Notes under the pieces: model-generated
The model's input: the letters and a program-made list of their open reading frames with translations, nothing else
What the model was told of the DNA's origin: nothing
Databases searched by the model: none
In this document: one piece after another, positions 1 through 64,000 of the stretch
How positions within the stretch are numbered: the stretch's first letter is position 1
How the letters are laid out: every line of letters starts with the position of its first letter
Program-made: the position numbers and the translations under genes
NCBI RefSeq assembly: GCF_023276435.1
Contig: NZ_JALLPO010000008.1
Coordinates: forward strand, 1-64,000
Length of the DNA stretch: 64,000 nucleotides
Reading direction: 5' to 3'
Source: Sphaerisporangium perillae
GTDB lineage: Bacteria > Actinomycetota > Actinomycetes > Streptosporangiales > Streptosporangiaceae

Positions 1-233
1 CGCGCGCCGGCCGCCTCGCCCGGCGCGGCCCGGAACGCGACCGCGCCGGCCCGGAACGCGACCGCGCCGGCCCGGAACGCGACCGCGCCGGCCTTATCGG
101 CCGCGCCGGGCGGCCCTGGAGTCGCCGCCGAGGCGGGTCCCGCCGAACCCAACGCCGTCACTGTGATCTGCACGGCGAGCAACGCGCAGGCACCAAGCCA
201 CGCGGGCCCTCTAGTGCATGGATGCACACCCAT
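1..233 (-). CDS. Secreted protein, N-terminal part (cut by window edge)
   Basis: Reading leftwards from the ATG at 233, the frame stays open to the window edge (77 codons). It begins with a classic Sec signal peptide: a short basic start, a hydrophobic core around residues 11-30 and an Ala-Ser-Ala cleavage site near residue 36. The mature part starts Pro/Gly/Ala-rich and then holds three copies of a seven-residue unit (AGAVAFR). An AAGAGG ribosome site lies just before the ATG. The function cannot be told because the rest of the protein is outside the window. The divergent TetR gene at 356 may control it. Confidence 0.6.
   Translation of the reverse strand, partial: MGVHPCTRGPAWLGACALLAVQITVTALGSAGPASAATPGPPGAADKAGAVAFRAGAVAFRAGAVAFRAAPGEAAGA
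31..93. repeat. Three 21-bp tandem repeats
   Basis: Three perfect head-to-tail copies of a 21-bp unit (31-51, 52-72, 73-93). The unit length is a multiple of three, and in the minus-strand secreted protein it gives repeated AGAVAFR heptapeptides, so the expansion keeps the frame. Confidence 0.85.
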
Positions 234-236
234 ATT

Positions 237-273
237 GATCCTCTTCGCAGGGCGCCCCTCCGCCAAGAGGATC
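237..273. promoter_or_regulatory. 9-bp inverted repeat over the ribosome site of the secreted protein
   Basis: GATCCTCTT (237-245) and AAGAGGATC (265-273) form a perfect inverted repeat with a 19-nt spacer. In the minus-strand mRNA the downstream arm contains the AAGAGG ribosome site three bases before the ATG at 233, so the hairpin could hide it. Alternatively it is an operator for the divergent TetR regulator. The sequence cannot separate the two. Confidence 0.5.
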
Positions 274-355
274 TATCCCACCTCCGGAAAGTGCTGACTC
301 CACTACTCTGCGTGTTTTGGCGGGAAAATGGCGGCCATGCTGTGCGTCTGTGACC

Positions 356-1060
356 ATGAAGGGCTCCGGGCCGTACAGTGGCCACGTGGTCGAATCGACG
401 CCGAGAGCGCGTGGGGGCGAAAAGACCCGGGAGGTCATCGTCGAGACGGCGCTGCGCCTGTTCAGGGAGCGGGGATACGAGGCGACGACGATGCGGGCCA
501 TCGCGGCCGAGGCGGGCGTGTCCGTAGGGAATGCTTACTACTACTTTGCGTCTAAAGAGCAGTTGGTCCAGGCTTACTACGATCGGGCGCAGTGCGAGCA
601 TGAGGCGGCGTGCCGTGATCTTCTGGCCACGGAGCGGAGGTTCGCCGCGCGGCTCAGCGGGGTGCTCCGGGCGTGGGTCCAGGTGTCGGAGCCGTACCAC
701 GGGTTCGCGGTCAAGTTCTTCAAGCACGCCTCCGAGCCGAGCAACCCGCTCAGCCCGTTCAGCGGGGAGTCGACGCCTGCCCGGGAGGCGGCGATCGGGA
801 TCTACCGCCAAGTCGTGGAGGGGTCCGCCGACCGCATCGACGCCGAGCTTCGCGAGGAACTGCCCGAGCTGCTGTGGCTGTCCTCGCTCGGCGTGGTGCT
901 GTTCTGGGTGCACGACACCTCGCCGGGCTGCGAGCGCACGTACCGGCTGATCGAGGTCATGGTGCCGCTGATCGACCGGCTGGTGGGCCTGTCCCACCTG
1001 CCCGGCCTGCGCGGGGTGACCAAGGACTTCATCACCGCGATGCGAGAGCTCCGGACCTGA
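356..1060 (+). CDS. TetR/AcrR family transcriptional regulator
   Basis: A 234-residue TetR-type repressor. The N-terminal helix-turn-helix (about residues 25-72) shows the family pattern: TREVIVETAL, then RERGYEATTMRAIAAEAGVS, then a Gly-x-x-Tyr-Tyr-Tyr-Phe-x-Ser-Lys-Glu recognition segment. The remainder is an all-helical ligand domain without a recognisable substrate signature. No start has a good ribosome site: TTG 317, ATG 356 and GTG 386 are all possible and the message may be leaderless. It is divergent from the secreted protein at 233 and 114 nt upstream of an F420-type oxidoreductase, both plausible targets. Confidence 0.88.
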   Translation: MKGSGPYSGHVVESTPRARGGEKTREVIVETALRLFRERGYEATTMRAIAAEAGVSVGNAYYYFASKEQLVQAYYDRAQCEHEAACRDLLATERRFAARLSGVLRAWVQVSEPYHGFAVKFFKHASEPSNPLSPFSGESTPAREAAIGIYRQVVEGSADRIDAELREELPELLWLSSLGVVLFWVHDTSPGCERTYRLIEVMVPLIDRLVGLSHLPGLRGVTKDFITAMRELRT

Positions 1061-1174
1061 CGACCCGCCCAGGGCACGGATTCGGCGCGCCGTGGACGCG
1101 GTTGCGCATCGTCCGGCGGCGTTTCGGTGCGCCCCATACCGGCCGGTTGGTATGGTCGGCGAAGGAGGTGGACA

Positions 1175-2134
1175 GTGAAGCGTTGGGGCATCACGATCCC
1201 GTACTTCGATCGCACCATGGCCGAGTCCAAGGAGCTGGTGGCCGAGCTGCCCGGTCTTGGGTACACCGACGCCTGGACCGCCGAGGTCAGCGGCGCCGAC
1301 GGGTTCGTCCCGCTGGCCCTGGCCGCCGACTGGGCCCCCGAGCTCCGCCTCGGCACCGCGATCATCCCGGTGTCGACGCGCGGCCCCGGCCTGCTGGCCA
1401 TGTCGGCCGCGACGCTCGCCGACCTCGCGCCCGAGCGCTTCGTGCTCGGCATCGGCGCGTCGTCCCCGGCCATCGTGGAGCGCTGGAACGCCGGCGAGTT
1501 CGTCAAGCCGTACGGCAGGACGCGCGACACCCTGCGCTTCCTCAAGAAGGCCCTCACGGGGGAGAAGGTCACAGAGAAGTACGAGACCTTCGAGATCAAG
1601 GGCTTCCGGCTGGAACGCGCGCCCAAGGTGCCTCCGAAGATCGTGCTGGCCGCCCTGCGCCCGCGCATGCTCCACCTCGCGGCCGAGGAGGCCGACGGCG
1701 CGATCACCAATTGGCTCTCCCCGCAGGACGTGCCCAAGGTGCGGGCCGAGTTGCGTCCGGAGACCGAGCTGATCGCCCGCCTGTTCGTCTGCGTCAGCGA
1801 GGACGCCGAGATGGTCAGGAAGCTCGGGAAGCGCATGCTGGCGACGTACCTCACCGTGCCGGTGTACGCGGCCTTCCACGACTGGCTGGGCCGGGGGGAG
1901 ACGCTGCGCCCCATGCACGAGGCGTGGGCCGCGGGGGACCGCAAGGCGGCGCTCGAGGCCATCCCCGACGAGGTCGTGGACGACCTGATCGTGCACGGTG
2001 ACGCGGCGACCTGCCGGGCGCGGATCCAGGAGTACGTCGACAACGGCCTGACGACGCCGGTGCTGGCCCCGATCGGGGCCGGCGGGGTCTCGATCGCCCA
2101 GGCCGTCCGCGATCTCGCTCCGACCGCCTCCTGA
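1175..2134 (+). CDS. LLM class F420-dependent oxidoreductase
   Basis: A 319-residue luciferase-like TIM-barrel oxidoreductase, close in pattern to the Rv3093c-type F420 group. The N-terminus KRWGITIPYFDRTMAES, the internal ADWAPELRLGTAIIPVSTRG strand-turn and APERFVLGIGAS are typical. Such enzymes move hydride between cofactor F420 and an organic substrate; the substrate here is unknown. The GTG at 1175 is chosen because GGAGGTGG lies 7-10 nt upstream; an in-frame start at 1127 has no ribosome site. It follows the TetR gene on the same strand. Confidence 0.88.
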   Translation: MKRWGITIPYFDRTMAESKELVAELPGLGYTDAWTAEVSGADGFVPLALAADWAPELRLGTAIIPVSTRGPGLLAMSAATLADLAPERFVLGIGASSPAIVERWNAGEFVKPYGRTRDTLRFLKKALTGEKVTEKYETFEIKGFRLERAPKVPPKIVLAALRPRMLHLAAEEADGAITNWLSPQDVPKVRAELRPETELIARLFVCVSEDAEMVRKLGKRMLATYLTVPVYAAFHDWLGRGETLRPMHEAWAAGDRKAALEAIPDEVVDDLIVHGDAATCRARIQEYVDNGLTTPVLAPIGAGGVSIAQAVRDLAPTAS

Positions 2135-2265
2135 CGTTTCCCCCTATGGGGGCGGAACTCCGTGCCGCGCGCCGGGCGTTATCGGGGTGCGGGGCGGGGT
2201 AGTGGGAGCCCTCACGGAGTTCCCGCCGTGCGCTCGCGACCGCGGCACAGACGGAGGTGGCCATC

Positions 2266-2619
2266 ATGAGCAAGGCTGGACGCGCGGCCGCGGCCTACCG
2301 CGCCTACCGGGAGGTCGGCCGGCCGGGCTCGGCGGGGTTGATGGCCCGCGTCAGGGCACTGCCCCGCATGATCGGCGGCGCTCTCCGCGGCGACTATCGC
2401 GAGCTGGGCAAGCGCAAGCTCGCCCTCATGGGGCTCGGCGTCCTGTACATCGTCTCGCCCATCGACGTGATCCCCGACTTCCTGCCGCTGATCGGCGTCA
2501 CCGACGACTTCGGCGCGTTCCTTTGGCTCATGACCTCCCTCTTCGGCGAGAGCGGCCGCTACCTGGACTGGGAGCGCAAGCAGGTGCACGGCGAGGTGGC
2601 GCGACCTCGACCGGCATGA
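2266..2619 (+). CDS. DUF1232 (YkvA-type) small membrane-associated protein
   Basis: A 117-residue protein with the DUF1232 signature around residues 63-90: LGVLYIVSPIDVIPDFLPLI followed by GVTDD. This Ser-Pro-Ile-Asp-x-Ile-Pro-Asp motif is diagnostic of the YkvA family, whose biochemical role is not established. The ATG at 2266 has a strong GGAGGTGG site; the GTG inside that site is rejected. It is the last rightward gene before a paired-hairpin terminator facing the amidohydrolase. Confidence 0.85.
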   Translation: MSKAGRAAAAYRAYREVGRPGSAGLMARVRALPRMIGGALRGDYRELGKRKLALMGLGVLYIVSPIDVIPDFLPLIGVTDDFGAFLWLMTSLFGESGRYLDWERKQVHGEVARPRPA

Positions 2620-2717
2620 ACGACTGTGCAGGGCAGGTAGGACCAGGGAAGGCAACTCCGACCCTGGCCCCGCCCGGAACCTACGACGCGCAAGCGGCGT
2701 AGCGGAAGCAGTGAGAA

Positions 2718-2755
2718 CCCCACGGCGACGTGGGGGATCCCCGGCGTTCACGCCG
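2718..2755. terminator. Tandem hairpins between convergent genes
   Basis: CCCCAC (2718-2723) pairs with GTGGGG (2730-2735), and CGGCG (2742-2746) pairs with CGCCG (2751-2755) around a TTCA loop. They lie between the convergent ends of the DUF1232 and amidohydrolase genes. No U-tract is present, as is common in actinobacteria. Confidence 0.5.
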
Positions 2756-2764
2756 AGGAGAAGG

Positions 2765-3964
2765 TCAATCCTCGCCTTCCCTGAGGAGCCAGGCCCGTGA
2801 GGGGAGCGGGTGGCCGAAGAGCCGGGCCGCGTTGCCGTAGGCCACCCTGCCGATGTCGGCGGGGGGCAGGCTGCCGAGGTTGCGGGCCAGAGCCTGCTGG
2901 ACGTCGGGCCAGGTGGACTCCGAGCGGGGATAGCCGCTTTCGAGCAGGACGTGCTCCAGGCCGACGGCGAGGCGTACGCCGGACAGCGCGTAGTCGTCCA
3001 GGGTGCCGAAGTAGAAGTTGCGGCGGAGCACCTCGCTGGGCTTGAGGCCGCTGTCCCACGTCGCCTCGCCCGCCACCGGATGGTCCAGGGCGTAGTCGGC
3101 GCGCGCGGCGAGCATGGGGAGCCAGCCGACGCCGCCCTCGACGATGAGGATGCGCAGCTTGGGGAAGCGCAACGGCACGCCCGACCACAGCCAGTCGGCG
3201 CAGGCGAACATCGCGCTCGCCGGGATCATCGTGGTGATGGCCTCGATGGGCGTGTCGGGCGAGGGCACCGGCGACCACGACGAGGCGCCGGTGTGCAGGC
3301 AGATGACCGTGCCGGTCTCCTCGCAGGCGGCGAAGAACGGGTCCCAGTGGCCGGTGTGGATGGACGGCAGCCGCAGCCGGGTCGGGAACTCGGGGAACAC
3401 GACCGCCTTGAAGCCGCGCGCGGCGTTGGCCCGGATCTCCTTGGCCGCGATCTCGGGATCGGGCAGCCAGGGGAGCTGGAGGGCGATCATGCGCTCGGGG
3501 TAGGTGCCGGCCCACACGTCGCAGTGCCAATCGTTCCACGCGCGGGTCAGGGCCAGGCCGAGGTCCTGGTCGCGGGTCTTGGCGAAGGCCATGCCCGACT
3601 GCACGGCGAGCATGCCGGGGAAGCTGAGCGCCGCCCAGACTCCGGCGATGTCCATGTCCTTGATGCGGGCCTCGATGTCGTGGCACCCGGGTCGCATCTC
3701 CTCGAAGCGCACCGGCTCGAGGGTCCACTGGTCGCGCGGCAGCCCCGCGCCGGCGTCCATGCCGGCGCATGAATAGGTGCCGCCGCCGTACCGCCACACC
3801 TGATGGCCGGCTTCGGTCTCCACGACCTTGGGGGCCATGTCGACGTACCTCTCCGGGAGCCGGCCCTCGAACAGATCCGGCGGTTCGATCAGGTGATCGT
3901 CGACGCTGATGATCACGTAATCTCGCCGCCTCGGCTCGGGGTCAGGGGGCAGCGATGAGTTCAC
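2765..3964 (-). CDS. Amidohydrolase family (ACMSD-like) metal-dependent hydrolase
   Basis: About 399 residues of an amidohydrolase-2 TIM barrel. The N-terminal ISVDDHLIEPPDLFEGRLP carries the metal-binding Asp-x-His-like element, with a central ICLHTG (metal His) and a late GLEHVLLESGYP segment. The family includes decarboxylases and hydrolases of aromatic or fatty substrates; many actinobacterial members are uncharacterised. Start uncertain: GTG 3964 and GTG 3994 are both possible and neither has a clear ribosome site. It converges on the DUF1232 gene and stands alone. Confidence 0.82.
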   Translation of the reverse strand: MNSSLPPDPEPRRRDYVIISVDDHLIEPPDLFEGRLPERYVDMAPKVVETEAGHQVWRYGGGTYSCAGMDAGAGLPRDQWTLEPVRFEEMRPGCHDIEARIKDMDIAGVWAALSFPGMLAVQSGMAFAKTRDQDLGLALTRAWNDWHCDVWAGTYPERMIALQLPWLPDPEIAAKEIRANAARGFKAVVFPEFPTRLRLPSIHTGHWDPFFAACEETGTVICLHTGASSWSPVPSPDTPIEAITTMIPASAMFACADWLWSGVPLRFPKLRILIVEGGVGWLPMLAARADYALDHPVAGEATWDSGLKPSEVLRRNFYFGTLDDYALSGVRLAVGLEHVLLESGYPRSESTWPDVQQALARNLGSLPPADIGRVAYGNAARLFGHPLPSRAWLLREGED

Positions 3965-4138
3965 AGGGAAAACCGTATGCCGCAGGAATAACACCAGACA
4001 AGCTGGGAGGTCTCCGGTTGGTATCCGTTCCCCCGCGGAGCGGCGTCCAGCGCCGTGAGCGGGCTTACTGGAAACCGTGACGATTCGGGCAAGTTGCCAG
4101 TCACGGGACGGTGACCTGCTCCTGAACGCCGGTGGCGG

Positions 4139-4936
4139 CTAATGGCCGGGGGCCGGGACGGCGCCGGGGTCGGGGGCCGCTTCGCGCTCCGCCTGGAGGT
4201 CGCGGGCCTCGCGGCGGATCAGCGTGATCCACCCTCCGATCGCGATGCCGATGAACAACCACCACTGCACGCTGTAGGCGAGGTTGAGGCCGCCGCCCCC
4301 GCCCAGGTCGGGGTCGGGGACCGGCTCGGGCGCCGCCGCCGCCGCGGGTCGCTGCTCGGTCAGCTCGACGTACCCCCCGAACAGCTTGTGCGGCACCGTC
4401 TGGGCGATCTTCGCGGTGTCGATCAGCAGTACCTGCCGGGGCGGCAGCCCGCTGCGCTCGGTGATGCCGGCGCTCTCCTCGGTCTCGGCCGGACGTAACC
4501 GTCCGGTGACAGTTACCTCACCGGTGCTCGGCGGGGGCACCTCCGGCGGCGTGTCGGCGGTCGGCCCCATCTTCACCCAGCCACGATTGACGATCACCGC
4601 GGTGCCGTCGGCGGTGACCAGCGGGGTCAGCACGAAGAACCCGGGCCGGCCGTTCTGCGGACGGCGGCGGACCAGCAGCTCGTGGGCGGCGTCGAAGCTG
4701 CCGGTGGCCGTGACGGTGCGGTACTTCACCGCGTCCGGCACCGTCGCGCCGGGCCGGTCGAGGCTCGCCAGCGGCACCGGCGCCGCGGCGAGGTTGCCGG
4801 TCGCCCGGTCGCTCGCCGTGGACCTCTCCTCGTAGCGCCCGAACTGCCACCGGCCCAGGAAGAGGAACGAGGGGATCAGCAGCAGGACCAGCAGGTGGAG
4901 TGCCAGCCAGCGCGGCGTCAGGAGGAACCGGTACAC
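4139..4936 (-). CDS. SURF1 family cytochrome oxidase biogenesis protein
   Basis: 265 residues with the SURF1 layout: a first membrane helix at residues 8-28 followed by GRWQFGRYEER, a long periplasmic domain with VKYRTVTATGSFD, RRPQNGRPGFFVLTPL and VIVNRGWV motifs, and a second helix near residues 221-240 (NLAYSVQWWLFIGIAIGGW). SURF1 proteins help insert heme a into cytochrome c oxidase. An Ala/Gly-rich stretch precedes the last helix. It is monocistronic and divergent from the membrane protein at 5239. The copper/CtaG protein at 51782 is a functional relative elsewhere in the window. Confidence 0.93.
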   Translation of the reverse strand: MYRFLLTPRWLALHLLVLLLIPSFLFLGRWQFGRYEERSTASDRATGNLAAAPVPLASLDRPGATVPDAVKYRTVTATGSFDAAHELLVRRRPQNGRPGFFVLTPLVTADGTAVIVNRGWVKMGPTADTPPEVPPPSTGEVTVTGRLRPAETEESAGITERSGLPPRQVLLIDTAKIAQTVPHKLFGGYVELTEQRPAAAAAPEPVPDPDLGGGGGLNLAYSVQWWLFIGIAIGGWITLIRREARDLQAEREAAPDPGAVPAPGH

Positions 4937-5238
4937 GCTTTCAGCCTAGGCAGGCCGGTGAGTGGTCCGGGACCCGGCCGTGGCCCTGGACCTGCCGGGT
5001 CGTCCCCGTCGCCCCGGGAATCCCTGCCCGGGTCGTCCCGCCGGTCCCCGCTCGCCGTCCAGGCCGCCGGAGGGGCGTGCGGGCGCTTGGCCCATGTGCG
5101 TCCTTGTGCGTGGTGAAGGAGTGGCCACCGGCTGATCATGATCTCGTGGAACCGCTCGCGGAGGGCGAAGGCATGCCGTACGGTCGGACGGGTCCGTCCA
5201 CGGCACGTCGCTCTGTCCCTCAGGGAGCCGTCTCAGAC
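4937..5238. other. Intergenic region without a gene
   Basis: 302 nt between the divergent SURF1 and VC0807-like genes. It contains only an imperfect direct repeat (near 4991 and 5023) built on CCGGGTCGTCCC. No convincing promoter, RNA gene or small coding region was seen. Confidence 0.5.
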
Positions 5239-5898
5239 ATGACCGCGTCCACTCTCGCGTTGCCGTCCAGCGCGCCGCATCCGGTGCTGCCGAGGATCCC
5301 CGACCTGATCCGGCACGCGGCGCCTCGCGTGCTGGAGGGCATGATCCTCCCGGTGGCCGTGTTCTACGCCGGTCTGCTGGTGGCGGGGGTCAACGGCGGG
5401 CTGGCCATGGCCGTGACCTGGGTGTACGGCGGGGTCGCGCTGCGGTTGATCAGGCGTCAGAAGGTCCCCGGCACCGTGCTCCTCGCGATGCTGGCGATCA
5501 CGGTACGGGCCGCGCTGGCGTTGGTCACCGGGGACGTGGTCATCTACTTCCTGCAGCCCACGCTCGGGGTCTACTGCGCGAGCCTGGCCTTCCTGACGAC
5601 GGCCGCGGCGCCGCGGCCGCTGATCCAGCGGGTCACGACCGACCTCGTGCCGCTGCCGGACCATCTGGTGCACCATCCCCGGATGCGCAGGTTCTTCGTC
5701 CACCTGTCGCTGCTGTGGGGAACGGTCCAGTTCGTCAACGGGTCGCTGAGCCTGTGGCTGCTGTTCAGCGAATCGATCGAGACCTATCTGATCGTCAGGA
5801 CCGCGGCGGTGGCCGTGCTCATGGTCTTCGCGGCACTGGCGTCACTGCTCGCCTTCAAGCGGGCGCTCCGGCTCGTGCAGGCTGCGCACAGGCACTGA
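5239..5898 (+). CDS. VC0807-like polytopic membrane protein
   Basis: 219 residues with five or six predicted membrane helices, beginning near residue 28 (LEGMILPVAVFYAGLLVAGV). The spacing of short helices, a central GDVVIYFLQPTLGVYCASLA and a final FKRAL tail match the VC0807/intracellular-septation-like membrane family of unknown function. ATG 5239 is preceded by GGGAG at a good distance. The long upstream reading frame has no coding character. No operon partner is evident; an HxlR gene converges on it. Confidence 0.72.
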   Translation: MTASTLALPSSAPHPVLPRIPDLIRHAAPRVLEGMILPVAVFYAGLLVAGVNGGLAMAVTWVYGGVALRLIRRQKVPGTVLLAMLAITVRAALALVTGDVVIYFLQPTLGVYCASLAFLTTAAAPRPLIQRVTTDLVPLPDHLVHHPRMRRFFVHLSLLWGTVQFVNGSLSLWLLFSESIETYLIVRTAAVAVLMVFAALASLLAFKRALRLVQAAHRH

Positions 5899-5938
5899 CG
5901 ACCGACCGCAGGCGGGCGTGCGGACGGTTCCGGCCGCG

Positions 5939-6409
5939 CTAGCCGGCGAGGCGGGCGCCGGGGCCGAGCCGGGGTGTGACCTCGCGGGGCGAGGGCACCT
6001 CGTGGCCGTCCGCGCAGCGCAGGGCGATCTCGATGGGCGAGCCGCAGTCGCGATGGGTGAGGACGACCGGCGGGCCGTCGGGGTCCGCCTCGTACCGGTC
6101 GCCCCAGTGCATAAGGCTGACCATGATCGGATAGAGGTCGAGGCCCTTCTGGGTGAGGCGGTACTCGTCCCGGCGCCTGCTGCCCGGCTCGCGGTAGGGA
6201 ACCTTGCGCAGCAGCCCTTCCTCCACCAGGCGTGCGAGGCGGGCGCTGAGCACCTGCCGGGGGGCGCCGGTGCCGGCCTGCATGTCGGCGAACCTGCGCA
6301 CGCCGTTGAAGGCCTCCCTCAGCACGAGGAACGTCCACTTCTCGCCGACGACCGCGAGCGTGCGTTCGATCGAGCAGTTCTCCACCCGGAAGGGGTTTGG
6401 CTCGGTCAT
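5939..6409 (-). CDS. HxlR family transcriptional regulator
   Basis: 156 residues with the HxlR winged helix: CSIERTLAVVGEKWTFLVLR, then FADMQAGTGAPRQVLSARLA, then LVEEGLLRKVPY and EYRLTQKG. The N-terminal Cys typical of redox- or aldehyde-sensing HxlR proteins is present near residue 12. ATG 6409 gives the usual length. It is divergent from the GNAT gene at 6496 across an 86-nt gap full of AGACT/AGTCT half-sites, so autoregulation and control of the GNAT are likely. Confidence 0.9.
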   Translation of the reverse strand: MTEPNPFRVENCSIERTLAVVGEKWTFLVLREAFNGVRRFADMQAGTGAPRQVLSARLARLVEEGLLRKVPYREPGSRRRDEYRLTQKGLDLYPIMVSLMHWGDRYEADPDGPPVVLTHRDCGSPIEIALRCADGHEVPSPREVTPRLGPGARLAG

Positions 6410-6453
6410 GGAGGCATCGTAGGCGCTCAATTTTGCTCCCTCCAACGCAGCTA

Positions 6454-6495
6454 AGTCTAGTTGACAGACTCAGGTGCTTACGCAAGTCTGAGTCT
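6454..6495. promoter_or_regulatory. Inverted-repeat operator with TTGACA, HxlR-GNAT divergent region
   Basis: AGACTCAG (6466-6473) and CTGAGTCT (6488-6495) form a perfect 8-bp inverted repeat with a 14-nt spacer. A further AGTCT half-site lies at 6454-6458. TTGACA (6461-6466) is embedded and reads towards the GNAT gene. The right arm touches the GNAT ATG. I infer this is where the HxlR protein binds. Confidence 0.55.
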
Positions 6496-7056
6496 ATGAT
6501 TGGAACTCAGGGAGCGGCCATACCGGTGCTGCCGGCCGCCGCCCCGACCGCGCTTCGCTCGATCGCACCGCCCACTCGGGTGACCGGCGTCGTGATCCGG
6601 ACCGCCCGGATGGACGACGAGGAGAGGGTGCGGGCCTTCGTCGAGGGGCTCTCCCGCGCGAGTCAGGCCCTGCGTTTCTTCACCGGGCTCTCGCGGCCGG
6701 GGAAAGGCCTGCTGCGAGCGATGATCGCCGTGGACGGCGCCCGTGACGTCCTGCTCGCGGTGGACGGCGACGAGCGGGTCATCGGCCACGCGATGAGCTT
6801 CACCGGAGCGGGAACGACCGAGATCGCGGTCGTCGTGGCCGACGAATGGCAGGGGGTAGGGCTCGGGTCCCGCCTGGTGCGCAGGCTGCTCCGGCGGGCC
6901 GCCGCGCGAGGCGCGGAGACCGTCAAGATGGACGTGATGGGGGAGAACCGCAAGGTCCTGTCCATCGTCAAGCGCTGGTGGCCGGACGCCGAGATGTGCG
7001 TGGCGTCGGGCGCCGTGGAGATCGCCGTTCCCATCGGCACGTTCGTGATGGCGTGA
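6496..7056 (+). CDS. GNAT family N-acetyltransferase
   Basis: 186 residues with a single GNAT fold. The acetyl-CoA loop is seen as EWQGVGLGSRLVRRLL (about residues 115-130), preceded by a beta strand with IAVVVAD. It resembles the small stand-alone acetyltransferases that share the ACT/Pat-type core. Its ATG sits directly against the inverted-repeat operator with no ribosome site, so translation may be leaderless. The substrate is unknown. Confidence 0.85.
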   Translation: MIGTQGAAIPVLPAAAPTALRSIAPPTRVTGVVIRTARMDDEERVRAFVEGLSRASQALRFFTGLSRPGKGLLRAMIAVDGARDVLLAVDGDERVIGHAMSFTGAGTTEIAVVVADEWQGVGLGSRLVRRLLRRAAARGAETVKMDVMGENRKVLSIVKRWWPDAEMCVASGAVEIAVPIGTFVMA

Positions 7057-7097
7057 CCCTGGCCAAGGTCGTTAAGATTGGTAGGTTCCGCAGTTTG

Positions 7098-7112
7098 CAG
7101 AACAAGGTTCTG
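7098..7112. promoter_or_regulatory. Palindrome upstream of TetR gene
   Basis: CAGAAC-aag-GTTCTG is a perfect 6-3-6 palindrome 19 nt before the GTG of the TetR gene at 7132. Position and symmetry suit an autoregulatory operator. Confidence 0.5.
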
Positions 7113-7131
7113 TTGAGTCACCATTGACTTT

Positions 7132-7722
7132 GTGACGAGCGCGAAGAACGGGCGAGACGGCCGCACCAGGATCATCGACGGCGCGCTGCGCCGGTTCAGC
7201 CAGGACGGAGTCTCCGCCACCACGCTCGCCAGCCTCCGCGAGGAAAGCGGCGTCAGCGTCGGGAGCTTCTACCACCACTTCGCCAGCAAGGAACACGTAT
7301 TCGGGGTGCTCTACTCCGAGATCCAGAGCTCCTACCAGCGGGCCTTCATCGACGAGCTGTACAGGCACGAGAGCGCCCAGGGTGGCATCGAGGCGATCGT
7401 CGCCATGCACATGGCGTGGTGCGGCGAGCATCCTGAGCAGGCCCGCATCCTGATCAGCGAACGCCCGCCCCGCCGGCAGGAGCCGGGCGGTCCCGAGGTG
7501 GGCGAGTCGCGGCGTACGTTCTTCCGGCAGGTGTCGGAGTGGTGGCGTCCCCACATGAAGGACGGCGTGCTGCGGCCCGTGCATCCCACCATGTGCTACG
7601 TCCTTTGGCTCGGCCCCGCCACGGAGATGTGCCGCCTGTGGTTCTCCGGCGTGCACCAGCCGACCGAGGAAGAGATCAAGGCGCTCTGCGAGGCCGCCTG
7701 GCAGAGCCTTCGCCTGACCTGA
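7132..7722 (+). CDS. TetR/AcrR family transcriptional regulator
   Basis: 196 residues. The helix-turn-helix covers roughly residues 8-55 with ALRRFSQDGVSATTLASLRE, ESGVSVGSFYHHFASKEHVF. The C-terminal domain has FRQVSEWWRPHMKDGVLR and a Trp-rich end, typical of AcrR-type repressors in which position, not sequence, suggests targets. The next gene downstream is a luciferase-like oxidoreductase. The GTG start fits the HTH spacing; no strong ribosome site is seen. Confidence 0.9.
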   Translation: MTSAKNGRDGRTRIIDGALRRFSQDGVSATTLASLREESGVSVGSFYHHFASKEHVFGVLYSEIQSSYQRAFIDELYRHESAQGGIEAIVAMHMAWCGEHPEQARILISERPPRRQEPGGPEVGESRRTFFRQVSEWWRPHMKDGVLRPVHPTMCYVLWLGPATEMCRLWFSGVHQPTEEEIKALCEAAWQSLRLT

Positions 7723-7881
7723 CCCCTCCGTACGAACTGTGACCGTCAAGCCGGACGCCACCTCGGCGGCGGGCGTGGCCCACTGGCGGCGAGCCTGCGG
7801 GAAGGGCGGGCGTGGGCTGCATAGAGTGGGACACCCCGTTCCGCATGATCTCTGGTAGACGCCACAGGACGGGGAGCCGCC

Positions 7882-8733
7882 ATGAACGTAGGTCTCGGCC
7901 TGCCCGCCGGCGACGTTGACGTCCTGGGGACATGGGCGCGCCTTGCCGAGGCGGGCCCGTTCACGACGCTCGGGCTGCTCGACCGCATCGTGTACGACAA
8001 CCCCGAGCCGCTGGTGACCCTGGGGGTCCTCGCCGGAGCCACCTCGCGGATCCGGCTGATGACCGAGGTGCTGATCGCTCCGCTACGGCAGACCGCGCTG
8101 CTGGCCAAGCAGAGCGCGACGCTCGACCGGCTCTCCGGTGGCCGTCTCACCCTCGGCGTCGGGGTGGGCGTCCGGGAGGACGACTTCCGCGCGGCGCACG
8201 TCGAGTACCACCGCAGGGGTCGCCGCCTCGACGAGCAGATGAGGACCATGCGGCGCGTCTGGTCAGGCGAGGCGTACGGCGACGGGATCGGGCCGATAGG
8301 GCCCGCGCCGGCCCGCGAGGGTGGTCCCGAGGTGCTTTTCGGGGGTTTCGTCCCCGCGACCGCGGAGCGCGTCGCTCACAGTGGCGATGGGTTCCTCGGA
8401 GCGATGTTCACGTCCGAGGAGATGGGCCGGTTCTTCCGCACGGTGGAGAGAGCGTGGCAGGTCGCCGGCCGGTCCGGGCGTCCCCGGCTCGTCGCGCAGG
8501 CCAACGCCGCTCTCGGGCCGGACGCCGTCGTGGAGGAGGCCCGGCGGGCCATCCACGCGTACTACGACTTCGGCGGCTACCGGGAGAAGGTCCTGATGGG
8601 CATGCTCACCACGCCCGAGGCGATCAGGCACGCCGTCACCGCCTTCACGGACGTGGGCGCCGACGAGGTCATGCTCTACTGCTGGTCCCCCGACCCCACC
8701 CAGGTTGAGCGCATCGCCGACATCCTCCCCTGA
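7882..8733 (+). CDS. LLM class F420/flavin-dependent oxidoreductase
   Basis: 283 residues of a luciferase-like barrel. MNVGLGLPAGDV opens the barrel, LAGATSRIRLMTEVLIAPLR and LLAKQSATLDRLSGGRLTLGVGVG are the standard second and third motifs. Either FMN or F420 is possible; the actinobacterial context favours F420. ATG 7882 has GGGGAG about 7 nt upstream. It is the second member of this family in the window and follows a TetR gene as the first one does. Confidence 0.88.
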   Translation: MNVGLGLPAGDVDVLGTWARLAEAGPFTTLGLLDRIVYDNPEPLVTLGVLAGATSRIRLMTEVLIAPLRQTALLAKQSATLDRLSGGRLTLGVGVGVREDDFRAAHVEYHRRGRRLDEQMRTMRRVWSGEAYGDGIGPIGPAPAREGGPEVLFGGFVPATAERVAHSGDGFLGAMFTSEEMGRFFRTVERAWQVAGRSGRPRLVAQANAALGPDAVVEEARRAIHAYYDFGGYREKVLMGMLTTPEAIRHAVTAFTDVGADEVMLYCWSPDPTQVERIADILP

Positions 8734-8856
8734 CCTCTTCCTGCCCCGGTCGCCGTTCCCTCTCTTCGGCGCGTTTCCGTTGTGCCGTCTCCGCATGCCC
8801 CAGACCTCGCCGACATGCGTGGACGGAGCGTCCTCCATCCGAAAGCAGAAATCGTC

Positions 8857-8874
8857 TTGACAAGAAAGTTTGTC
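8857..8874. promoter_or_regulatory. TTGACA box within an inverted repeat before the efflux gene
   Basis: GACAA (8859-8863) and TTGTC (8870-8874) form an inverted repeat that overlaps a TTGACA hexamer (8857-8862). It lies about 110 nt before the MFS start. A good -10 hexamer at standard spacing is not evident, so this is a candidate operator more than a proven promoter. Confidence 0.35.
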
Positions 8875-8983
8875 GGTGAGACGGTACTCATATGCGCGAG
8901 ATGACGGTGATCGCAGCCCGGACGGGCCGCGAACTCATCGGGGACCACCGTGCGGACGACCACCGATCACGAAGGAACGTGCG

Positions 8984-10621
8984 ATGAATGCCACAGCCGA
9001 GATCACCGCCGGCCCGCGGGCCGGGCGGCGCGAATGGATCGGGCTAGCCGTGCTGGCCCTGCCGACCCTGCTGCTGTCGCTGGACATCAGCGTGCTCTAC
9101 CTGGCGCTTCCCCACCTGAGCACGAGCCTCGGCGCCGACTCCACCCAGCAACTGTGGATCCTGGACATCTACTCGTTCATGCTGGCCGGATTCCTGGTCA
9201 CCATGGGCACCCTCGGCGACCGGATCGGCCGCCGCAAGCTCCTGCTGGCCGGCGCGGCGGCCTTCGGCGTCGCCTCCATCCTGGCCGCGTACTCGGTCAA
9301 CCCCCAGATGCTCATCGCCTCAAGGGCCCTGCTCGGCATCGCCGGAGCCTCGTTGATGCCCTCCACGATGGCGCTGATCCGCAACATGTTCGGCGACCCC
9401 AAGCAGATGGGCGCCGCGATCGGCATCTGGTTCGCCTGCTTCATGGGCGGCATGACCGTCGGCCCGCTGGTCGGTGGCCTGCTGCTGGAGCACTTCTGGT
9501 GGGGCTCGGCCTTCCTGCTCGGCGTCCCGGTCATGGTGCTGCTGCTCATCGTCGGCCCCCGCCTGCTGCCGGAATACCGTGACCCGAACCCCGGCCGTCT
9601 CGACCTGGCCAGCGTGGCGCTGTCGCTGGCCGCGATCCTGCCCGCCATCTACGGCCTGAAGGAACTGGCCCGCACCGGCGTCCACGCCGTGCCCGTCGCC
9701 GCCCTCATCGCCGGCATCGCCGTCGGCGCCGTGTTCGTCCTGCGCCAGCGCAAGCTCGCCAGCCCGCTGCTCGACCTGCGGCTGTTCGCCAACCGCTCCT
9801 TCAGCACCGCGATGGGCGTCATGCTCATGGGCGGCATCGTCATGGCCGGCACGACCCTGCTGTCCAGCCTCTACCTGCAGACCGTCCAGGGCCTCGGCCC
9901 GATGAACTCCGGCCTGTGGCTGCTCCCGCAGAACATCGCGATGGTCGTCGGCTCCATGACCGCCCCGGCCCTGGCCCGCAGGTTCCGCCCGGCCTACGTC
10001 ATCGCCGCCGGCCTCCTGATCGCCGGCGCCGGCCTGGTCGCCCACACTCAGGTGCCGAGCGTCGACGGCCTGCCCCTGCTGGTCACCGGCCTGGTGCTGG
10101 CCTCCTTCGGCATCGCGTTCCCCATGTCGCTCACCATGAACCTGATCATGGGCTCCGTCGCCCCCGAGAAGGCCGGCTCGGCCGCCTCGATCAGCCAGAC
10201 CAGCGGCGAGTTCGGGGTCGCCATGGGCGTCGCCGCCCTCGGCAGCCTCGGCACCTTCGTCTACCGCACCCAGCTCCCCGGCGAACTGCCCGCAGGCCTC
10301 CCCGCCGACGCCGCCGACACCGCGCACCAGAGCATCACCGCCGCGCTCGGCGCGGCCCACCAGCTCACCGGCCAGTTCGCCACCGACCTGGTCGACGCCG
10401 CCCGCACCGCCTTCACCAGCGGCCTGAACGTCGTCGCCGCCGTCGGCGCGACCATCTTCATCGCCCTGGCCGTCCTCTCGGTGGCCATCCTCCGCGACAG
10501 TGGCCGGCCCACCCCGCAGGCCACGCCCGCCGGGCAGGACGGAGAAGCCGAGCAGGCCGGAGACGCCGACCTGACCGCACAGCGCGGCGCGGACGCCCCC
10601 GTCCTGGTGAGCGTCGACTGA
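8984..10621 (+). CDS. MFS transporter, DHA2 (14-TM) drug efflux family
   Basis: 545 residues with about 14 membrane helices. The N-terminal SLDISVLYLALPHLS is the DHA2-specific motif, MGTLGDRIGRRKLLL is MFS motif A, and SRALLGIAGASLMPSTMALI is motif C-like. The family exports cationic drugs and dyes, as QacA and LfrA do. ATG 8984 has AAGGA upstream. A hydrophilic Ala/Asp-rich tail of about 45 residues follows the last helix. No regulator is adjacent; the upstream inverted repeat may bind a distant one. Confidence 0.93.
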   Translation: MNATAEITAGPRAGRREWIGLAVLALPTLLLSLDISVLYLALPHLSTSLGADSTQQLWILDIYSFMLAGFLVTMGTLGDRIGRRKLLLAGAAAFGVASILAAYSVNPQMLIASRALLGIAGASLMPSTMALIRNMFGDPKQMGAAIGIWFACFMGGMTVGPLVGGLLLEHFWWGSAFLLGVPVMVLLLIVGPRLLPEYRDPNPGRLDLASVALSLAAILPAIYGLKELARTGVHAVPVAALIAGIAVGAVFVLRQRKLASPLLDLRLFANRSFSTAMGVMLMGGIVMAGTTLLSSLYLQTVQGLGPMNSGLWLLPQNIAMVVGSMTAPALARRFRPAYVIAAGLLIAGAGLVAHTQVPSVDGLPLLVTGLVLASFGIAFPMSLTMNLIMGSVAPEKAGSAASISQTSGEFGVAMGVAALGSLGTFVYRTQLPGELPAGLPADAADTAHQSITAALGAAHQLTGQFATDLVDAARTAFTSGLNVVAAVGATIFIALAVLSVAILRDSGRPTPQATPAGQDGEAEQAGDADLTAQRGADAPVLVSVD

Positions 10622-10649
10622 TCCCTGCCCCTCCCAGCCCCCCAAGGTG

Positions 10650-10688
10650 GAGCCGGGTGGCCACGACACATCGTGGGCCACCCGGCTC
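10650..10688. terminator. Bidirectional terminator
   Basis: A 17-bp stem (10650-10666 with 10671-10688, one bulged G) closes a CACA loop between the convergent MFS and zinc-ribbon genes. The stem core GAGCCGGGTGGCC is very GC-rich. Confidence 0.85.
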
Positions 10689-10708
10689 CTTCCATGTGCG
10701 CGCGGGGG

Positions 10709-11011
10709 CTAGGTGAGCTGGCGCAGGCGGGTGGGGACGCGCCAGACCTCCTTGTCGAGCGAGATGTCCAGGCGCAGGTCCTGGCGGTGGCGGCGCAGGC
10801 CGGGGACGCGGAAGCGGTCGTGGACGTCGAAGCGCCCGCGGCGCGGGTAGCCGAAGCCGAGGGCGTCGGGCAGCACTCTGAGGTCGTCCCGGTTGCCGCA
10901 GCGGGGGCACGTCCACGCGACGAGATCCATGCCGCGGTTGTAGTCGTGGCAGGCGAGGAAGTACTCGTCCGGCCGGAACCGGGACTCGCATGCGAAGCAT
11001 GGGATCAACAT
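10709..11011 (-). CDS. Small zinc-ribbon-like protein of unknown function
   Basis: 100 residues. Two Cys pairs, MLIPCFACESRF and AWTCPRCGNRDDL, are spaced like a four-Cys zinc ribbon in the first half; the second half is Arg-rich and ends in VWRVPTRLRQLT. ATG 11011 is chosen because AAGGAG sits 9 nt upstream. No known family is recognised. It lies between the efflux gene and the left SARP box, which points away from it. Confidence 0.65.
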   Translation of the reverse strand: MLIPCFACESRFRPDEYFLACHDYNRGMDLVAWTCPRCGNRDDLRVLPDALGFGYPRRGRFDVHDRFRVPGLRRHRQDLRLDISLDKEVWRVPTRLRQLT

Positions 11012-11143
11012 CAGATCCGCTCCTTGGAACATCTGGTGCGGGTGGCGTACGCCCTAGTCGTATCTGTACCCGCTTAACCCTGGCTTGCGAATAACTTGAG
11101 TTCCCGGTGCCCCAGGTGATCGGCTCCATGCCGCTCGCACGAT

Positions 11144-11187
11144 GTTGATCGGAAGTTGATCCGACGTTGAACCCGGGGCGGGACTCT
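11144..11187 (+). promoter_or_regulatory. SARP-type promoter box 1 (direct heptamers at 11-bp spacing)
   Basis: Three direct heptamers, GTTGATC (11144), GTTGATC (11155) and GTTGAAC (11166), repeat at exactly 11 bp. Nine bases after the last comes GACTCT (11182-11187), a weak -10-like hexamer. Direct heptamers one helical turn apart, replacing the -35, are the known binding architecture of SARP/AfsR regulators. It points rightwards, into the region antisense to the 3' end of the AfsR-like gene. Confidence 0.6.
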
Positions 11188-11442
11188 GTGGACGTAGGCA
11201 CGGAGCTTGGGGGGTTCAAGATCTGTGCCTACGTCCGGCCGGTCGTCGACGTGAGGCGGCCGGCCGCGGCTAGGCGCCTTCCGGTGACCACCGGGCCCCC
11301 GGGCGTCTAGCGGCGGCAGACGGCCGGCCGGGCACCAGACAGCGTCCTGTCGCGCCCTCAATCAGCGATGTCGGGATATATGGTGATCAATCACGTATGG
11401 ATGACGCGAATGGACGACGATCCCTTCTGCGGGGTACGTGAG
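11188..11442. other. Region between SARP box 1 and the AfsR-like gene; long hairpin
   Basis: GGACGTAGGCAC (11190-11201) and GTGCCTACGTCC (11225-11236) form a perfect 12-bp inverted repeat beginning near where a transcript from SARP box 1 would start. Small frames follow: 40 codons from GTG 11188 to a stop ending at 11310, and 72 codons from ATG 11368 running into the regulator gene. Neither has coding character or a ribosome site. A regulatory RNA is possible. Confidence 0.35.
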
Positions 11443-14400
11443 CTAATCGCTGACCTGGTGGAGCTTCAGGAGCGCGCGCAGGTCGTCGGCCTCGGGGGAA
11501 CCGAGCCGGGTGAAGATCTCCAGAGCCCGCTTGAGGCAGTCGCCGCTCCGCCGGACGCTGCCGAGCCCGGTGAGGGCCCGGCCTAGCACGGTCAGCGACA
11601 GCGCCTCCCCGTAGGGATGGCCGATCTCCTTGCTCAGCGTGAGCGCCTGCTCGGCGTGCCGGGCCGCGTCCTTGAAACGCCCGGCGGCGATGAACGTCTC
11701 GGCGAGCCGGCAGCACACCCGCTGCTCCCACACCTTCTGGTTACCGGCGCGGAAGAAGTCCAGGCACTCCGCGTGGTGCACGACCGCCTCGGTCAACCGG
11801 CCCACCCGGGACAGGACGATGCCGAGGTGGTAGCGCGCGCGGGCCATGCCGGCCTCGCTGCCCAGCTCGGTGAAGATGGCGAGCCCTCTCTGGGCGGCGT
11901 CGATCGCATCCTCGGGATGACCGAGCCCGAGATGGTCGCGGGCCGAGTAGCTGGCGACGAGGGCCTCTCCCGCCGCCGCGCCGATCTCCTGGTACACCTT
12001 GAGCGCGGAGTCGAACAGCGCCAGCGCGTCCTCGTGGCGGCGCTTGCGCCCGGCGACGACCGCGAGGCCGTTGTAGAGCTCGCCGGTGACGATGCGGTCA
12101 CCGGTGGCGTCGGCCAGACCGAGGGCGGCGCGGAACTGCTCCTCGGCGTCGGCCAGCCGGTTGCCACCGAACATCACCCGCCCGAGGACGTACCTGCAGC
12201 GCAGCTCGCTGCTCCGGTCGCCGATGGCCTGCGCGGCGGCGAGCACCGCGCCTGTACGGCCGGCGAAGTCGCGGACGTAGGCCCCCGACTCCAGCAGCGG
12301 CTCCATGGCGACGAGCAGGTCGGCGGCGGGCAGCAGGGTCTCGGCCGTCGAGGCCGCGTCCGCGGTCTGGCCGATCGCGGCGAACAGGGCCTCGGCCTCG
12401 ACGGTGAGCCACGTCACGGCCTCGTCGGCGTTCGTGAAGCTCCGGCCGGCGACGCCCGTGGACACCAGGTGCTCGGAGATCACGCTGCCCTCGTACGCGA
12501 GCCGGTGCGCCCCCTGGGCGGATGCCAGGTAGAACCCGATCAGCCGGCGCAGCGCGAGCGCCCCGGCCTCCGGGCTCTCGGTCGCCTCCGCCTGTTTGCG
12601 CGCGAAGAGCCGCAGCAGGTCGTGGAAGCGGTAGCGGCCGGGGGCCGGAGCCTCGAGGAGGCTGACGTCGACCAGCGACTCCAGCATGTCCTCGGTCTCG
12701 ATCATGCTGAGAGAGAGCACGGCGGCGGCGGCCTGCACGCCGATGTCCGGGCCGTTCGGCAGCGAGAGCAGCCGGAACGCGCGGGCCTGCCCCGGGTCCA
12801 GGTGGCCGTAGCCCAGCGAGAAGGTGGCGTCCACGCCGAGGTGCCCGATGCGCATCTCGTCCAGGCGGCGGCGCTCGTCGGCGAGCCGGGGGACGAGCGA
12901 GGCCACCGTCCACGCCGGCCTGGCCGCGAGCCTGGCCGCCACGATGCGGACGGCCAGCGGCAGGAACCCGCAGATGGCGACCACGTCCATGGCGGCGGCG
13001 CGCTCGACCGCCACGCGCTCGGGGCCCGCGACCGCCGAGAACAGCGCGAGCGCCTCGTCCGGCTCCATGACCTCCAGGTCGAGCAGCCGGGCCGAGGGCA
13101 GGTCGGCCAGCTTGCCCCGGCCCGTGACGATCGCCGCGCACCCCGCCGTACCCGGCAGCAGGTGCTCCACCTGCTCGGCGTCGCGGGCGTTGTCGAGCAG
13201 GACGATCATCCGCCGGTCGGCGAGCAGCGAGCGGAACAGCGCGCCGCGCTCGGCGAGGCCGTCGGGGATGATGTCGACCGGGATGCCGAGGGCGCGCAGG
13301 AACGCCGCCAGCACCGACTCGGGGGCTGTCGGCTCCTCCCCGTATCCGCGCAGGTCGGCGTAGAGCTGGCCGTCGGGGAACACGTCGTGGAGCGAATGGG
13401 CCACGTGCACGGCCAGGGTCGTCTTGCCGACCCCGCCGATGCCGGAGACCGCGGCGACCGGCATGCCTTCGGTGCCGCTGGTGCTGGTCAGCAGCGTGCG
13501 CAGCCGGTTGACGACCTGCTTGCGGCCGGTGAAGTCGTTCACGGCGGCGGGGAGCTGCGCGGGACGGGGCATCTCCTGGAAGCCCTCGTACTCGGCCTCC
13601 GCCCCCTCGGTCCCCGGGAACGGCGTATCACCCGGCTGCCCGGCGGAGGCGCCGGCGTGCGGCTCGTTCCCCTGTTCGCGGCGGCTCGGGCGATCGCCCT
13701 CCTTCCGGGACGCCGTCGTGGCGGAGGAACGCCGGGCGGGCGGGCTCCAGGCGAGCCGGGGATCGGCGGCCAGAATGCGCTGGTGGAGGGAGGCCAGCTC
13801 GTGGCCGGGGTCGATGCCGAGCTCCTCGACGAGCGCGTGCCGGGTGTCGGTGAACACGGTCAGCGCCTCGGCCTGCCGTCCGCACCGGTAGTAGGCGAGC
13901 ATGAGCTGGCCGCGCAGGCGCTCTCTGAGCGGGTGCTCGGCCGTGAGCGCGATCAGCTCGGGGATGACGTCGGCGTGCCGTCCGAGCTCGAGGTCCAGCT
14001 CCATGAGGGTCTCGAGGACGCCGATGCGGCGCTCGACGAGCCTGCCTCGCTGGCTCTCGACGTAGGGGCCGAGCGCTCCGGCGAGCGGCTCGCCCGACCA
14101 CAGGGCGAGGGCCTCGCGTACGGCGTCGGCCGCGCCGGCGAGGTCGCCCGCCTTGCGCCGTGCCTCGGCGGCGGCGACGCCGCGCTCGAAGACGGTGAGG
14201 TCCAGGGCGTCCGGCGGCAGGCGGAGCGCGTACCCCCGGCCCACCGAGGTCAGCAACTCGGGACGCATGCGAGGGGAGCGGTCCGGCTCCAGCACGGCCC
14301 TTAGCCGGGAGACGTACGTGCGCAGTGCGCCCAGCGCCCGCGGCGGGGCGTCCTCGCCCCAGATCGCGTCGATCATCTCCATCGGAGTCACCGCACGGCC

Positions 14401-14535
14401 CTCGCGGAGCAGGAGCATGGCGAGGATCGATCGTTGGAGCGGCGTGCCGAGTTCCACCTCCCGGCCGGACAACCAAGCTTGGACCGGTCCGAGCACGGCG
14501 AAACGAAGGCCAGCCTCACTGCCTTGACCAGCCAT
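11443..14535 (-). CDS. AfsR/SARP family regulator with NB-ARC and TPR domains
   Basis: 1030 residues in the AfsR order. An OmpR-type winged helix covers residues 10-105 (TPLQRSILAMLLLREGRAVT), the BTAD domain 110-258, a Pro/charged linker 260-330, an NB-ARC ATPase with P-loop GIGGVGKTT at 365-373 and Walker B MIVLLDNARD near 445, then TPR repeats from about 730 to the end. Such proteins activate secondary-metabolite or secreted-protein genes by binding 11-bp-spaced direct repeats, and ATP and phosphorylation tune them. Repeats of that type lie on both sides of this gene. A Ser/Thr kinase is encoded at 22.8 kb, but nothing links the two. The small divergent gene at 14898 is the nearest likely target. 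Confidence 0.93.
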   Translation of the reverse strand: MAGQGSEAGLRFAVLGPVQAWLSGREVELGTPLQRSILAMLLLREGRAVTPMEMIDAIWGEDAPPRALGALRTYVSRLRAVLEPDRSPRMRPELLTSVGRGYALRLPPDALDLTVFERGVAAAEARRKAGDLAGAADAVREALALWSGEPLAGALGPYVESQRGRLVERRIGVLETLMELDLELGRHADVIPELIALTAEHPLRERLRGQLMLAYYRCGRQAEALTVFTDTRHALVEELGIDPGHELASLHQRILAADPRLAWSPPARRSSATTASRKEGDRPSRREQGNEPHAGASAGQPGDTPFPGTEGAEAEYEGFQEMPRPAQLPAAVNDFTGRKQVVNRLRTLLTSTSGTEGMPVAAVSGIGGVGKTTLAVHVAHSLHDVFPDGQLYADLRGYGEEPTAPESVLAAFLRALGIPVDIIPDGLAERGALFRSLLADRRMIVLLDNARDAEQVEHLLPGTAGCAAIVTGRGKLADLPSARLLDLEVMEPDEALALFSAVAGPERVAVERAAAMDVVAICGFLPLAVRIVAARLAARPAWTVASLVPRLADERRRLDEMRIGHLGVDATFSLGYGHLDPGQARAFRLLSLPNGPDIGVQAAAAVLSLSMIETEDMLESLVDVSLLEAPAPGRYRFHDLLRLFARKQAEATESPEAGALALRRLIGFYLASAQGAHRLAYEGSVISEHLVSTGVAGRSFTNADEAVTWLTVEAEALFAAIGQTADAASTAETLLPAADLLVAMEPLLESGAYVRDFAGRTGAVLAAAQAIGDRSSELRCRYVLGRVMFGGNRLADAEEQFRAALGLADATGDRIVTGELYNGLAVVAGRKRRHEDALALFDSALKVYQEIGAAAGEALVASYSARDHLGLGHPEDAIDAAQRGLAIFTELGSEAGMARARYHLGIVLSRVGRLTEAVVHHAECLDFFRAGNQKVWEQRVCCRLAETFIAAGRFKDAARHAEQALTLSKEIGHPYGEALSLTVLGRALTGLGSVRRSGDCLKRALEIFTRLGSPEADDLRALLKLHQVSD

Positions 14536-14621
14536 CTTCCTGTTTCCCCACCCTTTAAGACAGTTTTCTTTTCAAATGATAGATCCCCACATGGTTTGGC
14601 CCCTATGCGGTCGGCTCGGCG

Positions 14622-14676
14622 TTAATCCACTCGTTGATTTCACGTTGATCTGGCGTTGAACGGCCGCGGCCATGCT
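14622..14676 (+). promoter_or_regulatory. SARP-type promoter box 2
   Basis: Heptamers GTTAATC (14622), GTTGATT (14634), GTTGATC (14644) and GTTGAAC (14655) run in one direction at 12, 10 and 11 bp. As in box 1, nine bases separate the last heptamer from a weak xAxxxT hexamer, CATGCT (14671-14676). It points at the secreted protein gene at 14898, leaving a leader of about 215 nt in which no gene was seen. Confidence 0.6.
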
Positions 14677-14897
14677 GATGCCAAGTCGAGCGTGGCCCCT
14701 GACGGGGGCGGCCGCGCACGGCGTCGCCACCGCCGCCGGATCCGGATGCTGATCGGGTCCGGCAGGGGCGGCGGCTCAAGCGCCTTGCAGGCGAAGGTAA
14801 GACCGTTGTAAGCGTCCTGCAGGCGATTGGTTCTATCACTTGGACATAAGCCCCGGGCAGCAAGAAAACCGGGGAACCCCTCATTCAGGAGAACCAC

Positions 14898-15383
14898 ATG
14901 CGCCGCTCGATCCGCAACATCCTCGGTCTCGCCGCCGCCTCCGCCGTCATCGCGGTGGGTGTGCCGGCCATCGCCTCCTCGGCCTCCGCGGCGACCGCCA
15001 CGAAGACCGCCTCCGCCTCCAGCTACGACTACGACGACTACTGGGGCTACTACTACTCCAAGTACTACGACGGCTCGCGCGCCAAGGCCAAGGGCCACGT
15101 CTGGGAGGACGAGGACGGCCGCTTCCACGTCGAGGGCAAGCTCTACGACAAGTACTCGCCGGGCTGGCTGTGCGGCTACGTCCAGGTCAAGTTCGAGAAC
15201 GAGGACGGCGACGACTCGACGTACTGGGCCAAGAAGTGCGGCTCCAGCGGCTACCGCTCCTTCCACTTCGCCGAGGAGGACGTGGACAACATCCAGGTCC
15301 GCGTCTGCTACTACGACAACCACCACGGCACCAAGAAGTACTGCGGCCGCTGGAACTACGTGTACGAGACCGACAGCGAGTAG
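14898..15383 (+). CDS. Small secreted Tyr/Asp-rich protein, four cysteines
   Basis: 161 residues with a signal peptide (RRSIRNILGLAAASAVIAVG, cleavage after ASSASA near residue 31). The mature domain is rich in Tyr and Asp (YDYDDYWGYYYSKYYDG), highly acidic, and has four Cys (WLCGY, KKCGS, RVCYY, KYCGR) suited to two disulfides. No family is recognised; a small extracellular beta domain is likely. An AGGAG site lies just upstream of the ATG. It is alone between SARP box 2 and a terminator, so it may be a direct output of the AfsR-like regulator. Confidence 0.85.
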   Translation: MRRSIRNILGLAAASAVIAVGVPAIASSASAATATKTASASSYDYDDYWGYYYSKYYDGSRAKAKGHVWEDEDGRFHVEGKLYDKYSPGWLCGYVQVKFENEDGDDSTYWAKKCGSSGYRSFHFAEEDVDNIQVRVCYYDNHHGTKKYCGRWNYVYETDSE

Positions 15384-15404
15384 TGGTCCAAGCCGCTGAA
15401 GCGT

Positions 15405-15436
15405 CCGCGGGATGAGGTCGTGGGCCTCATCCGCGG
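15405..15436 (+). terminator. Terminator of the secreted protein gene
   Basis: CCGCGGGATGAGG (15405-15417) pairs with CCTCATCCGCGG (15425-15436) with one bulged G and a 7-nt loop, 21 nt after the stop codon. Confidence 0.75.
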
Positions 15437-15550
15437 CGATCCCGAGGCACGCCGGGGACGTGCCGCGGGAGTACCACAGGGGACGCCCCAGGAGGCGAAC
15501 GGGGGAACGTCAGACCTTCTGGGGCGGTAACTCCGGGGCGATCCGGAGTT

Positions 15551-15703
15551 CGGGGGAAGTGCCGGGGAAACCCGGAAGCACGGGGGAAGTACCGGGACGA
15601 CCTGAAGGCACTGGGGAAGTGCCGGGGCGACCCGGATGTACAGGGGGAAGTGCCGGGGAAACCCGGAAGCACGGGGGAACCTCGAAGTACACGGGGGAAA
15701 CCG
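15551..15703. repeat. 30-bp degenerate tandem repeats
   Basis: Four consecutive units of 30, 30, 30 and 31 bp start at 15551, 15581, 15611 and 15641, each opening with a C(G)GGGGAAGT element and containing CCGGGG. Shorter partial units follow to about 15703. The region lies between two terminators. A frame through it encodes GEVPG-type decapeptides but lacks a credible start and one unit shifts the frame, so it is probably non-coding. Confidence 0.8.
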
Positions 15704-15711
15704 CGGGGGAA

Positions 15712-15762
15712 AACACACAGCCCGCCCGGCGGCCGCGAAGGCCGCCGGGCGGGCTGTGTGTT
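15712..15762. terminator. Strong bidirectional terminator, 23-bp perfect stem
   Basis: Positions 15712-15734 and 15740-15762 are perfectly complementary around a GCGAA loop; the stem core is CCCGCCCGGCGGCC. It sits 29 nt beyond the stop of the minus-strand GNAT gene and also closes the rightward repeat region. Confidence 0.9.
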
Positions 15763-15791
15763 CCATGGGTTTCATCGAAGGAACAGGGAGC

Positions 15792-16436
15792 TCACGCCGC
15801 TTCCACGAGACCGAGCCTCGCGTGCATCCGTTCTCGGACCACGGGCCATTCGGTGCTCAGGATCGAGTAGTACGCGGTATCTCGGACCGTGTCGTCGGCG
15901 CCTCGGCTCTCCGCCCGCCGCACACCGTCGAGGTGTGCGCCGAGGGCCTCGATGGCGGCCCGGGATCGCAGATTGCGTACGTCGGCCTTGAGGGTGATGC
16001 GGTGGACCTGCCAGGTCTCGAAGGCGAGCGAGAGCAACAGGTACTTGCTCTCGCGGTTCACGCTGGTGCCCTGGGCCGATGCGGCCAGCCAGGTGTAACC
16101 GATGTCCGCCACGGACGGGACCTCGCCCACCACGCCTCGCGTGCCGGGAGGCCATGGCAAGGGTCCCTGCCAGTACTCCAGGTGCATGAGACGGGTGGCA
16201 CCGACGATTCTGTCGGTGTGCAGCCACCGGATGGCGAAGGGCATGGTGCGGCCCTCCGCCTGCTCAGCCAGAGCCGCCTCGACGTACGAGGTCATCTCTT
16301 CCCGGCTTGCGGGAACCCGAGTGAAGGCGTAGGTGGAGCGGTCTTCACTCGCCGCGGCGACCAGGTCGTCGACCACCGCGAGGCTGAGTGGTTCCAGGCG
16401 CACGGAGCGCCCAGACAGGGTGACAAAAGCGGGCAT
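15792..16436 (-). CDS. GNAT family acetyltransferase, RimJ/RimL-like
   Basis: About 214 residues. FVTLSGRSVRLEPLS at the start and VADIGYTWLAASAQGTSVNRESKYLLLSLAFE in the middle match the RimJ/L subgroup, in which the acetyl-CoA loop is followed by KADVRNLRSRAAIEALGA. Members acetylate ribosomal protein termini, antibiotics or other amines; the substrate here is unknown. ATG 16436 gives a standard start; GTG 16442 is an alternative. It is a single gene ending at the 23-bp-stem terminator. Confidence 0.87.
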   Translation of the reverse strand: MPAFVTLSGRSVRLEPLSLAVVDDLVAAASEDRSTYAFTRVPASREEMTSYVEAALAEQAEGRTMPFAIRWLHTDRIVGATRLMHLEYWQGPLPWPPGTRGVVGEVPSVADIGYTWLAASAQGTSVNRESKYLLLSLAFETWQVHRITLKADVRNLRSRAAIEALGAHLDGVRRAESRGADDTVRDTAYYSILSTEWPVVRERMHARLGLVEAA

Positions 16437-16599
16437 GAGCACATGATGGGGTCTCTATGGCGGACTCTGCACCAAATCGTATGGAACATCTTGGTGAGCG
16501 TCCGGGAAAGCCGGGATCATGACGATAAAACCGCAGGTCAGCGACATGATTGCGGGGGTGGCCCGCTCGGCCGCGAAGGTAAAGGTTCGGTAATCTCGA

Positions 16600-17874
16600 T
16601 CATGGGGTCACCGGAGCGAGCGTGGCGGGGATCCAGGCGGCGAATCGCCTCGTCTCGGTGAACGCCGCGAGGGCCTTTTCCAGGTGCCCGAGCGACGCGG
16701 CGACCCATGGCAGATCCAGCGGTCTGCGGCTCTCCAGCGTCGCCAGCCGCTGCTCCTCGTCCTCGCCGTACAGCAGGCTCGTGGCCACGCGGACGCGCAG
16801 GTTCCCGGGCAGGTCACCGAAGGCCGTCCCGGGCAGCACGCCCACGCCGTGCCGCTCGAGCAGTGCCGAGGCCACCTCGGCCGAGGTGGCGAACCGCCGG
16901 AGCGGCGCGAGGTCGGGATAGAGGTAGAAGCCGCCCTGCGGTGACGCCACGCCGGCGCCCGCCCTCGCGAATCGGTCGGCCACCGCCCGTGCCACGACGC
17001 CGTGCAGCCTCCTGCTCGCGGTCACGCGCTCGACGAGCTCCGGCGGCTCGGTGTAGGCGTACGCCGCGGCGTGCTGGACGGGGGCGGCCGGGCTGGACCA
17101 GATCTCGGACGCCACGGCGAGGAGCCGGTCCCGGAGCGCGTGCGAGGTCAGCCGTGCCACTCCGATCCGCCACCCGCCGAGCGCCAGGCTCTTGCTCAGG
17201 CCGCTGGTGACGATGGTGCGCTCGGGCGCGATGTCGGCCGGGCTCAGGAAGGGCGCGCCGGGGTCGTGGACCAGGTCCCGGTAGATCTCGTCGGAGATGA
17301 TCGTCAGGTCGAGGTCGCGGGCGACCTGGACCAGGCGCCTGATGGTCTCCGGCGTCGCGAGCCTGCCGGTCGGGTTGTCCGGCAGCGTCACCATGATCGA
17401 GCCGACCGTACGTCCCTGGGCGCGGGCGTGCAGGACCGCTCCGGTCACCTGGTCCGGGTCCGGCGTCCCCCCCTCGCCGGGGGGCGCGGGAACCATGATC
17501 GGGTTGACGCCGGCGAGGCCGGCCTGGGCGGCGTAGCTGACCCAGCTCGGCATCGGCAGCACGATGTCGCCGGCCACCACCAGCAGCAGCGCGTACAAAA
17601 GCGGCTTGCTGCCGGGGCCGCAGACGACCATGTCGGGGTCGGTGGGCAGTCCGCGCCGCGCCCAGTAGCCGGCCGCCGCCTCACGGAGGTGGGCGGAGCC
17701 CGCGACGGGGCCGTAGCCGTTCTCTCCTGACGCCTCCGCGAGGCGCTCGCGCAGCGCCGGGTGGACGGGAAGCCCTGCCTCGCCGAAGGCGAGGTTCAGT
17801 ATCCGTTCCCCGGCGCGGCGTCTTCGGGCAATGTCCTCATTAGCGGCCAGGGTGGCCGAAAGTGTGACGTTCAT
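16600..17874 (-). CDS. Pyridoxal-phosphate aminotransferase, class I/II
   Basis: 424 residues of fold type I. Features in order: NLAFGEAGLPVHP (substrate cap), NGYGPVAGSAHLREAAAGYW, VTLPDNPTGRLAT with the conserved Asn-Pro-Thr-Gly, DEIYRDLV (PLP Asp/Tyr), and TSGLSKSLALGGWRIGVARL with the Schiff-base Lys. It probably transaminates an amino acid or its analogue. The second ATG (17874) has AGGAGG at 8 nt and is preferred to the first, which lies too close. A LysR gene is divergent across 97 nt and is its likely regulator. Confidence 0.92.
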   Translation of the reverse strand: MNVTLSATLAANEDIARRRRAGERILNLAFGEAGLPVHPALRERLAEASGENGYGPVAGSAHLREAAAGYWARRGLPTDPDMVVCGPGSKPLLYALLLVVAGDIVLPMPSWVSYAAQAGLAGVNPIMVPAPPGEGGTPDPDQVTGAVLHARAQGRTVGSIMVTLPDNPTGRLATPETIRRLVQVARDLDLTIISDEIYRDLVHDPGAPFLSPADIAPERTIVTSGLSKSLALGGWRIGVARLTSHALRDRLLAVASEIWSSPAAPVQHAAAYAYTEPPELVERVTASRRLHGVVARAVADRFARAGAGVASPQGGFYLYPDLAPLRRFATSAEVASALLERHGVGVLPGTAFGDLPGNLRVRVATSLLYGEDEEQRLATLESRRPLDLPWVAASLGHLEKALAAFTETRRFAAWIPATLAPVTP

Positions 17875-17889
17875 GGTCATAACCTCCTA

Positions 17890-17934
17890 GTACTGGGGGA
17901 CCTGCCCAGCTTGCGGGGGTACACCCATCAGTAC
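17890..17934. promoter_or_regulatory. Inverted repeat in LysR-aminotransferase divergent region
   Basis: GTACTG (17890-17895) and CAGTAC (17929-17934) face each other across 33 nt between the two divergent starts, consistent with the paired sites LysR regulators use. The left arm overlaps the region just upstream of the aminotransferase ribosome site. Confidence 0.4.
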
Positions 17935-17971
17935 AAGCGAGGCTTTTCGGTGGTCACCGTAAGGAGATCTG

Positions 17972-18913
17972 ATGCTCGACCTGCGGCGGCTGGCTTTACT
18001 CTGCGAGTTCGCCCGCAGAGGGAGTATCGCCGCGACCGCGACCGCGCTCGGCTACAGCGCCTCGGCGGTCTCCCAGCAGCTGGCGGCCCTTGAACGCGAG
18101 GCAGGCTCGGTTCTACTGGACCGTACTTCGCGCAGCGCGGAACTCACCGAGGCCGGGCATCGGCTGGTCGAGCACGCCCAGCGCATTCTCGCCATGGTGG
18201 AGGCCGCCGAATCGGACCTGTCCGCCCACGCCGCGACGCCGTCGGGCCGCGTCGTGGTGACGGCCTTCCCCACGGCCGCAGTCGCGTTCGCGCCCGTCCT
18301 CGCCAGGTCACTGCGCCGTCACACATCACTGTCCCTGCGGCTACGGCAGAGCCGCTCCGGTCGCGGCATGCGCGAGGTGCAGTCGGGTGCGGTGGACATC
18401 GCCCTCGTGGACGACTGGTACGGGGGCGTGCGCGTCCGCGGCGACGACGCGCTGCGCGTCTACCCGCTCCTGCAGGATCCCATCGTGCTCGTCGTGCCGC
18501 GCCGGCACCCGATGGCCGACCCGTCGGTCCCGGTGGACATGTGGGCCCTGCGCGACGAGTCGTGGATGGCGACCCCGGACGGCGAGCCGTCCCGGCTGGC
18601 CGTGGACAGGCTGCTCGCGGACGTCGGGGGCGCCCATCCCGTGCCCTGGGAGTTCGAAGGGCTCGGCACCATCCTCAGCCTGGTCGCCAAAGGCATCGGC
18701 ATCGCGGCCGTGCCCGCGCTCGCGCTGGCCGCGGGCGTGCGCGGCGTCGCCGTGCGGGAGTTCCCCGGCGAGCCGGTCAGCCGGGAGGTGAAGGCCGTCG
18801 TCAGGTCGTCGAGCGTGAACCGCCCCTCGGTCGCGGCCACGCTGCGGGCGTTGCACGTGGCGGCTCGCTATCTCTCCGCCGACCTCGCACCGGTCCGGTT
18901 CTCCGCCGAGTGA
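17972..18913 (+). CDS. LysR family transcriptional regulator
   Basis: 313 residues. The winged HTH spans residues 1-60 (LDLRRLALLCEFARRGSIAA, ALGYSASAVSQQLAALERE, ELTEAGHRLVEHA), followed by a periplasmic-binding-like effector domain with VVVTAFPTAAVAFAPVLA. ATG 17972 has AAGGAG upstream. Its divergent partner is a class I/II aminotransferase, so an amino-acid-related effector is a reasonable inference. Confidence 0.93.
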   Translation: MLDLRRLALLCEFARRGSIAATATALGYSASAVSQQLAALEREAGSVLLDRTSRSAELTEAGHRLVEHAQRILAMVEAAESDLSAHAATPSGRVVVTAFPTAAVAFAPVLARSLRRHTSLSLRLRQSRSGRGMREVQSGAVDIALVDDWYGGVRVRGDDALRVYPLLQDPIVLVVPRRHPMADPSVPVDMWALRDESWMATPDGEPSRLAVDRLLADVGGAHPVPWEFEGLGTILSLVAKGIGIAAVPALALAAGVRGVAVREFPGEPVSREVKAVVRSSSVNRPSVAATLRALHVAARYLSADLAPVRFSAE

Positions 18914-18961
18914 CCCGGGTGGGAGCGGCGGTGAACCGGACGCGGCGTCGGGTCGGGCCTG

Positions 18962-19348
18962 TCAGCAGTCGACGAGGTCGGGCTGCTGGTTCAGGATCTG
19001 GGCGCGAGCGGTGACGAACTCCGCGTGCGCCTTCTCGGCGGCAGGGTCGAAGACGGCGACGCGGTGGCAGTTCTGGAAGGCGAGTCGCACGCCGAAGTGA
19101 CGCTCCAGCGCGCCACGCATCGCGTCGCTGGCCATGCATCGCAGGAGCTGGCCGCGAGCGGCCTCGTCCGGCGGCGGCGTGTGGTTGTCGGCGAACTCGG
19201 CGGCGCTCTCCTCGCGTTGCCGGACCAGCCCGGTGATCAGCGACCACGCGTAGGGCAGGGAGTCACGGACGCAGGCAAGGAACGCCTCGTCGTCGACATC
19301 GCCGGCGCGGGCCTGGTCGATGAGCTCGTTCGGAACGGTCAGCGACAT
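18962..19348 (-). CDS. SCO5389 family protein
   Basis: 128 residues. The internal block FADNHTPPPDEAARGQLLR, then AMRGALERHFGVRLAFQNCHRVAVF, is the conserved signature of the SCO5389 family of small actinobacterial proteins of unknown function. The strong GAGAGGAGAA ribosome site supports ATG 19348. The MinD/CooC-like ATPase gene lies just upstream on the same strand (183-nt gap), a pairing that suggests a functional link. Confidence 0.85.
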   Translation of the reverse strand: MSLTVPNELIDQARAGDVDDEAFLACVRDSLPYAWSLITGLVRQREESAAEFADNHTPPPDEAARGQLLRCMASDAMRGALERHFGVRLAFQNCHRVAVFDPAAEKAHAEFVTARAQILNQQPDLVDC

Positions 19349-19531
19349 GCTGGGTTCTCCTCTCCAGAGGGACGAATCCGACGTTAGGCGTCACGCCGGG
19401 CGGGCTCCAGGTGGCGGAAGGGGGACAGTCGCGTAGGCGCGGCCGGCCGCCGCCGTGCTGGGCACGTGGCCGTCGTGGCGCGTCATGCGGTCATCACAGG
19501 TCGTCGTGGGCGTCGTCCGCTGATCGCGCGG

Positions 19532-20488
19532 TCATCCGGCCGCGACCGTGGGGCGCTCGCCGAAGACGAAGTCGTGGTCGATCTGCTCGAGGAGGTCTTC
19601 GCCGGTGGCGCGGTTCGCCCACGCCCTGGCGTTGCGGATGTGGAACTCGATCGTCTGGCGGCCGAACTTCGCCCAGTCCTTCTCCTGGGCGCCCACGCGG
19701 CCCATGAGCACCGCGAGCGCCTCCTGGTTGGCCGGTTCCAGGTCGTCCAGGGTGAACGCGCGGCCCTGCTCCATGGCCCGGACGGCCGGCGAGTGCGCGA
19801 AGCACACCAGCAGGTCGTCGCCCACCTGCTCCTTGAGGAAGGCGATATCGGTCTCGGAGTGGATCTTGTTGCCGATCACCGCGATGGGGACGTCGAAGTC
19901 GCGGGCGTGGTCGCGGTACTGGCGGTAGACGCTGACTCCCTGCCGGGTGGGCTCGGCCACCAGGAAGGTCATGTCGAAGCGGGTGAACATGCCGGAGGCG
20001 AAGGAGTCGCCGCCCGCGGTCATGTCGACGATGACGTGCTCGTCGCGGCCGTCGACCAGGTGGTTGAGGAACAGCTCGACCGCACCGACCTTCGAGTGGT
20101 AGCAGGCGACGCCCAGGTCGTCCTCGCTGAAGGGGCCGGTGACCATGAGGTCGAACCCCTGGACGGGGGTGGCGAACCGCTCCGTGAAGAACGGGTCGGC
20201 GACCCCGACGAGCCGTGACCCCCGGCCGGGCGGAGTCGTCTTGACCATGGAGGCGGCGGAGGCGATCAGCGGGTTGTCCCCGCGGAGGTACTCCTTGATC
20301 TCGCCGATGTGGGCGCCCAGCGGCTCGGGCAGGGCCGACGGGTCGAGCCCGAGAACCAGCCCCAGGTGCTGGTTGATGTCGGCGTCGATAGCGACCACCG
20401 GACCGCCCTGCCGCGCGGCGTATCTGGCGAACAGGGACGACAGCGTGGTCTTGCCGCTGCCGCCCTTGCCGACGAAGGCGACTCTCAT
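19532..20488 (-). CDS. MinD/ParA/CooC-like ATPase
   Basis: 318 residues of a deviant Walker-A P-loop ATPase: GKGGSGKTTLSSLFARYAA at residues 7-25, VAIDADINQHLG for switch I, VIVDMTAGGDSFASGMF for Walker B and switch II, and VIGNKI for the base-recognition motif. It is most like CooC-type metallochaperone ATPases, less like plasmid ParA. ATG 20488 begins the fold directly. It is followed by the SCO5389 family gene. A Zur-like sequence lies 22 nt upstream of the start. Confidence 0.85.
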   Translation of the reverse strand: MRVAFVGKGGSGKTTLSSLFARYAARQGGPVVAIDADINQHLGLVLGLDPSALPEPLGAHIGEIKEYLRGDNPLIASAASMVKTTPPGRGSRLVGVADPFFTERFATPVQGFDLMVTGPFSEDDLGVACYHSKVGAVELFLNHLVDGRDEHVIVDMTAGGDSFASGMFTRFDMTFLVAEPTRQGVSVYRQYRDHARDFDVPIAVIGNKIHSETDIAFLKEQVGDDLLVCFAHSPAVRAMEQGRAFTLDDLEPANQEALAVLMGRVGAQEKDWAKFGRQTIEFHIRNARAWANRATGEDLLEQIDHDFVFGERPTVAAG

Positions 20489-20509
20489 AGACGGGATCCA
20501 ATCTGATTA

Positions 20510-20524
20510 TGAAAACCATTGCAA
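20510..20524 (-). promoter_or_regulatory. Zur/Fur-like box
   Basis: On the minus strand the 15-mer TTGCAATGGTTTTCA matches the actinobacterial Zur consensus TGAAAATGATTTTCA at 11 of 15 positions, with the right half perfect. It is immediately upstream of the ATPase gene. The weak left half keeps confidence low. Confidence 0.35.
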
Positions 20525-20603
20525 GTACCGGAGGCCACATCATGCCACGAGCCCCGGCCCCGATCACCGGCCTTCACCAAGTCATGACCTCGTGCGAACA
20601 CCC

Positions 20604-20725
20604 TCTGTCACAGCGGGTGGTTGAGGGTTTCCTCTGTCCGCAGGCGGGTGGCAGCTGGTCCCGTCTGTCCACGTAAGGGCGATTAATGGTCTCGTTCGTC
20701 CACAGGCAGGCGGATTGGGCACCGC
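20604..20725. repeat. Four degenerate ~30-bp tandem units
   Basis: Units start at 20604, 20633, 20664 and 20695 (29, 31 and 31 bp apart), each opening with TCTGTC(C/A) or TTCGTCC and most continuing with a CAGGCGG-like element. They occupy the DNA just upstream of the APC transporter. Unit bodies diverge too much for a CRISPR array. Confidence 0.55.
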
Positions 20726-20785
20726 GCGCCCCGCCGGTTGAGTAGGGTTCCTGTCGTCCTACGCATGTACAAGGGGGTGACACGG

Positions 20786-22720
20786 GTGGCGGCCACATCG
20801 ACTCCGCCGGCGTCCGCAGAGCGCGCCGACGACAAGCTGCGCGCGTGGCTGCTACACGGCCTCCTCCGGTCCGACCGCAAGTCCGTCGGCCACCACGCAG
20901 AGCCCGCGCCGCACGAGCAGCACCGCTGGTGGCAGGTCATGTGCCTCACCGGCGTCGACTACTTCTCGACCCTCGGCTACCAGCCCGGCATCGCCGCGCT
21001 GGCCGCCGGCTCGCTGTCGCCCATCGCGACGTTGCTGCTCGTCGCGCTCACGCTGTTCGGCGCCCTGCCGACCTACCGGGCGGTGGCCGCCGAGAGCCCC
21101 AACGGCCTGGGGTCGCTCTCCATGCTCGAAGGGCTCCTGCCCGGGTGGCGGGGCAAGCTGCTGGTCCTGTTCCTGCTCGGGTTCGTCGCCACGGCGTTCG
21201 TCGTCACGATCACCCTCTCGGCGGCCGACGCGACGGCCCACCTCCTGCAGAACCCCTTCGTCCCCGACTTCTTCGAGGGATGGAAGGTCCCGATCACCCT
21301 GCTGCTCATCGCCCTGCTGGGCGTGGTGTTCCTGGGCGGCTTCAGCGAGGCCATCGGCCTGGCCGTCGTGCTCGTCGCGGTGTATCTCCTGCTCAACGTC
21401 GTCGTCGTGGTCACCGCCGTCGCGCAGGCGATCGCGCATCCCGCCATGGTGGGCGACTGGCGGCAGACGCTCCTCACCGAGCATCCAGGGCCGCTCGCCA
21501 TGATCGGCGTCTCGCTGTTCGTGATGCCCAAGCTCGCGCTCGGCCTGTCGGGGTTCGAGACGGGCGTCGCGGTGATGCCACTGGTGAAGGGCGACCTGGC
21601 ACAGCGCATCAAGGGCACCCGGCTGCTGCTCACCACCGCCGCGCTGATCATGAGCGTCTTCCTGATCGCCAGCAGCTTCGCGACCAGCGTGCTCATCCCG
21701 GCCGCGGAGTTCGAGGAGGGTGGCAAGGCCAGCGGGCGCGCCCTCGCCTACCTCGCCCACACCTACCTCGGCGACCTGTTCGGCACGGTCTACGACCTGA
21801 GCACGATGGCCATCCTCTGGTTCGCCGGCGCGTCGGCCATGGCGGGGCTGCTCAACATCGTGCCGCGCTACCTTCCCCGCTACGGCATGGCCCCCGACTG
21901 GACCCGGGCCGTCCGTCCGCTCGTGCTGGTGTTCACGGCCATCGCCTTCGCCATCACGATCTTCTTCAACGCGGGCGTCGAGGAGCAGGGCGGCGCGTAC
22001 GCCACCGGCGTCCTGGCGCTGATCCTCTCCGCGGCGGTCGCGGTGACGCTGTCCTCCTGGCAGAAGCGCCGGCGCGGCAGGACCATCGGCTTCGGCGTGG
22101 TCGCGCTGATCCTCGCCTACACCGCGATCGCCAACATCATCGAGCGGCCCGACGGCTTGAAGATCGCGTTCTTCTTCGTCGTCGCCATCGTGGTCACCTC
22201 GCTCATCTCCCGGGCCACGCGCTCCACCGAGCTGCGCGTCAGCGCCATCGAGCTGGACGAGCAGGCGAAGAGCCTGCTCGAGGTGCCCGGCAAGATCCGC
22301 CTCATCGCCAACGAGCCCGACGCCCGGGACGAGCGAGAGTACGCCGAAAAGGACCACGAGACCCGGCGCAACCACCACCTACCCGACGACGAGCCCCTGC
22401 TCTTCCTCGAGGTGACCGTCGAGGACGCCTCGGAGTTCCACTCCGAGCTGCGGGTACGCGCCGAGGAGCGCCACGGGTACAAGATCCTGCAGGTGACGGG
22501 CTCGACGGTGCCGAACGCGATCGCGGCCGTGCTGCTGCACATCCGTGACGAGACGGGCAAGCTCCCGCACGTCTACTTCCACTGGTCGGAGGGCAACCCG
22601 ATCGCCGCGCTCCTGCGCTACCTGGTCTTCGGCGGCGGCGACGTCGCGCCCCTCACCCGCGAGGTGCTCCGCCAGGCCGAGCCCGACGACACCCGCCGCC
22701 CGCCCGTCCACGTCGGCTGA
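20786..22720 (+). CDS. APC-superfamily amino acid/polyamine permease with C-terminal soluble domain
   Basis: 644 residues with about 12 membrane helices and a C-terminal cytosolic region of about 150 residues (from [20 protein letters not shown]). The first helix carries [20 protein letters not shown] in place of the usual APC GxGI loop, a variant seen in large actinobacterial permeases. Substrate unknown. GTG 20786 is preferred for its AAGGGGG site; ATG 20765 is an alternative. It ends convergently with the kinase gene, and its last 21 bp are duplicated just after the stop. Confidence 0.85.
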
Positions 22721-22754
22721 TCCGGCGCTCCGGCCCGTCCACGCCGGCTGATCC
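22703..22754. repeat. 21-bp direct repeat around the stop codon
   Basis: CCCGTCCACG(T/C)CGGCTGATCC occurs at 22703-22723 and 22734-22754. The first copy holds the final codons and TGA of the APC permease, so a 31-bp tandem duplication has copied the gene end into the intergenic DNA. Confidence 0.8.
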
Positions 22755-22825
22755 CGCCCTCCCGCACATCCCCTCGCCGGTGCCGGGCCGGTCGCGGGTT
22801 CGGCGGTGCCGGGCCGGTGCGCGGG

Positions 22826-24352
22826 TCAGGCGCGGCGGCCCGGGGGACGGTAGTACTTGACGATGGCGTCCATGGTGGGCCTGAGGCGGGGCCACTCCGT
22901 CCGGGTCGTCGTCCAGTCCAGGACGCTGATCTGGTCGCCGGTCACGATCATCCGCTGGATCTCGTGGTAGTGGACGCCCTTGACGGCCCACGAGTGGTAG
23001 CCCGGGCCGGTCCAGGTGCTCTCCCACTCGGCCACGACCTGTTGCTTCGCGGACGCCGGGGCGGTGGCGCCGTCGTGCTTGGCCGGCACCTTGGCGAGGC
23101 GGATCCTGCGGTACTTCCTGACCGACGTGGACAGGGACGCCTCGACCTCCCGCAGCAGGTCCAGCGGGTCCCTCCCACGCGCGTCGATGACCTCCACCCC
23201 GAAGTAGGCGGTGCCCGTGGGGGCCGCCCAGGTGAAGTAGTCCTCCTGGATGGTGAGCCGCCAGCCTCGCGGCACCGCGGCCCTCCAGCCGCGCTCGGCG
23301 TTGTACCACTTCAGCGGCAACCGGCTCGGAGCGGGCGAAGCGCTCGCGGTGGGACCGCCCGCGAGCGCGCTCGCCGTGGGAGCGCCAGTGGCGGAGGCGC
23401 GGGCCGGATCGGCGCTCGCCGTCTCGGACGGCCGCAGGACGGCCCAGCCGCCGATGGCACCGGCGATCACCACGGCCGCCGTCACGCCGGCCAGCAGCTT
23501 CGTCCGGCCGGCGCCTCCATGCCCGGCCGGAGCCGGCGCGGCGTCCGGGGACCGGAGCGGTTCGAGCAGGCGCTTGGCCTCCGAGGCGCTCATCCGCCTG
23601 GCGGGATCCTTGGCGAGCAGGCCGGAGAGGGCCGGGCGCAGCTCGTCGGGCACCCTGTCCAGCTCGGCGTCCTGGGTGAGGAGCGAGGCCAGCGGTCCGA
23701 GGGCGTTCTCGAAGGGCGGCCTGCCGACGACGGTGGCGAAAAGCGTCGCGCCCAGCGACCAGAGGTCACCCTCGGGGGCCGCGGGGACTCCGTCGAGGCG
23801 TTCCGGCGCGACGAACCCGGCCGATCCGACCGTGCCGCTGCGCTGGGCGTAGGGGTCGCCGAGGGAAGTGGCGATGCCGAAGTCGCTGAGCACCACCCGC
23901 CCGTCGTACCCGATGAGGATGTTCGCCGGCTTGACGTCGCGATGCACCACTCCGGCGGTGTGCGCGACGGACAGCGCCGTCAGGACCTCGCTCGCGATCG
24001 TGGCGGCCCGGGGCACCGAGAGCGGGCCCTCGCTGGCGAGCACCCGGTCCAGGGAGCGTGACGGGACGAGCTCCATGATGATCCAGGGATGGCCGTCCTC
24101 CTCGGCCACGTCGTAGACGGCCACGATGGTGCGATGGTTGAGCCGCGCGGCCGTGCGCGCCTCGCGGGAGGTCCGGTGGAGCATCTGGAGCCGCTGGCGG
24201 GAGTCGAGCCGGTGCGGGACCAGGACCTCCTTGACGGCGACCGGCCGGTCGAGGAGCGTGTCGTGCCCCTCCCACACCATGCCCATGCCGCCCTGACCCA
24301 GTGCTCGCACCAGCCGGTACCGCTTCACCACCAGTTGCCCAGGAGTTCCCAT
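22826..24352 (-). CDS. Membrane Ser/Thr protein kinase (Hanks type)
   Basis: 508 residues. The kinase domain (11-275) has GQGGMGMVWEG, Lys41 in VAVKEV, catalytic HRDVKPAN with Asp139, and DFG at 157-159. A single membrane helix follows near 288-308, then a Ser/Thr/Ala-rich linker and an extracellular domain of about 160 residues (WYNAERGWRAAVPRGWRL to the end) without PASTA repeats. The external domain suggests sensing of an unknown ligand. ATG 24352 has GGAACTCC-like weak spacing but begins the fold correctly. Confidence 0.95.
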   Translation of the reverse strand: MGTPGQLVVKRYRLVRALGQGGMGMVWEGHDTLLDRPVAVKEVLVPHRLDSRQRLQMLHRTSREARTAARLNHRTIVAVYDVAEEDGHPWIIMELVPSRSLDRVLASEGPLSVPRAATIASEVLTALSVAHTAGVVHRDVKPANILIGYDGRVVLSDFGIATSLGDPYAQRSGTVGSAGFVAPERLDGVPAAPEGDLWSLGATLFATVVGRPPFENALGPLASLLTQDAELDRVPDELRPALSGLLAKDPARRMSASEAKRLLEPLRSPDAAPAPAGHGGAGRTKLLAGVTAAVVIAGAIGGWAVLRPSETASADPARASATGAPTASALAGGPTASASPAPSRLPLKWYNAERGWRAAVPRGWRLTIQEDYFTWAAPTGTAYFGVEVIDARGRDPLDLLREVEASLSTSVRKYRRIRLAKVPAKHDGATAPASAKQQVVAEWESTWTGPGYHSWAVKGVHYHEIQRMIVTGDQISVLDWTTTRTEWPRLRPTMDAIVKYYRPPGRRA

Positions 24353-24539
24353 CCAAAATGCCCCTTCGCGGGCGATAGAGCGAGAAGTCAGCAGATGGGA
24401 AGTCTTCCACAGTTGCCGCCGTTAGCGCGCTCCAACGGCCGCGCCCCCGCCTGCGTGGCGGACCCGCCCGGCCGGCCGGGACGCTGGAGCAGGGACGTCC
24501 GGGCTCAGGCCGCCGCGGTGCGGAAGGGATCCGTCGCCG

Positions 24540-24935
24540 TCAGGACAGGGGCGGGAGGGAGCCTTCGGCGATGTGGGCGAGGGTGATCTCGGTCAGGGTC
24601 GCGTTCTCGAACGTGCGCAGGGCCGACCACACCTCGGCCAGCGGCCCGGCCACCCCCGGGAACCGCTCGCTGTGGGACGGGACGCCCTCGATCACCAGGA
24701 TGACGTCGGCGAGCGTGATCTCCGTGGCCGGCCTCGCGAGCCAGTACCCCCCGTCGGGGCCCCGCTGGCTCTCGATGATCCCCGCGCGCCGCAACTGGAG
24801 CAGGATGTTATCCAGGAACCGGCGGGGAATGTCCTGGGAGCTCGCGATGCGCTCGGCGGGCACGGGGCCCGGGGGCGCGGCGGCGAGCTCCGCGGCGGCG
24901 CGCAGAGCGTACTGCGTCCTCGCGGAGATCCGCAT
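24540..24935 (-). CDS. Rrf2 family transcriptional regulator
   Basis: 131 residues. The winged HTH (RISARTQYALRAAAELA, then IPRRFLDNILLQLRRAGIIE, then GPDGGYWLARP) is the standard Rrf2 domain. The three Cys used by IscR to hold an iron-sulfur cluster are absent, which points to a CymR-like sulfur regulator. Its ATG shares one base with the stop of the permease gene (TGATG), so it is co-translated with the sulfonate-type ABC operon and probably represses it. Confidence 0.9.
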   Translation of the reverse strand: MRISARTQYALRAAAELAAAPPGPVPAERIASSQDIPRRFLDNILLQLRRAGIIESQRGPDGGYWLARPATEITLADVILVIEGVPSHSERFPGVAGPLAEVWSALRTFENATLTEITLAHIAEGSLPPLS

Positions 24936-25792
24936 CAGCCGACGCGCTGGTCGAGCCCCCAGCGCCGCCGGAGAGCATTGTCGGCCGCGCCGAAGCACAT
25001 GTCCACGACGATGCCGATGACGAGGATCACGATCATCATCGCCATGAGGCCGGGCGCGTCGGACAGTTCACGGGCGTTGTCGAGCTGCTCGCCGATCGAC
25101 GTCTGGTGCGCGATGATCACTAGAAGCTCTCCGGCCATCAGGGACCGCCACGCGAACGCCCAGCCCTGCTTCAGGCCGGACAGGAACGACGGCAGCGAGG
25201 CCGGCAGGATGACGTGCCGGTAGAGCGCCAGGCGCCGCAGGCCGAGGATGTGCCCGGCACGCAGCAGGATCGGTGGGGTGTAGTCGACGCCCGCGATCAG
25301 CCCGTTGGCGATGGACGGCGCCGCGCCGAGGACCACCACGAACAGGATCGCGCTCTCGCTCAGCTTGAACAGCAGGATCGCCAGCGGGAACCACGCGATG
25401 GACGGCATGGTCTGCAGGCCGGTGATCAGGGACCCGAACGCCGCACGCAGCGGGCGGACCCGGGACACGGCCGCGCCGATGACCAGGCCCACCAGTACCG
25501 CGATGGCGAATCCGGTGATCGCGCGGCGTATCGTCACCGCCACGGCGTCGTAGAACTCGGCCTCGCCGAGGCGGTTCCACAGCTCTCCGAGGACGGTGAC
25601 GGGACCGGGGAAGACGTACTCCGGACGCCATCCGGTGAGCACCACCACCTCCCAGATCGCGAGGACCAGGAGGATGGCCGAGAACATCGGCCAGGTTCGC
25701 GCCCAGATCCTCGCGGCGACGCTCCGCCGCTCCCGGTGGGAGAGTTCCAGCGCGTCCAGGCCGGCGATGTGCTGGGAAAGATCAGCAGTCAT
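24935..25792 (-). CDS. ABC transporter permease, SsuC/TauC type
   Basis: 285 residues with about six helices. RPLRAAFGSLITGLQTMPSIAWFPLAILLFKLSE and the following LGAAPSIANGLIAGVDYTPP give the EAA-type loop that docks on the ATPase. This subfamily imports nitrate, sulfonates or taurine; the Rrf2 partner favours sulfur compounds. It sits 9 nt downstream of the ATPase gene and overlaps the regulator. Confidence 0.92.
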   Translation of the reverse strand: MTADLSQHIAGLDALELSHRERRSVAARIWARTWPMFSAILLVLAIWEVVVLTGWRPEYVFPGPVTVLGELWNRLGEAEFYDAVAVTIRRAITGFAIAVLVGLVIGAAVSRVRPLRAAFGSLITGLQTMPSIAWFPLAILLFKLSESAILFVVVLGAAPSIANGLIAGVDYTPPILLRAGHILGLRRLALYRHVILPASLPSFLSGLKQGWAFAWRSLMAGELLVIIAHQTSIGEQLDNARELSDAPGLMAMMIVILVIGIVVDMCFGAADNALRRRWGLDQRVG

Positions 25793-25801
25793 GGTGATCC
25801 C

Positions 25802-26632
25802 TCACTTCCCGGTACCGGTCGCGCCTGGGCGCTGCGCCGGCTGGGCGTGGCGCAGCACCTCCTGGCGAAGCCTGTCGGTGATGGCGGAGGCCAGCCCGGC
25901 CACCTCCCCGGAGTCCGTACGGCGGGGGCGGGGCAGGGTGATCGGGTACTCCTCGATCACCGTGCCGGGCCTGCTGCTCAGCAGGACGACCCGGTCGCCG
26001 AGACGTACGGCCTCGCGCACGTTGTGGGTCACGAACAGCACGGACAGCTCGCGCTCCCGCCAGATCCGTTCCAGCTCGTCGTGGAGCAGGTCACGGGTCA
26101 TGGCGTCCAGGGCGCCGAAGGGCTCGTCCATGAGCAGCACGTCGGCGTCCTGGGCGAGAGCTCTGGCGAGCGCGACCCGCTGGCGCATGCCGCCGGAGAG
26201 CTCGTGCGGGCGCTTGGCGCCCAGGCCGCCCAGGTGGACCATCTCCAGCAGCTCCGCCGCCCGCTCGCGGCGTTCCCTCCTGGTCGTGCTCTTGGCCGAG
26301 CTGGTCACCCGGAGCGCCAGCTCGATGTTGGCGGAGACCGTGAGCCATGGGAACAGCGCGGGCTCCTGGAACATCATCGCGATGCGCCCGGCGCCGGTGT
26401 CGATCTCGCCGGCGGTGGCGTGGTCGAGCCCCGCGACGAGATTGAGCATCGTGCTCTTGCCGCAGCCGGACGCGCCGAGCAGGCAGACGAACTCGCCCCT
26501 GTCCACCGACAGCGTCACACGGTCGAGGGCCAGGAGCTCCCTGCCGTACACCTTGGAAACCGCGTCCAGCCGGACCGCGGGCTCATGCCCGTCGGCCCGG
26601 CTGGGGCGCAGCTCCTGAGTCGGAGCCGTCAC
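25802..26632 (-). CDS. ABC transporter ATP-binding protein, SsuB/TauB type
   Basis: 276 residues. Walker A GASGCGKST near residue 54, signature LSGGMRQRVALARAL, Walker B VLLMDEPFGALD and the switch His in LFVTHNVREAV are all intact. It energises the SsuC-type permease encoded 9 nt downstream. The binding-protein gene is 106 nt upstream on the same strand. Confidence 0.94.
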   Translation of the reverse strand: MTAPTQELRPSRADGHEPAVRLDAVSKVYGRELLALDRVTLSVDRGEFVCLLGASGCGKSTMLNLVAGLDHATAGEIDTGAGRIAMMFQEPALFPWLTVSANIELALRVTSSAKSTTRRERRERAAELLEMVHLGGLGAKRPHELSGGMRQRVALARALAQDADVLLMDEPFGALDAMTRDLLHDELERIWRERELSVLFVTHNVREAVRLGDRVVLLSSRPGTVIEEYPITLPRPRRTDSGEVAGLASAITDRLRQEVLRHAQPAQRPGATGTGK

Positions 26633-26738
26633 TTCATCTCCTCACCCGGCGTCCGGCCGGTCCGTGGCCGCGAGCGCCGTGTCGGCTCTTGTCCGATGTC
26701 TTCGGTCGAGCGGTGCCTGATCGGGGTGGGGTGCGCGC

Positions 26739-27803
26739 TCACTTGTCACTCACCGCCTGCTGGCCCTTGGCGGCCAGCACCTCGTTGAGGATCGTGAGGT
26801 CGTAGATGCCGTTCAGGTCCACCGGGTCCAGCAGCCCGATCTTCTGGGCGTGGTCCGCGCTGCCCACCAGCGAGGACGCGATCGGGTCGTTGGTGAAGGT
26901 GATGTTCTTGAACGCGCTGTCCAGGACTTCCTGCTTGAGCGGCTTGCCGGACAGGTCCTGGAGCTCGGCGTTGATCGCCTCCTTGGCGCCCGCGGGGTCG
27001 GACTGGATGTAGGCGTTGGACTCGACGTGGGCCTCGATCAGCTTCTTGACCAGGTCAGGGTGCTCCTTGAGGAACTGCTGCCTGACGATGAGGTGCGTGA
27101 TCACGAACTGCTTGTTCGGCCAGAGGTCGGCCTCGTTGAGGAGGATCTTGCCCTTGCTCTCCGTCACCAGCCGGCTCGCGAAGGGTTCGGGGACCCAGGC
27201 GCCGTCGATGTCGCCGGTGGCGAAGGTCTGCAGGGTCTGGGCGTTGTCCTGCGGCACGATCGAGACGTCGCCGCCGCCCTTGGTGTCGGTCTTGAGGCCC
27301 TTCTCCTGAAGGTAGTAGCGGACCGCGACGTCCTGGGTGTTGCCGAGCTGAGGGGTCGCGATCTTCTTGCCCTTGAGGTCCTCGACGCTGTTGATGCCGT
27401 CCTTGACGACGAGGAACACGCCGCCGGACGCCGCGCCTGCGACGATCTTGATCGCCTGGCCCTTGGACTTGGACCAGGCGTTGATGGCCGGGTTGGGCCC
27501 GATGTAGGTGGCGTCGACGGCGTCGGAGAAGATCGCCTCGGTGGCCGCGGGGCCTGCGTTGAAGCTGGCGGTCTTCAGCGTGACGTTGCTGCCGAGCGCC
27601 TTGGCGAAGAAGCCCTTCTTGATGCCGACCAGTGCCGTGGCGTGCGTGATGTTCGGAAAGAAGCCGAGGCGTACCTCGGTCTTGGCCGCGCCGTCGCCGC
27701 CGCCGCTGGAGGACCCCCCGCCCCCTCCGCAGGCCGCCGCGAGGGCGGTCACCGCGACCGCGGCCGATACTGCCGCCATCCCTCGTAGCCTGCGAACCGT
27801 CAT
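26739..27803 (-). CDS. Sulfonate/nitrate/taurine-type substrate-binding lipoprotein
   Basis: 354 residues. A lipoprotein signal (VTALAAAC lipobox, followed by Gly/Ser linker) anchors the protein outside the cell. The core RLGFFPNITHATALVGIKKGF and AGPAATEAIFSDAVDATYIGPNPA is typical of SsuA/NrtA-like receptors, and QDNAQTLQTFATGDIDGAWVPEPFASRL continues it. ATG 27803 is chosen because GGGAG lies 6-8 nt upstream; the GTG at 27809 overlaps that site. It is the first gene of the operon ABC-ATPase, permease, Rrf2. Confidence 0.93.
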   Translation of the reverse strand: MTVRRLRGMAAVSAAVAVTALAAACGGGGGSSSGGGDGAAKTEVRLGFFPNITHATALVGIKKGFFAKALGSNVTLKTASFNAGPAATEAIFSDAVDATYIGPNPAINAWSKSKGQAIKIVAGAASGGVFLVVKDGINSVEDLKGKKIATPQLGNTQDVAVRYYLQEKGLKTDTKGGGDVSIVPQDNAQTLQTFATGDIDGAWVPEPFASRLVTESKGKILLNEADLWPNKQFVITHLIVRQQFLKEHPDLVKKLIEAHVESNAYIQSDPAGAKEAINAELQDLSGKPLKQEVLDSAFKNITFTNDPIASSLVGSADHAQKIGLLDPVDLNGIYDLTILNEVLAAKGQQAVSDK

Positions 27804-27818
27804 GGACACTCCCTAATT

Positions 27819-27872
27819 CCTACTTAATAAGTCGGTTAGGTGTATAAGACGATATTCGAAGCGTTGTGTCAA
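27819..27872 (-). promoter_or_regulatory. Consensus promoter and palindromic operator of the sulfonate-type operon
   Basis: On the minus strand TTGACA (27872-27867) is followed after 17 nt by TCTTAT (27849-27844). Transcription would start near 27837. Just downstream, ACTTA-a-TAAGT (27822-27832) is a perfect 5-1-5 palindrome, extended to a 17-bp near-palindrome at 27819-27835. An operator at the start site fits repression, most simply by the Rrf2 protein of this operon. Confidence 0.7.
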
Positions 27873-27953
27873 GCGGGGGTGATGGCATGGGCACGCGTCG
27901 TTACCGGTTCGTGTCCCTCGAAACGACGCCTCGGCCGGAGAGGCGGGGCGTTC

Positions 27954-30275
27954 TCAGCCGAGCGTGATGCGGTACGACCGGTCGGCGCCCGCCTGGAAGG
28001 CGGCGGTGTCGTCCTCGACGACGCAGGGGACGTCCGCGCGGCACCCGTTGAGGAACGCGGGATGGCGCAGCCGTACCTCCCCGTCGTGGCCGGCGACCAG
28101 CCGCACCTCGACCGGCGCGCCGTCCCGCCAGGTCGTGCCCACCGTGTGGCCGCCGCGGGCGCGCAGTCCGTCGAACGAGCCGCACGGCCAGGCGGACGGC
28201 AGCGCGGGCAGCACGTCGATCACTCCGGCGTGGCTCTGCAGCAGCATCTCGGCGATCCCGGCCGTCGTGCCGAGGTTGCCGTCGATCTGGAACGGCGGAT
28301 GCGTGCTCCACAGGTTGGGATGCGTGCTGAGCCTGATCTGCTCGCCGAGCAGGTGGTGCGCCCGGTCCCCGTCGAGCAGGCGAGCCCAGAAATTGATCTT
28401 CCAGGCCCTGCTCCAGCCGGTCCCCCCGTCCCCGCGATGGTCCAGCGTGACCCGCGCGGCCTCACCGTACTCGGTGCACGGACGGATGCGGCGGCCCGGG
28501 TGCAGAGCGAAGAGCTGCGAGACGTGCCGGTGGGTGTCTTCGGGATCGTCCCAGTCCTCGCGCCACTCCTGCAGCTGCCCGAACGACCCGACGCGCAGGC
28601 CCTCGTCCAGCTCCCCGAGGGCCTTCAGGATGCGGTAGCCCGGGTCGAGGCCGAGGGACTCCGCGGCCTCGACGGTGTTGGCCAGCAGGTCCCACACGAT
28701 CTGTTGCGAGATCGCCGCACCGGCGGAGAAGGGCCCGTGCTCGGGCGAGTGGCTCGGGGAGACGACCAGGCCGCCGTCCTCGGCCAGGTTGTCCAGCCAG
28801 AACTCCGCCGTCTCCCTGAGCAGCGGATACGCCTGATCGCGCAGGTAGCCGGCGTCGCAGCCGAACAGGTAGCGCTCGTAGACGTGCTGGGAGAGCCAGG
28901 CGGCCGCCTCGGGGAACCAGAAGGCGGTCGGCCAGTCGTGCACGCCGGTGAACCCGAACGGGTTGGTGTTGGAGTGGACCACCCAGCCTGACGCGCCGAA
29001 CATGGTCTGGGCGGTGCCCCTGCCCGGCGCCCGCAGCCCGTCGACGAATCTCAGCAGCGGCCGGACGCACTCATCGAGCGCGGTGACCTCGGCCGGCCAG
29101 TAGTTCATCTGGACGTTGATGTTGGTGTGCCAGTCGCAGTCCCACGGCGGGGTGGGGCTGTCGTTCCACACGCCCTGCAGGTTGGCCGGCAGCGGCGAGT
29201 CCGGCCGCGACGACGCGATCAGCAGGTAGCGCCCGTAGGCGAACAGCAGCGTCTCCAGCGCCCGGTCGCCGGGGCCGCCCTCGCCGTACGCCGTCAGCGC
29301 CCGGTCCGTCGGTACCGGCGTTTCTTCCGGAACGTTTCCGCCTATATCGAGCTTTACGCGGTCGAAGAGCCGCCGGTGGTCGGCGACGTGCTCGGCGCGG
29401 AGCTCGGCGTAGCCTCGGGCGCACGCGCGGTCCACCCGCGAGGTGACCGGCTCGCGCGGGTCCGGGCCCCGGTAGTGCGGGTGCGCGCCGGCGTAGTCGG
29501 TGCCCGCCGAGAAGACCAGCGTCACCGCGTCGGCGCCGCGGACGGCCACCGCCCCGGCCTCGTCCGTGCGGCTGCCGCCTTCGGCGGTCACCTGGACCTG
29601 GCCCTCGTAGCGGAGCCCGTTGTCGTGCAGCGTTCCACGGACCGTCAGGCGGCCCTGAGCCACGCCGTACTCCGGCGAGGTCAGCGGACCGGCGGCCAGC
29701 CGTGCCGTGAGGGAGATCAGGCCCGGGCGGTCGGCGGACAGGCGTACGACCACCACCTGCGCGGGGTTGCTGGCGAAGTGCTCGCGGGTGAAGCGGACCC
29801 CGCCCGCCGTGTGGCGCACGGTCGCGATCGCCGTGGCCAGGTCCAGCTCCCGCCGGTAGTCCGAGACGTCCCGCCCCGGCGTGCCGTCGCTTCCGATGTC
29901 GAGCAGGAGGTCGCCGAAGGGCTGGTAGGCGCCGAACCCGGGGATGTGACCGTCCATGCCCGCGACGTTGCCGAGCAGCTCCGCCGCCTCGCGCGGCTCG
30001 ACGCGGCCGTCCTGGGCGATGCGCCGCCTGACCTCGGCGAGGACGCCCGGCCGGGGAGCGGGCCAGTCGCCGGACCGGTACCCGCCGGGCCCGGCGTCCT
30101 TCGATCCGGGCCCGCCGGTCCACAGGGTGCTCTCGTTCAGTGCGACCCGCTCGGTCCCGAGCCGTCCGAAGATCATGGCGCCGAGCCTGCCGTTGCCGAT
30201 CGGCAACGCCTGTCGTTCCCACGCGTCGTGCTCATCCGGCCCGTCCGCGGGGCGGTCGTACCACAGGCTCAGCAT
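27954..30275 (-). CDS. Glycoside hydrolase family 95 (alpha-L-fucosidase type)
   Basis: 773 residues in the GH95 order: N-terminal beta domain opening with LWYDRPADGPDEHDAWERQALPIGNGRLGAMIFG, then the (alpha/alpha)6 barrel. Known active-site motifs are present: WHTNINVQMNYWPAE with the catalytic Asn pair, SPSHSPEHG with the general-acid Glu, and QIDGNLG with the Asp. No signal peptide is seen, so the enzyme is likely cytosolic and acts on imported fuco- or galacto-oligosaccharides. ATG 30275 has GGGGAG upstream. No sugar transporter or other hydrolase is adjacent. Confidence 0.93.
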   Translation of the reverse strand: MLSLWYDRPADGPDEHDAWERQALPIGNGRLGAMIFGRLGTERVALNESTLWTGGPGSKDAGPGGYRSGDWPAPRPGVLAEVRRRIAQDGRVEPREAAELLGNVAGMDGHIPGFGAYQPFGDLLLDIGSDGTPGRDVSDYRRELDLATAIATVRHTAGGVRFTREHFASNPAQVVVVRLSADRPGLISLTARLAAGPLTSPEYGVAQGRLTVRGTLHDNGLRYEGQVQVTAEGGSRTDEAGAVAVRGADAVTLVFSAGTDYAGAHPHYRGPDPREPVTSRVDRACARGYAELRAEHVADHRRLFDRVKLDIGGNVPEETPVPTDRALTAYGEGGPGDRALETLLFAYGRYLLIASSRPDSPLPANLQGVWNDSPTPPWDCDWHTNINVQMNYWPAEVTALDECVRPLLRFVDGLRAPGRGTAQTMFGASGWVVHSNTNPFGFTGVHDWPTAFWFPEAAAWLSQHVYERYLFGCDAGYLRDQAYPLLRETAEFWLDNLAEDGGLVVSPSHSPEHGPFSAGAAISQQIVWDLLANTVEAAESLGLDPGYRILKALGELDEGLRVGSFGQLQEWREDWDDPEDTHRHVSQLFALHPGRRIRPCTEYGEAARVTLDHRGDGGTGWSRAWKINFWARLLDGDRAHHLLGEQIRLSTHPNLWSTHPPFQIDGNLGTTAGIAEMLLQSHAGVIDVLPALPSAWPCGSFDGLRARGGHTVGTTWRDGAPVEVRLVAGHDGEVRLRHPAFLNGCRADVPCVVEDDTAAFQAGADRSYRITLG

Positions 30276-30328
30276 GTCTCCCCGATCAGCATGGTGATCA
30301 GACCGAATCCTAACGGGGCGCATCAGAA

Positions 30329-31083
30329 TCAGTTACAAGATGCGTTAAGTGACGTTTGTCGCGTGGAGGGGGATGAGGTGGTGGCCGACGACGCGGAGGA
30401 ACGCGAGCCCTGGTGGTGGGACCCTTCTCGCTCGTCATCGGCTTGGCCGTGCTTCGGCGCGCCGGTCGCCTCCGCCACCTTCTCCCTGATCAGCCGCCAG
30501 TCCGGGGCGGTGGTGTCGATGAGCGGCGGGACGAACTGGACGCTTTCTAGGCGGGCGTCCTTTATCTTCCTGGAAACGGAGATGAATGCTGGAAGCGATT
30601 CTTGGGGGATATCAGTGGATATGTAGTGCTTTGCCGCATCGGCGACCTGTTCGAAGCTCCTGAGCACCGTCATCGGGTCGGCCTGCTTGGCGACCGCGTC
30701 GAGCAGGCATTTCTGCCGGCCCATGCGCACATAGTCGTCACCGTCGGACCGGGAGCGGCCGAACCAGAGCGCCTCCGCGCCGCTCAGCCTCCGGGTGCCC
30801 GCCCGCAGGACACCGCCGCGCAGGCCGTACGGGATGTCCTGCTTGATGGTGACCGTGACCCCGCCCGTCGCGTCGATGATCCGCGCGAAGCCCCTCATGT
30901 CGGCCATCACGTAGTAGTCGATCGGGATGCCGAGGATGCCGCCGGCAGGGCGTACACCCACATCAGCGCGAGTCCGGTGGCCCGCCGTCCGGCACGGAGG
31001 TGGGCGAGCCCCCACACCAGGGCGGACCCGAGGGTGAACCACAGGGCCCCGCCCGGCCGCACGGGTCTCGGTCCGGCTCTCAT
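30329..31083 (-). pseudogene. LytR-CpsA-Psr (LCP) family gene, internally deleted and frameshifted
   Basis: From ATG 31083 about 46 codons read an LCP-type N-terminus with hydrophobic segments (ALWFTLGSALVWGLAHLRAG). At about 30940 this frame turns into unrelated sequence and stops, while the next frame picks up the C-terminal half of an LCP domain, GGILGIPIDYYVMADMRGF through ALWFGRSRSDGDDYVRMGRQ. The first half of the catalytic domain, with its Asp and Arg ligands, is missing, so a deletion and a +1 shift have destroyed the gene. An intact paralogue is at 43506-44942. The downstream limit is approximate. Confidence 0.75.
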
Positions 31084-31252
31084 CGGCACCACGCCCCCGA
31101 ACTGTCGCCGTACCAGCTGATAACAGATTAGTAACGACGCGCGTGGGCGTGTTCCCCCGGGGCCGCGACACACCGGGGACGCAGCCGGCGACGGACGGCC
31201 CGCGGGCCGCCGGGAGGCCGTGCTCGGCCGCCGGCACGCGGGCCGGGCGAGG

Positions 31253-32428
31253 TCACCAGGTGACGGGGACCTCGAGGAAGCCGCCGGCCAGGCGGCCGGT
31301 CCGGACGGGCAGCGCCTCCGGGGCCACCGTCAGCTCCATCTTCGGGAACCTCTGGAACAGGGTGCCGAAGACCTCCCGCAGTTCGACGCGGGCGAGGTTC
31401 GCCCCGACGCAGTGGTGCTGGGCGTACCCGAAGGCGACATGGGGATCGGCGTTGTCGCGGTGCATGTCGAACACGTCCGGCTCGGGGAAGACGCTCTCGT
31501 CGCGGTTCGCCGCCGCGGGCACGATGACCACCGCCTCGCCGGCCCGGATCGTCACGTCGCCGACCTCGATGTCGCTCTTGGCGTACCGGACCAGGCCGTG
31601 GTCGGACGGCGAGGCCATGCGCAGGATCTCCTCCACCACGCCCGGCGCGAGGGATGGGTCCGCCGCCAGCGCGTCGCGCAGCGCGAGGTCGCGGAGCAGG
31701 AACACGACGCCGTAGTCGATGCGGTTGACCGTGGTCTCGTGCCCGGCGAACAGCAGGCCCGCCCCGAGCCGGGCGATCTCCGAGTCGTCCGCGTCCATGT
31801 GCGCGAGGTCGGAGAGCACATCCTCGGCCGGCCGGCTGCGCTTGCGGCGCACCAGCTCGAGGATGTAGCCGCTGAGCTCCTCCATCGCCGTCATCGACGC
31901 CGCCATGTCCGTCGTGCGTGACATGCCGTCCGACAGCCTGCGGAAGTGGTGGCGGTCCTCGAACGGCACGCCGAGCAGCTCGCAGATGACCAGCACGGGA
32001 AGCGGGAAGGAGAAGTGCTCGTGCAGGTCGACCGGCGGGGTCTTCCCGGCCATCTCGTCGAGGAGGCCGCTCACCAGCTCCCGCACGTGATCTGCCAGGG
32101 CGTTCATCCGGCGGGCGGAGAAAGCGGGCGCGAGGAGCTTGCGCATCCTCTGGTGCTGGTCCTTCTCGGTCGCGTAGTCGCCCATCGGGCCGCCGAGGAG
32201 CACCGAGCCGGACACCCGCGGCGCCGAGGCGGGGTCGGGGTGCGAGCGGCCGAGTCGGTCGTCGGCGAACATCCGCCGGACCTCCTCATAGCCGGTGACC
32301 AGCCATGCCTCGTCGCCGGCCGGGGTGCGTACCCGCGTGATGGGCGCATTCCGGCGAAGCTCGCGGTACTCCGGCGGCACGTCGAGGCTGTGATGTCGCG
32401 GAAACGGCATCTGGGGGAGATCGGACAC
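31253..32428 (-). CDS. Cytochrome P450
   Basis: 391 residues. I-helix AGHETT, K-helix EEILR and the heme loop HVAFGYAQHHCVGANLAR with the ligand Cys are present. The heme loop has Ala where most P450s have the second Gly (FGxGxHxC), an unusual but tolerated change. GTG 32428 has AGAGGGG upstream. It lies 139 nt after the reductase gene of the ketosynthase operon on the same strand, so it may tailor the same product or be transcribed alone; TGTCGCGACA is a perfect palindrome at 32526-32535 in the gap. Confidence 0.92.
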   Translation of the reverse strand: MSDLPQMPFPRHHSLDVPPEYRELRRNAPITRVRTPAGDEAWLVTGYEEVRRMFADDRLGRSHPDPASAPRVSGSVLLGGPMGDYATEKDQHQRMRKLLAPAFSARRMNALADHVRELVSGLLDEMAGKTPPVDLHEHFSFPLPVLVICELLGVPFEDRHHFRRLSDGMSRTTDMAASMTAMEELSGYILELVRRKRSRPAEDVLSDLAHMDADDSEIARLGAGLLFAGHETTVNRIDYGVVFLLRDLALRDALAADPSLAPGVVEEILRMASPSDHGLVRYAKSDIEVGDVTIRAGEAVVIVPAAANRDESVFPEPDVFDMHRDNADPHVAFGYAQHHCVGANLARVELREVFGTLFQRFPKMELTVAPEALPVRTGRLAGGFLEVPVTW

Positions 32429-32567
32429 GATGGTCGCCCCTCTCGTCGGTTCGCATCCCCATTGCGAACGGTCACCTCGACCGTCGCATCCGGGCCGCGT
32501 TCCCGCAATGCCCATTGTCAAGACTTGTCGCGACAGATAGTGACTCTGCGGAGTAGACGAGGGAGGG

Positions 32568-33497
32568 TCACCAGGCCGACGCCCCGCGGAAGGACGTCGG
32601 CAAAGGATGGTAGCCAAGGCGTTCCCGCGCCGCGGTGATGTCAAGCGTGCGCTCCACGGCGAGATGACCGACCGCGTACCGGGTGAGACGCGGCGGGCGA
32701 GGCCGTCCGGACGCGCGATAGGCCGCCTCGGCGATGCCCGCCAGCGGCCCCACCAGCGCGGCGGGCAAGTAGTACGGCCGCGCGTCGATCCCCCTCTCCG
32801 CGAGGATCGCGCGGAGCGCGTCGTCCAGGACGATCGGTTCGGCGTCCGTCACGTTGAACACGCCCGTCGCCATCGGGCCCGCCGCGGCCAGCAGGCAGGC
32901 CTGTGCCAGGTTGCCGACGGAGGTCAGGCTGATCCGCTGACGTCCGTCGCCGACGGCGTACAGGCGCCGCCCTCGCACCGCGCCGAGAACCCTGGGCAGC
33001 AGCGTCGGGTCCCCTTCGCCGTACACGGCGTGCGGCCGCAGGATCACCGCCGTGTCCCTGACCACGAGCTCGGCCAGCGCCTTCGACTCGCCGTAGGCGT
33101 TGACGTACCGCCCGGCCCGGTACTCGTGCTCGCGCGCCATCACGGTCGGGCGGAACGGGTCGTACACGCTCGCGGTGCTGACGTGGACGAACCGGGCGGC
33201 GGGGAAGGCCCGCCGCACCTGTGCCGTGCCGCCCACGTTGACCTCGATGATCTCCCGTTTCGGCCCCCAGTCGGTCACGCTGCCCGCGCAGTGCACCACC
33301 GCGTCCACCTCGGGCAGGTCACCCGGCACCGGCCCGGTGATGTCCCACGAGCGGTACGACACGGCGCCGCCGTCGCGAGCGGCGAGGGCCGTTGCCGGCC
33401 GGCGGCCGAAGGCGTGGACCTCCCAGCCCTGTGCCGCCGCGGCCCGGCAGACCGCGCCGCCGACGAACCCCGACGCTCCCGTCACCGCCACTCTCAC
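32568..33497 (-). CDS. NAD(P)-dependent 3beta-HSD/epimerase-type reductase, OleD-like
   Basis: 309 residues of an extended SDR. TGASGFVGGAV binds NAD(P); VSTASVY and YGESK hold the catalytic Ser, Tyr and Lys; ILRPHAVYGEGDPTLLPRVL is the pattern of OleD and 3beta-hydroxysteroid dehydrogenases. By analogy with OleD it would reduce a 2-alkyl-3-keto acid to the 3-hydroxy acid. It follows the ligase gene by 43 nt in a five-gene run that starts at 38013. Confidence 0.88.
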   Translation of the reverse strand: MRVAVTGASGFVGGAVCRAAAAQGWEVHAFGRRPATALAARDGGAVSYRSWDITGPVPGDLPEVDAVVHCAGSVTDWGPKREIIEVNVGGTAQVRRAFPAARFVHVSTASVYDPFRPTVMAREHEYRAGRYVNAYGESKALAELVVRDTAVILRPHAVYGEGDPTLLPRVLGAVRGRRLYAVGDGRQRISLTSVGNLAQACLLAAAGPMATGVFNVTDAEPIVLDDALRAILAERGIDARPYYLPAALVGPLAGIAEAAYRASGRPRPPRLTRYAVGHLAVERTLDITAARERLGYHPLPTSFRGASAW

Positions 33498-33540
33498 CGC
33501 GCCACCGCCGTCTCGACACGCCCCATCGCCGCTCCCGGAT

Positions 33541-35097
33541 TCACTTCGGCGTACGGGCGACCAGGTCGCGGAGCAGCGCGCGGTCGAGTTTGCCGGTGCG
33601 CCCGCCGCGCGGGAAGCCGTCGAGGACCTCGATCCGGTCGGGTAGCGCGCCCGCGTCGACGATCTCCGGAAGGGCCTTGCGCAGCCGTGCCTGGTCGAAG
33701 CCCTCGTCGGCGATCACGGCCAGTACGACCTCCTCGTCGTCGGTCTCCGGATCGGGGACGCCGATGATCGCGGCCTCCGCCACGCCGGGGAGCGCCGCCA
33801 CCGCCGGCTCGTACAGACCTGGATAGATGTTCACCCCGTCCCTGAGGATCATGTCCTTCTTGCGGCCCAGGAGGACGAGCCGCCCGTCCTCGTCCACGCG
33901 GGCCAGGTCGCCCGTCGCCACCTCGGCCAGCGGCGGCTCGCCGAGGTATCCCTGGGCGAGCTGGGGTCCCGAGACGAACAGCTCGCCGTCGTCGCCGATG
34001 CGGACCTCGACGCCGGGCAGCGGCGTGCCGAGCAGGTCGCCTTCCTGGACGGCGAGCTTGTCCTCCGCCGAGGCGATCGCGATCGGCAGCGCCTCGGTCA
34101 TGGCGTACACCGACCAGATCCCGGCGTGCGGGGCGGCGGCGCGGGCGCGCCGGAGCACGGCGGGCGGCGACGGAGCCGTGCCGAGGAGCAGGCAGCGCAG
34201 CGTCTCGGGCAGCGCGGGGCTCTCCCGGAGGATCCTGTCCAGCCGTACGGGCACGCAGAACGCGTGGGTGGCCCGGCGCTCGGCCAGCTCTTCGGCGAAG
34301 GGCCGCGAGCCGGGCAGCGACCAGGTGGCCCCCGCCATCAGCGCCGGCAGGCCCAGCATGAGCTGGTCGGTGTGCACGACGTCGCCGGGGGCCAGCGGGA
34401 CCGCCGCGCGGAAGAGCGCCGACCCCTCCGCGAGCGACCCCCTGGTGTGCACGACTCCGCGTGGCCGTCCCGTCGTCCCGGACGTGAACGCGACGACCGC
34501 GGGCTGGTCGCGCTCGGCCCTCGTGCCCGGCTGAGACGGCTGTCCGGCCGTGCCGGGGTGCCCGGCCCCTCCGGCAGCCTTTCCCGCTCCGGGCAGGCGG
34601 GAGGGGCCGCGGCGCTCCAGGCCGGGCACGCGTACGGCGCCGCGGGGGACGCCGGGAAGCCACGGGCCTGAGTACAGGTGGCGCACCGGCCGGCCCGGGA
34701 CGGGGGCGCGCAGATGCGGGAGGGTCAGCCCGCGACGCCGGGCGAGGGCGCGCAGCGGCCCGCTCAACGCGTAGACGAGGGAATCGGCGACCACCCAGGC
34801 CGGCCGGGTCAGGGCGAGCCGCCCGGCCACCACGTCGGGGGCCAGGCCGGGGTCGGCGAGGACGAGCATCCCTCCGGCGGCCACCGCGCCCAGGGCGAGC
34901 GTCACGGCGTCCGGACCTGGGCGTACGGCGAACAGCACGCCGTCGCCCGGCCGTAGCCCGGTCATGGCCGCGGCGACGGCGCCGACCCGGCGGGCCAGCT
35001 CACCGTAGGACAGCCTCCGGCCGCGCCCGTCGATGATCGCGACGCTGTCCGGCGCGCGCCCGGCGGCGTCGAGCACGCCGGCGATCACGTCGCTCAT
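33541..35097 (-). CDS. Adenylate-forming (ANL) enzyme, OleC/beta-lactone-synthetase-like
   Basis: 518 residues. ATP loop AFTSGTTGRPRGVVHTRGS, adenine motif WSVYAMTEALPIAIAS, TGDLARVDEDGRLVLLGRKK and the catalytic Lys in GGRTGKLDR are intact. The TEALP(I/V)A run is, as I recall, a feature of OleC-type enzymes, which convert a 3-hydroxy acid to a cis-beta-lactone with ATP. A low-complexity Gly/Pro/Arg stretch interrupts the region before the ATP loop. Its ATG overlaps the P450 stop by four bases (ATGA), implying coupled translation. Confidence 0.85.
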   Translation of the reverse strand: MSDVIAGVLDAAGRAPDSVAIIDGRGRRLSYGELARRVGAVAAAMTGLRPGDGVLFAVRPGPDAVTLALGAVAAGGMLVLADPGLAPDVVAGRLALTRPAWVVADSLVYALSGPLRALARRRGLTLPHLRAPVPGRPVRHLYSGPWLPGVPRGAVRVPGLERRGPSRLPGAGKAAGGAGHPGTAGQPSQPGTRAERDQPAVVAFTSGTTGRPRGVVHTRGSLAEGSALFRAAVPLAPGDVVHTDQLMLGLPALMAGATWSLPGSRPFAEELAERRATHAFCVPVRLDRILRESPALPETLRCLLLGTAPSPPAVLRRARAAAPHAGIWSVYAMTEALPIAIASAEDKLAVQEGDLLGTPLPGVEVRIGDDGELFVSGPQLAQGYLGEPPLAEVATGDLARVDEDGRLVLLGRKKDMILRDGVNIYPGLYEPAVAALPGVAEAAIIGVPDPETDDEEVVLAVIADEGFDQARLRKALPEIVDAGALPDRIEVLDGFPRGGRTGKLDRALLRDLVARTPK

Positions 35098-36290
35098 CCG
35101 GTGCCCGTCCTCTCCGGGCCGGCGGTTATCCACAGATGTGCATAAGTGGGGATCAGCACTCCTCGTGCGGCTCGCCGCCGCACCACGCGCACGTCGTGGG
35201 ACAGCACCACCGCGGCCACGGCGCGGATCTCGGCCAGCGCCAGCGGGTATCCGACGCAGAAGTGCGGGCCGGCCCCGAACCAGATCCTCCGCAGCTCCGG
35301 AGGGTGCCGTGTCGCCAGGTCGAACGGGCCGTAGGCGCGGGCACAGTTGTGGGTCACGATCAGCACCCGGTCGCCGGGCCGTACGGGAACGCGGCCGACG
35401 CGGGCCGGGACGGCGACCGACCGCAGCATCACCGGTGTCGGGGTGGTGACCCGCATCGCCTCCTCGATCGCCCGGTCCAGGTCGCCGGGCCCGTCCAGCC
35501 GGGTTCCGGTGTCGTGCAACAGCGCGATGAGCCGCGGGACGAAGGTGGCGACCGTCTCGGTGCCGGTGAGGAAGAACGCGCCCGCCGCCCCGCGCGCCTC
35601 GGCGGCGGACAGGCCGAGGGAACGCATGCGTCCCATGACCGTCGTCTCCTCGCCACGCTCGTACGCGGCCTCGGCGATGTCGCCGATCCGGTCCAGCACC
35701 TGGCGGGCGGCGGCGATCTGCCGTTCGGAAAGCCCGCGCGAGCGCAGCGACACCATGGACACGATGCGCTCCCCGTCGGCGAACAGGGACCGCGCGTCGT
35801 CCGGCGAGACCTCTCCCATGCCGATCAACCGGCAGATGACCGCCCCGGCCATCAGCCGCATCTCGTCGACCAGGTCGACCGTCTCGCCGCCCGCCAGCCG
35901 CGCCGACAGATCCCGGAGCGGGACCTCCAGCACCTCGGCCACGAGCGAGGCGACCTGCGCCGGGGCGAACAGCGGGGCGAGCTTGCGGCGCAGCGCCGTG
36001 TGCGCGTCCCCTTCCATGTTGAGCAGCACGGACGGGCCGAGCACGGGCGTCCACAGGTCACCGGGGGAGCCGGGTCCGTCCTTGCGGAACCGCTCGTCCA
36101 TGAGGACGGCGCGCGCGGTGGCGGCGTCGTTGACGACGACGCCGATCCCCGGCACCCGCACCACCGGGCCGAGCCGGGCGAGCAGCCGCATCAGCGGGTA
36201 CACGAGGGGGTGGGCGGCCAGGTACAGGCGCGTCTCGTGGCCCGGGACCCGCCGGGCCGGCCGGGACGGGACGGTCAGGTGAGGGCTCAC
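35094..36290 (-). CDS. Cytochrome P450
   Basis: 398 residues. The I-helix reads FFLTGTETVATF, the K-helix EEAMR, and the heme loop IWFGAGPHFCVGYPLALAE is canonical. It begins with a GTG that overlaps the glycosyltransferase stop (GTGA) and ends in an ATGA overlap with the ligase, so it is a core member of the operon and probably oxidises the acyl chain or the lactone product. Redox partners are not encoded nearby. Confidence 0.92.
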   Translation of the reverse strand: MSPHLTVPSRPARRVPGHETRLYLAAHPLVYPLMRLLARLGPVVRVPGIGVVVNDAATARAVLMDERFRKDGPGSPGDLWTPVLGPSVLLNMEGDAHTALRRKLAPLFAPAQVASLVAEVLEVPLRDLSARLAGGETVDLVDEMRLMAGAVICRLIGMGEVSPDDARSLFADGERIVSMVSLRSRGLSERQIAAARQVLDRIGDIAEAAYERGEETTVMGRMRSLGLSAAEARGAAGAFFLTGTETVATFVPRLIALLHDTGTRLDGPGDLDRAIEEAMRVTTPTPVMLRSVAVPARVGRVPVRPGDRVLIVTHNCARAYGPFDLATRHPPELRRIWFGAGPHFCVGYPLALAEIRAVAAVVLSHDVRVVRRRAARGVLIPTYAHLWITAGPERTGTG

Positions 36291-37036
36291 CGGACGTCGA
36301 CGACGTCGGGGCGGTAGTGGTGGTCGGCGTACCAGGCCAGCGTGCCGGCCAGGCCGTACGCGCGCAGCCGCCGGACCGACCCGTACACGACCACGTCGCG
36401 GCGCGAGGCGTACGCGCCGGTGAGCCTGCGCACCCGGTTGACCAGGGCGCGGTCCTCGTGGACCTCCTCGATCGCCGTGCGCGGGAAGCCGCCCGAGCGC
36501 TCGTAGAGCGCGGCCGTGATGGCCACCGTGGCGCCCGGCATCATGACGTAGGGCCCGAGATAGGCCGCGTCGCGGTTGCCCGGCCGGAAGCGTCCGAACG
36601 CGGCGGCCACGCTCACCACGAACGGGATGAAGCGCCGCTCCCAGAACTTGAGCGGGAACTCGTCCGTGCGCGGCCTGAGCTTGCCGCCGACCATCTCCAG
36701 CCCGTCGCCGAAGCCCCGCCTGATCGCCCGCACCCAGTCGTGGCGCGGCACGCAGTCGGCGTCGGTCCTGGCGAGGTGGGTGGCCCCCTGGGCGATGGCG
36801 TGCCGCATCCCGGTGTCGGAGGCGGCGCCGGTGCCCTTGCGCGCCTCCTGGACGACCTCGATCCTCATCGAGGACGTGGCGGCGTAGGCCCTCACCACCT
36901 CGGCGGTTCCGTCCGTGCTCATGTTGTCGACGACGACCAGCGTGAAGGCCTGGTCGTCCTGGGCCTCCAGGCCGTGCAGGGTCGCCTCGATGCCCATCGC
37001 CTCGTTGTACGCGGGGACGATCACCCAGAGGTCCAT
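36287..37036 (-). CDS. Family 2 glycosyltransferase
   Basis: 249 residues of a GT-A fold: MDLWVIVPAYNEAMGIEATL at the start, VVVDNMSTDGTAEVV, and the DADCVPR metal-binding element. GGKLRPRTDEFPLKFWERRF and a Trp/Tyr-rich end suggest a membrane-associated enzyme. It would add a sugar, possibly to the product of this operon. ATG 37036 starts the fold; GTG 37057 and ATG 37054, which overlap the ketosynthase stop, are alternatives and would couple translation. Confidence 0.88.
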   Translation of the reverse strand: MDLWVIVPAYNEAMGIEATLHGLEAQDDQAFTLVVVDNMSTDGTAEVVRAYAATSSMRIEVVQEARKGTGAASDTGMRHAIAQGATHLARTDADCVPRHDWVRAIRRGFGDGLEMVGGKLRPRTDEFPLKFWERRFIPFVVSVAAAFGRFRPGNRDAAYLGPYVMMPGATVAITAALYERSGGFPRTAIEEVHEDRALVNRVRRLTGAYASRRDVVVYGSVRRLRAYGLAGTLAWYADHHYRPDVVDVR

Positions 37037-37053
37037 GGAGTTCTCACCGTCCA

Positions 37054-38013
37054 TCACAGGTCCGCGAAGAGCACGCCGAGGCTGATGCCGCCGCCGAGGC
37101 CGAGCAGCGCGACCCGGTCACCGGGGCGGGCGCCGCCGGCGGCGAGCTGGAGCGGCAGGGTGGCCGAGGCGCAGTTGCCGTGCTCGGGCAGCGTGACGAC
37201 CAGCCGGTCCTCGGGGATGCCGAGTGCCTGGGTGAGGGCCGCGAGGTAGGGCAGCGCCACCTGGTGCACGGCTACGATCGAGAAGTCGTCCCAGGTCAGG
37301 CCGGTGCGCTTGAGCGCGTCGAGGAAGATGTCCGGGCCGATCAGCTCGAACGCCTCCTTCAGCCGCCGACCGTCGCCCCGGAAGTAGGAGTATTCGGGGT
37401 CGCGCGGGTGGGCGGAGCCGCCGCCGGGGAGCGTGCCGATCGCCCAGGCGGTGGAGTCCGCCGAGAAGTCGCGGTAGAAGATGCCGCGGTGCGGGTCGGC
37501 GGTGACCAGTACCGCCGCGCCCGCGTCCGACAGTGTGTACCCGGCGAAGGCGTCCACGAACTGCGCCCGGTCGGCGACCCGCCAGCGCACGGCGCGGGAC
37601 GGCATCTCGCCCGTGCAGACGAGCACCTTGCGGTGGGCGCCGGTGCGGATCAGCGCGTCGGCGACCTGCAGCCCGTTGAGCAGGCTGTTGCAGGCGTTCT
37701 TGACGTCGAACACCGGGCACGACATCCCGAGCTTGGCGGCGACGATGTGCGCGGTCGCCGGCTCCACCATGTCCTGCGAGGCCGACGCGAAGATCAGCAG
37801 GTCGGCGTCGGCGTGGTCGAGCCGCCGCGCCGCCGCCACCGCTAGGTCGGACGCCTGCTGGTCGCCGGCCGCCACGTGCCGTCGCGCGATCCCGGTCATG
37901 CGCTGGATGATGCCGCGGGGAGGGACGTATCCCTCGATCCGCGTTTCCACGTCGTCGCTGGTCAGAACGCATTCGGGCAGATACGTCGCGACGCCCGATA
38001 TACGGGCCTTCAT
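37054..38013 (-). CDS. 3-oxoacyl-ACP synthase III family ketosynthase, OleA-like
   Basis: 319 residues of a FabH/OleA thiolase fold. Catalytic Cys108 (FDVKNACNSLLNGLQVA), His250 (VAVHQVALPYLAAL) and Asn280 (LPEHGNCASATLPLQL) are present, and GDRVALLGLGGGISL closes the fold. EHGN and ALLG-G-G patterns match OleA better than housekeeping FabH. It would condense two acyl-CoAs or extend one. ATG 38013 has a GGAGGGG site and is the first gene of the operon glycosyltransferase, P450, ligase, reductase. Confidence 0.88.
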   Translation of the reverse strand: MKARISGVATYLPECVLTSDDVETRIEGYVPPRGIIQRMTGIARRHVAAGDQQASDLAVAAARRLDHADADLLIFASASQDMVEPATAHIVAAKLGMSCPVFDVKNACNSLLNGLQVADALIRTGAHRKVLVCTGEMPSRAVRWRVADRAQFVDAFAGYTLSDAGAAVLVTADPHRGIFYRDFSADSTAWAIGTLPGGGSAHPRDPEYSYFRGDGRRLKEAFELIGPDIFLDALKRTGLTWDDFSIVAVHQVALPYLAALTQALGIPEDRLVVTLPEHGNCASATLPLQLAAGGARPGDRVALLGLGGGISLGVLFADL

Positions 38014-38101
38014 CGCGCCCCTCCGTTGTGTCGAATTCCTCCCCGCTGTCGGCAATCTAGCGAACTTTGACCGTTCGTCCGCGTCCGTCTGCAGGCGGAT
38101 C

Positions 38102-38929
38102 CTAGGCGGCCGGAATGAGGCCGGTGCCGACCGCCGCGATGACCACGGCGCCGAGGATCACCCGGTACACGATGAACGGCGTGAAGCGGTGCGTGCTGAT
38201 GTACCGCAAGAACCAGGCGATCGCGGCGTAGCCGACGGCGAACGACACCAGGGTGGCGAGGATCGTGGGCCCCCAGGCCGGCGCCTGCCCCTCACCGATC
38301 TTGAACAGCTCCAGGACGCCCGACATGAGCACGGCCGGGATCGCGAGCAGGAACGAGTACTCCGCCGCCTCCTCGCGCCGGTAACCGAGGAGCAGGCCCG
38401 CGCCCGTCGTACCGCCGGAGCGGGAGACGCCCGGGATCAGCGCCAGCGACTGGGCCAGGCCGTACGTCAGGGCGTGCGGCAGGTTGAGGTTCTTGTCCAG
38501 GGTCAGCTCGTTGCGCGCCATCCGGTCGGCGACGGCCAGGAGCAGGCCGAAGACGATCAGGCACGCGCCCACCAGGCGCAGGTCGCGCAACGTGGTCTCG
38601 ATCGACTCCTTGAACGCCAGGCCGAGCACGCCGATCGGGACGCTGCCCGCGATGACGTACCAGCCCATGCGCGCCGCGGAGTCCTGCCGCAGATCAGGGG
38701 TCCACAGGGCGCGCGTCCAGGTGGAGAGGATCTCCCAGATGCGCTTGCGGAAGTAGATGAGCACGGCCGTCTCCGTGCCGAGCTGGATCACCGCGGTGAA
38801 GGCGGCTCCCGGGTCCTGCCAGCCGAAGAAGGCGGACACCACCCTGATGTGCGCGCTGGAGGAGATGGGCAGGAACTCCGTGAGCCCCTGCACCAGACCC
38901 AGCACGAGCGCCTCGAACCAGCCGATCAA
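38102..38929 (-). CDS. uppP: Undecaprenyl-diphosphatase
   Basis: About 276 residues, polytopic. The two signature motifs are QGLTEFLPISSSAH (residues 14-27) and LIPGVSRSGGTTGAGLLLG. The enzyme dephosphorylates undecaprenyl diphosphate in the membrane for reuse in wall synthesis, and high levels confer bacitracin resistance. TTG 38929 has GGAAGG at a good distance; GTG 38938 is an alternative. It lies 88 nt upstream of the ketosynthase operon on the same strand; a minisatellite fills its own upstream region. Confidence 0.95.
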   Translation of the reverse strand: MIGWFEALVLGLVQGLTEFLPISSSAHIRVVSAFFGWQDPGAAFTAVIQLGTETAVLIYFRKRIWEILSTWTRALWTPDLRQDSAARMGWYVIAGSVPIGVLGLAFKESIETTLRDLRLVGACLIVFGLLLAVADRMARNELTLDKNLNLPHALTYGLAQSLALIPGVSRSGGTTGAGLLLGYRREEAAEYSFLLAIPAVLMSGVLELFKIGEGQAPAWGPTILATLVSFAVGYAAIAWFLRYISTHRFTPFIVYRVILGAVVIAAVGTGLIPAA

Positions 38930-39040
38930 TGAACACACCTTCCGGGGGAGGACCGCGCGCGATGCCGCCGGGGGGCGTGCGGCCGCACATCAGGTGAGGC
39001 TAGCGGACCCCGCGGTCCGGGCAGATCGGCCGAACGACCG

Positions 39041-39181
39041 AGCCGGACGTCGCGGCCACGCGAGAGCCGGACGTCGCGGCCACGCGAGAGGCGGACGTCG
39101 GCGGCCACGCGAGAGGCGGACGTCGGCGGCCACGCGAGAGCCGGACGTCGGCGGCCACGCGAGAGGCGGGCGCGGCCGAGG
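39041..39181. repeat. 24/25-bp minisatellite upstream of uppP
   Basis: Five head-to-tail units start at 39041, 39065, 39089, 39114 and 39139, built on AG(C/G)CGGACGTCG and (G)CGGCCACGCGAG; a partial sixth begins at 39164. Two units are 24 bp and three are 25 bp, so the array is not coding. It lies between the XRE gene end and the uppP start. Confidence 0.9.
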
Positions 39182-39238
39182 CGCGGCACCGGGGCGGTCC
39201 CGGGGCGGTCCCTGCGAGAGGCGGGGCGGCGCGGCCGT

Positions 39239-40474
39239 TCAGGCCGCGGTTAGGGAGTGCGTCAGCTCGCGGGCCAGCTCGGTCATGCCGCACTGGCGGA
39301 CACCGTCGATCATCGTGCGCAGGTCGCCGGCGACGCGGATGGAGCGCACATCGGCGGCGAGCGCGACCGCCCGGCGGGCCTGCTCCGCGCCGGTGTCCCG
39401 GTCGCCCTCCCGGATGCGCAGCACGGCGAGGCGGGTGAGACAGCGCAACCCGGTGCGCGTACGGCTCTCGCCGAGGCGTTCCAGTGCCGCAGCGAGGCGG
39501 TCTCGCGCGCGTGCGTCGTCGCCGAGCTGGAACAGAGCCAGCCCGAGGGCGCTGTCGTGGTGGCCGGGGGAGACGGTGATGTGGCGCGCCCAGTCGGGGG
39601 CCACCGCGGGTTCGGCGCGGGCCAGCGCCTCCTCTGCCAGCCCGATGTGCCGCAGGCCGGCCGTCAGGTCGCCGGCGGCGGCGCAGTGGCGGGCCGCCAC
39701 GGCGTGCACGTTGGCCCGTTCGGCGCTGGAGACGCGCTCGTCGCCGAGCGCCAGCCGCAGGATCTCGACGCCGTCACGGGGCCTGCCCAGGTCGGCGAAG
39801 GAGACCGACAGGTCGAGCATGGCGTGCGCCCGCAGGTCGCGGTCACCGCCGCGTGCCGCCGAGTCCAGGGCGAAGGTGAGGATCCTCGCGGCCCGCTCGA
39901 GCCGGCCCTGGTCGTAGGTGGCCCAGCCGAGCCGGTCGGCCAGCAGCCCGATGGCCGAGCAGAGCCGCTCACGCGTGGGTTCGGTCATCGGGCGGTCGTG
40001 GAGCTTCACCGCCCACTCGAGGGATCCGCGGGCCATCGCGATGGCCGCGTCGCCTCCCCGGGCGAGATCCATGCGCATGTACAGGTCGGCGGCGGCCTCG
40101 ACGGCGCGCACCTCCGGTAAGCCGACCCTGGTGGGAGGGTCGGTCGCCAGGCCGTCGAGCAGGCGCGTCACAGGCTCGCCCGTGGCGACCCCCACGGAAG
40201 CCGCCGCGATGACTGAGAGTAGGCCCCTCCGTTTCATGTCATCGACGGTACCCATTTCCCAGGCGGGGTCATCCGCGGATCCGTTTGCCGCAAGAGGAAG
40301 GCCCACCGGACCCAGGGCGACCTCGTAATGGCGGACCAGGGCAGGGGTGACCTCACGGTCGCCACGCTCGACGCGGCTGAGGTGACCTGCGGAAACGCCC
40401 ATCCTGAGCCCGAGCTGCCCCAGGCTGAGGCCGGCGCGCAGGCGGGCGGCGCGCAGATCCTCTCCGACGACCAT
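39239..40474 (-). CDS. XRE-type regulator with TPR-like C-terminus
   Basis: 411 residues. The HTH is at residues 4-58 (EDLRAARLRAGLSLGQLG, GVSAGHLSRVERGDREVTP). A short hydrophobic stretch (MKRRGLLSVIAAASVGVATG) follows near residue 80, then helical TPR-like repeats to the end. Such proteins are numerous in filamentous actinobacteria and often control development or antibiotic genes. ATG 40474 has GGGGAG upstream. It is a single gene; a small gene of unknown role is divergent. Confidence 0.9.
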   Translation of the reverse strand: MVVGEDLRAARLRAGLSLGQLGLRMGVSAGHLSRVERGDREVTPALVRHYEVALGPVGLPLAANGSADDPAWEMGTVDDMKRRGLLSVIAAASVGVATGEPVTRLLDGLATDPPTRVGLPEVRAVEAAADLYMRMDLARGGDAAIAMARGSLEWAVKLHDRPMTEPTRERLCSAIGLLADRLGWATYDQGRLERAARILTFALDSAARGGDRDLRAHAMLDLSVSFADLGRPRDGVEILRLALGDERVSSAERANVHAVAARHCAAAGDLTAGLRHIGLAEEALARAEPAVAPDWARHITVSPGHHDSALGLALFQLGDDARARDRLAAALERLGESRTRTGLRCLTRLAVLRIREGDRDTGAEQARRAVALAADVRSIRVAGDLRTMIDGVRQCGMTELARELTHSLTAA

Positions 40475-40739
40475 GGCCACTCCCCGTGTTGCGGCAACGA
40501 CGTGCGGCACCACGGCAACGGTGACACCGCGTTATCAGGCCCTCACACTGACCGTAGCGCGGATGTCACTCGCGCAGACCGATGACTCCATAACTGGCAG
40601 ACCCATACGGGCGATACGTGTGCCTGAAGGGGTTTTGACGCGAACCGAGGTTCGGCCCAGTGCGACAGCTCACCACCCTCTCCGGCCGCCGGCCAGGCGG
40701 CCCGCCTCCGTTACCCGGGCGCCCGTACGAGGGGGCGGG

Positions 40740-40952
40740 GTGAGCCCGCCGCCGGCGGAGGCGCCCGGGTGGAGGGTGTTCCAGTCGGACACCGGCCGCT
40801 TCTGGGCGACGCGCCTGCGGTTCGACGACGCGGCCGAGGCCGCCGGCGTGTGGCGGACGGTGGACGCCGACGACGCCACCAGCCTCGCCGAGCTCATAGC
40901 CGAGCAGGAACAGCGCGCTCGATCGGCGGCCCAGGGCGCGTCCCGTCCCTGA
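40740..40952 (+). CDS. Small conserved-looking protein of unknown function
   Basis: 70 residues. The sequence GWRVFQSDTGRFWATRLRFD, then TVDADDATSLAELIAEQEQR, has balanced composition and third-position GC typical of a real gene, and I recall similar small actinobacterial proteins, but not a named family. GTG 40740 is preceded by GAGGGGGCGGG. The last codons overlap the left arm of a terminator. It is divergent from the XRE gene. Confidence 0.6.
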   Translation: MSPPPAEAPGWRVFQSDTGRFWATRLRFDDAAEAAGVWRTVDADDATSLAELIAEQEQRARSAAQGASRP

Positions 40953-40966
40953 ACGCCGATCGAGCG
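40916..40966 (+). terminator. Terminator overlapping a stop codon
   Basis: CGCTCGATCGGCG (40916-40928) and CGCCGATCGAGCG (40954-40966) are perfectly complementary over 13 bp with a 25-nt loop that contains the stop codon of the small gene. It also faces the end of gnd. Confidence 0.7.
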
Positions 40967-41089
40967 GCCGGCCGTGCCGTCCGGTCATGGCGTGGACTCC
41001 GCCCGGCACCGGCAGGGCGTGGCCTTCTTCCGGCGCCGGCCCGGCGTGGACGCGCCGTGCAGGTCGGACGTCGGCGCGCGTCGCGCCGC

Positions 41090-42523
41090 TCAGACGTCCA
41101 CGCGGGCCTCCGGGCGGTCCGGAAGCTCCCAGTGGGTGTGGTAGACGCCGTCGCGGTCGGTCCTGCGATAGGTGTGGGCGCCGAAGAAGTCGCGCTGCGC
41201 CTGGATCAGCGCGGCGGGAAGCCGCTCGGCGCGCAGCCCGTCGTAGTAGGCGAGCGAGCTGGCGAACCCGGGAGCCGGGATGCCGCGCCTGGTCGCGGTG
41301 ACTGCCACGTCGCGCCACGCGTCCTGGGCGTCGCCCACCTCGGCGGCGAAGCGCGCGTCGGACAGCAGCGTGGGAGTGTTCGGGTCGGACTCGTAGGCCT
41401 CGCGGATGCGGTCCAGGAATCGGGCCCTGATGATGCACCCGCCACGCCAGATGGTCGCCATCGCCCCGAGGTCGATGTTCCAGCCGTACTCCGCGCTGCC
41501 CGCCTGGATCTCGTTGAACCCCTGCGCGTAGGCGACGACCTTCGACGCGTACAGGGCCTGCTCGACGTCGTCGGCGAAGGAGTGGTCCACTCCGCCGCCG
41601 GACGGCCCGGGCAGCGCGCGCGCCGCGTCGCGCATGTCGACGTGACCGGAGAGCGATCGGGCGAAGACCGCCTCGGCGATGCCGGTGACCGGGACCCCGA
41701 GGTCGAGGGCCGCCTGGACGGTCCAGCGGCCGGTGCCCTTCTGCTCGGCCCGGTCGAGCACCACGTCGACGTACGGCCGCCCGGTGGCGCGGTCCACGTG
41801 GGACAGCACGTCGGCGGTGATCTCGATGAGGTAGGACCCCAGCCGGCCGGCGTTCCAGGTGCGGAAGGTCTCGGCGACCTCGGCGGGCGACATCCCGGCG
41901 GCCTTGCGGAGCAGGTCGTAGGCCTCCGCGATGAGCTGCATGTCGGCGTACTCGATGCCGTTGTGGACCATCTTGACGAAGTGCCCGGCGCCGTCCGGCC
42001 CGACGTAGGTGCAGCAGGGGACGCCGTCGACCTTGGCGGCGATGTCCTCCAGGATCGGGCCGAGGGACTCGTACGCCTCGGGCGAGCCGCCCGGCATGAT
42101 GCTCGGGCCTTCGAGAGCGCCCTGCTCGCCGCCGGAGATGCCGACGCCGACGAAGTGGATGCCGCGGTCCCGCAGGGCCTTCTCGCGGCGCCGGGTGTCG
42201 GCGAAGTGCGCGTTGCCTCCGTCGATCATGATGTCGCCGGGTTCGAGCAGGGGGGCGAACTCCTCGATCACGGCATCGGTCGAGGCGCCGGCCTTCACCA
42301 TGATCACCATCTTGCGCGGCCGTGCCAGCGAGGCGACGAACGCCTCCGGCGTCTCCGCGGGGGTGAAGTCACCCTCGTGGCCGAACTCCTCGATCAGCGC
42401 TTTGGTCTTGGTGCTCGTCCGGTTGTGGACGGCGACGGGGTAGCCGTGCCTGGCGAAGTTGCGCGCCAGGTTGCGGCCCATGACCCCGAGTCCTGTGACA
42501 CCGATGACCGCTTGCTGTGCCAT
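41090..42523 (-). CDS. gnd: 6-phosphogluconate dehydrogenase (decarboxylating)
   Basis: 477 residues, the long dimeric type. GLGVMGRNLARNFARHG binds NADP, DGGNAHFADT and GISGGEQGALEGPSIMPGG line the active site, and FVKMVHNGIEYADMQLIAE carries the catalytic Lys. GGYDRAEQKGTG-type segment VLDRAEQKGTGRWT is conserved. It oxidises 6-phosphogluconate to ribulose 5-phosphate with release of CO2 and NADPH. ATG 42523 has AAGGAGAG upstream. The HAD phosphatase gene lies 114 nt upstream on the same strand. Confidence 0.97.
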   Translation of the reverse strand: MAQQAVIGVTGLGVMGRNLARNFARHGYPVAVHNRTSTKTKALIEEFGHEGDFTPAETPEAFVASLARPRKMVIMVKAGASTDAVIEEFAPLLEPGDIMIDGGNAHFADTRRREKALRDRGIHFVGVGISGGEQGALEGPSIMPGGSPEAYESLGPILEDIAAKVDGVPCCTYVGPDGAGHFVKMVHNGIEYADMQLIAEAYDLLRKAAGMSPAEVAETFRTWNAGRLGSYLIEITADVLSHVDRATGRPYVDVVLDRAEQKGTGRWTVQAALDLGVPVTGIAEAVFARSLSGHVDMRDAARALPGPSGGGVDHSFADDVEQALYASKVVAYAQGFNEIQAGSAEYGWNIDLGAMATIWRGGCIIRARFLDRIREAYESDPNTPTLLSDARFAAEVGDAQDAWRDVAVTATRRGIPAPGFASSLAYYDGLRAERLPAALIQAQRDFFGAHTYRRTDRDGVYHTHWELPDRPEARVDV

Positions 42524-42637
42524 GTGAGATCACTCTCCTTCTGATCCGGCAATACGCCGTTGAGGCCCACCCGGTTCGATGGACGGCGAGAGGAAACCTC
42601 CACGCGGACCATCTGGATAACCCGGAGACCTCCGGGA

Positions 42638-43306
42638 TCAATTCCGGAGAAGCGGGCCGATCGGGCTGTCGTCCAGGTGGTACAGCAGGTCCTGGCAGTC
42701 CTTGTAGACGGCCTCGGCGCCCGCCTCCAGCAGGGATGCGGTGTCGATGCCGCCCGAGCGGACCCCGACGCATCCGACCTTCGCCTGGCGTGCGGCCAGC
42801 CCGTCCCACACGGTGTCCCCCAGCATGACCGCGTTCTCGGGCCGCAGGCCGCTCTTGTCCAGGGCCTCCTGTATCGGTTCGGGGTGGGGTTTGGACCTGT
42901 CGACGTCGCCCGCGTGGACCAGCGCCGAGACCACGTCCTGTGCGCCCGTCACGCCGATCAGGCGCTCGGCCTCGTCCTTGGGCGCGCTGGTCGCGACCAC
43001 CACGAGCAGGCCGCGGTCGGCGACCGCGCGCAGCAGTTCCCCGGCCCCCGCCACCGGCCGCACTTCCTCGAGGCGGGGCTTGTACAGCCGCGCGTGCGTC
43101 TCGGAGATCGCCTCGGCCTCCTTCTCGGTCGCCCGAGGGAGCAAGTAGTCGATCAGAGCCTTATCGGCGCGTCCGATGGCCCCGTGGATGTCCACCATCA
43201 GCATGTCGTGCCCCTGCCGCCGGAACCCCTCCCACCAGGCGACGACGTGCAGGTAGTTCGTGTCGACCAAGGTTCCGTCGATATCGAAGATGACTCCGCG
43301 TCGCAT
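42638..43306 (-). CDS. HAD superfamily phosphatase
   Basis: 222 residues of a HAD-IA enzyme: motif I FDIDGTLVDTN, motif II VVVATSAPKDEA, motif III SKPHPEPI, motif IV VMLGDTVWDG. The helical cap lies between motifs I and II. Members hydrolyse small sugar or organic phosphates; proximity to gnd suggests, but does not prove, a sugar phosphate. The 199 nt separating it from the LCP gene hold no gene. Confidence 0.92.
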   Translation of the reverse strand: MRRGVIFDIDGTLVDTNYLHVVAWWEGFRRQGHDMLMVDIHGAIGRADKALIDYLLPRATEKEAEAISETHARLYKPRLEEVRPVAGAGELLRAVADRGLLVVVATSAPKDEAERLIGVTGAQDVVSALVHAGDVDRSKPHPEPIQEALDKSGLRPENAVMLGDTVWDGLAARQAKVGCVGVRSGGIDTASLLEAGAEAVYKDCQDLLYHLDDSPIGPLLRN

Positions 43307-43505
43307 CGTTCACCGTCCCTGTGTGACACCGGGCGCTCGCCCGTTCCCCGTGCCGCTCGACGCTCGCCAATCCGTGGCGGCAATCCCGCCTTCCGGATAT
43401 CACCCCATGAAGCGAAGCAAGTGACACATGCCCGGTTCCGTACCCCGGACGGCGCGGATCCAACGGGCGGGCGGGAGCGAAGCGGGAAAACCGCTGCTCA
43501 GACCG

Positions 43506-44942
43506 TCAGGCGGCCGAGCAGGAGTCCTGCGTCGCGTCGATGCCCTTCAGGTCGTCCTCGGAGACCGGAGCGGCCTTCAGACCCTTCCAGTCGGAGCCGA
43601 TCACCAGCACGAGCCGTGTGGTCGTGACGTTCGCCACCGCGGCGTTCCGCGACACCACGAGGTCGCCGGCGAGCGTCGGCACACGGGTCTGCCCGTCCGT
43701 GGCGTACCTGATCGTGGTCTTGGCGTACGGCTTGCGCTTGAGGTCGCCGACCTTCACGACGGTGTAGCCGCGCTGCTCGAGCGCGGCGGCGACCTGACCG
43801 CCCAGGCCGCTCCGGTTGGTGCCGTTCTGCACCACGATCTCGATCTTGGACTTCGGCACCTTGCCCTGGCGGCCGGTCTTGATGTTCGAGCCCTTGATCT
43901 TCGTGTCGGTCGCCACCAGCCGGAAGAGCTGCTTGGCCTGCGGCTGGACCCACTCGACGCGGCCGGGCTGGGTGAGGGAGTAGCGCCATGGCGTCGTGAC
44001 GAAACGGATGTTCCCGGCGGCCAGCCCCTGAGCGCTGGACGCCAGGTCCTTCATGACGCTCACGGTGAGCTGCGGGTCGGTCGTGACGGACCTGGTGGCC
44101 GCGTCGAGGAAGTGGAACAGCTTGGCCGGGTCGGCCAGCGTGGCGCCGCTCATGGCCTTCTTGATCATCGAGGCGATGAACATCTGCTGCCGCTGGATGC
44201 GGCCGATGTCGGACCCGTCTCCCAGGCTGTAGCGGGCCCGCACGTAGCCGAGCGCCTGCTCGCCCTTGACGACCTGCTTGCCCGCCGCCAGGTGCAACAT
44301 GGCCTTCTTGTCGTCGATCGCCTTGGGAACGCAGATCTCGACGCCGCCGAGCGCGTTCACCATGCTCTTGAACCCGGTGAAGTCGACCTTGGCGAAGTGG
44401 TCGATGTGGATCCCGGTGAGCGACTCGATCGTCCGCCACGTGCAGCCGATGCCGCCGAAGTTGAACGACTCGTTGATCATGCCGATGTGCGGGCGCTGGC
44501 CGGGCAGGCCGTTCTTGCGCGGGCACGCCGGGAGCTGTACCAGCGAGTCACGCGGGAAGCTGATGAGCATCGCGTTGCCGCGGTCGGGGGACATGTGCGC
44601 GAGGATGATCGTGTCCGTGCGCTCGCCCAGATCGCGGTGGCCGTACTTGGCGTTCGCGCCCGAACGCGTGTCCGACCCCACGATGAGGATGTTCAGCGCC
44701 TTGCTGACCTTGACGGGCCGGGTGCCGAGGTCCTTGGCGTCGACCTCGACGTGCCTGATGTTGCCGCTCAGTTTGGTGTACGCGCCGACCACCGTGGCGC
44801 CGGCCGCCAGGGAGACTCCCACCACCGCCGCGACCAGGCACCACAGCCACGCCGTCCACCGCCGTCCGGCGGTACGGGGCGGCCCGCCCGGAGGTTCGTC
44901 TACAGGCTGGACAGGGCGCACATCGACAAGCCCGCCGTTCAT
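43506..44942 (-). CDS. LytR-CpsA-Psr family cell-wall ligase with LytR_C domain
   Basis: 478 residues. One membrane helix (about 30-55, WLWCLVAAVVGVSLAAG), then the LCP domain with GSDTRSG, GERTDTIILAHMSPDRG, ISFPRDSLV and YVRARYSLGDGSDIGRIQRQQ, then a LytR_C domain from IEIVVQNGTNRSGLGGQVAA. LCP enzymes transfer glycopolymers from undecaprenyl carriers to peptidoglycan, using the clustered Arg and Asp residues present here. ATG 44942 follows GTGGGGACA. An LCP paralogue at 30.3-31.1 kb is broken. Confidence 0.95.
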   Translation of the reverse strand: MNGGLVDVRPVQPVDEPPGGPPRTAGRRWTAWLWCLVAAVVGVSLAAGATVVGAYTKLSGNIRHVEVDAKDLGTRPVKVSKALNILIVGSDTRSGANAKYGHRDLGERTDTIILAHMSPDRGNAMLISFPRDSLVQLPACPRKNGLPGQRPHIGMINESFNFGGIGCTWRTIESLTGIHIDHFAKVDFTGFKSMVNALGGVEICVPKAIDDKKAMLHLAAGKQVVKGEQALGYVRARYSLGDGSDIGRIQRQQMFIASMIKKAMSGATLADPAKLFHFLDAATRSVTTDPQLTVSVMKDLASSAQGLAAGNIRFVTTPWRYSLTQPGRVEWVQPQAKQLFRLVATDTKIKGSNIKTGRQGKVPKSKIEIVVQNGTNRSGLGGQVAAALEQRGYTVVKVGDLKRKPYAKTTIRYATDGQTRVPTLAGDLVVSRNAAVANVTTTRLVLVIGSDWKGLKAAPVSEDDLKGIDATQDSCSAA

Positions 44943-45110
44943 TGTCCCCACGGAATGGCCAGGGCTGGTGGCCACGGGCCACGCGCCGACTACAGGCGCC
45001 GGATCCACCCGCCCGGCAAGCCGCGAGCAAGTCTAGCGATCGGGGTGATATTTGTGGCCCTCTGTCGCAGTATTCGCAGGAAATCCTCATTTTTGCAGCT
45101 ACATCATCTG

Positions 45111-46424
45111 TTACCTGGCCAGCTGCCTCGCTCGCCCGCCGCCCGCGAGGCGGCGCCCCAGACGCTGCGCCGGTCGTTCGACGAACCGGTGGCTCAGCGC
45201 GGCACAGCCGATCACGGCGGCGAAGAACGCCGCCTCCCATGCCAGCCGCTCGCCGAGGGTCATCCTCGAGGGATCCATGGTGATCCGCCGTACGACCTGT
45301 AGGACCAGAGGGTGCAGCAGGTAGACGGAGTAGCTCACCAGCCCGAGCCACGCCAGGGCGGCGGGGATGGCGCGGTGGCGCAGGGCCAGCCCGGCGGCGA
45401 AGGTGAGCCAGGCCCCGATGACGGCGGCGGACCAACTCCACTTGAAGGCCTCCTGCGCCGCCGGCGGCATGCCCCACCCCGGTCCGAGCCACACGGCCGC
45501 GGCGACCGAGAGGATGGGCACCAGGACGATCAGCCCGCGCCACCGCGCGGCGGGCCGGCGTTCCATGTGGTGCAGGGCGGTCCCGCCGAACATCGTCGCC
45601 ACGATGACCAGGCTCTGCCACGCGCCCACTCTGCTGTTGAAGGTGAGGAGCACGAGCACGAGGACGGCGAGCGCCGCGGCGCCGTACCGTCGCAGGTCGC
45701 GGTCCCCGCTCAGCACGGCGGCCATCCCGCCGAGCAGGACGGCCGCGGCGGCCCAGACGACCGTTCCACCCAGGTTCCGCGAGAGCAGGCCCGCCGGTAC
45801 GAACGCCCCGGCGGCGAGCGCGCACACCGCCAGCGTGATCGAGGCCCCGGCGCTGGCCCGGTGCACGCCGTACACGAACATCGCGGTCACCAGCAGGTAG
45901 AACGCCATCTCGTACGAGAGCGTCCAGAAGACGTTGACGACGCTCGGCACCTGGAACAGGTCCTGCAGCATCGTGAGGTGCGCCAGCGCGGCCGTCCACG
46001 GCTGCCCGGCGAGCTGGGCGGGCAGGACGGTGTAGACCCCGATGACCCCGAACATCGTGCCGGCCGCCGCGGCGAGCGCCCACAGCGGGTACAGGCGGAA
46101 GACCCGGGTGATCCAGAACGCGCGGACGCTGCCGCGCCGTTCCAGCGACATCGGCACCACATAACCGCTGACCAGGAAGAACACCAGCACCCCGTACTGC
46201 CCGAAGTCGAACCACGGGCTGATCGTGGCCCGGATCTCCGGCAGCAGCGGATCCAGCGAGTGCTCGAAGACCACGATCAGGGCGCCGAACCCGCGCAGGG
46301 CGTCCAGCCAGGACTGCCGGGCGCCTCGGGACGATCGTGCCGGCGGCGATGACGGGGGCCTCGTGCGGGTCGCGACGTGCATTCGGCCCGCGCTACCCCG
46401 GATAGCGGCGTCCTTAACCACCAT
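45111..46424 (-). CDS. Membrane acyltransferase, acyltransferase-3/OafA family
   Basis: 437 residues with about ten helices. WLDALRGFGALIVVFEHS is the family opening with the catalytic His; FFLVSGYVVPMSLER, RVFRLYPLW and NVFWTLSYEMAFYLL follow in order. It probably O-acylates a cell-surface glycan, lipid or secondary metabolite. ATG 46424 has AGGGTG upstream. It is 168 nt upstream of the LCP gene on the same strand; both would act on the envelope. Confidence 0.93.
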   Translation of the reverse strand: MVVKDAAIRGSAGRMHVATRTRPPSSPPARSSRGARQSWLDALRGFGALIVVFEHSLDPLLPEIRATISPWFDFGQYGVLVFFLVSGYVVPMSLERRGSVRAFWITRVFRLYPLWALAAAAGTMFGVIGVYTVLPAQLAGQPWTAALAHLTMLQDLFQVPSVVNVFWTLSYEMAFYLLVTAMFVYGVHRASAGASITLAVCALAAGAFVPAGLLSRNLGGTVVWAAAAVLLGGMAAVLSGDRDLRRYGAAALAVLVLVLLTFNSRVGAWQSLVIVATMFGGTALHHMERRPAARWRGLIVLVPILSVAAAVWLGPGWGMPPAAQEAFKWSWSAAVIGAWLTFAAGLALRHRAIPAALAWLGLVSYSVYLLHPLVLQVVRRITMDPSRMTLGERLAWEAAFFAAVIGCAALSHRFVERPAQRLGRRLAGGGRARQLAR

Positions 46425-46535
46425 GGCACCCTAATATGGCTATATGGGTGGTTTGTCATGGTTTCCTGAGTGAGCGCTGTGAGCCGGGACCGGAACCGGC
46501 GGGAGCCATCGGCACGCGGGTCAGCCGGAGGTCTC

Positions 46536-47540
46536 CTAGCGGGCGTGGTGCAAAAGGCCGGTGAGGACGTCCTCCAGGGTGACCACTCCGGCCACGGAAC
46601 CGTCGTCGCCGACGATCGCCGCCAGCTGGGCCCGGCGCTTGCGCATCGTCGCCAGCACGTCTGCCAGCGTCGTCCTGGCGTTGAGGTGCGGCAGGTCGCG
46701 GGCCGGCAGCGGCCGGCCCGGCGCGTGGCCGTTGAGCGCGTCCAGGACGTGGAGGTAGCCGCACAGCCGCCCGTCCTCGCCGCGAACGGGGAAGCGTGAG
46801 TGGCCGTACCGGCCGGCGTACTGCTGGAGCTCGGCGGCCCCGGTCGTGGCGGGCACGCTCACGACCTCGTCGATCGGCACCATGACCGACGCCACCGGCC
46901 GCGCGTACAGGGCGAGGGTGGCGATCATGCGATCGTGCTCGTCCCGTTCCAGCAGCCGGTGCCGGTGCGACTCCCTGATGAGGGCGGGCATCTCCTCGGA
47001 GGTGTAGACCGACCGGATCTCCTCGGTGGGCGGGATCTTCAGCACCCACAGGACGGCCGCGGCGAGGGCGTTGACGGCCACCAGGAGGGGGCGGGTCGCG
47101 CGGGCGGCGATCCGCAGGGCCGGCACCAGCCACAGGGCCGCCTTGTCCGGCGCCGCGAGGGCGAGGTTCTTCGGCACCATCTCGCCGATGATCACGTGCG
47201 CGGAGACGACGACGATCAGGGCGAGGGCGAAGGCCGTCGGGTGGACCAGCCCGGCGGGAAGGCCCAGCGCGGCGAACAGCGGCTCCAGCGCGTGGGCGAG
47301 GACCGGCTCGCCGACGGCGCCGAGCGCCAGCGAGGCGAGGGTCACGCCGAGCTGCGCGGCGGCGAGCATCAGCGGGACGGAGTCCATGGCGGCCAGCACC
47401 GCGCGCGCCCGCCGGGAGCCCTCCTTGGCCAGCGGTTCGATCTGGGTGCGGCGAGCGGAGATCAGCGCGAACTCCGCGCCGACGAAGAACCCGTTCACTC
47501 CCAGCAGGAGCACGATGGCGAGGGCGTCCAGGAGGGTCAT
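46536..47540 (-). CDS. CNNM/hemolysin C-type transporter, short form
   Basis: 334 residues. The DUF21/CNNM membrane domain (1-185) has NGFFVGAEFALISARRTQIE and HVIIGEMVPKNLALA; a CBS pair follows from about residue 205 (ARPVASVMVPIDEVVSVPA). The CorC/HlyC C-terminal domain of the longer neighbour is missing. The family exports Mg2+/Co2+ or Na+. It lies 37 nt after its paralogue, and the two were probably made by gene duplication. Confidence 0.93.
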   Translation of the reverse strand: MTLLDALAIVLLLGVNGFFVGAEFALISARRTQIEPLAKEGSRRARAVLAAMDSVPLMLAAAQLGVTLASLALGAVGEPVLAHALEPLFAALGLPAGLVHPTAFALALIVVVSAHVIIGEMVPKNLALAAPDKAALWLVPALRIAARATRPLLVAVNALAAAVLWVLKIPPTEEIRSVYTSEEMPALIRESHRHRLLERDEHDRMIATLALYARPVASVMVPIDEVVSVPATTGAAELQQYAGRYGHSRFPVRGEDGRLCGYLHVLDALNGHAPGRPLPARDLPHLNARTTLADVLATMRKRRAQLAAIVGDDGSVAGVVTLEDVLTGLLHHAR

Positions 47541-47577
47541 CGGCCCCTCCTGGCCGCGCCCGTGCCGGCGGGGCGCA

Positions 47578-48912
47578 TCACGGGGTCTCCTCGTCGCCGC
47601 CCGGGGCGGTCAGTGTGATCTGCTCGATCCGGTGGCGGCGCATGCTGTCGACCCTGAGGGTCCAGCCGTCGACCACCACGCTGTCCCCCGGGTCGGGAAG
47701 GCGGCCGAGACGGCTGATCAGCAGGCCGGCGAGCGTCTCGTACGGCCCCTCCGGCATCTGGAAGCCGGTGCGCTCCTCGACCTCGTGGGCCCGCAGGAGC
47801 GCGGGGACCGCCACCGACTCCCCCGGACCGAGCAGGGCGGGCTCGGGCTCGGCCGAACCCTCCTCGGGGAGGTCGTACTCGTCGGCGATGTCCCCGATCA
47901 GTTCCTCGGCGAGGTCCTCCACGGTGACGATGCCGGCGAAACCGCCGTACTCGTCCACCACGACAGCCATCTCCCTGCGGGCCGAGAACAGGCGCTCCTG
48001 GACGGTCTCCAGGTCGAGCGTCTCGGGGACCAAGAGGGGAGGGCGCAGGATCGTCGCCACCTGCGTGCTCGCCCGCCCGGCCTCCGGCACGGCGAAGGCG
48101 TCGACCACGGAGGCGATGCCGACGATGTCGTCCAGCTCGCCGCCGGAGACCGGCAGCCGCAGGTGGCGCTCGCGCCGGGCCAGCGTCAGGAACTCGGCGA
48201 CGGTGTCGCTGTCGGTCACCGTCACGCAGTCCATACGCGGGGTCATCGCCTCGGCCGCGGTCCGGTCCCCGAACCGGAGCGCGCGGCGCAGCATGGCCGC
48301 GGTGCCGGTCGGGAGGGTGCCCGCTTCGGCGGAGAGGCTCATCAGCAGGCTCAGCTCGTCGGGGGAGCGGGCCGAGGCCAGCTCGTCCTGCGGCTCGGCC
48401 CCGAGTGCGCGCACCAGGGCGTTCGCCACCGCGTTGCAGGCCTTGATCAGCGGGGCGAACACCGCTGAGAAGGCGCGTTGCGGGGGTGTGGACAGCCGGG
48501 CGATCGTCATCGGGCGGGACAGGGCCGCGTTCTTTGGCACCAGCTCACCGAGCACCATCTGGCTGACCGTGGCGATGAGCAGGCCGAGCAACGCCGAGAC
48601 GCTCTGGCTCGCCGCGTCCGGCAGCCCCGGAACGTACTGGACAAGGGGACGGAGCAGGCTCGCGATGGCGGGCTCGGCGATGACGCCGAGCAGCAGTGAG
48701 GTGATCGTGATGCCGAGCTGGGCGCCGGAGAGCTGGAAGGAGAGCCGCTGGATGGCCGCCTGGATCCCCTGAGCTCCGCGGTCACCGGCCGAGGCGAGCC
48801 GTTGCACCTCGCTGCGCTCGACGGTGACCAGGGAGAACTCCGCCGCGACGAACACGCCGTTCGCGATGACCAGGGCCAGCGCGCCCAGCAGGTAGATCAG
48901 ATTGACGATCAC
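47578..48912 (-). CDS. CNNM/hemolysin C-type transporter with CBS and CorC_HlyC domains
   Basis: 444 residues: DUF21 domain with NGVFVAAEFSLVTVERSEV and MVLGELVPKNAALS, CBS pair from about 210 (DRTAAEAMTPRMDCVTV, MAVVVDEYGGFAGIVTVEDL), then a CorC_HlyC domain to the end. GTG 48912 has GGGAGGG upstream. First gene of a two-gene operon with the short paralogue; a heteromer is possible. Confidence 0.94.
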   Translation of the reverse strand: MIVNLIYLLGALALVIANGVFVAAEFSLVTVERSEVQRLASAGDRGAQGIQAAIQRLSFQLSGAQLGITITSLLLGVIAEPAIASLLRPLVQYVPGLPDAASQSVSALLGLLIATVSQMVLGELVPKNAALSRPMTIARLSTPPQRAFSAVFAPLIKACNAVANALVRALGAEPQDELASARSPDELSLLMSLSAEAGTLPTGTAAMLRRALRFGDRTAAEAMTPRMDCVTVTDSDTVAEFLTLARRERHLRLPVSGGELDDIVGIASVVDAFAVPEAGRASTQVATILRPPLLVPETLDLETVQERLFSARREMAVVVDEYGGFAGIVTVEDLAEELIGDIADEYDLPEEGSAEPEPALLGPGESVAVPALLRAHEVEERTGFQMPEGPYETLAGLLISRLGRLPDPGDSVVVDGWTLRVDSMRRHRIEQITLTAPGGDEETP

Positions 48913-49106
48913 GGTGTCGCCCTCCCGTGAAGCCTGCTACTTCAGTAGATCAGACTCCACGTCATGTTCACCTGTCGGCGGGAACCGTACCGGGACGGCC
49001 CCTCGCTGGGAATGCCACAGCGATCATCCCTTCGGCCGGACGACGAACATGGGCCCCTGTGGCACCCACCCGGGCGGCGGGAGGGAGAGGGCGACCACGC
49101 CGGGTG

Positions 49107-49502
49107 TCAGCCGCCGTTGTGGATGACGTGGTCGGGCGTGACGCGCACGTTGATGCGCTGCTCCTCGGGATTCCTGAAGGGGTAGGAGTCCACGCCGAGG
49201 TACTTCTTGGCCAGGCGGTCGATCGTCTCGTCCGCGCCCTCCAGCTCGAACCGCGCCTTACCCGAGACGCTGACCAGGTGGTATCCGTTGTCCGGGTCGA
49301 GCAGGCTGATCGACACGCGGGGGTCCTCGCGCAGGTAGCGCTCCTTGGCCCGGCCCACGGCGGTGTTGAAGACGACGTCGTCCCCGTCCACGTCCACCCA
49401 GACCACCGTGCTGTGCAGCGAGCCGTCACCGCGGTGGGCCGTCACCCAGGCGTGGATGGGCCGGCGGAGCAGGGCGATGGCGTCGTCGTTCAGTTCGCTC
49501 AT
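49107..49502 (-). CDS. PPOX-class F420-dependent oxidoreductase-like protein
   Basis: 131 residues of a split-barrel flavin/F420-binding fold: AWVTAHRGDGSLHSTVVWVD, VVFNTAVGRAKERYLREDP and VSISLLDPDNGYHLVSVSGKA. These are typical of the actinobacterial FDOR-B group that binds F420 or heme. Substrate unknown. ATG 49502 is divergent from the VOC gene across 299 nt that hold no other gene. Confidence 0.9.
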   Translation of the reverse strand: MSELNDDAIALLRRPIHAWVTAHRGDGSLHSTVVWVDVDGDDVVFNTAVGRAKERYLREDPRVSISLLDPDNGYHLVSVSGKARFELEGADETIDRLAKKYLGVDSYPFRNPEEQRINVRVTPDHVIHNGG

Positions 49503-49801
49503 TGGTGGCTCCTCGAGATCTCAGGTCTACCGCTTCGCCACTGCCGAACAACACGGCGACCAACCTCATTCCGCGCTCCGCGAAGATCGATGACCTAGGC
49601 ACGGAGACGCGCCGACCGGATACTACGCGCAAGAAGATCAAGGCAGCGGAACGGCGGGTCCGCGAGGCCTGTCCGGACGGACAAACGGGGGAGATACCAC
49701 GAAGGGGAAGGTGGACGCCTGACCACCCGGCGGGCGTGACGGCGGGAGCGCCGAACGGCCCCGCGCCGGGCGGCCGGGCCGGACGGCCCAAGGAGGCACT
49801 G

Positions 49802-50254
49802 GTGCTCGGGAAGAAGCTCACCGAGGCGCGCTGGACGCACATCGCCCTGCCAAGCTGCGACCTCGACAAGGCCATCGAGTTCTACACGACCATGACCCCG
49901 CTGGTGGTGGTCTCGACGCACGAGGACAAGGACGGGCGCAACGCCTGGCTCTCCAACGACAAGCAGGTCGAGACGCCGTTCGTGCTCGTCCTCGTGGAGT
50001 TCGCGAAGGACCGGGGACGCGAGCAGCCGCAGCTCACGCCGTTCGCCCATCTCGGCATGGAGGTGCCGAACCGCGAGGACGTCGACGAGATCGCCCGGCG
50101 CGCGCGGGAGCTGGGCTGCCTGCACTGGGAGCCCATGCAGCTGCCGCCCCCGGTCGGCTACGTCTGCGCGCTGAAGGACCCGGACGGCAACGTCGTCGAG
50201 ATCTCGCACGACCAGAAGGTCTACGAGGAGGTCCGCACGCTCTGGGCCGACTGA
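49802..50254 (+). CDS. VOC (glyoxalase/bleomycin-resistance) superfamily protein
   Basis: 150 residues with two beta-alpha-beta-beta-beta modules. EARWTHIALPSCDLDKAIEF opens the first with the metal His, FAHLGMEVPNREDVDEIA the second, and DPDGNVVEISHDQ carries the metal Glu. The enzyme could be a glyoxalase, dioxygenase or resistance protein. GTG 49802 is chosen for its AAGGAGG site; longer upstream frames have no coding character. Confidence 0.9.
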   Translation: MLGKKLTEARWTHIALPSCDLDKAIEFYTTMTPLVVVSTHEDKDGRNAWLSNDKQVETPFVLVLVEFAKDRGREQPQLTPFAHLGMEVPNREDVDEIARRARELGCLHWEPMQLPPPVGYVCALKDPDGNVVEISHDQKVYEEVRTLWAD

Positions 50255-50420
50255 CGCGCGACGTACCGGCCCCACCGGCGACGACCGGGTCGCCGGGACC
50301 AGATCCGCCGAACGGCGGACGTGTGCTGGGTGAAGCGGTTCACTAGAGCTGGATTCGTGATCAGCTCGTTCCTCGCACGTCGCCGTCCCGGCTTTCGGGG
50401 ATGGCTCGATGAAGGAAAAG

Positions 50421-50501
50421 GGTGTCATGCACATCGTCCGTACGCCCCCGCGAGCGCGGGGCCCGACCCGCTAACCGGGTCGTTCCGGCAGGTCTGACAC
50501 C
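50421..50501 (+). ncRNA. Three-way-junction RNA element (candidate riboswitch or leader)
   Basis: GGTGTCA (50421-50427) pairs with TGACACC (50495-50501) and encloses two hairpins: GCCCC with GGGGC (50444-50462, bulged) and CGACCCG with CGGGTCG (50464-50482, loop CTAAC). It ends about 71 nt before the RraA-like start, in a gap of 318 nt that holds no gene. It is neither a tRNA nor a riboswitch class I recognise. Confidence 0.4.
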
Positions 50502-50572
50502 GCACCCGAGGGGCATTAGTGCCTACCTCAGTCGGCAAGATCCGGAAACTTCTATAAGAGGTGATCGATACT

Positions 50573-51202
50573 GTGGTTCCGCCTACCACCGCGATCGCGG
50601 ATGTACTGCAACTGCGGGGCCTCACCGGCTGGCTCAGCCCGCCGTTACGCCCCCTCCACCGATCTCCAGGACTCCTCGGACGGGCCCTCACCGTGCGGCT
50701 CGCCCCCGGCCCCGGGGAGAACGGCCTCGCCCCCCTGCGCTCGGTGATGGACGAGTGCCTGGAGGGCCGGGTCATCGTCGTGGCCGGCGCCCAGACGGCG
50801 GCCGGCGCGGTGTGGGACGAGATCCTCACCCGCGCCGCGCTCGCCCGAGGCGCGTGCGGCCTGCTGGTCGAGGGCGGCGTCCGTGACGTCAACGCCTACC
50901 GTGACCTCGGCCTGCCCGTGTGGGCGCTGTACGAGGCCACCGCCGGGCCCGGGCCGGACGTCCACGTCGCCGCCGTCGGCGGCGCCGTGGAGATCGCCGG
51001 CGTGACGGTGGACGAGAGCACCACCATCGTCATGGACGGCGCGGGGGTCGTCGCCCTTCCCTCGACCGACGTCTTCGCCGACTCCTACATGTACGCCGAT
51101 GCCGAGGAGAACGTCGTCACGGCGCTGCGCGAGGGAGCCACCCTGGCCGAGGCCAGCCGCTACAAGGAGGACATCCTGACCAAACTACGCCGCCCCCTCT
51201 GA
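50573..51202 (+). CDS. RraA family protein (HMG aldolase-like)
   Basis: About 209 residues. TTAIADVLQLRGLTGWLSPP, LGRALTVRLAPGPGEN, VIVVAGAQTAAGAVWDEIL and CGLLVEGGVRDVNAYRDLGLPVWA follow the RraA/4-hydroxy-4-methyl-2-oxoglutarate aldolase order, with the conserved Gly-Gly-x-Arg-Asp motif. Function could be an aldolase or an RNase E regulator; in actinobacteria it is rarely defined. GTG 50573 has AGAGGTG at a good distance; GTG 50561 is an alternative. A structured RNA element precedes it. Confidence 0.85.
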   Translation: MVPPTTAIADVLQLRGLTGWLSPPLRPLHRSPGLLGRALTVRLAPGPGENGLAPLRSVMDECLEGRVIVVAGAQTAAGAVWDEILTRAALARGACGLLVEGGVRDVNAYRDLGLPVWALYEATAGPGPDVHVAAVGGAVEIAGVTVDESTTIVMDGAGVVALPSTDVFADSYMYADAEENVVTALREGATLAEASRYKEDILTKLRRPL

Positions 51203-51325
51203 ACCCCGCCCCGGCCCGTCTCGCCTGGACCGGCGTACCGGCCCCCCACCCGGGCGGGTACGCGTGGTCCGGGCGTACGGGCGGCGGAGGCCTGTTCGGC
51301 CCCCGCCGCCCGGACCGGTGCCCGA

Positions 51326-51523
51326 TCAGTCCTTCTTGAAGGCGTCCTTGACGTTCTTGGCGGCGTCCTTCACGCGCTCCCCGGCCTGCTTCAGGCCGCC
51401 CTTGGCCATGTCGGCCTCACCCTCGGCACTGAGCTCCTCGTCCCCGGTGGCGTCTCCCACACCCTGCTTGACCTTGCCCTTGAGCTGCTCGGCCTTGTTC
51501 GAGATCTTGTCTTTAGCGCCCAT
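51326..51523 (-). CDS. CsbD family stress protein
   Basis: 65 residues, all helical and Lys/Glu/Ala-rich: GAKDKISNKAEQLKGKVKQG and ATGDEELSAEGEADMAKGGL are the CsbD signature. Family members are sigma-B-type general stress proteins of unknown activity. ATG 51523 has GGGGGCCGG upstream; the longer frame above it lacks family similarity. Confidence 0.92.
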   Translation of the reverse strand: MGAKDKISNKAEQLKGKVKQGVGDATGDEELSAEGEADMAKGGLKQAGERVKDAAKNVKDAFKKD

Positions 51524-51694
51524 GTTTCCGGCCCCCTCAACTATGGGTCTGTCCCCTACTGGCACCTGTCCGGTGCGGAGGCGGGTAAACGCGACCAAGG
51601 CCTCTCCATTCCCTCAAGCGGTGCCATATGCGGACAAAGTCGCCGCGCCTTAACGAAAGAACCTCCCCGTCACCGGGGATTGCGGAGATACTCG

Positions 51695-51767
51695 ATCACG
51701 CGGGCTACAGCGGCAGTGCGTTTCCTGAAACATCACGCGGGCTACAGCGGCAGTGCGTTCTTGAAAC
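51695..51767. repeat. 37-bp tandem duplication before the copper gene
   Basis: A unit beginning ATCACGCGGGCTACAGCGG and ending TGAAAC occurs at 51695-51731 and again at 51732-51767, one base shorter. It ends 14 nt before the ATG at 51782, so it lies in the promoter or leader. Confidence 0.85.
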
Positions 51768-51781
51768 GAGGAAACAGGAGA

Positions 51782-53890
51782 ATGGCCTCTCCCCGGCGCT
51801 CGATCGTGTTCATGTTCGTGTTCGTCGGCATCGCGGCGGTCGCCGTGCTGTTCGTGGCGTCGTGGTTCGGCGGCGGCTGGCCGAGAGCCGGGATCCCCGG
51901 CCTGCCCTCTCCGGGGCTCCTCACCACCGTCGGCCTTCCCGTCGTCAGGGTCCTGCACGACATCTGCGCGGTCGCGACGGTGGGCACCCTGCTCACGGCG
52001 GTCGCGCTGGCCGGCGACCCGGCCTCCCGCAGGGAGATCACCCGCGCGGCCGGACCCTGGGCGCTCGCGTGGGCGGCCGCTGCGGCGCTCACCCAGATCC
52101 TCACCCTGTCGGACCTCCTCGGGCTGCCGGTAGGGGAAGCGCTGGAGTCGGGGTTCCTCCCTACCTACAGCATGGAAGTGCCCCAAGGGCAGGCATTCAT
52201 GGTCGTGACGCTGCTCGCGCTGGTCATCGCGGCGGGGACCACGCTGCGCCTGGGCACCTGGGGCCGGGCCCTCCTGCTCGTCCTGGCTGTCTTCACCGTC
52301 CTGCCACCCGCGTACGTCGGGCACTCCGCGTCGGCCGCTGATCACAACATCGCCGTTTCCAGCCTGATGCTGCACATCGCCGGGGTGACGCTCTGGGTGG
52401 GCGGCCTGTTCGGGCTCGTCACCCACCTGCGCCGATCGGAGGGACCGGCCCTCGCGGTACGGAGGTTCAGCGCCATCGCGCTCTGCTGCTTCGTCGCCGT
52501 CGGAGCGTCTGGCCTGGTCAACGCCTGGATCCGGCTCGGCGGGCCCACCCAGCTCTGGGAGACACGCTACGGCCTTCTGATCCTCGCCAAGCTGGCCGCC
52601 CTCGCCCTCCTCGGAGGGTTCGGCTGGACCCACCGCCACCGCACAATAGCCACCCTGGACCCCGCCCCTGCGGTCCCTCCGCCCGCCGATCCGGGCCTCG
52701 CCCCCACCCTGGACCCCGCCCCTGCGGTGGCCTCGTCTGCTGCTCCGGAGTCCGTCCCTGCCCTTGACGCGGCGTCCGCGGTCCCTCCGCCCGCCGATCC
52801 GGACCTCACCCCCGCCCCGGACACCACCCCTGCCGTCCCCTCGCCCGCCGGCCCCGATCCTGCCCCGCTCCCTGCCCCCGGGTCCGGTATCGCCCTCCTC
52901 GGACGCGTTGCCGGTGCCGGGGCGTTCGTCCGGCTGGCGACGGCCGAGATCGCGGTGATGGCCTGCACGATCGCGCTGGCGGTCGGCCTGTCGCGTACCC
53001 CGCCGCCGCGCGCGGGAGCGCTGCACGACCAGCACCAGCTGCTCGGCTACACCCTGCCGCCGTTCGCGCCCTGGCGACTGATCACCGAGACCCGGCCCGA
53101 TCCGATCGTGATCCTCGCGGTGGCCGGCGTGGCCATCGCCTACCTCGTCGGCGTCCGGCGGCTGGTCCGGCGCGGCGAGCCGTGGCCGGCCGGCCGTACC
53201 CTGGCCGCGATGGCGGGGCTCCTGATCCTGCTGTACGGCCTGGCGGGAGGCGTGTCCGCGTACGGCCCGGCGATGTTCTCCATGCACGCGCTGCAGTACG
53301 CCCTCATCGGCACCGTGGGCCCGGCCCTGCTCGCCCTCGGGGCCCCGCTGGTGCCGGTCCAGGAGGCCGCGCCGCTCGCCCAGCGGACGGCGAACGGCCC
53401 GGTCGCGCTCGGACTGAGCAACCCGCTCACCGCCACGGCCCTCTACGCCGTGCCCTATCTGCTGCTCTACGTCACCGGTCTGTTCCAGCCGGTCCAGTCG
53501 AGCCTCGCCGTACGACTGGCCTCGGTGACCGTCATGGCGGTGACCGGGACCTGGTTCTTCTGCGTCGCGCTCGGCCTCGATCCGCTGCCGAGGGCGATCA
53601 GCCCGGTGATCCGCACCCGCATGCTGGTGGGCGCGCTGGTCGTCCAGGCGTGGGTGGCGCTGGTGTTCATCGGGGGTCCCACGCAGGGCGAGGACTGGTA
53701 CGGGGCCCTCGCCATCCCGTGGGCGCCCGACCGCGTGACCGACCAGCAGGCGGGGGCCGTACTGGGAGCGGGCCCGGCCGCCGTGACCATCGCGGCCCTG
53801 CTGGTCCTCATGGCCGTCTGGCGCCGCCGCGCCCGCCGCCGCGTCGCCACGCGTGACCCCGCCCCGCAGCCCTCCACGGCCCGCTCCTGA
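51782..53890 (+). CDS. CopD-CtaG fusion: copper resistance / cytochrome oxidase assembly protein
   Basis: 702 residues with about 15 helices. The first half is a CopD domain (ADHNIAVSSLMLHIAGVTLW), the second a CtaG/caa3-assembly domain (LPPFAPWRLITETRPDPIVI, PAMFSMHALQYALIGTVGPA, LGLDPLPRAISPVIRTRMLV). They are joined by a loop of about 75 residues rich in Pro and Ala (about 285-365), made of degenerate DPAPAVPPPADPG-like units that look like recent expansion. The protein probably imports or handles copper for cytochrome oxidase. AGGAG precedes the ATG. The SURF1 gene at 4.1 kb serves the same enzyme. Confidence 0.9.
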   Translation: MASPRRSIVFMFVFVGIAAVAVLFVASWFGGGWPRAGIPGLPSPGLLTTVGLPVVRVLHDICAVATVGTLLTAVALAGDPASRREITRAAGPWALAWAAAAALTQILTLSDLLGLPVGEALESGFLPTYSMEVPQGQAFMVVTLLALVIAAGTTLRLGTWGRALLLVLAVFTVLPPAYVGHSASAADHNIAVSSLMLHIAGVTLWVGGLFGLVTHLRRSEGPALAVRRFSAIALCCFVAVGASGLVNAWIRLGGPTQLWETRYGLLILAKLAALALLGGFGWTHRHRTIATLDPAPAVPPPADPGLAPTLDPAPAVASSAAPESVPALDAASAVPPPADPDLTPAPDTTPAVPSPAGPDPAPLPAPGSGIALLGRVAGAGAFVRLATAEIAVMACTIALAVGLSRTPPPRAGALHDQHQLLGYTLPPFAPWRLITETRPDPIVILAVAGVAIAYLVGVRRLVRRGEPWPAGRTLAAMAGLLILLYGLAGGVSAYGPAMFSMHALQYALIGTVGPALLALGAPLVPVQEAAPLAQRTANGPVALGLSNPLTATALYAVPYLLLYVTGLFQPVQSSLAVRLASVTVMAVTGTWFFCVALGLDPLPRAISPVIRTRMLVGALVVQAWVALVFIGGPTQGEDWYGALAIPWAPDRVTDQQAGAVLGAGPAAVTIAALLVLMAVWRRRARRRVATRDPAPQPSTARS

Positions 53891-53975
53891 GTCTCCGCGC
53901 GGGCAGCTCTCGACCCTGCACGGCTCGCCCCCTGAGCTTCCGGGGGCTCGCCCGCGCCTGAGCCTCCACGGCTCG

Positions 53976-53993
53976 CCCCTGGCCCTCCAGGGG
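53976..53993. terminator. Small hairpin after the copper gene
   Basis: CCCCTGG (53976-53982) pairs with CCAGGGG (53987-53993) around a 4-nt loop, 86 nt after the stop. The flanking region also holds CACGGCTCGCCCC twice. The terminator role is inferred. Confidence 0.4.
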
Positions 53994-54054
53994 CCGCGCG
54001 CGACCCCCGAAGTGCCGGCCCACCGGGATCGTCGTGTCCGCCTAAAGTGGCACC

Positions 54055-55344
54055 ATGACGTCGTCGCCGCCCCCCGGCCCGTCCCCAGACTCGACCGGCG
54101 GACCTCCTGCGGAGCTGGCGCGGCGCCTCGGTACCGGTGACGCGGTGGTGATCGGTCTCGGCTCCATGATCGGAGCCGGGGTCTTCGTCGCGTTCGGCCC
54201 GGCGGCCGCCGCGGCCGGCGCGGGACTCCTGCCGGCTCTCGCGGTGGCGGCGCTGGTCGCCTACTGCAACGCGACGTCCTCCGCGCGACTTGCCGCCCGC
54301 TATCCCGCCTCCGGCGGCACGTACGTGTACGGCCGCGAGCGGCTGGGCGACTTCTGGGGTTACCTCGCGGGGTGGGGCTTCGTGGTCGGCAAGACCGCCA
54401 GCTGTGCGGCGATGGCGCTGACCGTGGGCGCGTACGCCTGGCCAGGGCACGAGCACCTGGTGGCGGTGGCGGCCGTGGCCGCGATCACGGCGGTGGACTA
54501 CGCGGGCGTGCAGAAGGCGGCGTGGCTGACCCGGATGATCGTCGCGACCGTCCTGACGGTGCTCGCGGTCGCCGTCGTGGCCTGCCTCACCGGTGGTACG
54601 GCCGCCGTGGCGTGGCCTGTCACCTCCACGGGGATGACGGCGGGCGGAGTGCTCCAGGCAGCGGGGCTGCTGTTCTTCGCCTTCGCTGGATATGCCCGCA
54701 TCGCCACGCTCGGTGAGGAGGTCCGGGACCCGGCGAGGACCATCCCCAGGGCCATCCCCCTCGCCCTGGCGATCACGCTCGCCGCCTACGCGATCGTGGC
54801 CGTCGCCGTGCTCGCCGCGCTCGGCCCCGGGCAACTCGCCCGCTCCACCGCGCCCGTCGCCGACGCCGTCCGCGCGGCCGGGGCGGGGGGCCTGGTCCCG
54901 CTGGTGACGGTGGGGGCGGCGACGGCCGCGCTCGGGTCGCTGCTGGCGCTGATCCTCGGTGTCTCGCGCACCGTCCTGGCGATGGCCAGGGACGGGCACC
55001 TGCCGCGGGCCCTGGACGCCGTCCACCCGCGCCACCGCGTTCCGCACCGCGCCGAGCTGGCCGTCGGCGCGGTGGTGGCCGTCGTCGCCGCGACGGCCGA
55101 CCTGCGGGGGGCGATCGGTTTCTCCTCGTTCGGTGTGCTCGTGTACTACGCGATCGCCAACGCCTCAGCCCTGACGCTCACCGCCGAGGAGGGTCGCCCG
55201 GCTCGGTTCGTGCCGATGGCCGGGCTGGCCGGCTGCCTGCTGCTGGCCTTCAGCCTTCCGCTGCCTTCGACGCTCGCCGGATGCGGGGTGCTCGCGGCCG
55301 GCGTGGTCGCCTGGCTCGTGCGGAGGGCGGCCGGGCCTCGCTGA
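54055..55344 (+). CDS. APC family amino acid permease
   Basis: 429 residues with 11-12 helices. GDAVVIGLGSMIGAGVFVAF has the APC substrate-backbone motif, YPASGGTYVYGRERLGDFWG is the conserved second-loop motif, and GVSRTVLAMARDGHLPRALD the eighth-helix loop. A Pro-rich cytosolic leader of about 20 residues precedes the first helix. It is most like the small-amino-acid exchangers and lacks the long C-terminal domain of the other APC protein in this window. Confidence 0.93.
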   Translation: MTSSPPPGPSPDSTGGPPAELARRLGTGDAVVIGLGSMIGAGVFVAFGPAAAAAGAGLLPALAVAALVAYCNATSSARLAARYPASGGTYVYGRERLGDFWGYLAGWGFVVGKTASCAAMALTVGAYAWPGHEHLVAVAAVAAITAVDYAGVQKAAWLTRMIVATVLTVLAVAVVACLTGGTAAVAWPVTSTGMTAGGVLQAAGLLFFAFAGYARIATLGEEVRDPARTIPRAIPLALAITLAAYAIVAVAVLAALGPGQLARSTAPVADAVRAAGAGGLVPLVTVGAATAALGSLLALILGVSRTVLAMARDGHLPRALDAVHPRHRVPHRAELAVGAVVAVVAATADLRGAIGFSSFGVLVYYAIANASALTLTAEEGRPARFVPMAGLAGCLLLAFSLPLPSTLAGCGVLAAGVVAWLVRRAAGPR

Positions 55345-55374
55345 CGGCGGGCCCGGCTACAGGAGAGAGTCGCT

Positions 55375-56340
55375 CTAGAACAGCCAGTCGAGAAGGCCGC
55401 CGCTCTTCTCCTTGGTCTGCGTCGGGCTCGGAGCGGGCTGGGGGGGCTGCGTGGTGGGCGGGGGCGTCGGGGACGCGGTCGGCGACGCGGTGGGGTCGTC
55501 GTTCTGCACGCGAGGCTCCTGCGGCTCCTCAGGGCGGCTGGTCGACCTCGGGGTCGCCGGAGGCGACGAGTGGCGGGTGCGGGTCGGTGACGGCCGTGAA
55601 GTCGGCTCCTGCGTGACCCGCGACTGCGAGGACGTCGGTGTGGTGGTCGGCGTGGCGCTCGGGGACGCGGACGCCTCCTCCGTCTGCTCCGGCGTCTCGG
55701 CCGGCGCGGTCACCGGGCCGCTGGGGTCGGCGGTCGGGGCGTCGGTGAGAGCTCCCTGCTGTCCGGCCGGTGAGCAGTCGGCGGCAGCCGCGCACGCCGC
55801 CTCCGGCTTGGAACCGACCGAGGAGGAGACGATCCAGCCGCCCGCGACCGCCAGGACGACGATCGCGGCCATGGCGATGATCAGTCCCCTGTTCTTGTTG
55901 CCCTTCTCCTCCTCCAGGTCACCCGTCCAGCCGGATCCGAGGAAGCCCCGGTGCGCTTCGGTCTCGGGGTCGTGCGCGCCGTTGGGGTCCCAGGTCTCGT
56001 CGTCGGGCCGCGCGTAGCCCTCCGGCCGCTCGTAGTCGTCAGGGCCTTCGTAGCCCTCAGGGTGCTCCCCGGAAGCCTCGTAGCCCTCTGCGCGCTCATG
56101 GCCCTCCGGGCGTTCATAGCCCTCTGCGCGCTCGTGGCCTTCGGGCCGCTCGTAGTCCGGCCGCTCCAACTCCACGGAGTCGTCGTTCTGGGGAAGGACG
56201 GGCTCGTGTCCGGGCGTCCATCCGTCGGACAGCACATCGCCGCCCGGGCGCTCCGGTTCAGGGGTCCAGTCGATGTTGAAGGGACCGGTCTGCTTCAGAG
56301 GATCCTCGTCGTGGGATCTCGGGGTGCCGTCGCGGTCCAT
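55375..56340 (-). CDS. Single-TM protein with acidic repeats inside and Pro-rich tail outside
   Basis: 321 residues. The N-terminal region (60-115) repeats ERPEGHERAEGY-type units rich in Glu, Gly and Tyr; one membrane helix follows near 148-168 (GLIIAMAAIVVLAVAGGWIV); the outside part is a Ser/Thr/Pro-rich stalk with two Cys, ending in GGLLDWLF. No enzyme domain is present; the architecture suggests a wall-spanning anchor or mechanosensor. ATG 56340 has AGAGAGG upstream. It is convergent with the APC gene and divergent from the Rv1733c-like operon. Confidence 0.8.
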   Translation of the reverse strand: MDRDGTPRSHDEDPLKQTGPFNIDWTPEPERPGGDVLSDGWTPGHEPVLPQNDDSVELERPDYERPEGHERAEGYERPEGHERAEGYEASGEHPEGYEGPDDYERPEGYARPDDETWDPNGAHDPETEAHRGFLGSGWTGDLEEEKGNKNRGLIIAMAAIVVLAVAGGWIVSSSVGSKPEAACAAAADCSPAGQQGALTDAPTADPSGPVTAPAETPEQTEEASASPSATPTTTPTSSQSRVTQEPTSRPSPTRTRHSSPPATPRSTSRPEEPQEPRVQNDDPTASPTASPTPPPTTQPPQPAPSPTQTKEKSGGLLDWLF

Positions 56341-56423
56341 GCCGAACCTCTCTGCTCTAAATCCTTGCCGCAACTTCTTAGCAGCTCCGACAGCGGCTTG
56401 TCCGGAAACTTCACAGTTCTTCC

Positions 56424-56438
56424 AAGATTCGCAATCTT
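56424..56438. promoter_or_regulatory. Perfect 6-3-6 palindrome
   Basis: AAGATT-cgc-AATCTT lies 84 nt upstream of the repeat-rich membrane protein gene (minus strand), in the 371-nt divergent region. It is AT-rich for this genome and is a candidate operator. Confidence 0.4.
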
Positions 56439-56646
56439 CCCATGAGTCACGTACGTCACAAACCGAAGATCGATCGCGATGCCGCAACGACTCCTGATAG
56501 GCCGTGCGAGCCGTGGGTAGAAGGTGCGCGCAGGGCCGGGATACCGCTCTGCCTCCAAGCGTCGTACGTTAGTGAAGAGCGGTCACTATGCGTGCGAACG
56601 CGCAGGTGAATGGCAGGGCCGAACGTCCCGCCGCGAGGCGTCGTAA

Positions 56647-56703
56647 GACCCTGTCGGGTCACTCGGCCGTGGCCGACCCTTGATGGAGGGTCCCTGACAG
56701 GGA
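56647..56703. promoter_or_regulatory. Cluster of GACCC/GGGTC inverted repeats before the stress operon
   Basis: Three inverted repeats lie in 57 bp: GACCC-tgtc-GGGTC (56647-56660), GACCCT-tgatgg-AGGGTC (56675-56692) and TCCCTGACAGGGA (56691-56703), the last overlapping the ribosome site. They precede the Rv1733c-like gene. Their G/C-run symmetry recalls DosR boxes (GGGAC...GTCCC) only partly. Confidence 0.5.
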
Positions 56704-56711
56704 GGTGCACC

Positions 56712-57317
56712 ATGCGATCCTTGGCCAGGTGGACGATGCGCTGTGCTCGCCGATACCGGTTCGACCGTAACCCGTTACGCCGGCGCACCGACCGCATCGA
56801 GGCCATCGCCGTGCTGCTCACGCTGCTGGCCCTGCTCGCCGGCCTGTGGCCGGCCACCATCGCCGCTCGCATGGTCTACCAGCGCGGCGTCGTGGCCGAG
56901 CGCGAGGAACCGGCCCATCGTAGCCAGGTCACCGCGGTCCTGCTCGAGGACGCCGCCAGCACCAGCACGGTCTCCTCACAGGGCGCCGTCCTCGGCATCA
57001 AGGCGAAGGTCCGGTGGTACACCCCGGAGGGCCTGATGCGCACCGAAGTGACCTCCGTGCCCGCGCAGGCCAAGGCGGGCTCCGCGCTGGAGCTGTGGAT
57101 CGACGCCTCAGGCCGTCCCACCACCGCCCCGCGCACGCACCCCCAGACGGTCGCCGACACGGCGGTCGCCGGGTTCGGCGTCATGGCCGGGGCCGCGGGC
57201 GTGCTCTTCCTGAACCTCGTGCTCATCCGGTGGATGCTCGACCGCCGCCGTTACGCCGAGTGGGACAGGGAATGGATCGGCGCCCATGATCGGTGGAGGC
57301 GCCCGCGGCAGCCCTGA
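56712..57317 (+). CDS. Rv1733c family membrane protein
   Basis: 201 residues with two membrane helices (about 32-52 and 151-172) and an extracytoplasmic loop between. NPLRRRTDRIEAIAVLLTLL at the first helix, VKARWYTPEG-like KAKVRWYTPEGLMRTEV and a C-terminal helix followed by LDRRRYAEWDREW are typical of the family. Rv1733c of M. tuberculosis is a DosR-regulon dormancy protein of unknown activity. GGAGGTGCACC precedes the ATG. It heads an operon with a tandem USP and a site-2 protease. Confidence 0.88.
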   Translation: MRSLARWTMRCARRYRFDRNPLRRRTDRIEAIAVLLTLLALLAGLWPATIAARMVYQRGVVAEREEPAHRSQVTAVLLEDAASTSTVSSQGAVLGIKAKVRWYTPEGLMRTEVTSVPAQAKAGSALELWIDASGRPTTAPRTHPQTVADTAVAGFGVMAGAAGVLFLNLVLIRWMLDRRRYAEWDREWIGAHDRWRRPRQP

Positions 57318-57356
57318 AAGCCCGAATCCCCGCAGCCCGGAAACGGTGAGGGAATC

Positions 57357-58250
57357 ATGAACCGACACGTTGTCGTGGGCGTCGATGGCTCGCCACCCGC
57401 ACTGGAAGCGGTGCGCTATGCGGTCGACGACGCCATGCGGCGCGACCGGGCGTTGCGCATCGTCCACGTCATCGACCCCTGGGTGTTCGACCAGCCGATG
57501 GCCACGCCGCCCAGCTTCCACGACTCCCTCTGCGCGCACTCCGGCATCGTGCTGGCCCAGGCCGCCGAGACGGCCCGTGAGCGGGTGCCCGGGCTTCCCA
57601 TCGAGACCGCGACGCTCACCGGCACCGTCCGGAAGGAACTGCTCGACGCGGCCAAGGAGGCCGAGGTGCTCGTGCTCGGCAGCCGCGGCCTCGGCGGGTT
57701 CCTCGGGCTGATCCTCGGCTCGGTGTCGATGGGCGTCGCCGGGCACGCCGACTGCCCGGTCGTCGTGGTCAGGCATGTGGGATCCGAGGCTCACGCTGAG
57801 ATCGTCGTCGGGCATGACGGTTCACCGGAGTCGGAGGCCGCCCTGGAGTACGCCTTCGAGGAGGCCGGGTGCCGGGGAGCCAGGCTGCGCGCCATCTACG
57901 CGTGGCAGGCGGACGCCTTCCTGCCGATGTTCGCCAGCTACACACCCGACCAGGGACGGATGTACGACTTCGGCAAGCGGGCGGCACAGGAACAGCTGGC
58001 GCCATGGCGCGACAAGTTCCCGCAGGTGGAGGTGGCCGACTCCGTCGTACGCGCGCACCCCGTCGAGGTGCTGTGCCAGGCGTCCTCCGAGGCGGACCTG
58101 CTCGTCGTCGGTTCGCGGGGAAGGAGCGGCGTCGGCTCGGCCGTGCTCGGCTCGGTCAGTCACGGTGTGCTCCACCACGCCTACAGCCCGGTCGCCGTCG
58201 TGCGCTCGCGACCCTCCCGCCCGGCGGCGGACGGAGGTCAGGGCCGATGA
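57357..58250 (+). CDS. Tandem universal stress protein
   Basis: 297 residues with two USP domains. Each has the ATP-binding Gly-x2-Gly-x9-Gly-Ser motif: GSRGLGGFLGLILGSVS near residue 105 and GSRGRSGVGSAVLGSVS near residue 255. RHVVVGVDGSPPALEAV and AEIVVGHDGSPESEAAL start the two halves. The length and duplication match the mycobacterial dormancy USPs such as Rv2623. Its stop overlaps the next ATG (ATGA). Confidence 0.95.
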   Translation: MNRHVVVGVDGSPPALEAVRYAVDDAMRRDRALRIVHVIDPWVFDQPMATPPSFHDSLCAHSGIVLAQAAETARERVPGLPIETATLTGTVRKELLDAAKEAEVLVLGSRGLGGFLGLILGSVSMGVAGHADCPVVVVRHVGSEAHAEIVVGHDGSPESEAALEYAFEEAGCRGARLRAIYAWQADAFLPMFASYTPDQGRMYDFGKRAAQEQLAPWRDKFPQVEVADSVVRAHPVEVLCQASSEADLLVVGSRGRSGVGSAVLGSVSHGVLHHAYSPVAVVRSRPSRPAADGGQGR

Positions 58251-59671
58251 GGCAGAACCTCCGTCTCGGTCACGTGGCCGGCATCCCGGTAGGCGCTCAC
58301 TGGTCCACGGTGGCGATCGCCGCGCTGATCGGGGGGCTCCTCGCGGCCTCGGTGCTGCCGGAAGCGGTCCCGGGGCAGGGGGAGGCACGCTACTGGATCG
58401 TCGCCGTGGCCGCCTCGGTGGTGTTCCTCGGCTCCCTCCTGGGCCACGAACTGGCCCACGCCCTCGTCGCCCGCCGCCGGGGGATCACGGTCAAGTCGAT
58501 AACGCTGTGGCTGCTCGGCGGCGTCACCGAATTCGACGGAGAGGCGAAGACCCCGAAAGACGAGTTCCTGATATCGGCGGCCGGCCCGCTCGCGAGCCTC
58601 GTCTTCTCGGTTTTCTTCTTCCTGGTGATCCTTCCCTTCGACGGCCCCGCCCTGGTGATCTCCGCCGTACGGTGGCTCGCCCTGATGAACGGCATGCTGG
58701 CCGTGTTCAACATGCTGCCCGGCGCTCCGCTGGACGGCGGCCGGGTGCTGCACGCCGCCCTGTGGCGCAGGCACGGCGACCGCGCACGCGCCGACCGGTC
58801 CGCCGCCAAGGCCGGCCAGGTGCTCGGCATGACGCTGATCGCGATCGGCGGCATGGAACTGATCCTCCTGGCCTGGACCGGAGGGCTGTGGATGATGCTG
58901 ATCGGCTGGTTCCTGGTCAGCGCCGCCCGGAGCGAGGGCGTGGTCAGAGCCGCCCGCGAAGGGCTCCAAGGATGGCGGGTACGCGACGTGATGACGCCGT
59001 CGCCCGACATCGCCCCCGGCTGGCAGAACATCGACGACTTCATCGACACCGTCGCACTGCGCTCACGCCAGTTGGTGTTCCCGGTGGTGGACTTCGGCGG
59101 GCAGGCGACGGGCGTCCTGTCCCTGGAGGCGCTGACGGCGATGCCGCCGGAACAACGCCACGAACAGCGCGTCACGGCCGTGTCCCGCCCCCTTCCCCCC
59201 GATCACGTGCTCAGCCCCGACGACGACGCCACGCGCATCCTCGGGCTCTCGACGTTCTCCGGCGACCTGATGGCCGTGGTGGCGGACCCCGGCCATGTCG
59301 TCGGCATGGTCACCACCTCCGACCTGTCCCGAGCCCTCCAGCAAGCCATCCTCCGCACCACCTCGACCCACCCCCCAACCCCTCCAACCCACGACGACCA
59401 CCCCTCACTTCCCTCCGCCGACCACTCCCCAACGCCCCACCAAGACCACGACCTCGGCATTCCAACCGCCCATCAGGAGGACCACGACGGCATTCCAGCG
59501 CCGCGCCAGGAGGACCACGACGGCGTCCCAGCGCCGCGCCAGGAGGACCACGACGGCATTCCAGCGCCGCGCCAGGAGGACCACGACGGCGTCCCAGCGC
59601 CGCGCCAAGGCGACCGTCTCGGTTTCCCGGAGCCAGATCAAGACCACCGTGACCGACCTCTTCGCGGCTGA
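58247..59671 (+). CDS. Site-2 protease family (M50) membrane protein with CBS domains
   Basis: 474 residues. LLGHELAHALVARRRG contains the zinc-binding HExxH, and FNMLPGAPLDGGRVLH the conserved Asp motif, among six helices; CBS domains follow from about residue 245 (RVRDVMTPSPDIAP). The last 80 residues are a hydrophilic tail of four perfect 11-residue units (EDHDGIPAPRQ or EDHDGVPAPRQ). Rv2625c of M. tuberculosis, in the DosR regulon, has the same M50-CBS plan. GGAGGTC precedes the ATG, which overlaps the USP stop. Confidence 0.93.
   Translation: MRQNLRLGHVAGIPVGAHWSTVAIAALIGGLLAASVLPEAVPGQGEARYWIVAVAASVVFLGSLLGHELAHALVARRRGITVKSITLWLLGGVTEFDGEAKTPKDEFLISAAGPLASLVFSVFFFLVILPFDGPALVISAVRWLALMNGMLAVFNMLPGAPLDGGRVLHAALWRRHGDRARADRSAAKAGQVLGMTLIAIGGMELILLAWTGGLWMMLIGWFLVSAARSEGVVRAAREGLQGWRVRDVMTPSPDIAPGWQNIDDFIDTVALRSRQLVFPVVDFGGQATGVLSLEALTAMPPEQRHEQRVTAVSRPLPPDHVLSPDDDATRILGLSTFSGDLMAVVADPGHVVGMVTTSDLSRALQQAILRTTSTHPPTPPTHDDHPSLPSADHSPTPHQDHDLGIPTAHQEDHDGIPAPRQEDHDGVPAPRQEDHDGIPAPRQEDHDGVPAPRQGDRLGFPEPDQDHRDRPLRG
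59474..59605 (+). repeat. Four 33-bp in-frame tandem repeats
   Basis: Units start at 59474, 59507, 59540 and 59573, exactly 33 bp each, with a partial fifth at 59606. Each begins CAGGAGGACCACGACGG and encodes 11 residues in the site-2 protease tail. Copies alternate Ile/Val codons (ATT/GTC), so the array probably grew by 66-bp steps. Confidence 0.95.
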
Positions 59672-59737
59672 TGCCCTGACCGGAGATCTTCCGGCGAAGG
59701 ACCGGTCGACTGGCGCCGGGTGTCCTGGCCGGCTTCA

Positions 59738-59880
59738 CGTATTCGGCACCGGGACGGCGAGGAGAATCACTCCGCTCGTTGTGATGCTCCCGCATTGAGC
59801 ACCGGGACGGCGCGGAGCACATCTCTCTGCCCGTTGTGGTGCTCGCGTATTCGGCGACGGGGCGGCGAGGGGTGGTGCGG
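59738..59880. repeat. ~54-bp degenerate intergenic repeats
   Basis: Three units start at 59738, 59791 and 59846, each opening CG(T/C)ATT(C/G) and continuing with (A/G)C(A/G)CCGGGACGGCG-like sequence, then TGTGGTGCTC-like ends. They fill the 263 nt between the site-2 protease stop and the methyltransferase end, where no gene is seen. Confidence 0.7.
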
Positions 59881-59934
59881 TGGTGTCGGCGCCGGCGTAC
59901 GGCGGCCGCCTCGGGAACGTGCGGCGGCGCCGCT

Positions 59935-60546
59935 CTAGCGCAGGTCGGCGAACCAGCGGCCGGCCTCGGTCCAGCATGCCGCGCGGGGGAAGCCGGAGCG
60001 GCGGGCAAGATCCGGCAGGTCGGAGGCCGAGACCGTGGCCCAGGTGAACCACCCTCCCGACGCCTGCCCCCTGCGCAGTCGCACCCGGTCGATGCGAGTG
60101 GCCGTCCTTGGTGGCGCCACCTCGGCGATCACCGAGCCACCTGGCCTGACCAGCTCTCGCACCCGCCGGAGCAGCGCCTCGGGGTCACCGCCGATCCCGA
60201 TGTTGCCGTCGGCGAGCAGCACGGTCCGCCAACGTCCGCTTCCAGGCAGGTGGCCGAAGACGTCCCTGCAGAGGGCGAGCCCGCCCGCGTCCCGCGTGAG
60301 CCGCACGGCGTGCGGGGTGATGTCGATGCCGAGCGCCGGCATGCCGCGCCTGGTCAACTCGACGGTGAGCCGCCCCGGACCCGAACCGACGTCGAGCACG
60401 GGTGACAGACAGCGCGAGAGCATCGCCTCGTCACCCTCGATCGGCACAAGCCAGCGGGCCGAGTCCAGGGGCAGTCGTGTGCCGTCGGCATGCTCGATCT
60501 CCACGCTCTGCCCGGCCAGGGACGCGGCGTACAGCTCCCCGATCAA
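59935..60546 (-). CDS. Class I SAM-dependent methyltransferase
   Basis: 203 residues. VLDVGSGPGRLTVEL is motif I, ALGIDITPHAV motif II and VRPGGSVIAEVAPP motif IV-like. The TTG start at 60546 overlaps the stop of the DUF2064 gene (TTGA), so the two are translated together. The substrate is unknown; the operon suggests a sugar or sugar-lipid. Confidence 0.88.
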   Translation of the reverse strand: MIGELYAASLAGQSVEIEHADGTRLPLDSARWLVPIEGDEAMLSRCLSPVLDVGSGPGRLTVELTRRGMPALGIDITPHAVRLTRDAGGLALCRDVFGHLPGSGRWRTVLLADGNIGIGGDPEALLRRVRELVRPGGSVIAEVAPPRTATRIDRVRLRRGQASGGWFTWATVSASDLPDLARRSGFPRAACWTEAGRWFADLR

Positions 60547-61187
60547 CGCAGGGCCCCCAGGCGGTCCAGGGCGTCGGCGAACCCGGAGCCTGGAGCCGCC
60601 GCCGCCACCTCGGCCGCGTCCGCGGCGGTGTCCACATCGGTCAGGCGCGGCATCCGGGCCACGCTCAGCCCGGCCTCCCGCAACCGTGCCAGCTGGGCCG
60701 CTCCGGTGTGCGGCTCGGACATGGGAACCCCGAGCAGGAGGTCCGCCCGGGGAACACGCAGGCCCAGCAGCCAGAATCCGCCGTCGGTCGCCGGCCCGAA
60801 CACGGCGTCACACGTGTCGAGCAGTGATAGGGCGCTGGACAGCATCTCCGCCGTGACCTGAGGGGTGTCCATGCCGACCAGCACGATGGGCTCCGGCAGC
60901 AGCCGGTGGGCGTCATCGAAGGCCGCCGCCAGCCGCTCGTCCAGCCCCTGCCCGCGTTGCGGCAGCACGGTGAACCCGGCCGGGACCCAGGGGCCCGGAG
61001 CTCCGTCGAGCGCCAGCACCCGGCCTGCCGCCGGGACCCGCGCCACCGCTCCGAGCGTGTCCGTGAGGGCTGCGGCGGCGAGGTCCGCGGCCTCCTCAGC
61101 CGTGTAGGGAGGGGTCAGCCTGGTCTTCACCCTCCCCGGCACCGGTTCCTTGGCGATCACCAGGACCTGGCCCCACCCCGGCCTCAT
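60543..61187 (-). CDS. DUF2064 / TIGR04282 nucleotidyl- or glycosyltransferase-like protein
   Basis: 214 residues of a GT-A-like fold: LVIAKEPVPGRVKTRLTPPY at the start, VLVGMDTPQVTAEML and FGPATDGGFWLLGL are the TIGR04282 motifs. The family is named from arsenosugar biosynthesis, although most members lie in unrelated clusters. ATG 61187 overlaps the stop of a 34-codon micro-ORF that follows the GT2 gene, so translation is probably coupled. Confidence 0.9.
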   Translation of the reverse strand: MRPGWGQVLVIAKEPVPGRVKTRLTPPYTAEEAADLAAAALTDTLGAVARVPAAGRVLALDGAPGPWVPAGFTVLPQRGQGLDERLAAAFDDAHRLLPEPIVLVGMDTPQVTAEMLSSALSLLDTCDAVFGPATDGGFWLLGLRVPRADLLLGVPMSEPHTGAAQLARLREAGLSVARMPRLTDVDTAADAAEVAAAAPGSGFADALDRLGALR

Positions 61188-61311
61188 CGCGCGCCACCCT
61201 CGTCCGCCATGACACCCGGCCTCACCGCGCGCCATCTTCTTCCGCCATGGTCACCCGGCTTGATCGGGGACAACAGGGTGGCACTCATCGCGCGCCGCCC
61301 TGTTCTGCCAT
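61184..61311 (-). repeat. Triplicated 27-bp gene-end module with micro-ORFs
   Basis: Three copies of an ATG-to-TGA module encode MAEQGGAR (61285-61311, the true end of GT2), MAEEDGAR (61222-61248) and MADEGGAR (61184-61210). The last TGA overlaps the DUF2064 ATG. A 34-codon frame from ATG 61288, overlapping the GT2 stop (ATGA), ends at that same TGA and could carry ribosomes across. Confidence 0.8.
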
Positions 61312-61950
61312 GACACGCCGCATGTCGCCGATCGCGCGCAGCGTGCCCCGGACCGTGCCCGTCACCTTGGAACGCCCCGCGCGAGGAAGGTAGTCGACAT
61401 CCACCTCGCCGAGCCGCCACCCCGCAGTGGCGGCGAGCAGCACCATCTCCAGTGGATAGCCGAACCGTCGGTCCGTCATGCCGAGCGCCACCAGGCCCTC
61501 GCGAGCTGCTGCTCGCATCGGTCCAAGGTCGTGCAGGCGGGCACCGGTCCTGCGTCGCAGCCTGCCCGCGAGTACGGCGTTACCGAGCCGCGCGTGCGCC
61601 GGCCATGTCGCGTCCGGCTGCGGCATCCGGCGGCCGAGGACCAGGTCCGCCTGCCCGCCGACGACCGGGCCGGTCACGCGGGGAAGCTGCCCGGGGTCGA
61701 GGGAGGCGTCACAGTCCATGAAGCAGACGATGTCGGCCGTCGCCGCGACCAGCCCGGCATGGCAGGCGGCGCCGAAACCCCGCCTGGGCTCGCTCACAAC
61801 GCGTGCGCCGAGCCGGGCCGCCACCTCGGCCGACCTGTCGGTGGACCCGTTGTCGACCACGATCGGGCGGTAGCCGTCCGGCATGCGCCCGAGCACCCAC
61901 GGCAGCGCCGACTCCTCGTCCAGGCAGGGGAGCACCACGTCGATCTCCAT
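61285..61950 (-). CDS. Family 2 glycosyltransferase
   Basis: 221 residues: EIDVVLPCLDEESALPWVL, IVVDNGSTDRSAEVAARLGA, RRGFGAACHAGLVAA and FMDCDASLDPGQLP are the GT-A motifs. It resembles DPM/UgtP-type enzymes that use a lipid or nucleotide sugar. ATG 61950 starts the fold. First gene of the operon with DUF2064 and a methyltransferase; the membrane protein at 62132 is divergent across 181 nt. Confidence 0.92.
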   Translation of the reverse strand: MEIDVVLPCLDEESALPWVLGRMPDGYRPIVVDNGSTDRSAEVAARLGARVVSEPRRGFGAACHAGLVAATADIVCFMDCDASLDPGQLPRVTGPVVGGQADLVLGRRMPQPDATWPAHARLGNAVLAGRLRRRTGARLHDLGPMRAAAREGLVALGMTDRRFGYPLEMVLLAATAGWRLGEVDVDYLPRAGRSKVTGTVRGTLRAIGDMRRVMAEQGGAR

Positions 61951-62131
61951 GCCTGCGACGGTAAATGCGCGAGCCCCACCCAACCCTTACAAGGTGATGA
62001 CGTACCAGCCGCCGCCCGCTGCGGCTATGTGTCGCCCCTCATCGGACGCCGCTCGTCCCTCCGGATCGCCGATCGTCGATCTCTTACGAGGTTGTGACGT
62101 CTCTGTGGGGGCAGCCCGGTTCGCGCTTACG

Positions 62132-63895
62132 GTGAGCAACGTGACCCAGGAGCCGGCCCGCCAGAGGCGATCACGGTCCCCGTCCGGACGGGCGACCGAC
62201 ATCGCTACGGCAAGCGCCGGTGACCGGGGTGTCCGCGATAACGCGCCAGTTGGAGATCCGGTGGATACCGAGCGTGCGGTGGATACCGAGCGTGCGGTGG
62301 AGGCACGAGGTCCAGCGGGTACCGGGCATGCGGCCGATCCACGGCAGGCAGTGGATACAAGGCATGCGTTGGATGCGGGGGAATTACGGCATGCGCGGCG
62401 CTTTCTGGGTGTCTGGGCGGGGCTGATCGCGTTCGCCTTCGGGGTCGGCGGGATCCTTCACGCGTTCGGCGTGCTGACCATCGACCATCTGCCGCCGCTG
62501 CACGCACACTTCCGCGTGCTCACGATCACGCTGCTGCCCGCCGGCGCCTTCGCCGCCGTCGCGGTCGCCGCCTTGCCCCGCCTGGTCCTGCGCGGCGGTT
62601 TCGGCCGCGCGCTCCTCCTCGCGTACGGCTGCACGCTGGCCTGGACGGTGCTCCTTGCCGTCTCGGCCGACGGACTGGCGGCGCCGCTGGCCCGTCCGAC
62701 CGAGTACCTCGCTGTCCTGCCCGCCGTCGGTGACGACCCGCTGGGCTGGCTGGCGTCGTTCACCGAGCGCCTTCCCGGCTATCCGACGCACGTACGGGGG
62801 CACCCGCCCCTTCCCGTGCTCGCACTGTGGGGCCTCGCACGGTTGGGCCTGGCCGGGCCGTTCGCCGCGTCCGTGCTGGTGGTCGCCGTCGCATGCTCGG
62901 CCACGGTGGCGATCGGGCTGGTGGTGCGGAACCTGGCGGGCGAGGGGGCCGCCCGCCAGGTCCTGCCTTATCTCGCGCTCGCGCCGTCGGCGGTGTGGAT
63001 CGCCACCAGCATGGACGCGTTCTTCGCGGGCATCGGCGCCTGGGGCGTGGCGCTGCTCGTGCTCGCCGGTCAGCGGGCGGCCTCGCCCATCCCGCCCGGT
63101 GTGGCGCCCGGACGTCCGCCAAGTCCGCTCCGTGAGCCACCGCTGCCTCGCCGATCGCCTCGGCTGCCTCCTCCGCCTCCGCCGCCTGCGCGTCCTTCGC
63201 CGTCTCCGTCCCCTCCACCGTCTCCGTCCCCTTCATCGCCTGCGCCGGTGTTCCTGGGGGTGCTGTACGGGCTTGTGGCAGGGATCCTGCTGGGGGCCCT
63301 TCCCTATCTGAGCTACGGGCTGGTGCCGTACCTGCTGATCCCCGTGGCGGCCGCGATGGTGGCCCGCGTGCCTCGAGCGGCGGTGACGGCGGCGCTGGCC
63401 GGCGCGGCGGGGGTGTCGGCGGCCTTCGCGGCGGCCGGGTTCCTCTGGCCGGCGGGGGTACTCGCCACGCACGCCGAGTGGGCGGCCGATCCAGGCGCCG
63501 CCAGGCCGTACTGGTACTTCCTGGTCGCCAATATGGCCGTCCTCGCCCTGGTCACCGGCCCCGCTACCGCCGCCGGCCTCGCCCGCTTCGGCCCCGTGAC
63601 GGTCGCCGCTCTGGCCCGGTTCAGTCCTGTGACGGCCGCCGGTTTGACCCGGTTCGGCCCGGTGACGGGTGCCGGGTCGCGGTGGTACGGATTGAAGGTG
63701 CTCGTCGGGACGGCGTTGGTCGCCGTGCTGGCGCTCGACGTGAGCGGAGTGACCCGTGGCGAGGTGGAGCGGATCTGGATTCCGTATGCCCTGTGGATCG
63801 GCCTGGCCGCGAGCCTGGCCGGCGGGCGCCGATGGCTCGCCGCTCAGGCTCTCATCGGGCTGCTGCTCCAGTCACTCGTACTTTCACCTTGGTGA
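62132..63895 (+). CDS. Polytopic membrane protein, GT39/mannosyltransferase-like
   Basis: About 587 residues with at least ten helices after a hydrophilic start of about 75 residues that repeats VDTERA units. A helix pair (FLGVWAGLIAFAFGVGGI) is followed by a loop YPTHVRGHPPLPVLALWGLA whose His/Pro pattern recalls GT-C glycosyltransferases. Two low-complexity insertions stand out: a Pro/Ser loop of about 55 residues after QRAAS and a run of GPVT-type repeats near residues 460-500. GTG 62132 or 62141 may be the start; neither has a good ribosome site. The divergent GT2 operon suggests a shared glycan pathway. Confidence 0.72.
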   Translation: MSNVTQEPARQRRSRSPSGRATDIATASAGDRGVRDNAPVGDPVDTERAVDTERAVEARGPAGTGHAADPRQAVDTRHALDAGELRHARRFLGVWAGLIAFAFGVGGILHAFGVLTIDHLPPLHAHFRVLTITLLPAGAFAAVAVAALPRLVLRGGFGRALLLAYGCTLAWTVLLAVSADGLAAPLARPTEYLAVLPAVGDDPLGWLASFTERLPGYPTHVRGHPPLPVLALWGLARLGLAGPFAASVLVVAVACSATVAIGLVVRNLAGEGAARQVLPYLALAPSAVWIATSMDAFFAGIGAWGVALLVLAGQRAASPIPPGVAPGRPPSPLREPPLPRRSPRLPPPPPPPARPSPSPSPPPSPSPSSPAPVFLGVLYGLVAGILLGALPYLSYGLVPYLLIPVAAAMVARVPRAAVTAALAGAAGVSAAFAAAGFLWPAGVLATHAEWAADPGAARPYWYFLVANMAVLALVTGPATAAGLARFGPVTVAALARFSPVTAAGLTRFGPVTGAGSRWYGLKVLVGTALVAVLALDVSGVTRGEVERIWIPYALWIGLAASLAGGRRWLAAQALIGLLLQSLVLSPW

Positions 63896-64000
63896 ACGGC
63901 CCTTCTCGCCGACCCGGCGCCGAACGCGTGAGCGCCCCACTGGGCGGGAGGAAGCGGCCCCGGCGTGGGGTGGCCGTGTGCGGAGGTCGGAGGTCTGGGC

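Follow-up and report, generated by a model that had tools for sequence, protein, structure and literature searches.

An OleB-less five-gene operon built on divergent OleA-, OleC- and OleD-like enzymes in Sphaerisporangium perillae and other actinomycetes

Within the window, the 64,000-nucleotide stretch of Sphaerisporangium perillae DNA analysed here, the genes for a ketosynthase III (KS), a family-2 glycosyltransferase (GT2), a cytochrome P450 (P450a), an adenylate-forming ligase (LIG) and an extended short-chain dehydrogenase/reductase (SDR) form one tight five-gene operon on the minus strand, from 38013 down to 32568 (Table 1). This operon probably represents a conserved, occasionally plasmid-borne, specialised-lipid type built on a divergent OleA/OleC/OleD trio, and we give an even chance to its product being a glycosylated, hydroxylated long-chain beta-lactone. 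The genome that carries it, of 9.3 Mb and 99% complete, belongs to the Sphaerisporangium group. An earlier sequence-only reading of the window had described an operon of six genes with two P450s; all six genes were found where it placed them on the minus strand, as were the overlaps among the operon genes (GTGA at KS/GT2 and GT2/P450a, ATGA at P450a/LIG) and the gap of 139 nt between SDR and a second P450, P450b. The gap between the ligase and SDR is 43 nt. The five-gene unit with P450a is borne out, but the membership of P450b is not.

Table 1. Features of the operon and its immediate neighbours in the window
Feature	Coordinates	Strand	Description
KS	37054..38013	-	ATG start; ketosynthase III (Pfam); OleA-like; Cys108/His250/Asn280, Glu84-Pro85
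GT2	36287..37057	-	Soluble family-2 glycosyltransferase (Pfam GT2); TDAD and HED motifs
P450a	35094..36290	-	Divergent cytochrome P450 (Pfam); FGAGPHFCVG heme loop, EEAMR, TGTET; conserved operon member
LIG	33541..35097	-	AMP-binding adenylate-forming enzyme (Pfam); OleC sister clade; canonical A8, no RHxxK
SDR	32568..33497	-	OleD-like extended SDR; epimerase/3beta-HSD-type (Pfam); TGASGFVGG, YGESK
Spacer upstream of P450b	32429..32567	-	Promoter-like TCTTGACA...TGCGACNGTCG block, conserved in six Sphaerisporangium-group genomes
P450b	31253..32428	-	GTG start at 32428; pentalenolactone-synthase-like P450; neighbour, outside the conserved operon
uppP (undecaprenyl-diphosphate phosphatase)	38102..38938	-	Adjoins the operon in this genus only; neighbour

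The comparison of gene order that the sequence-only reading had proposed showed that KS-GT2-P450a-LIG-SDR recurs in other genomes, mostly with 4-nt overlaps, and its repetition with these -4 overlaps in dozens of genomes cannot be ascribed to chance. Orthologous loci of this order occur in Streptosporangium, Nonomuraea, Planomonospora, Planobispora, Actinomadura, Actinocorallia, Hamadaea and Catellatospora, and the five-gene set as a whole extends over the Streptosporangiaceae, Actinomadura, the Micromonosporaceae and one Streptomyces plasmid. More distant loci show the order KS-GT2-LIG-P450-SDR; among them is the Streptomyces viridifaciens plasmid pKVP2, on which the same gene set forms a single operon. 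KS relatives at E<=1e-50 are present in 78 of the 201 sampled genomes of the order, a count that takes in both the operon family and a paralogous PKS-linked family. At one locus (L167, genome G104, about 9400-10030) the first ~149 KS residues are joined directly to the last ~48 SDR residues, and this reduced operon is a natural internal deletion. Loci of Actinomadura and of genus g20 (L245, L253, L258, L302, L303) have a second, divergently transcribed P450 beside the operon, 35-40% identical to P450a, often with thiolase and MBL-fold genes nearby.

The gene set is retained even where the operon has been broken up. The genera g20 and g36 carry KS and LIG at one site and GT2-P450a-SDR at another, and in five Nonomuraea the operon is reduced to KS-P450a-SDR. 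A search for two displaced genes, SDR and the ligase, recovered both elsewhere in the split-operon genomes (SDR at 67-70% and the ligase at 57-65% identity). The operon losses in g20 and Nonomuraea had been entertained as an argument against coupling, which is reversed by the presence of SDR and the ligase elsewhere in the genome. In the Nonomuraea loci L307-L311 the displaced ligase comes after genes for an ATP-grasp enzyme and a GNAT-type acetyltransferase, with ABC-transporter-like genes on the opposite strand. In three genomes (L083, L084, L086) GT2 and LIG are fused in a single open frame of 777-810 aa, and both domains were detected by hmmscan in the one frame tested.

The absence of OleB, asserted earlier for the window, extends to the whole 9.3 Mb genome (G000), in which the OleB of an oleABCD locus used as query found no match at E<=1e-20. 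At the same threshold no OleB-like gene was found in G098, G110 and G551, and in S. melleum the query retrieved a hydrolase that belongs to another cluster, of the PKS-OleA-C-D-B type.

The observed gene set, its co-conservation, its catalytic residues, the clade placement of its enzymes and the lack of OleB are read here in terms of an Ole-type route, whose reactions, substrates, step order and product we infer. KS would join two fatty acyl thioesters into a 2-alkyl-3-keto acid, with Cys108 becoming acylated and Glu84 of the partner subunit acting as the base, and SDR would reduce this to a 2-alkyl-3-hydroxy acid. P450a might then hydroxylate a chain and GT2 add a sugar to a hydroxyl, after which LIG would adenylate the carboxylate, and attack by the 3-hydroxyl would most likely close a beta-lactone. 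The latter may persist, there being no OleB to remove it. On sequence grounds, KS, LIG and SDR are separate clades and not OleA, OleC and OleD proper.

The OleD-like character attributed earlier to the SDR is supported: its best NCBIfam models are two OleD models (122 and 116 bits, against a cut-off of 580), and its clade (support 94) lies beside OleD and apart from GalE, RfbB and RfbD. Both the Rossmann glycine motif, TGASGFVGG, and YxxxK, as YGESK, are present. In GT2 the TDAD and HED motifs are invariant across 17 relatives. A fold search with GT2 returned mostly polysaccharide-type GT2 enzymes at a TM of about 0.57 with a model confidence of only 73, and no acceptor was inferred from it.

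The ligase bears on the nature of the product. The operon ligases were placed in a tree together with 20 OleC-type ligases and 23 further adenylate-forming enzymes from the S. perillae genome. They form a single clade (support 100), and a branch with SH-aLRT 98 separates them, together with OleC, from the 23 own-genome enzymes. Since the tree is unrooted and the three groups join at a single point, it shows only that LIG is not nested in the sampled ordinary types. A grouping with ordinary acyl-CoA ligases, which the sequence-only reading had held would speak against it, thus did not occur in this tree with the 23 own-genome enzymes. The TEALPIA run which that reading had reported is present, within VYAMTEALPIA, and TExxP at A5 is common to LIG and OleC. 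At A10, RHxxK is found in all 20 OleC-type ligases but in none of the 21 operon ligases, which read GRxxKxDR; the ordinary DM...NxY is retained at A8 in the operon ligases but in 0 of the 20 OleC-type ligases. The earlier identification as an OleC-like ligase is supported insofar as LIG is nearer to OleC than 23 other ligases of its genome are, and is weakened by the missing RHxxK and the retained ordinary A8. Given this combination of a missing RHxxK and an acyl-ligase A8, beta-lactone closure by LIG is only plausible.

These motifs favour the main rival to a beta-lactone product, a possible though tentative one, in which the OleA/OleD chemistry is the same while LIG works as a genuine acyl ligase (CoA or carrier), activating the glycosylated, hydroxylated 2-alkyl-3-hydroxy acid for transfer onto another molecule; the outcome would be a mycolate-like glycolipid and no beta-lactone. 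The GT2-LIG fusions, which couple sugar transfer with activation, and the position of the ligase behind ATP-grasp and GNAT-type acyltransferase genes in five Nonomuraea point the same way. Against it, the LIG clade neighbours OleC and is nested in no other sampled ligase type, and the five-gene set is without a dedicated acyltransferase. In a rather doubtful version of this scheme, OleA/OleD chemistry yields mycolate-like 2-alkyl-3-hydroxy acids which, once oxidised and glycosylated, are passed on by a ligase that branched from the OleC line while keeping the ability to form thioesters.

The beta-lactone reading also depends on the ketosynthase. Cys108, His250 and Asn280, the Cys-His-Asn triad of the thiolase superfamily, are present in KS as had been noted, and are invariant in the aligned family. 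Judged by sequence, the strongest OleA feature of KS is one that had been overlooked, namely Glu84-Pro85, which is invariant in 11 of 11 aligned family members. Glu84 aligns with the general base Glu117 (Glu117-Pro118) of Xanthomonas campestris OleA, in 'RDYLEPST', and its position is occupied by Phe in Escherichia coli FabH and by Asp in PqsD. The OleA of bona fide oleABCD loci has the same Glu-Pro, and among 74 OleA proteins screened previously it was present in all but two (PMC7064751). In the unrooted KS tree, from which one own-genome row in a wrong reading frame (L196) was set aside, KS forms its own clade apart from bona fide OleA, with both OleA and FabH across a 97/98 branch. Single-sequence HMM and fold scores were slightly better against FabH than against OleA, and a fold search tried as a discriminator did not separate the two, FabH ranking slightly ahead. 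'OleA-like' is therefore a fair term for KS, in view of its separate clade and this ranking; to the earlier claim of an OleA-like ketosynthase the Glu-Pro pair gives support, but a grouping with OleA over FabH appears neither in the tree nor in the fold comparison.

An alternative that we regard as unlikely takes KS to be FabH/PqsD-like, condensing a ligase-activated acid with malonyl or another extender, in which case the Ole analogy fails. It draws on the tree and structure comparison, which put KS no nearer to OleA than to FabH, and on FabH proteins being the top matches in a PDB sequence search. Against it stand Glu84-Pro85, which all the aligned members carry at the place of the OleA general base, occupied by Phe in E. 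coli FabH, and the ligase and SDR, which point independently to OleC and OleD.

A role in the pathway for P450b and uppP, as a second tailoring oxidation and self-resistance, is very unlikely, because orthologs of the two adjoin the operon within the Sphaerisporangium group alone and lie beside it in none of the other genera, and because P450b has its own conserved upstream block and in S. melleum lies about 3 kb from the operon with the TCTTGACA...TGCGACNGTCG block still upstream of it. Both were accordingly rejected as cluster members, and of the two earlier suggestions for uppP, linked resistance or mere neighbour, that of a genus-level neighbour holds. P450b scores 411 bits with the pentalenolactone-synthase NCBIfam model (cut-off 700). 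Just upstream of it, within 32429-32567, is a palindrome, TTCGCA-ATGGGGA-TGCGAA, which has a similar counterpart in S. melleum and is absent from the other four genomes aligned. An LCP-family gene conserved downstream of the operon in relatives was likewise rejected as a member; in the window (30329-31237) it is a fragment retaining only the part that matches residues about 201-409 of relatives 327-460 aa long, most of them over 400.

Both the architecture and the product guess had already appeared in print in 2020, for Actinoplanes atraurantiacus, so the window operon is a member of that type and not a new idea. In that organism OleA, a glycosyltransferase, OleC, a P450 and OleD occur together and OleB is absent from the genome, and a hydroxylated, glycosylated beta-lactone was proposed as the product (Smith et al. 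2020, PMC7064751). Its KS homologue was active on p-nitrophenyl hexanoate, but no reaction with the tested acyl-CoAs was seen for the purified enzyme, which precipitated and was obtained in small amount (PMC7064751). The window operon fits this definition, with the same five functions, no OleB and the same product proposal. The published list places OleC before the P450, as in the Streptomyces loci studied here, whereas in the window operon P450a precedes LIG. Based on gene content and the Micromonosporaceae loci L269, L270, L272 and L274, the two regions would be orthologous.

The oleABCD olefin pathway of Xanthomonas and Micrococcales has a homologous ketosynthase, ligase and SDR, with the OleA Glu-Pro signature in common; the window operon differs from it in lacking OleB, in its additional GT2 and P450 and in the separate clade formed by each homologue. 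The lipstatin (lst) and nocardiolactone (nlt) clusters use two OleA homologues. Compared by description, the window operon has one KS, plus GT2 and P450. Both of these beta-lactone clusters have oleACD without oleB (PMC7064751). One locus in our set (L156) is possibly nlt-like. A second cluster family (L087, L099, L164, L162, L163, L101, L313) has a type I PKS beside OleA-OleC-OleD-OleB-like genes, the PKS of L164 having the domains KS-AT-DH-MT-ER-KR-ACP; these clusters perhaps make polyketide-primed olefins. The KS of L087, L099 and L164 are 44-50% identical to that of the window, but these clusters differ in having a PKS, a hydrolase resembling OleB and a ligase with RHxxK, and in lacking both GT2 and P450. 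A close match to a characterised cluster, which had also been named as telling against the earlier reading, was not found, and no characterised product of the five-gene cluster turned up in the literature searched.

What the present analysis adds to the A. atraurantiacus type is its breadth, its exact boundaries, the GT2-ligase fusion, the retention of genes in split operons and the conflict in the ligase motifs. The gene set has been kept across many actinomycete genera, even after breakup of the operon, and its five genes give a defined target in the search for a glycosylated beta-lactone or a branched glycolipid that would be new. If the mycolate-like reading were true, actinomycetes without mycolic acids would possess a glycolipid pathway that is widespread and has gone unrecognised. 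In either case, LIG provides a natural test of the distinction between beta-lactone synthetases and ordinary acyl ligases.
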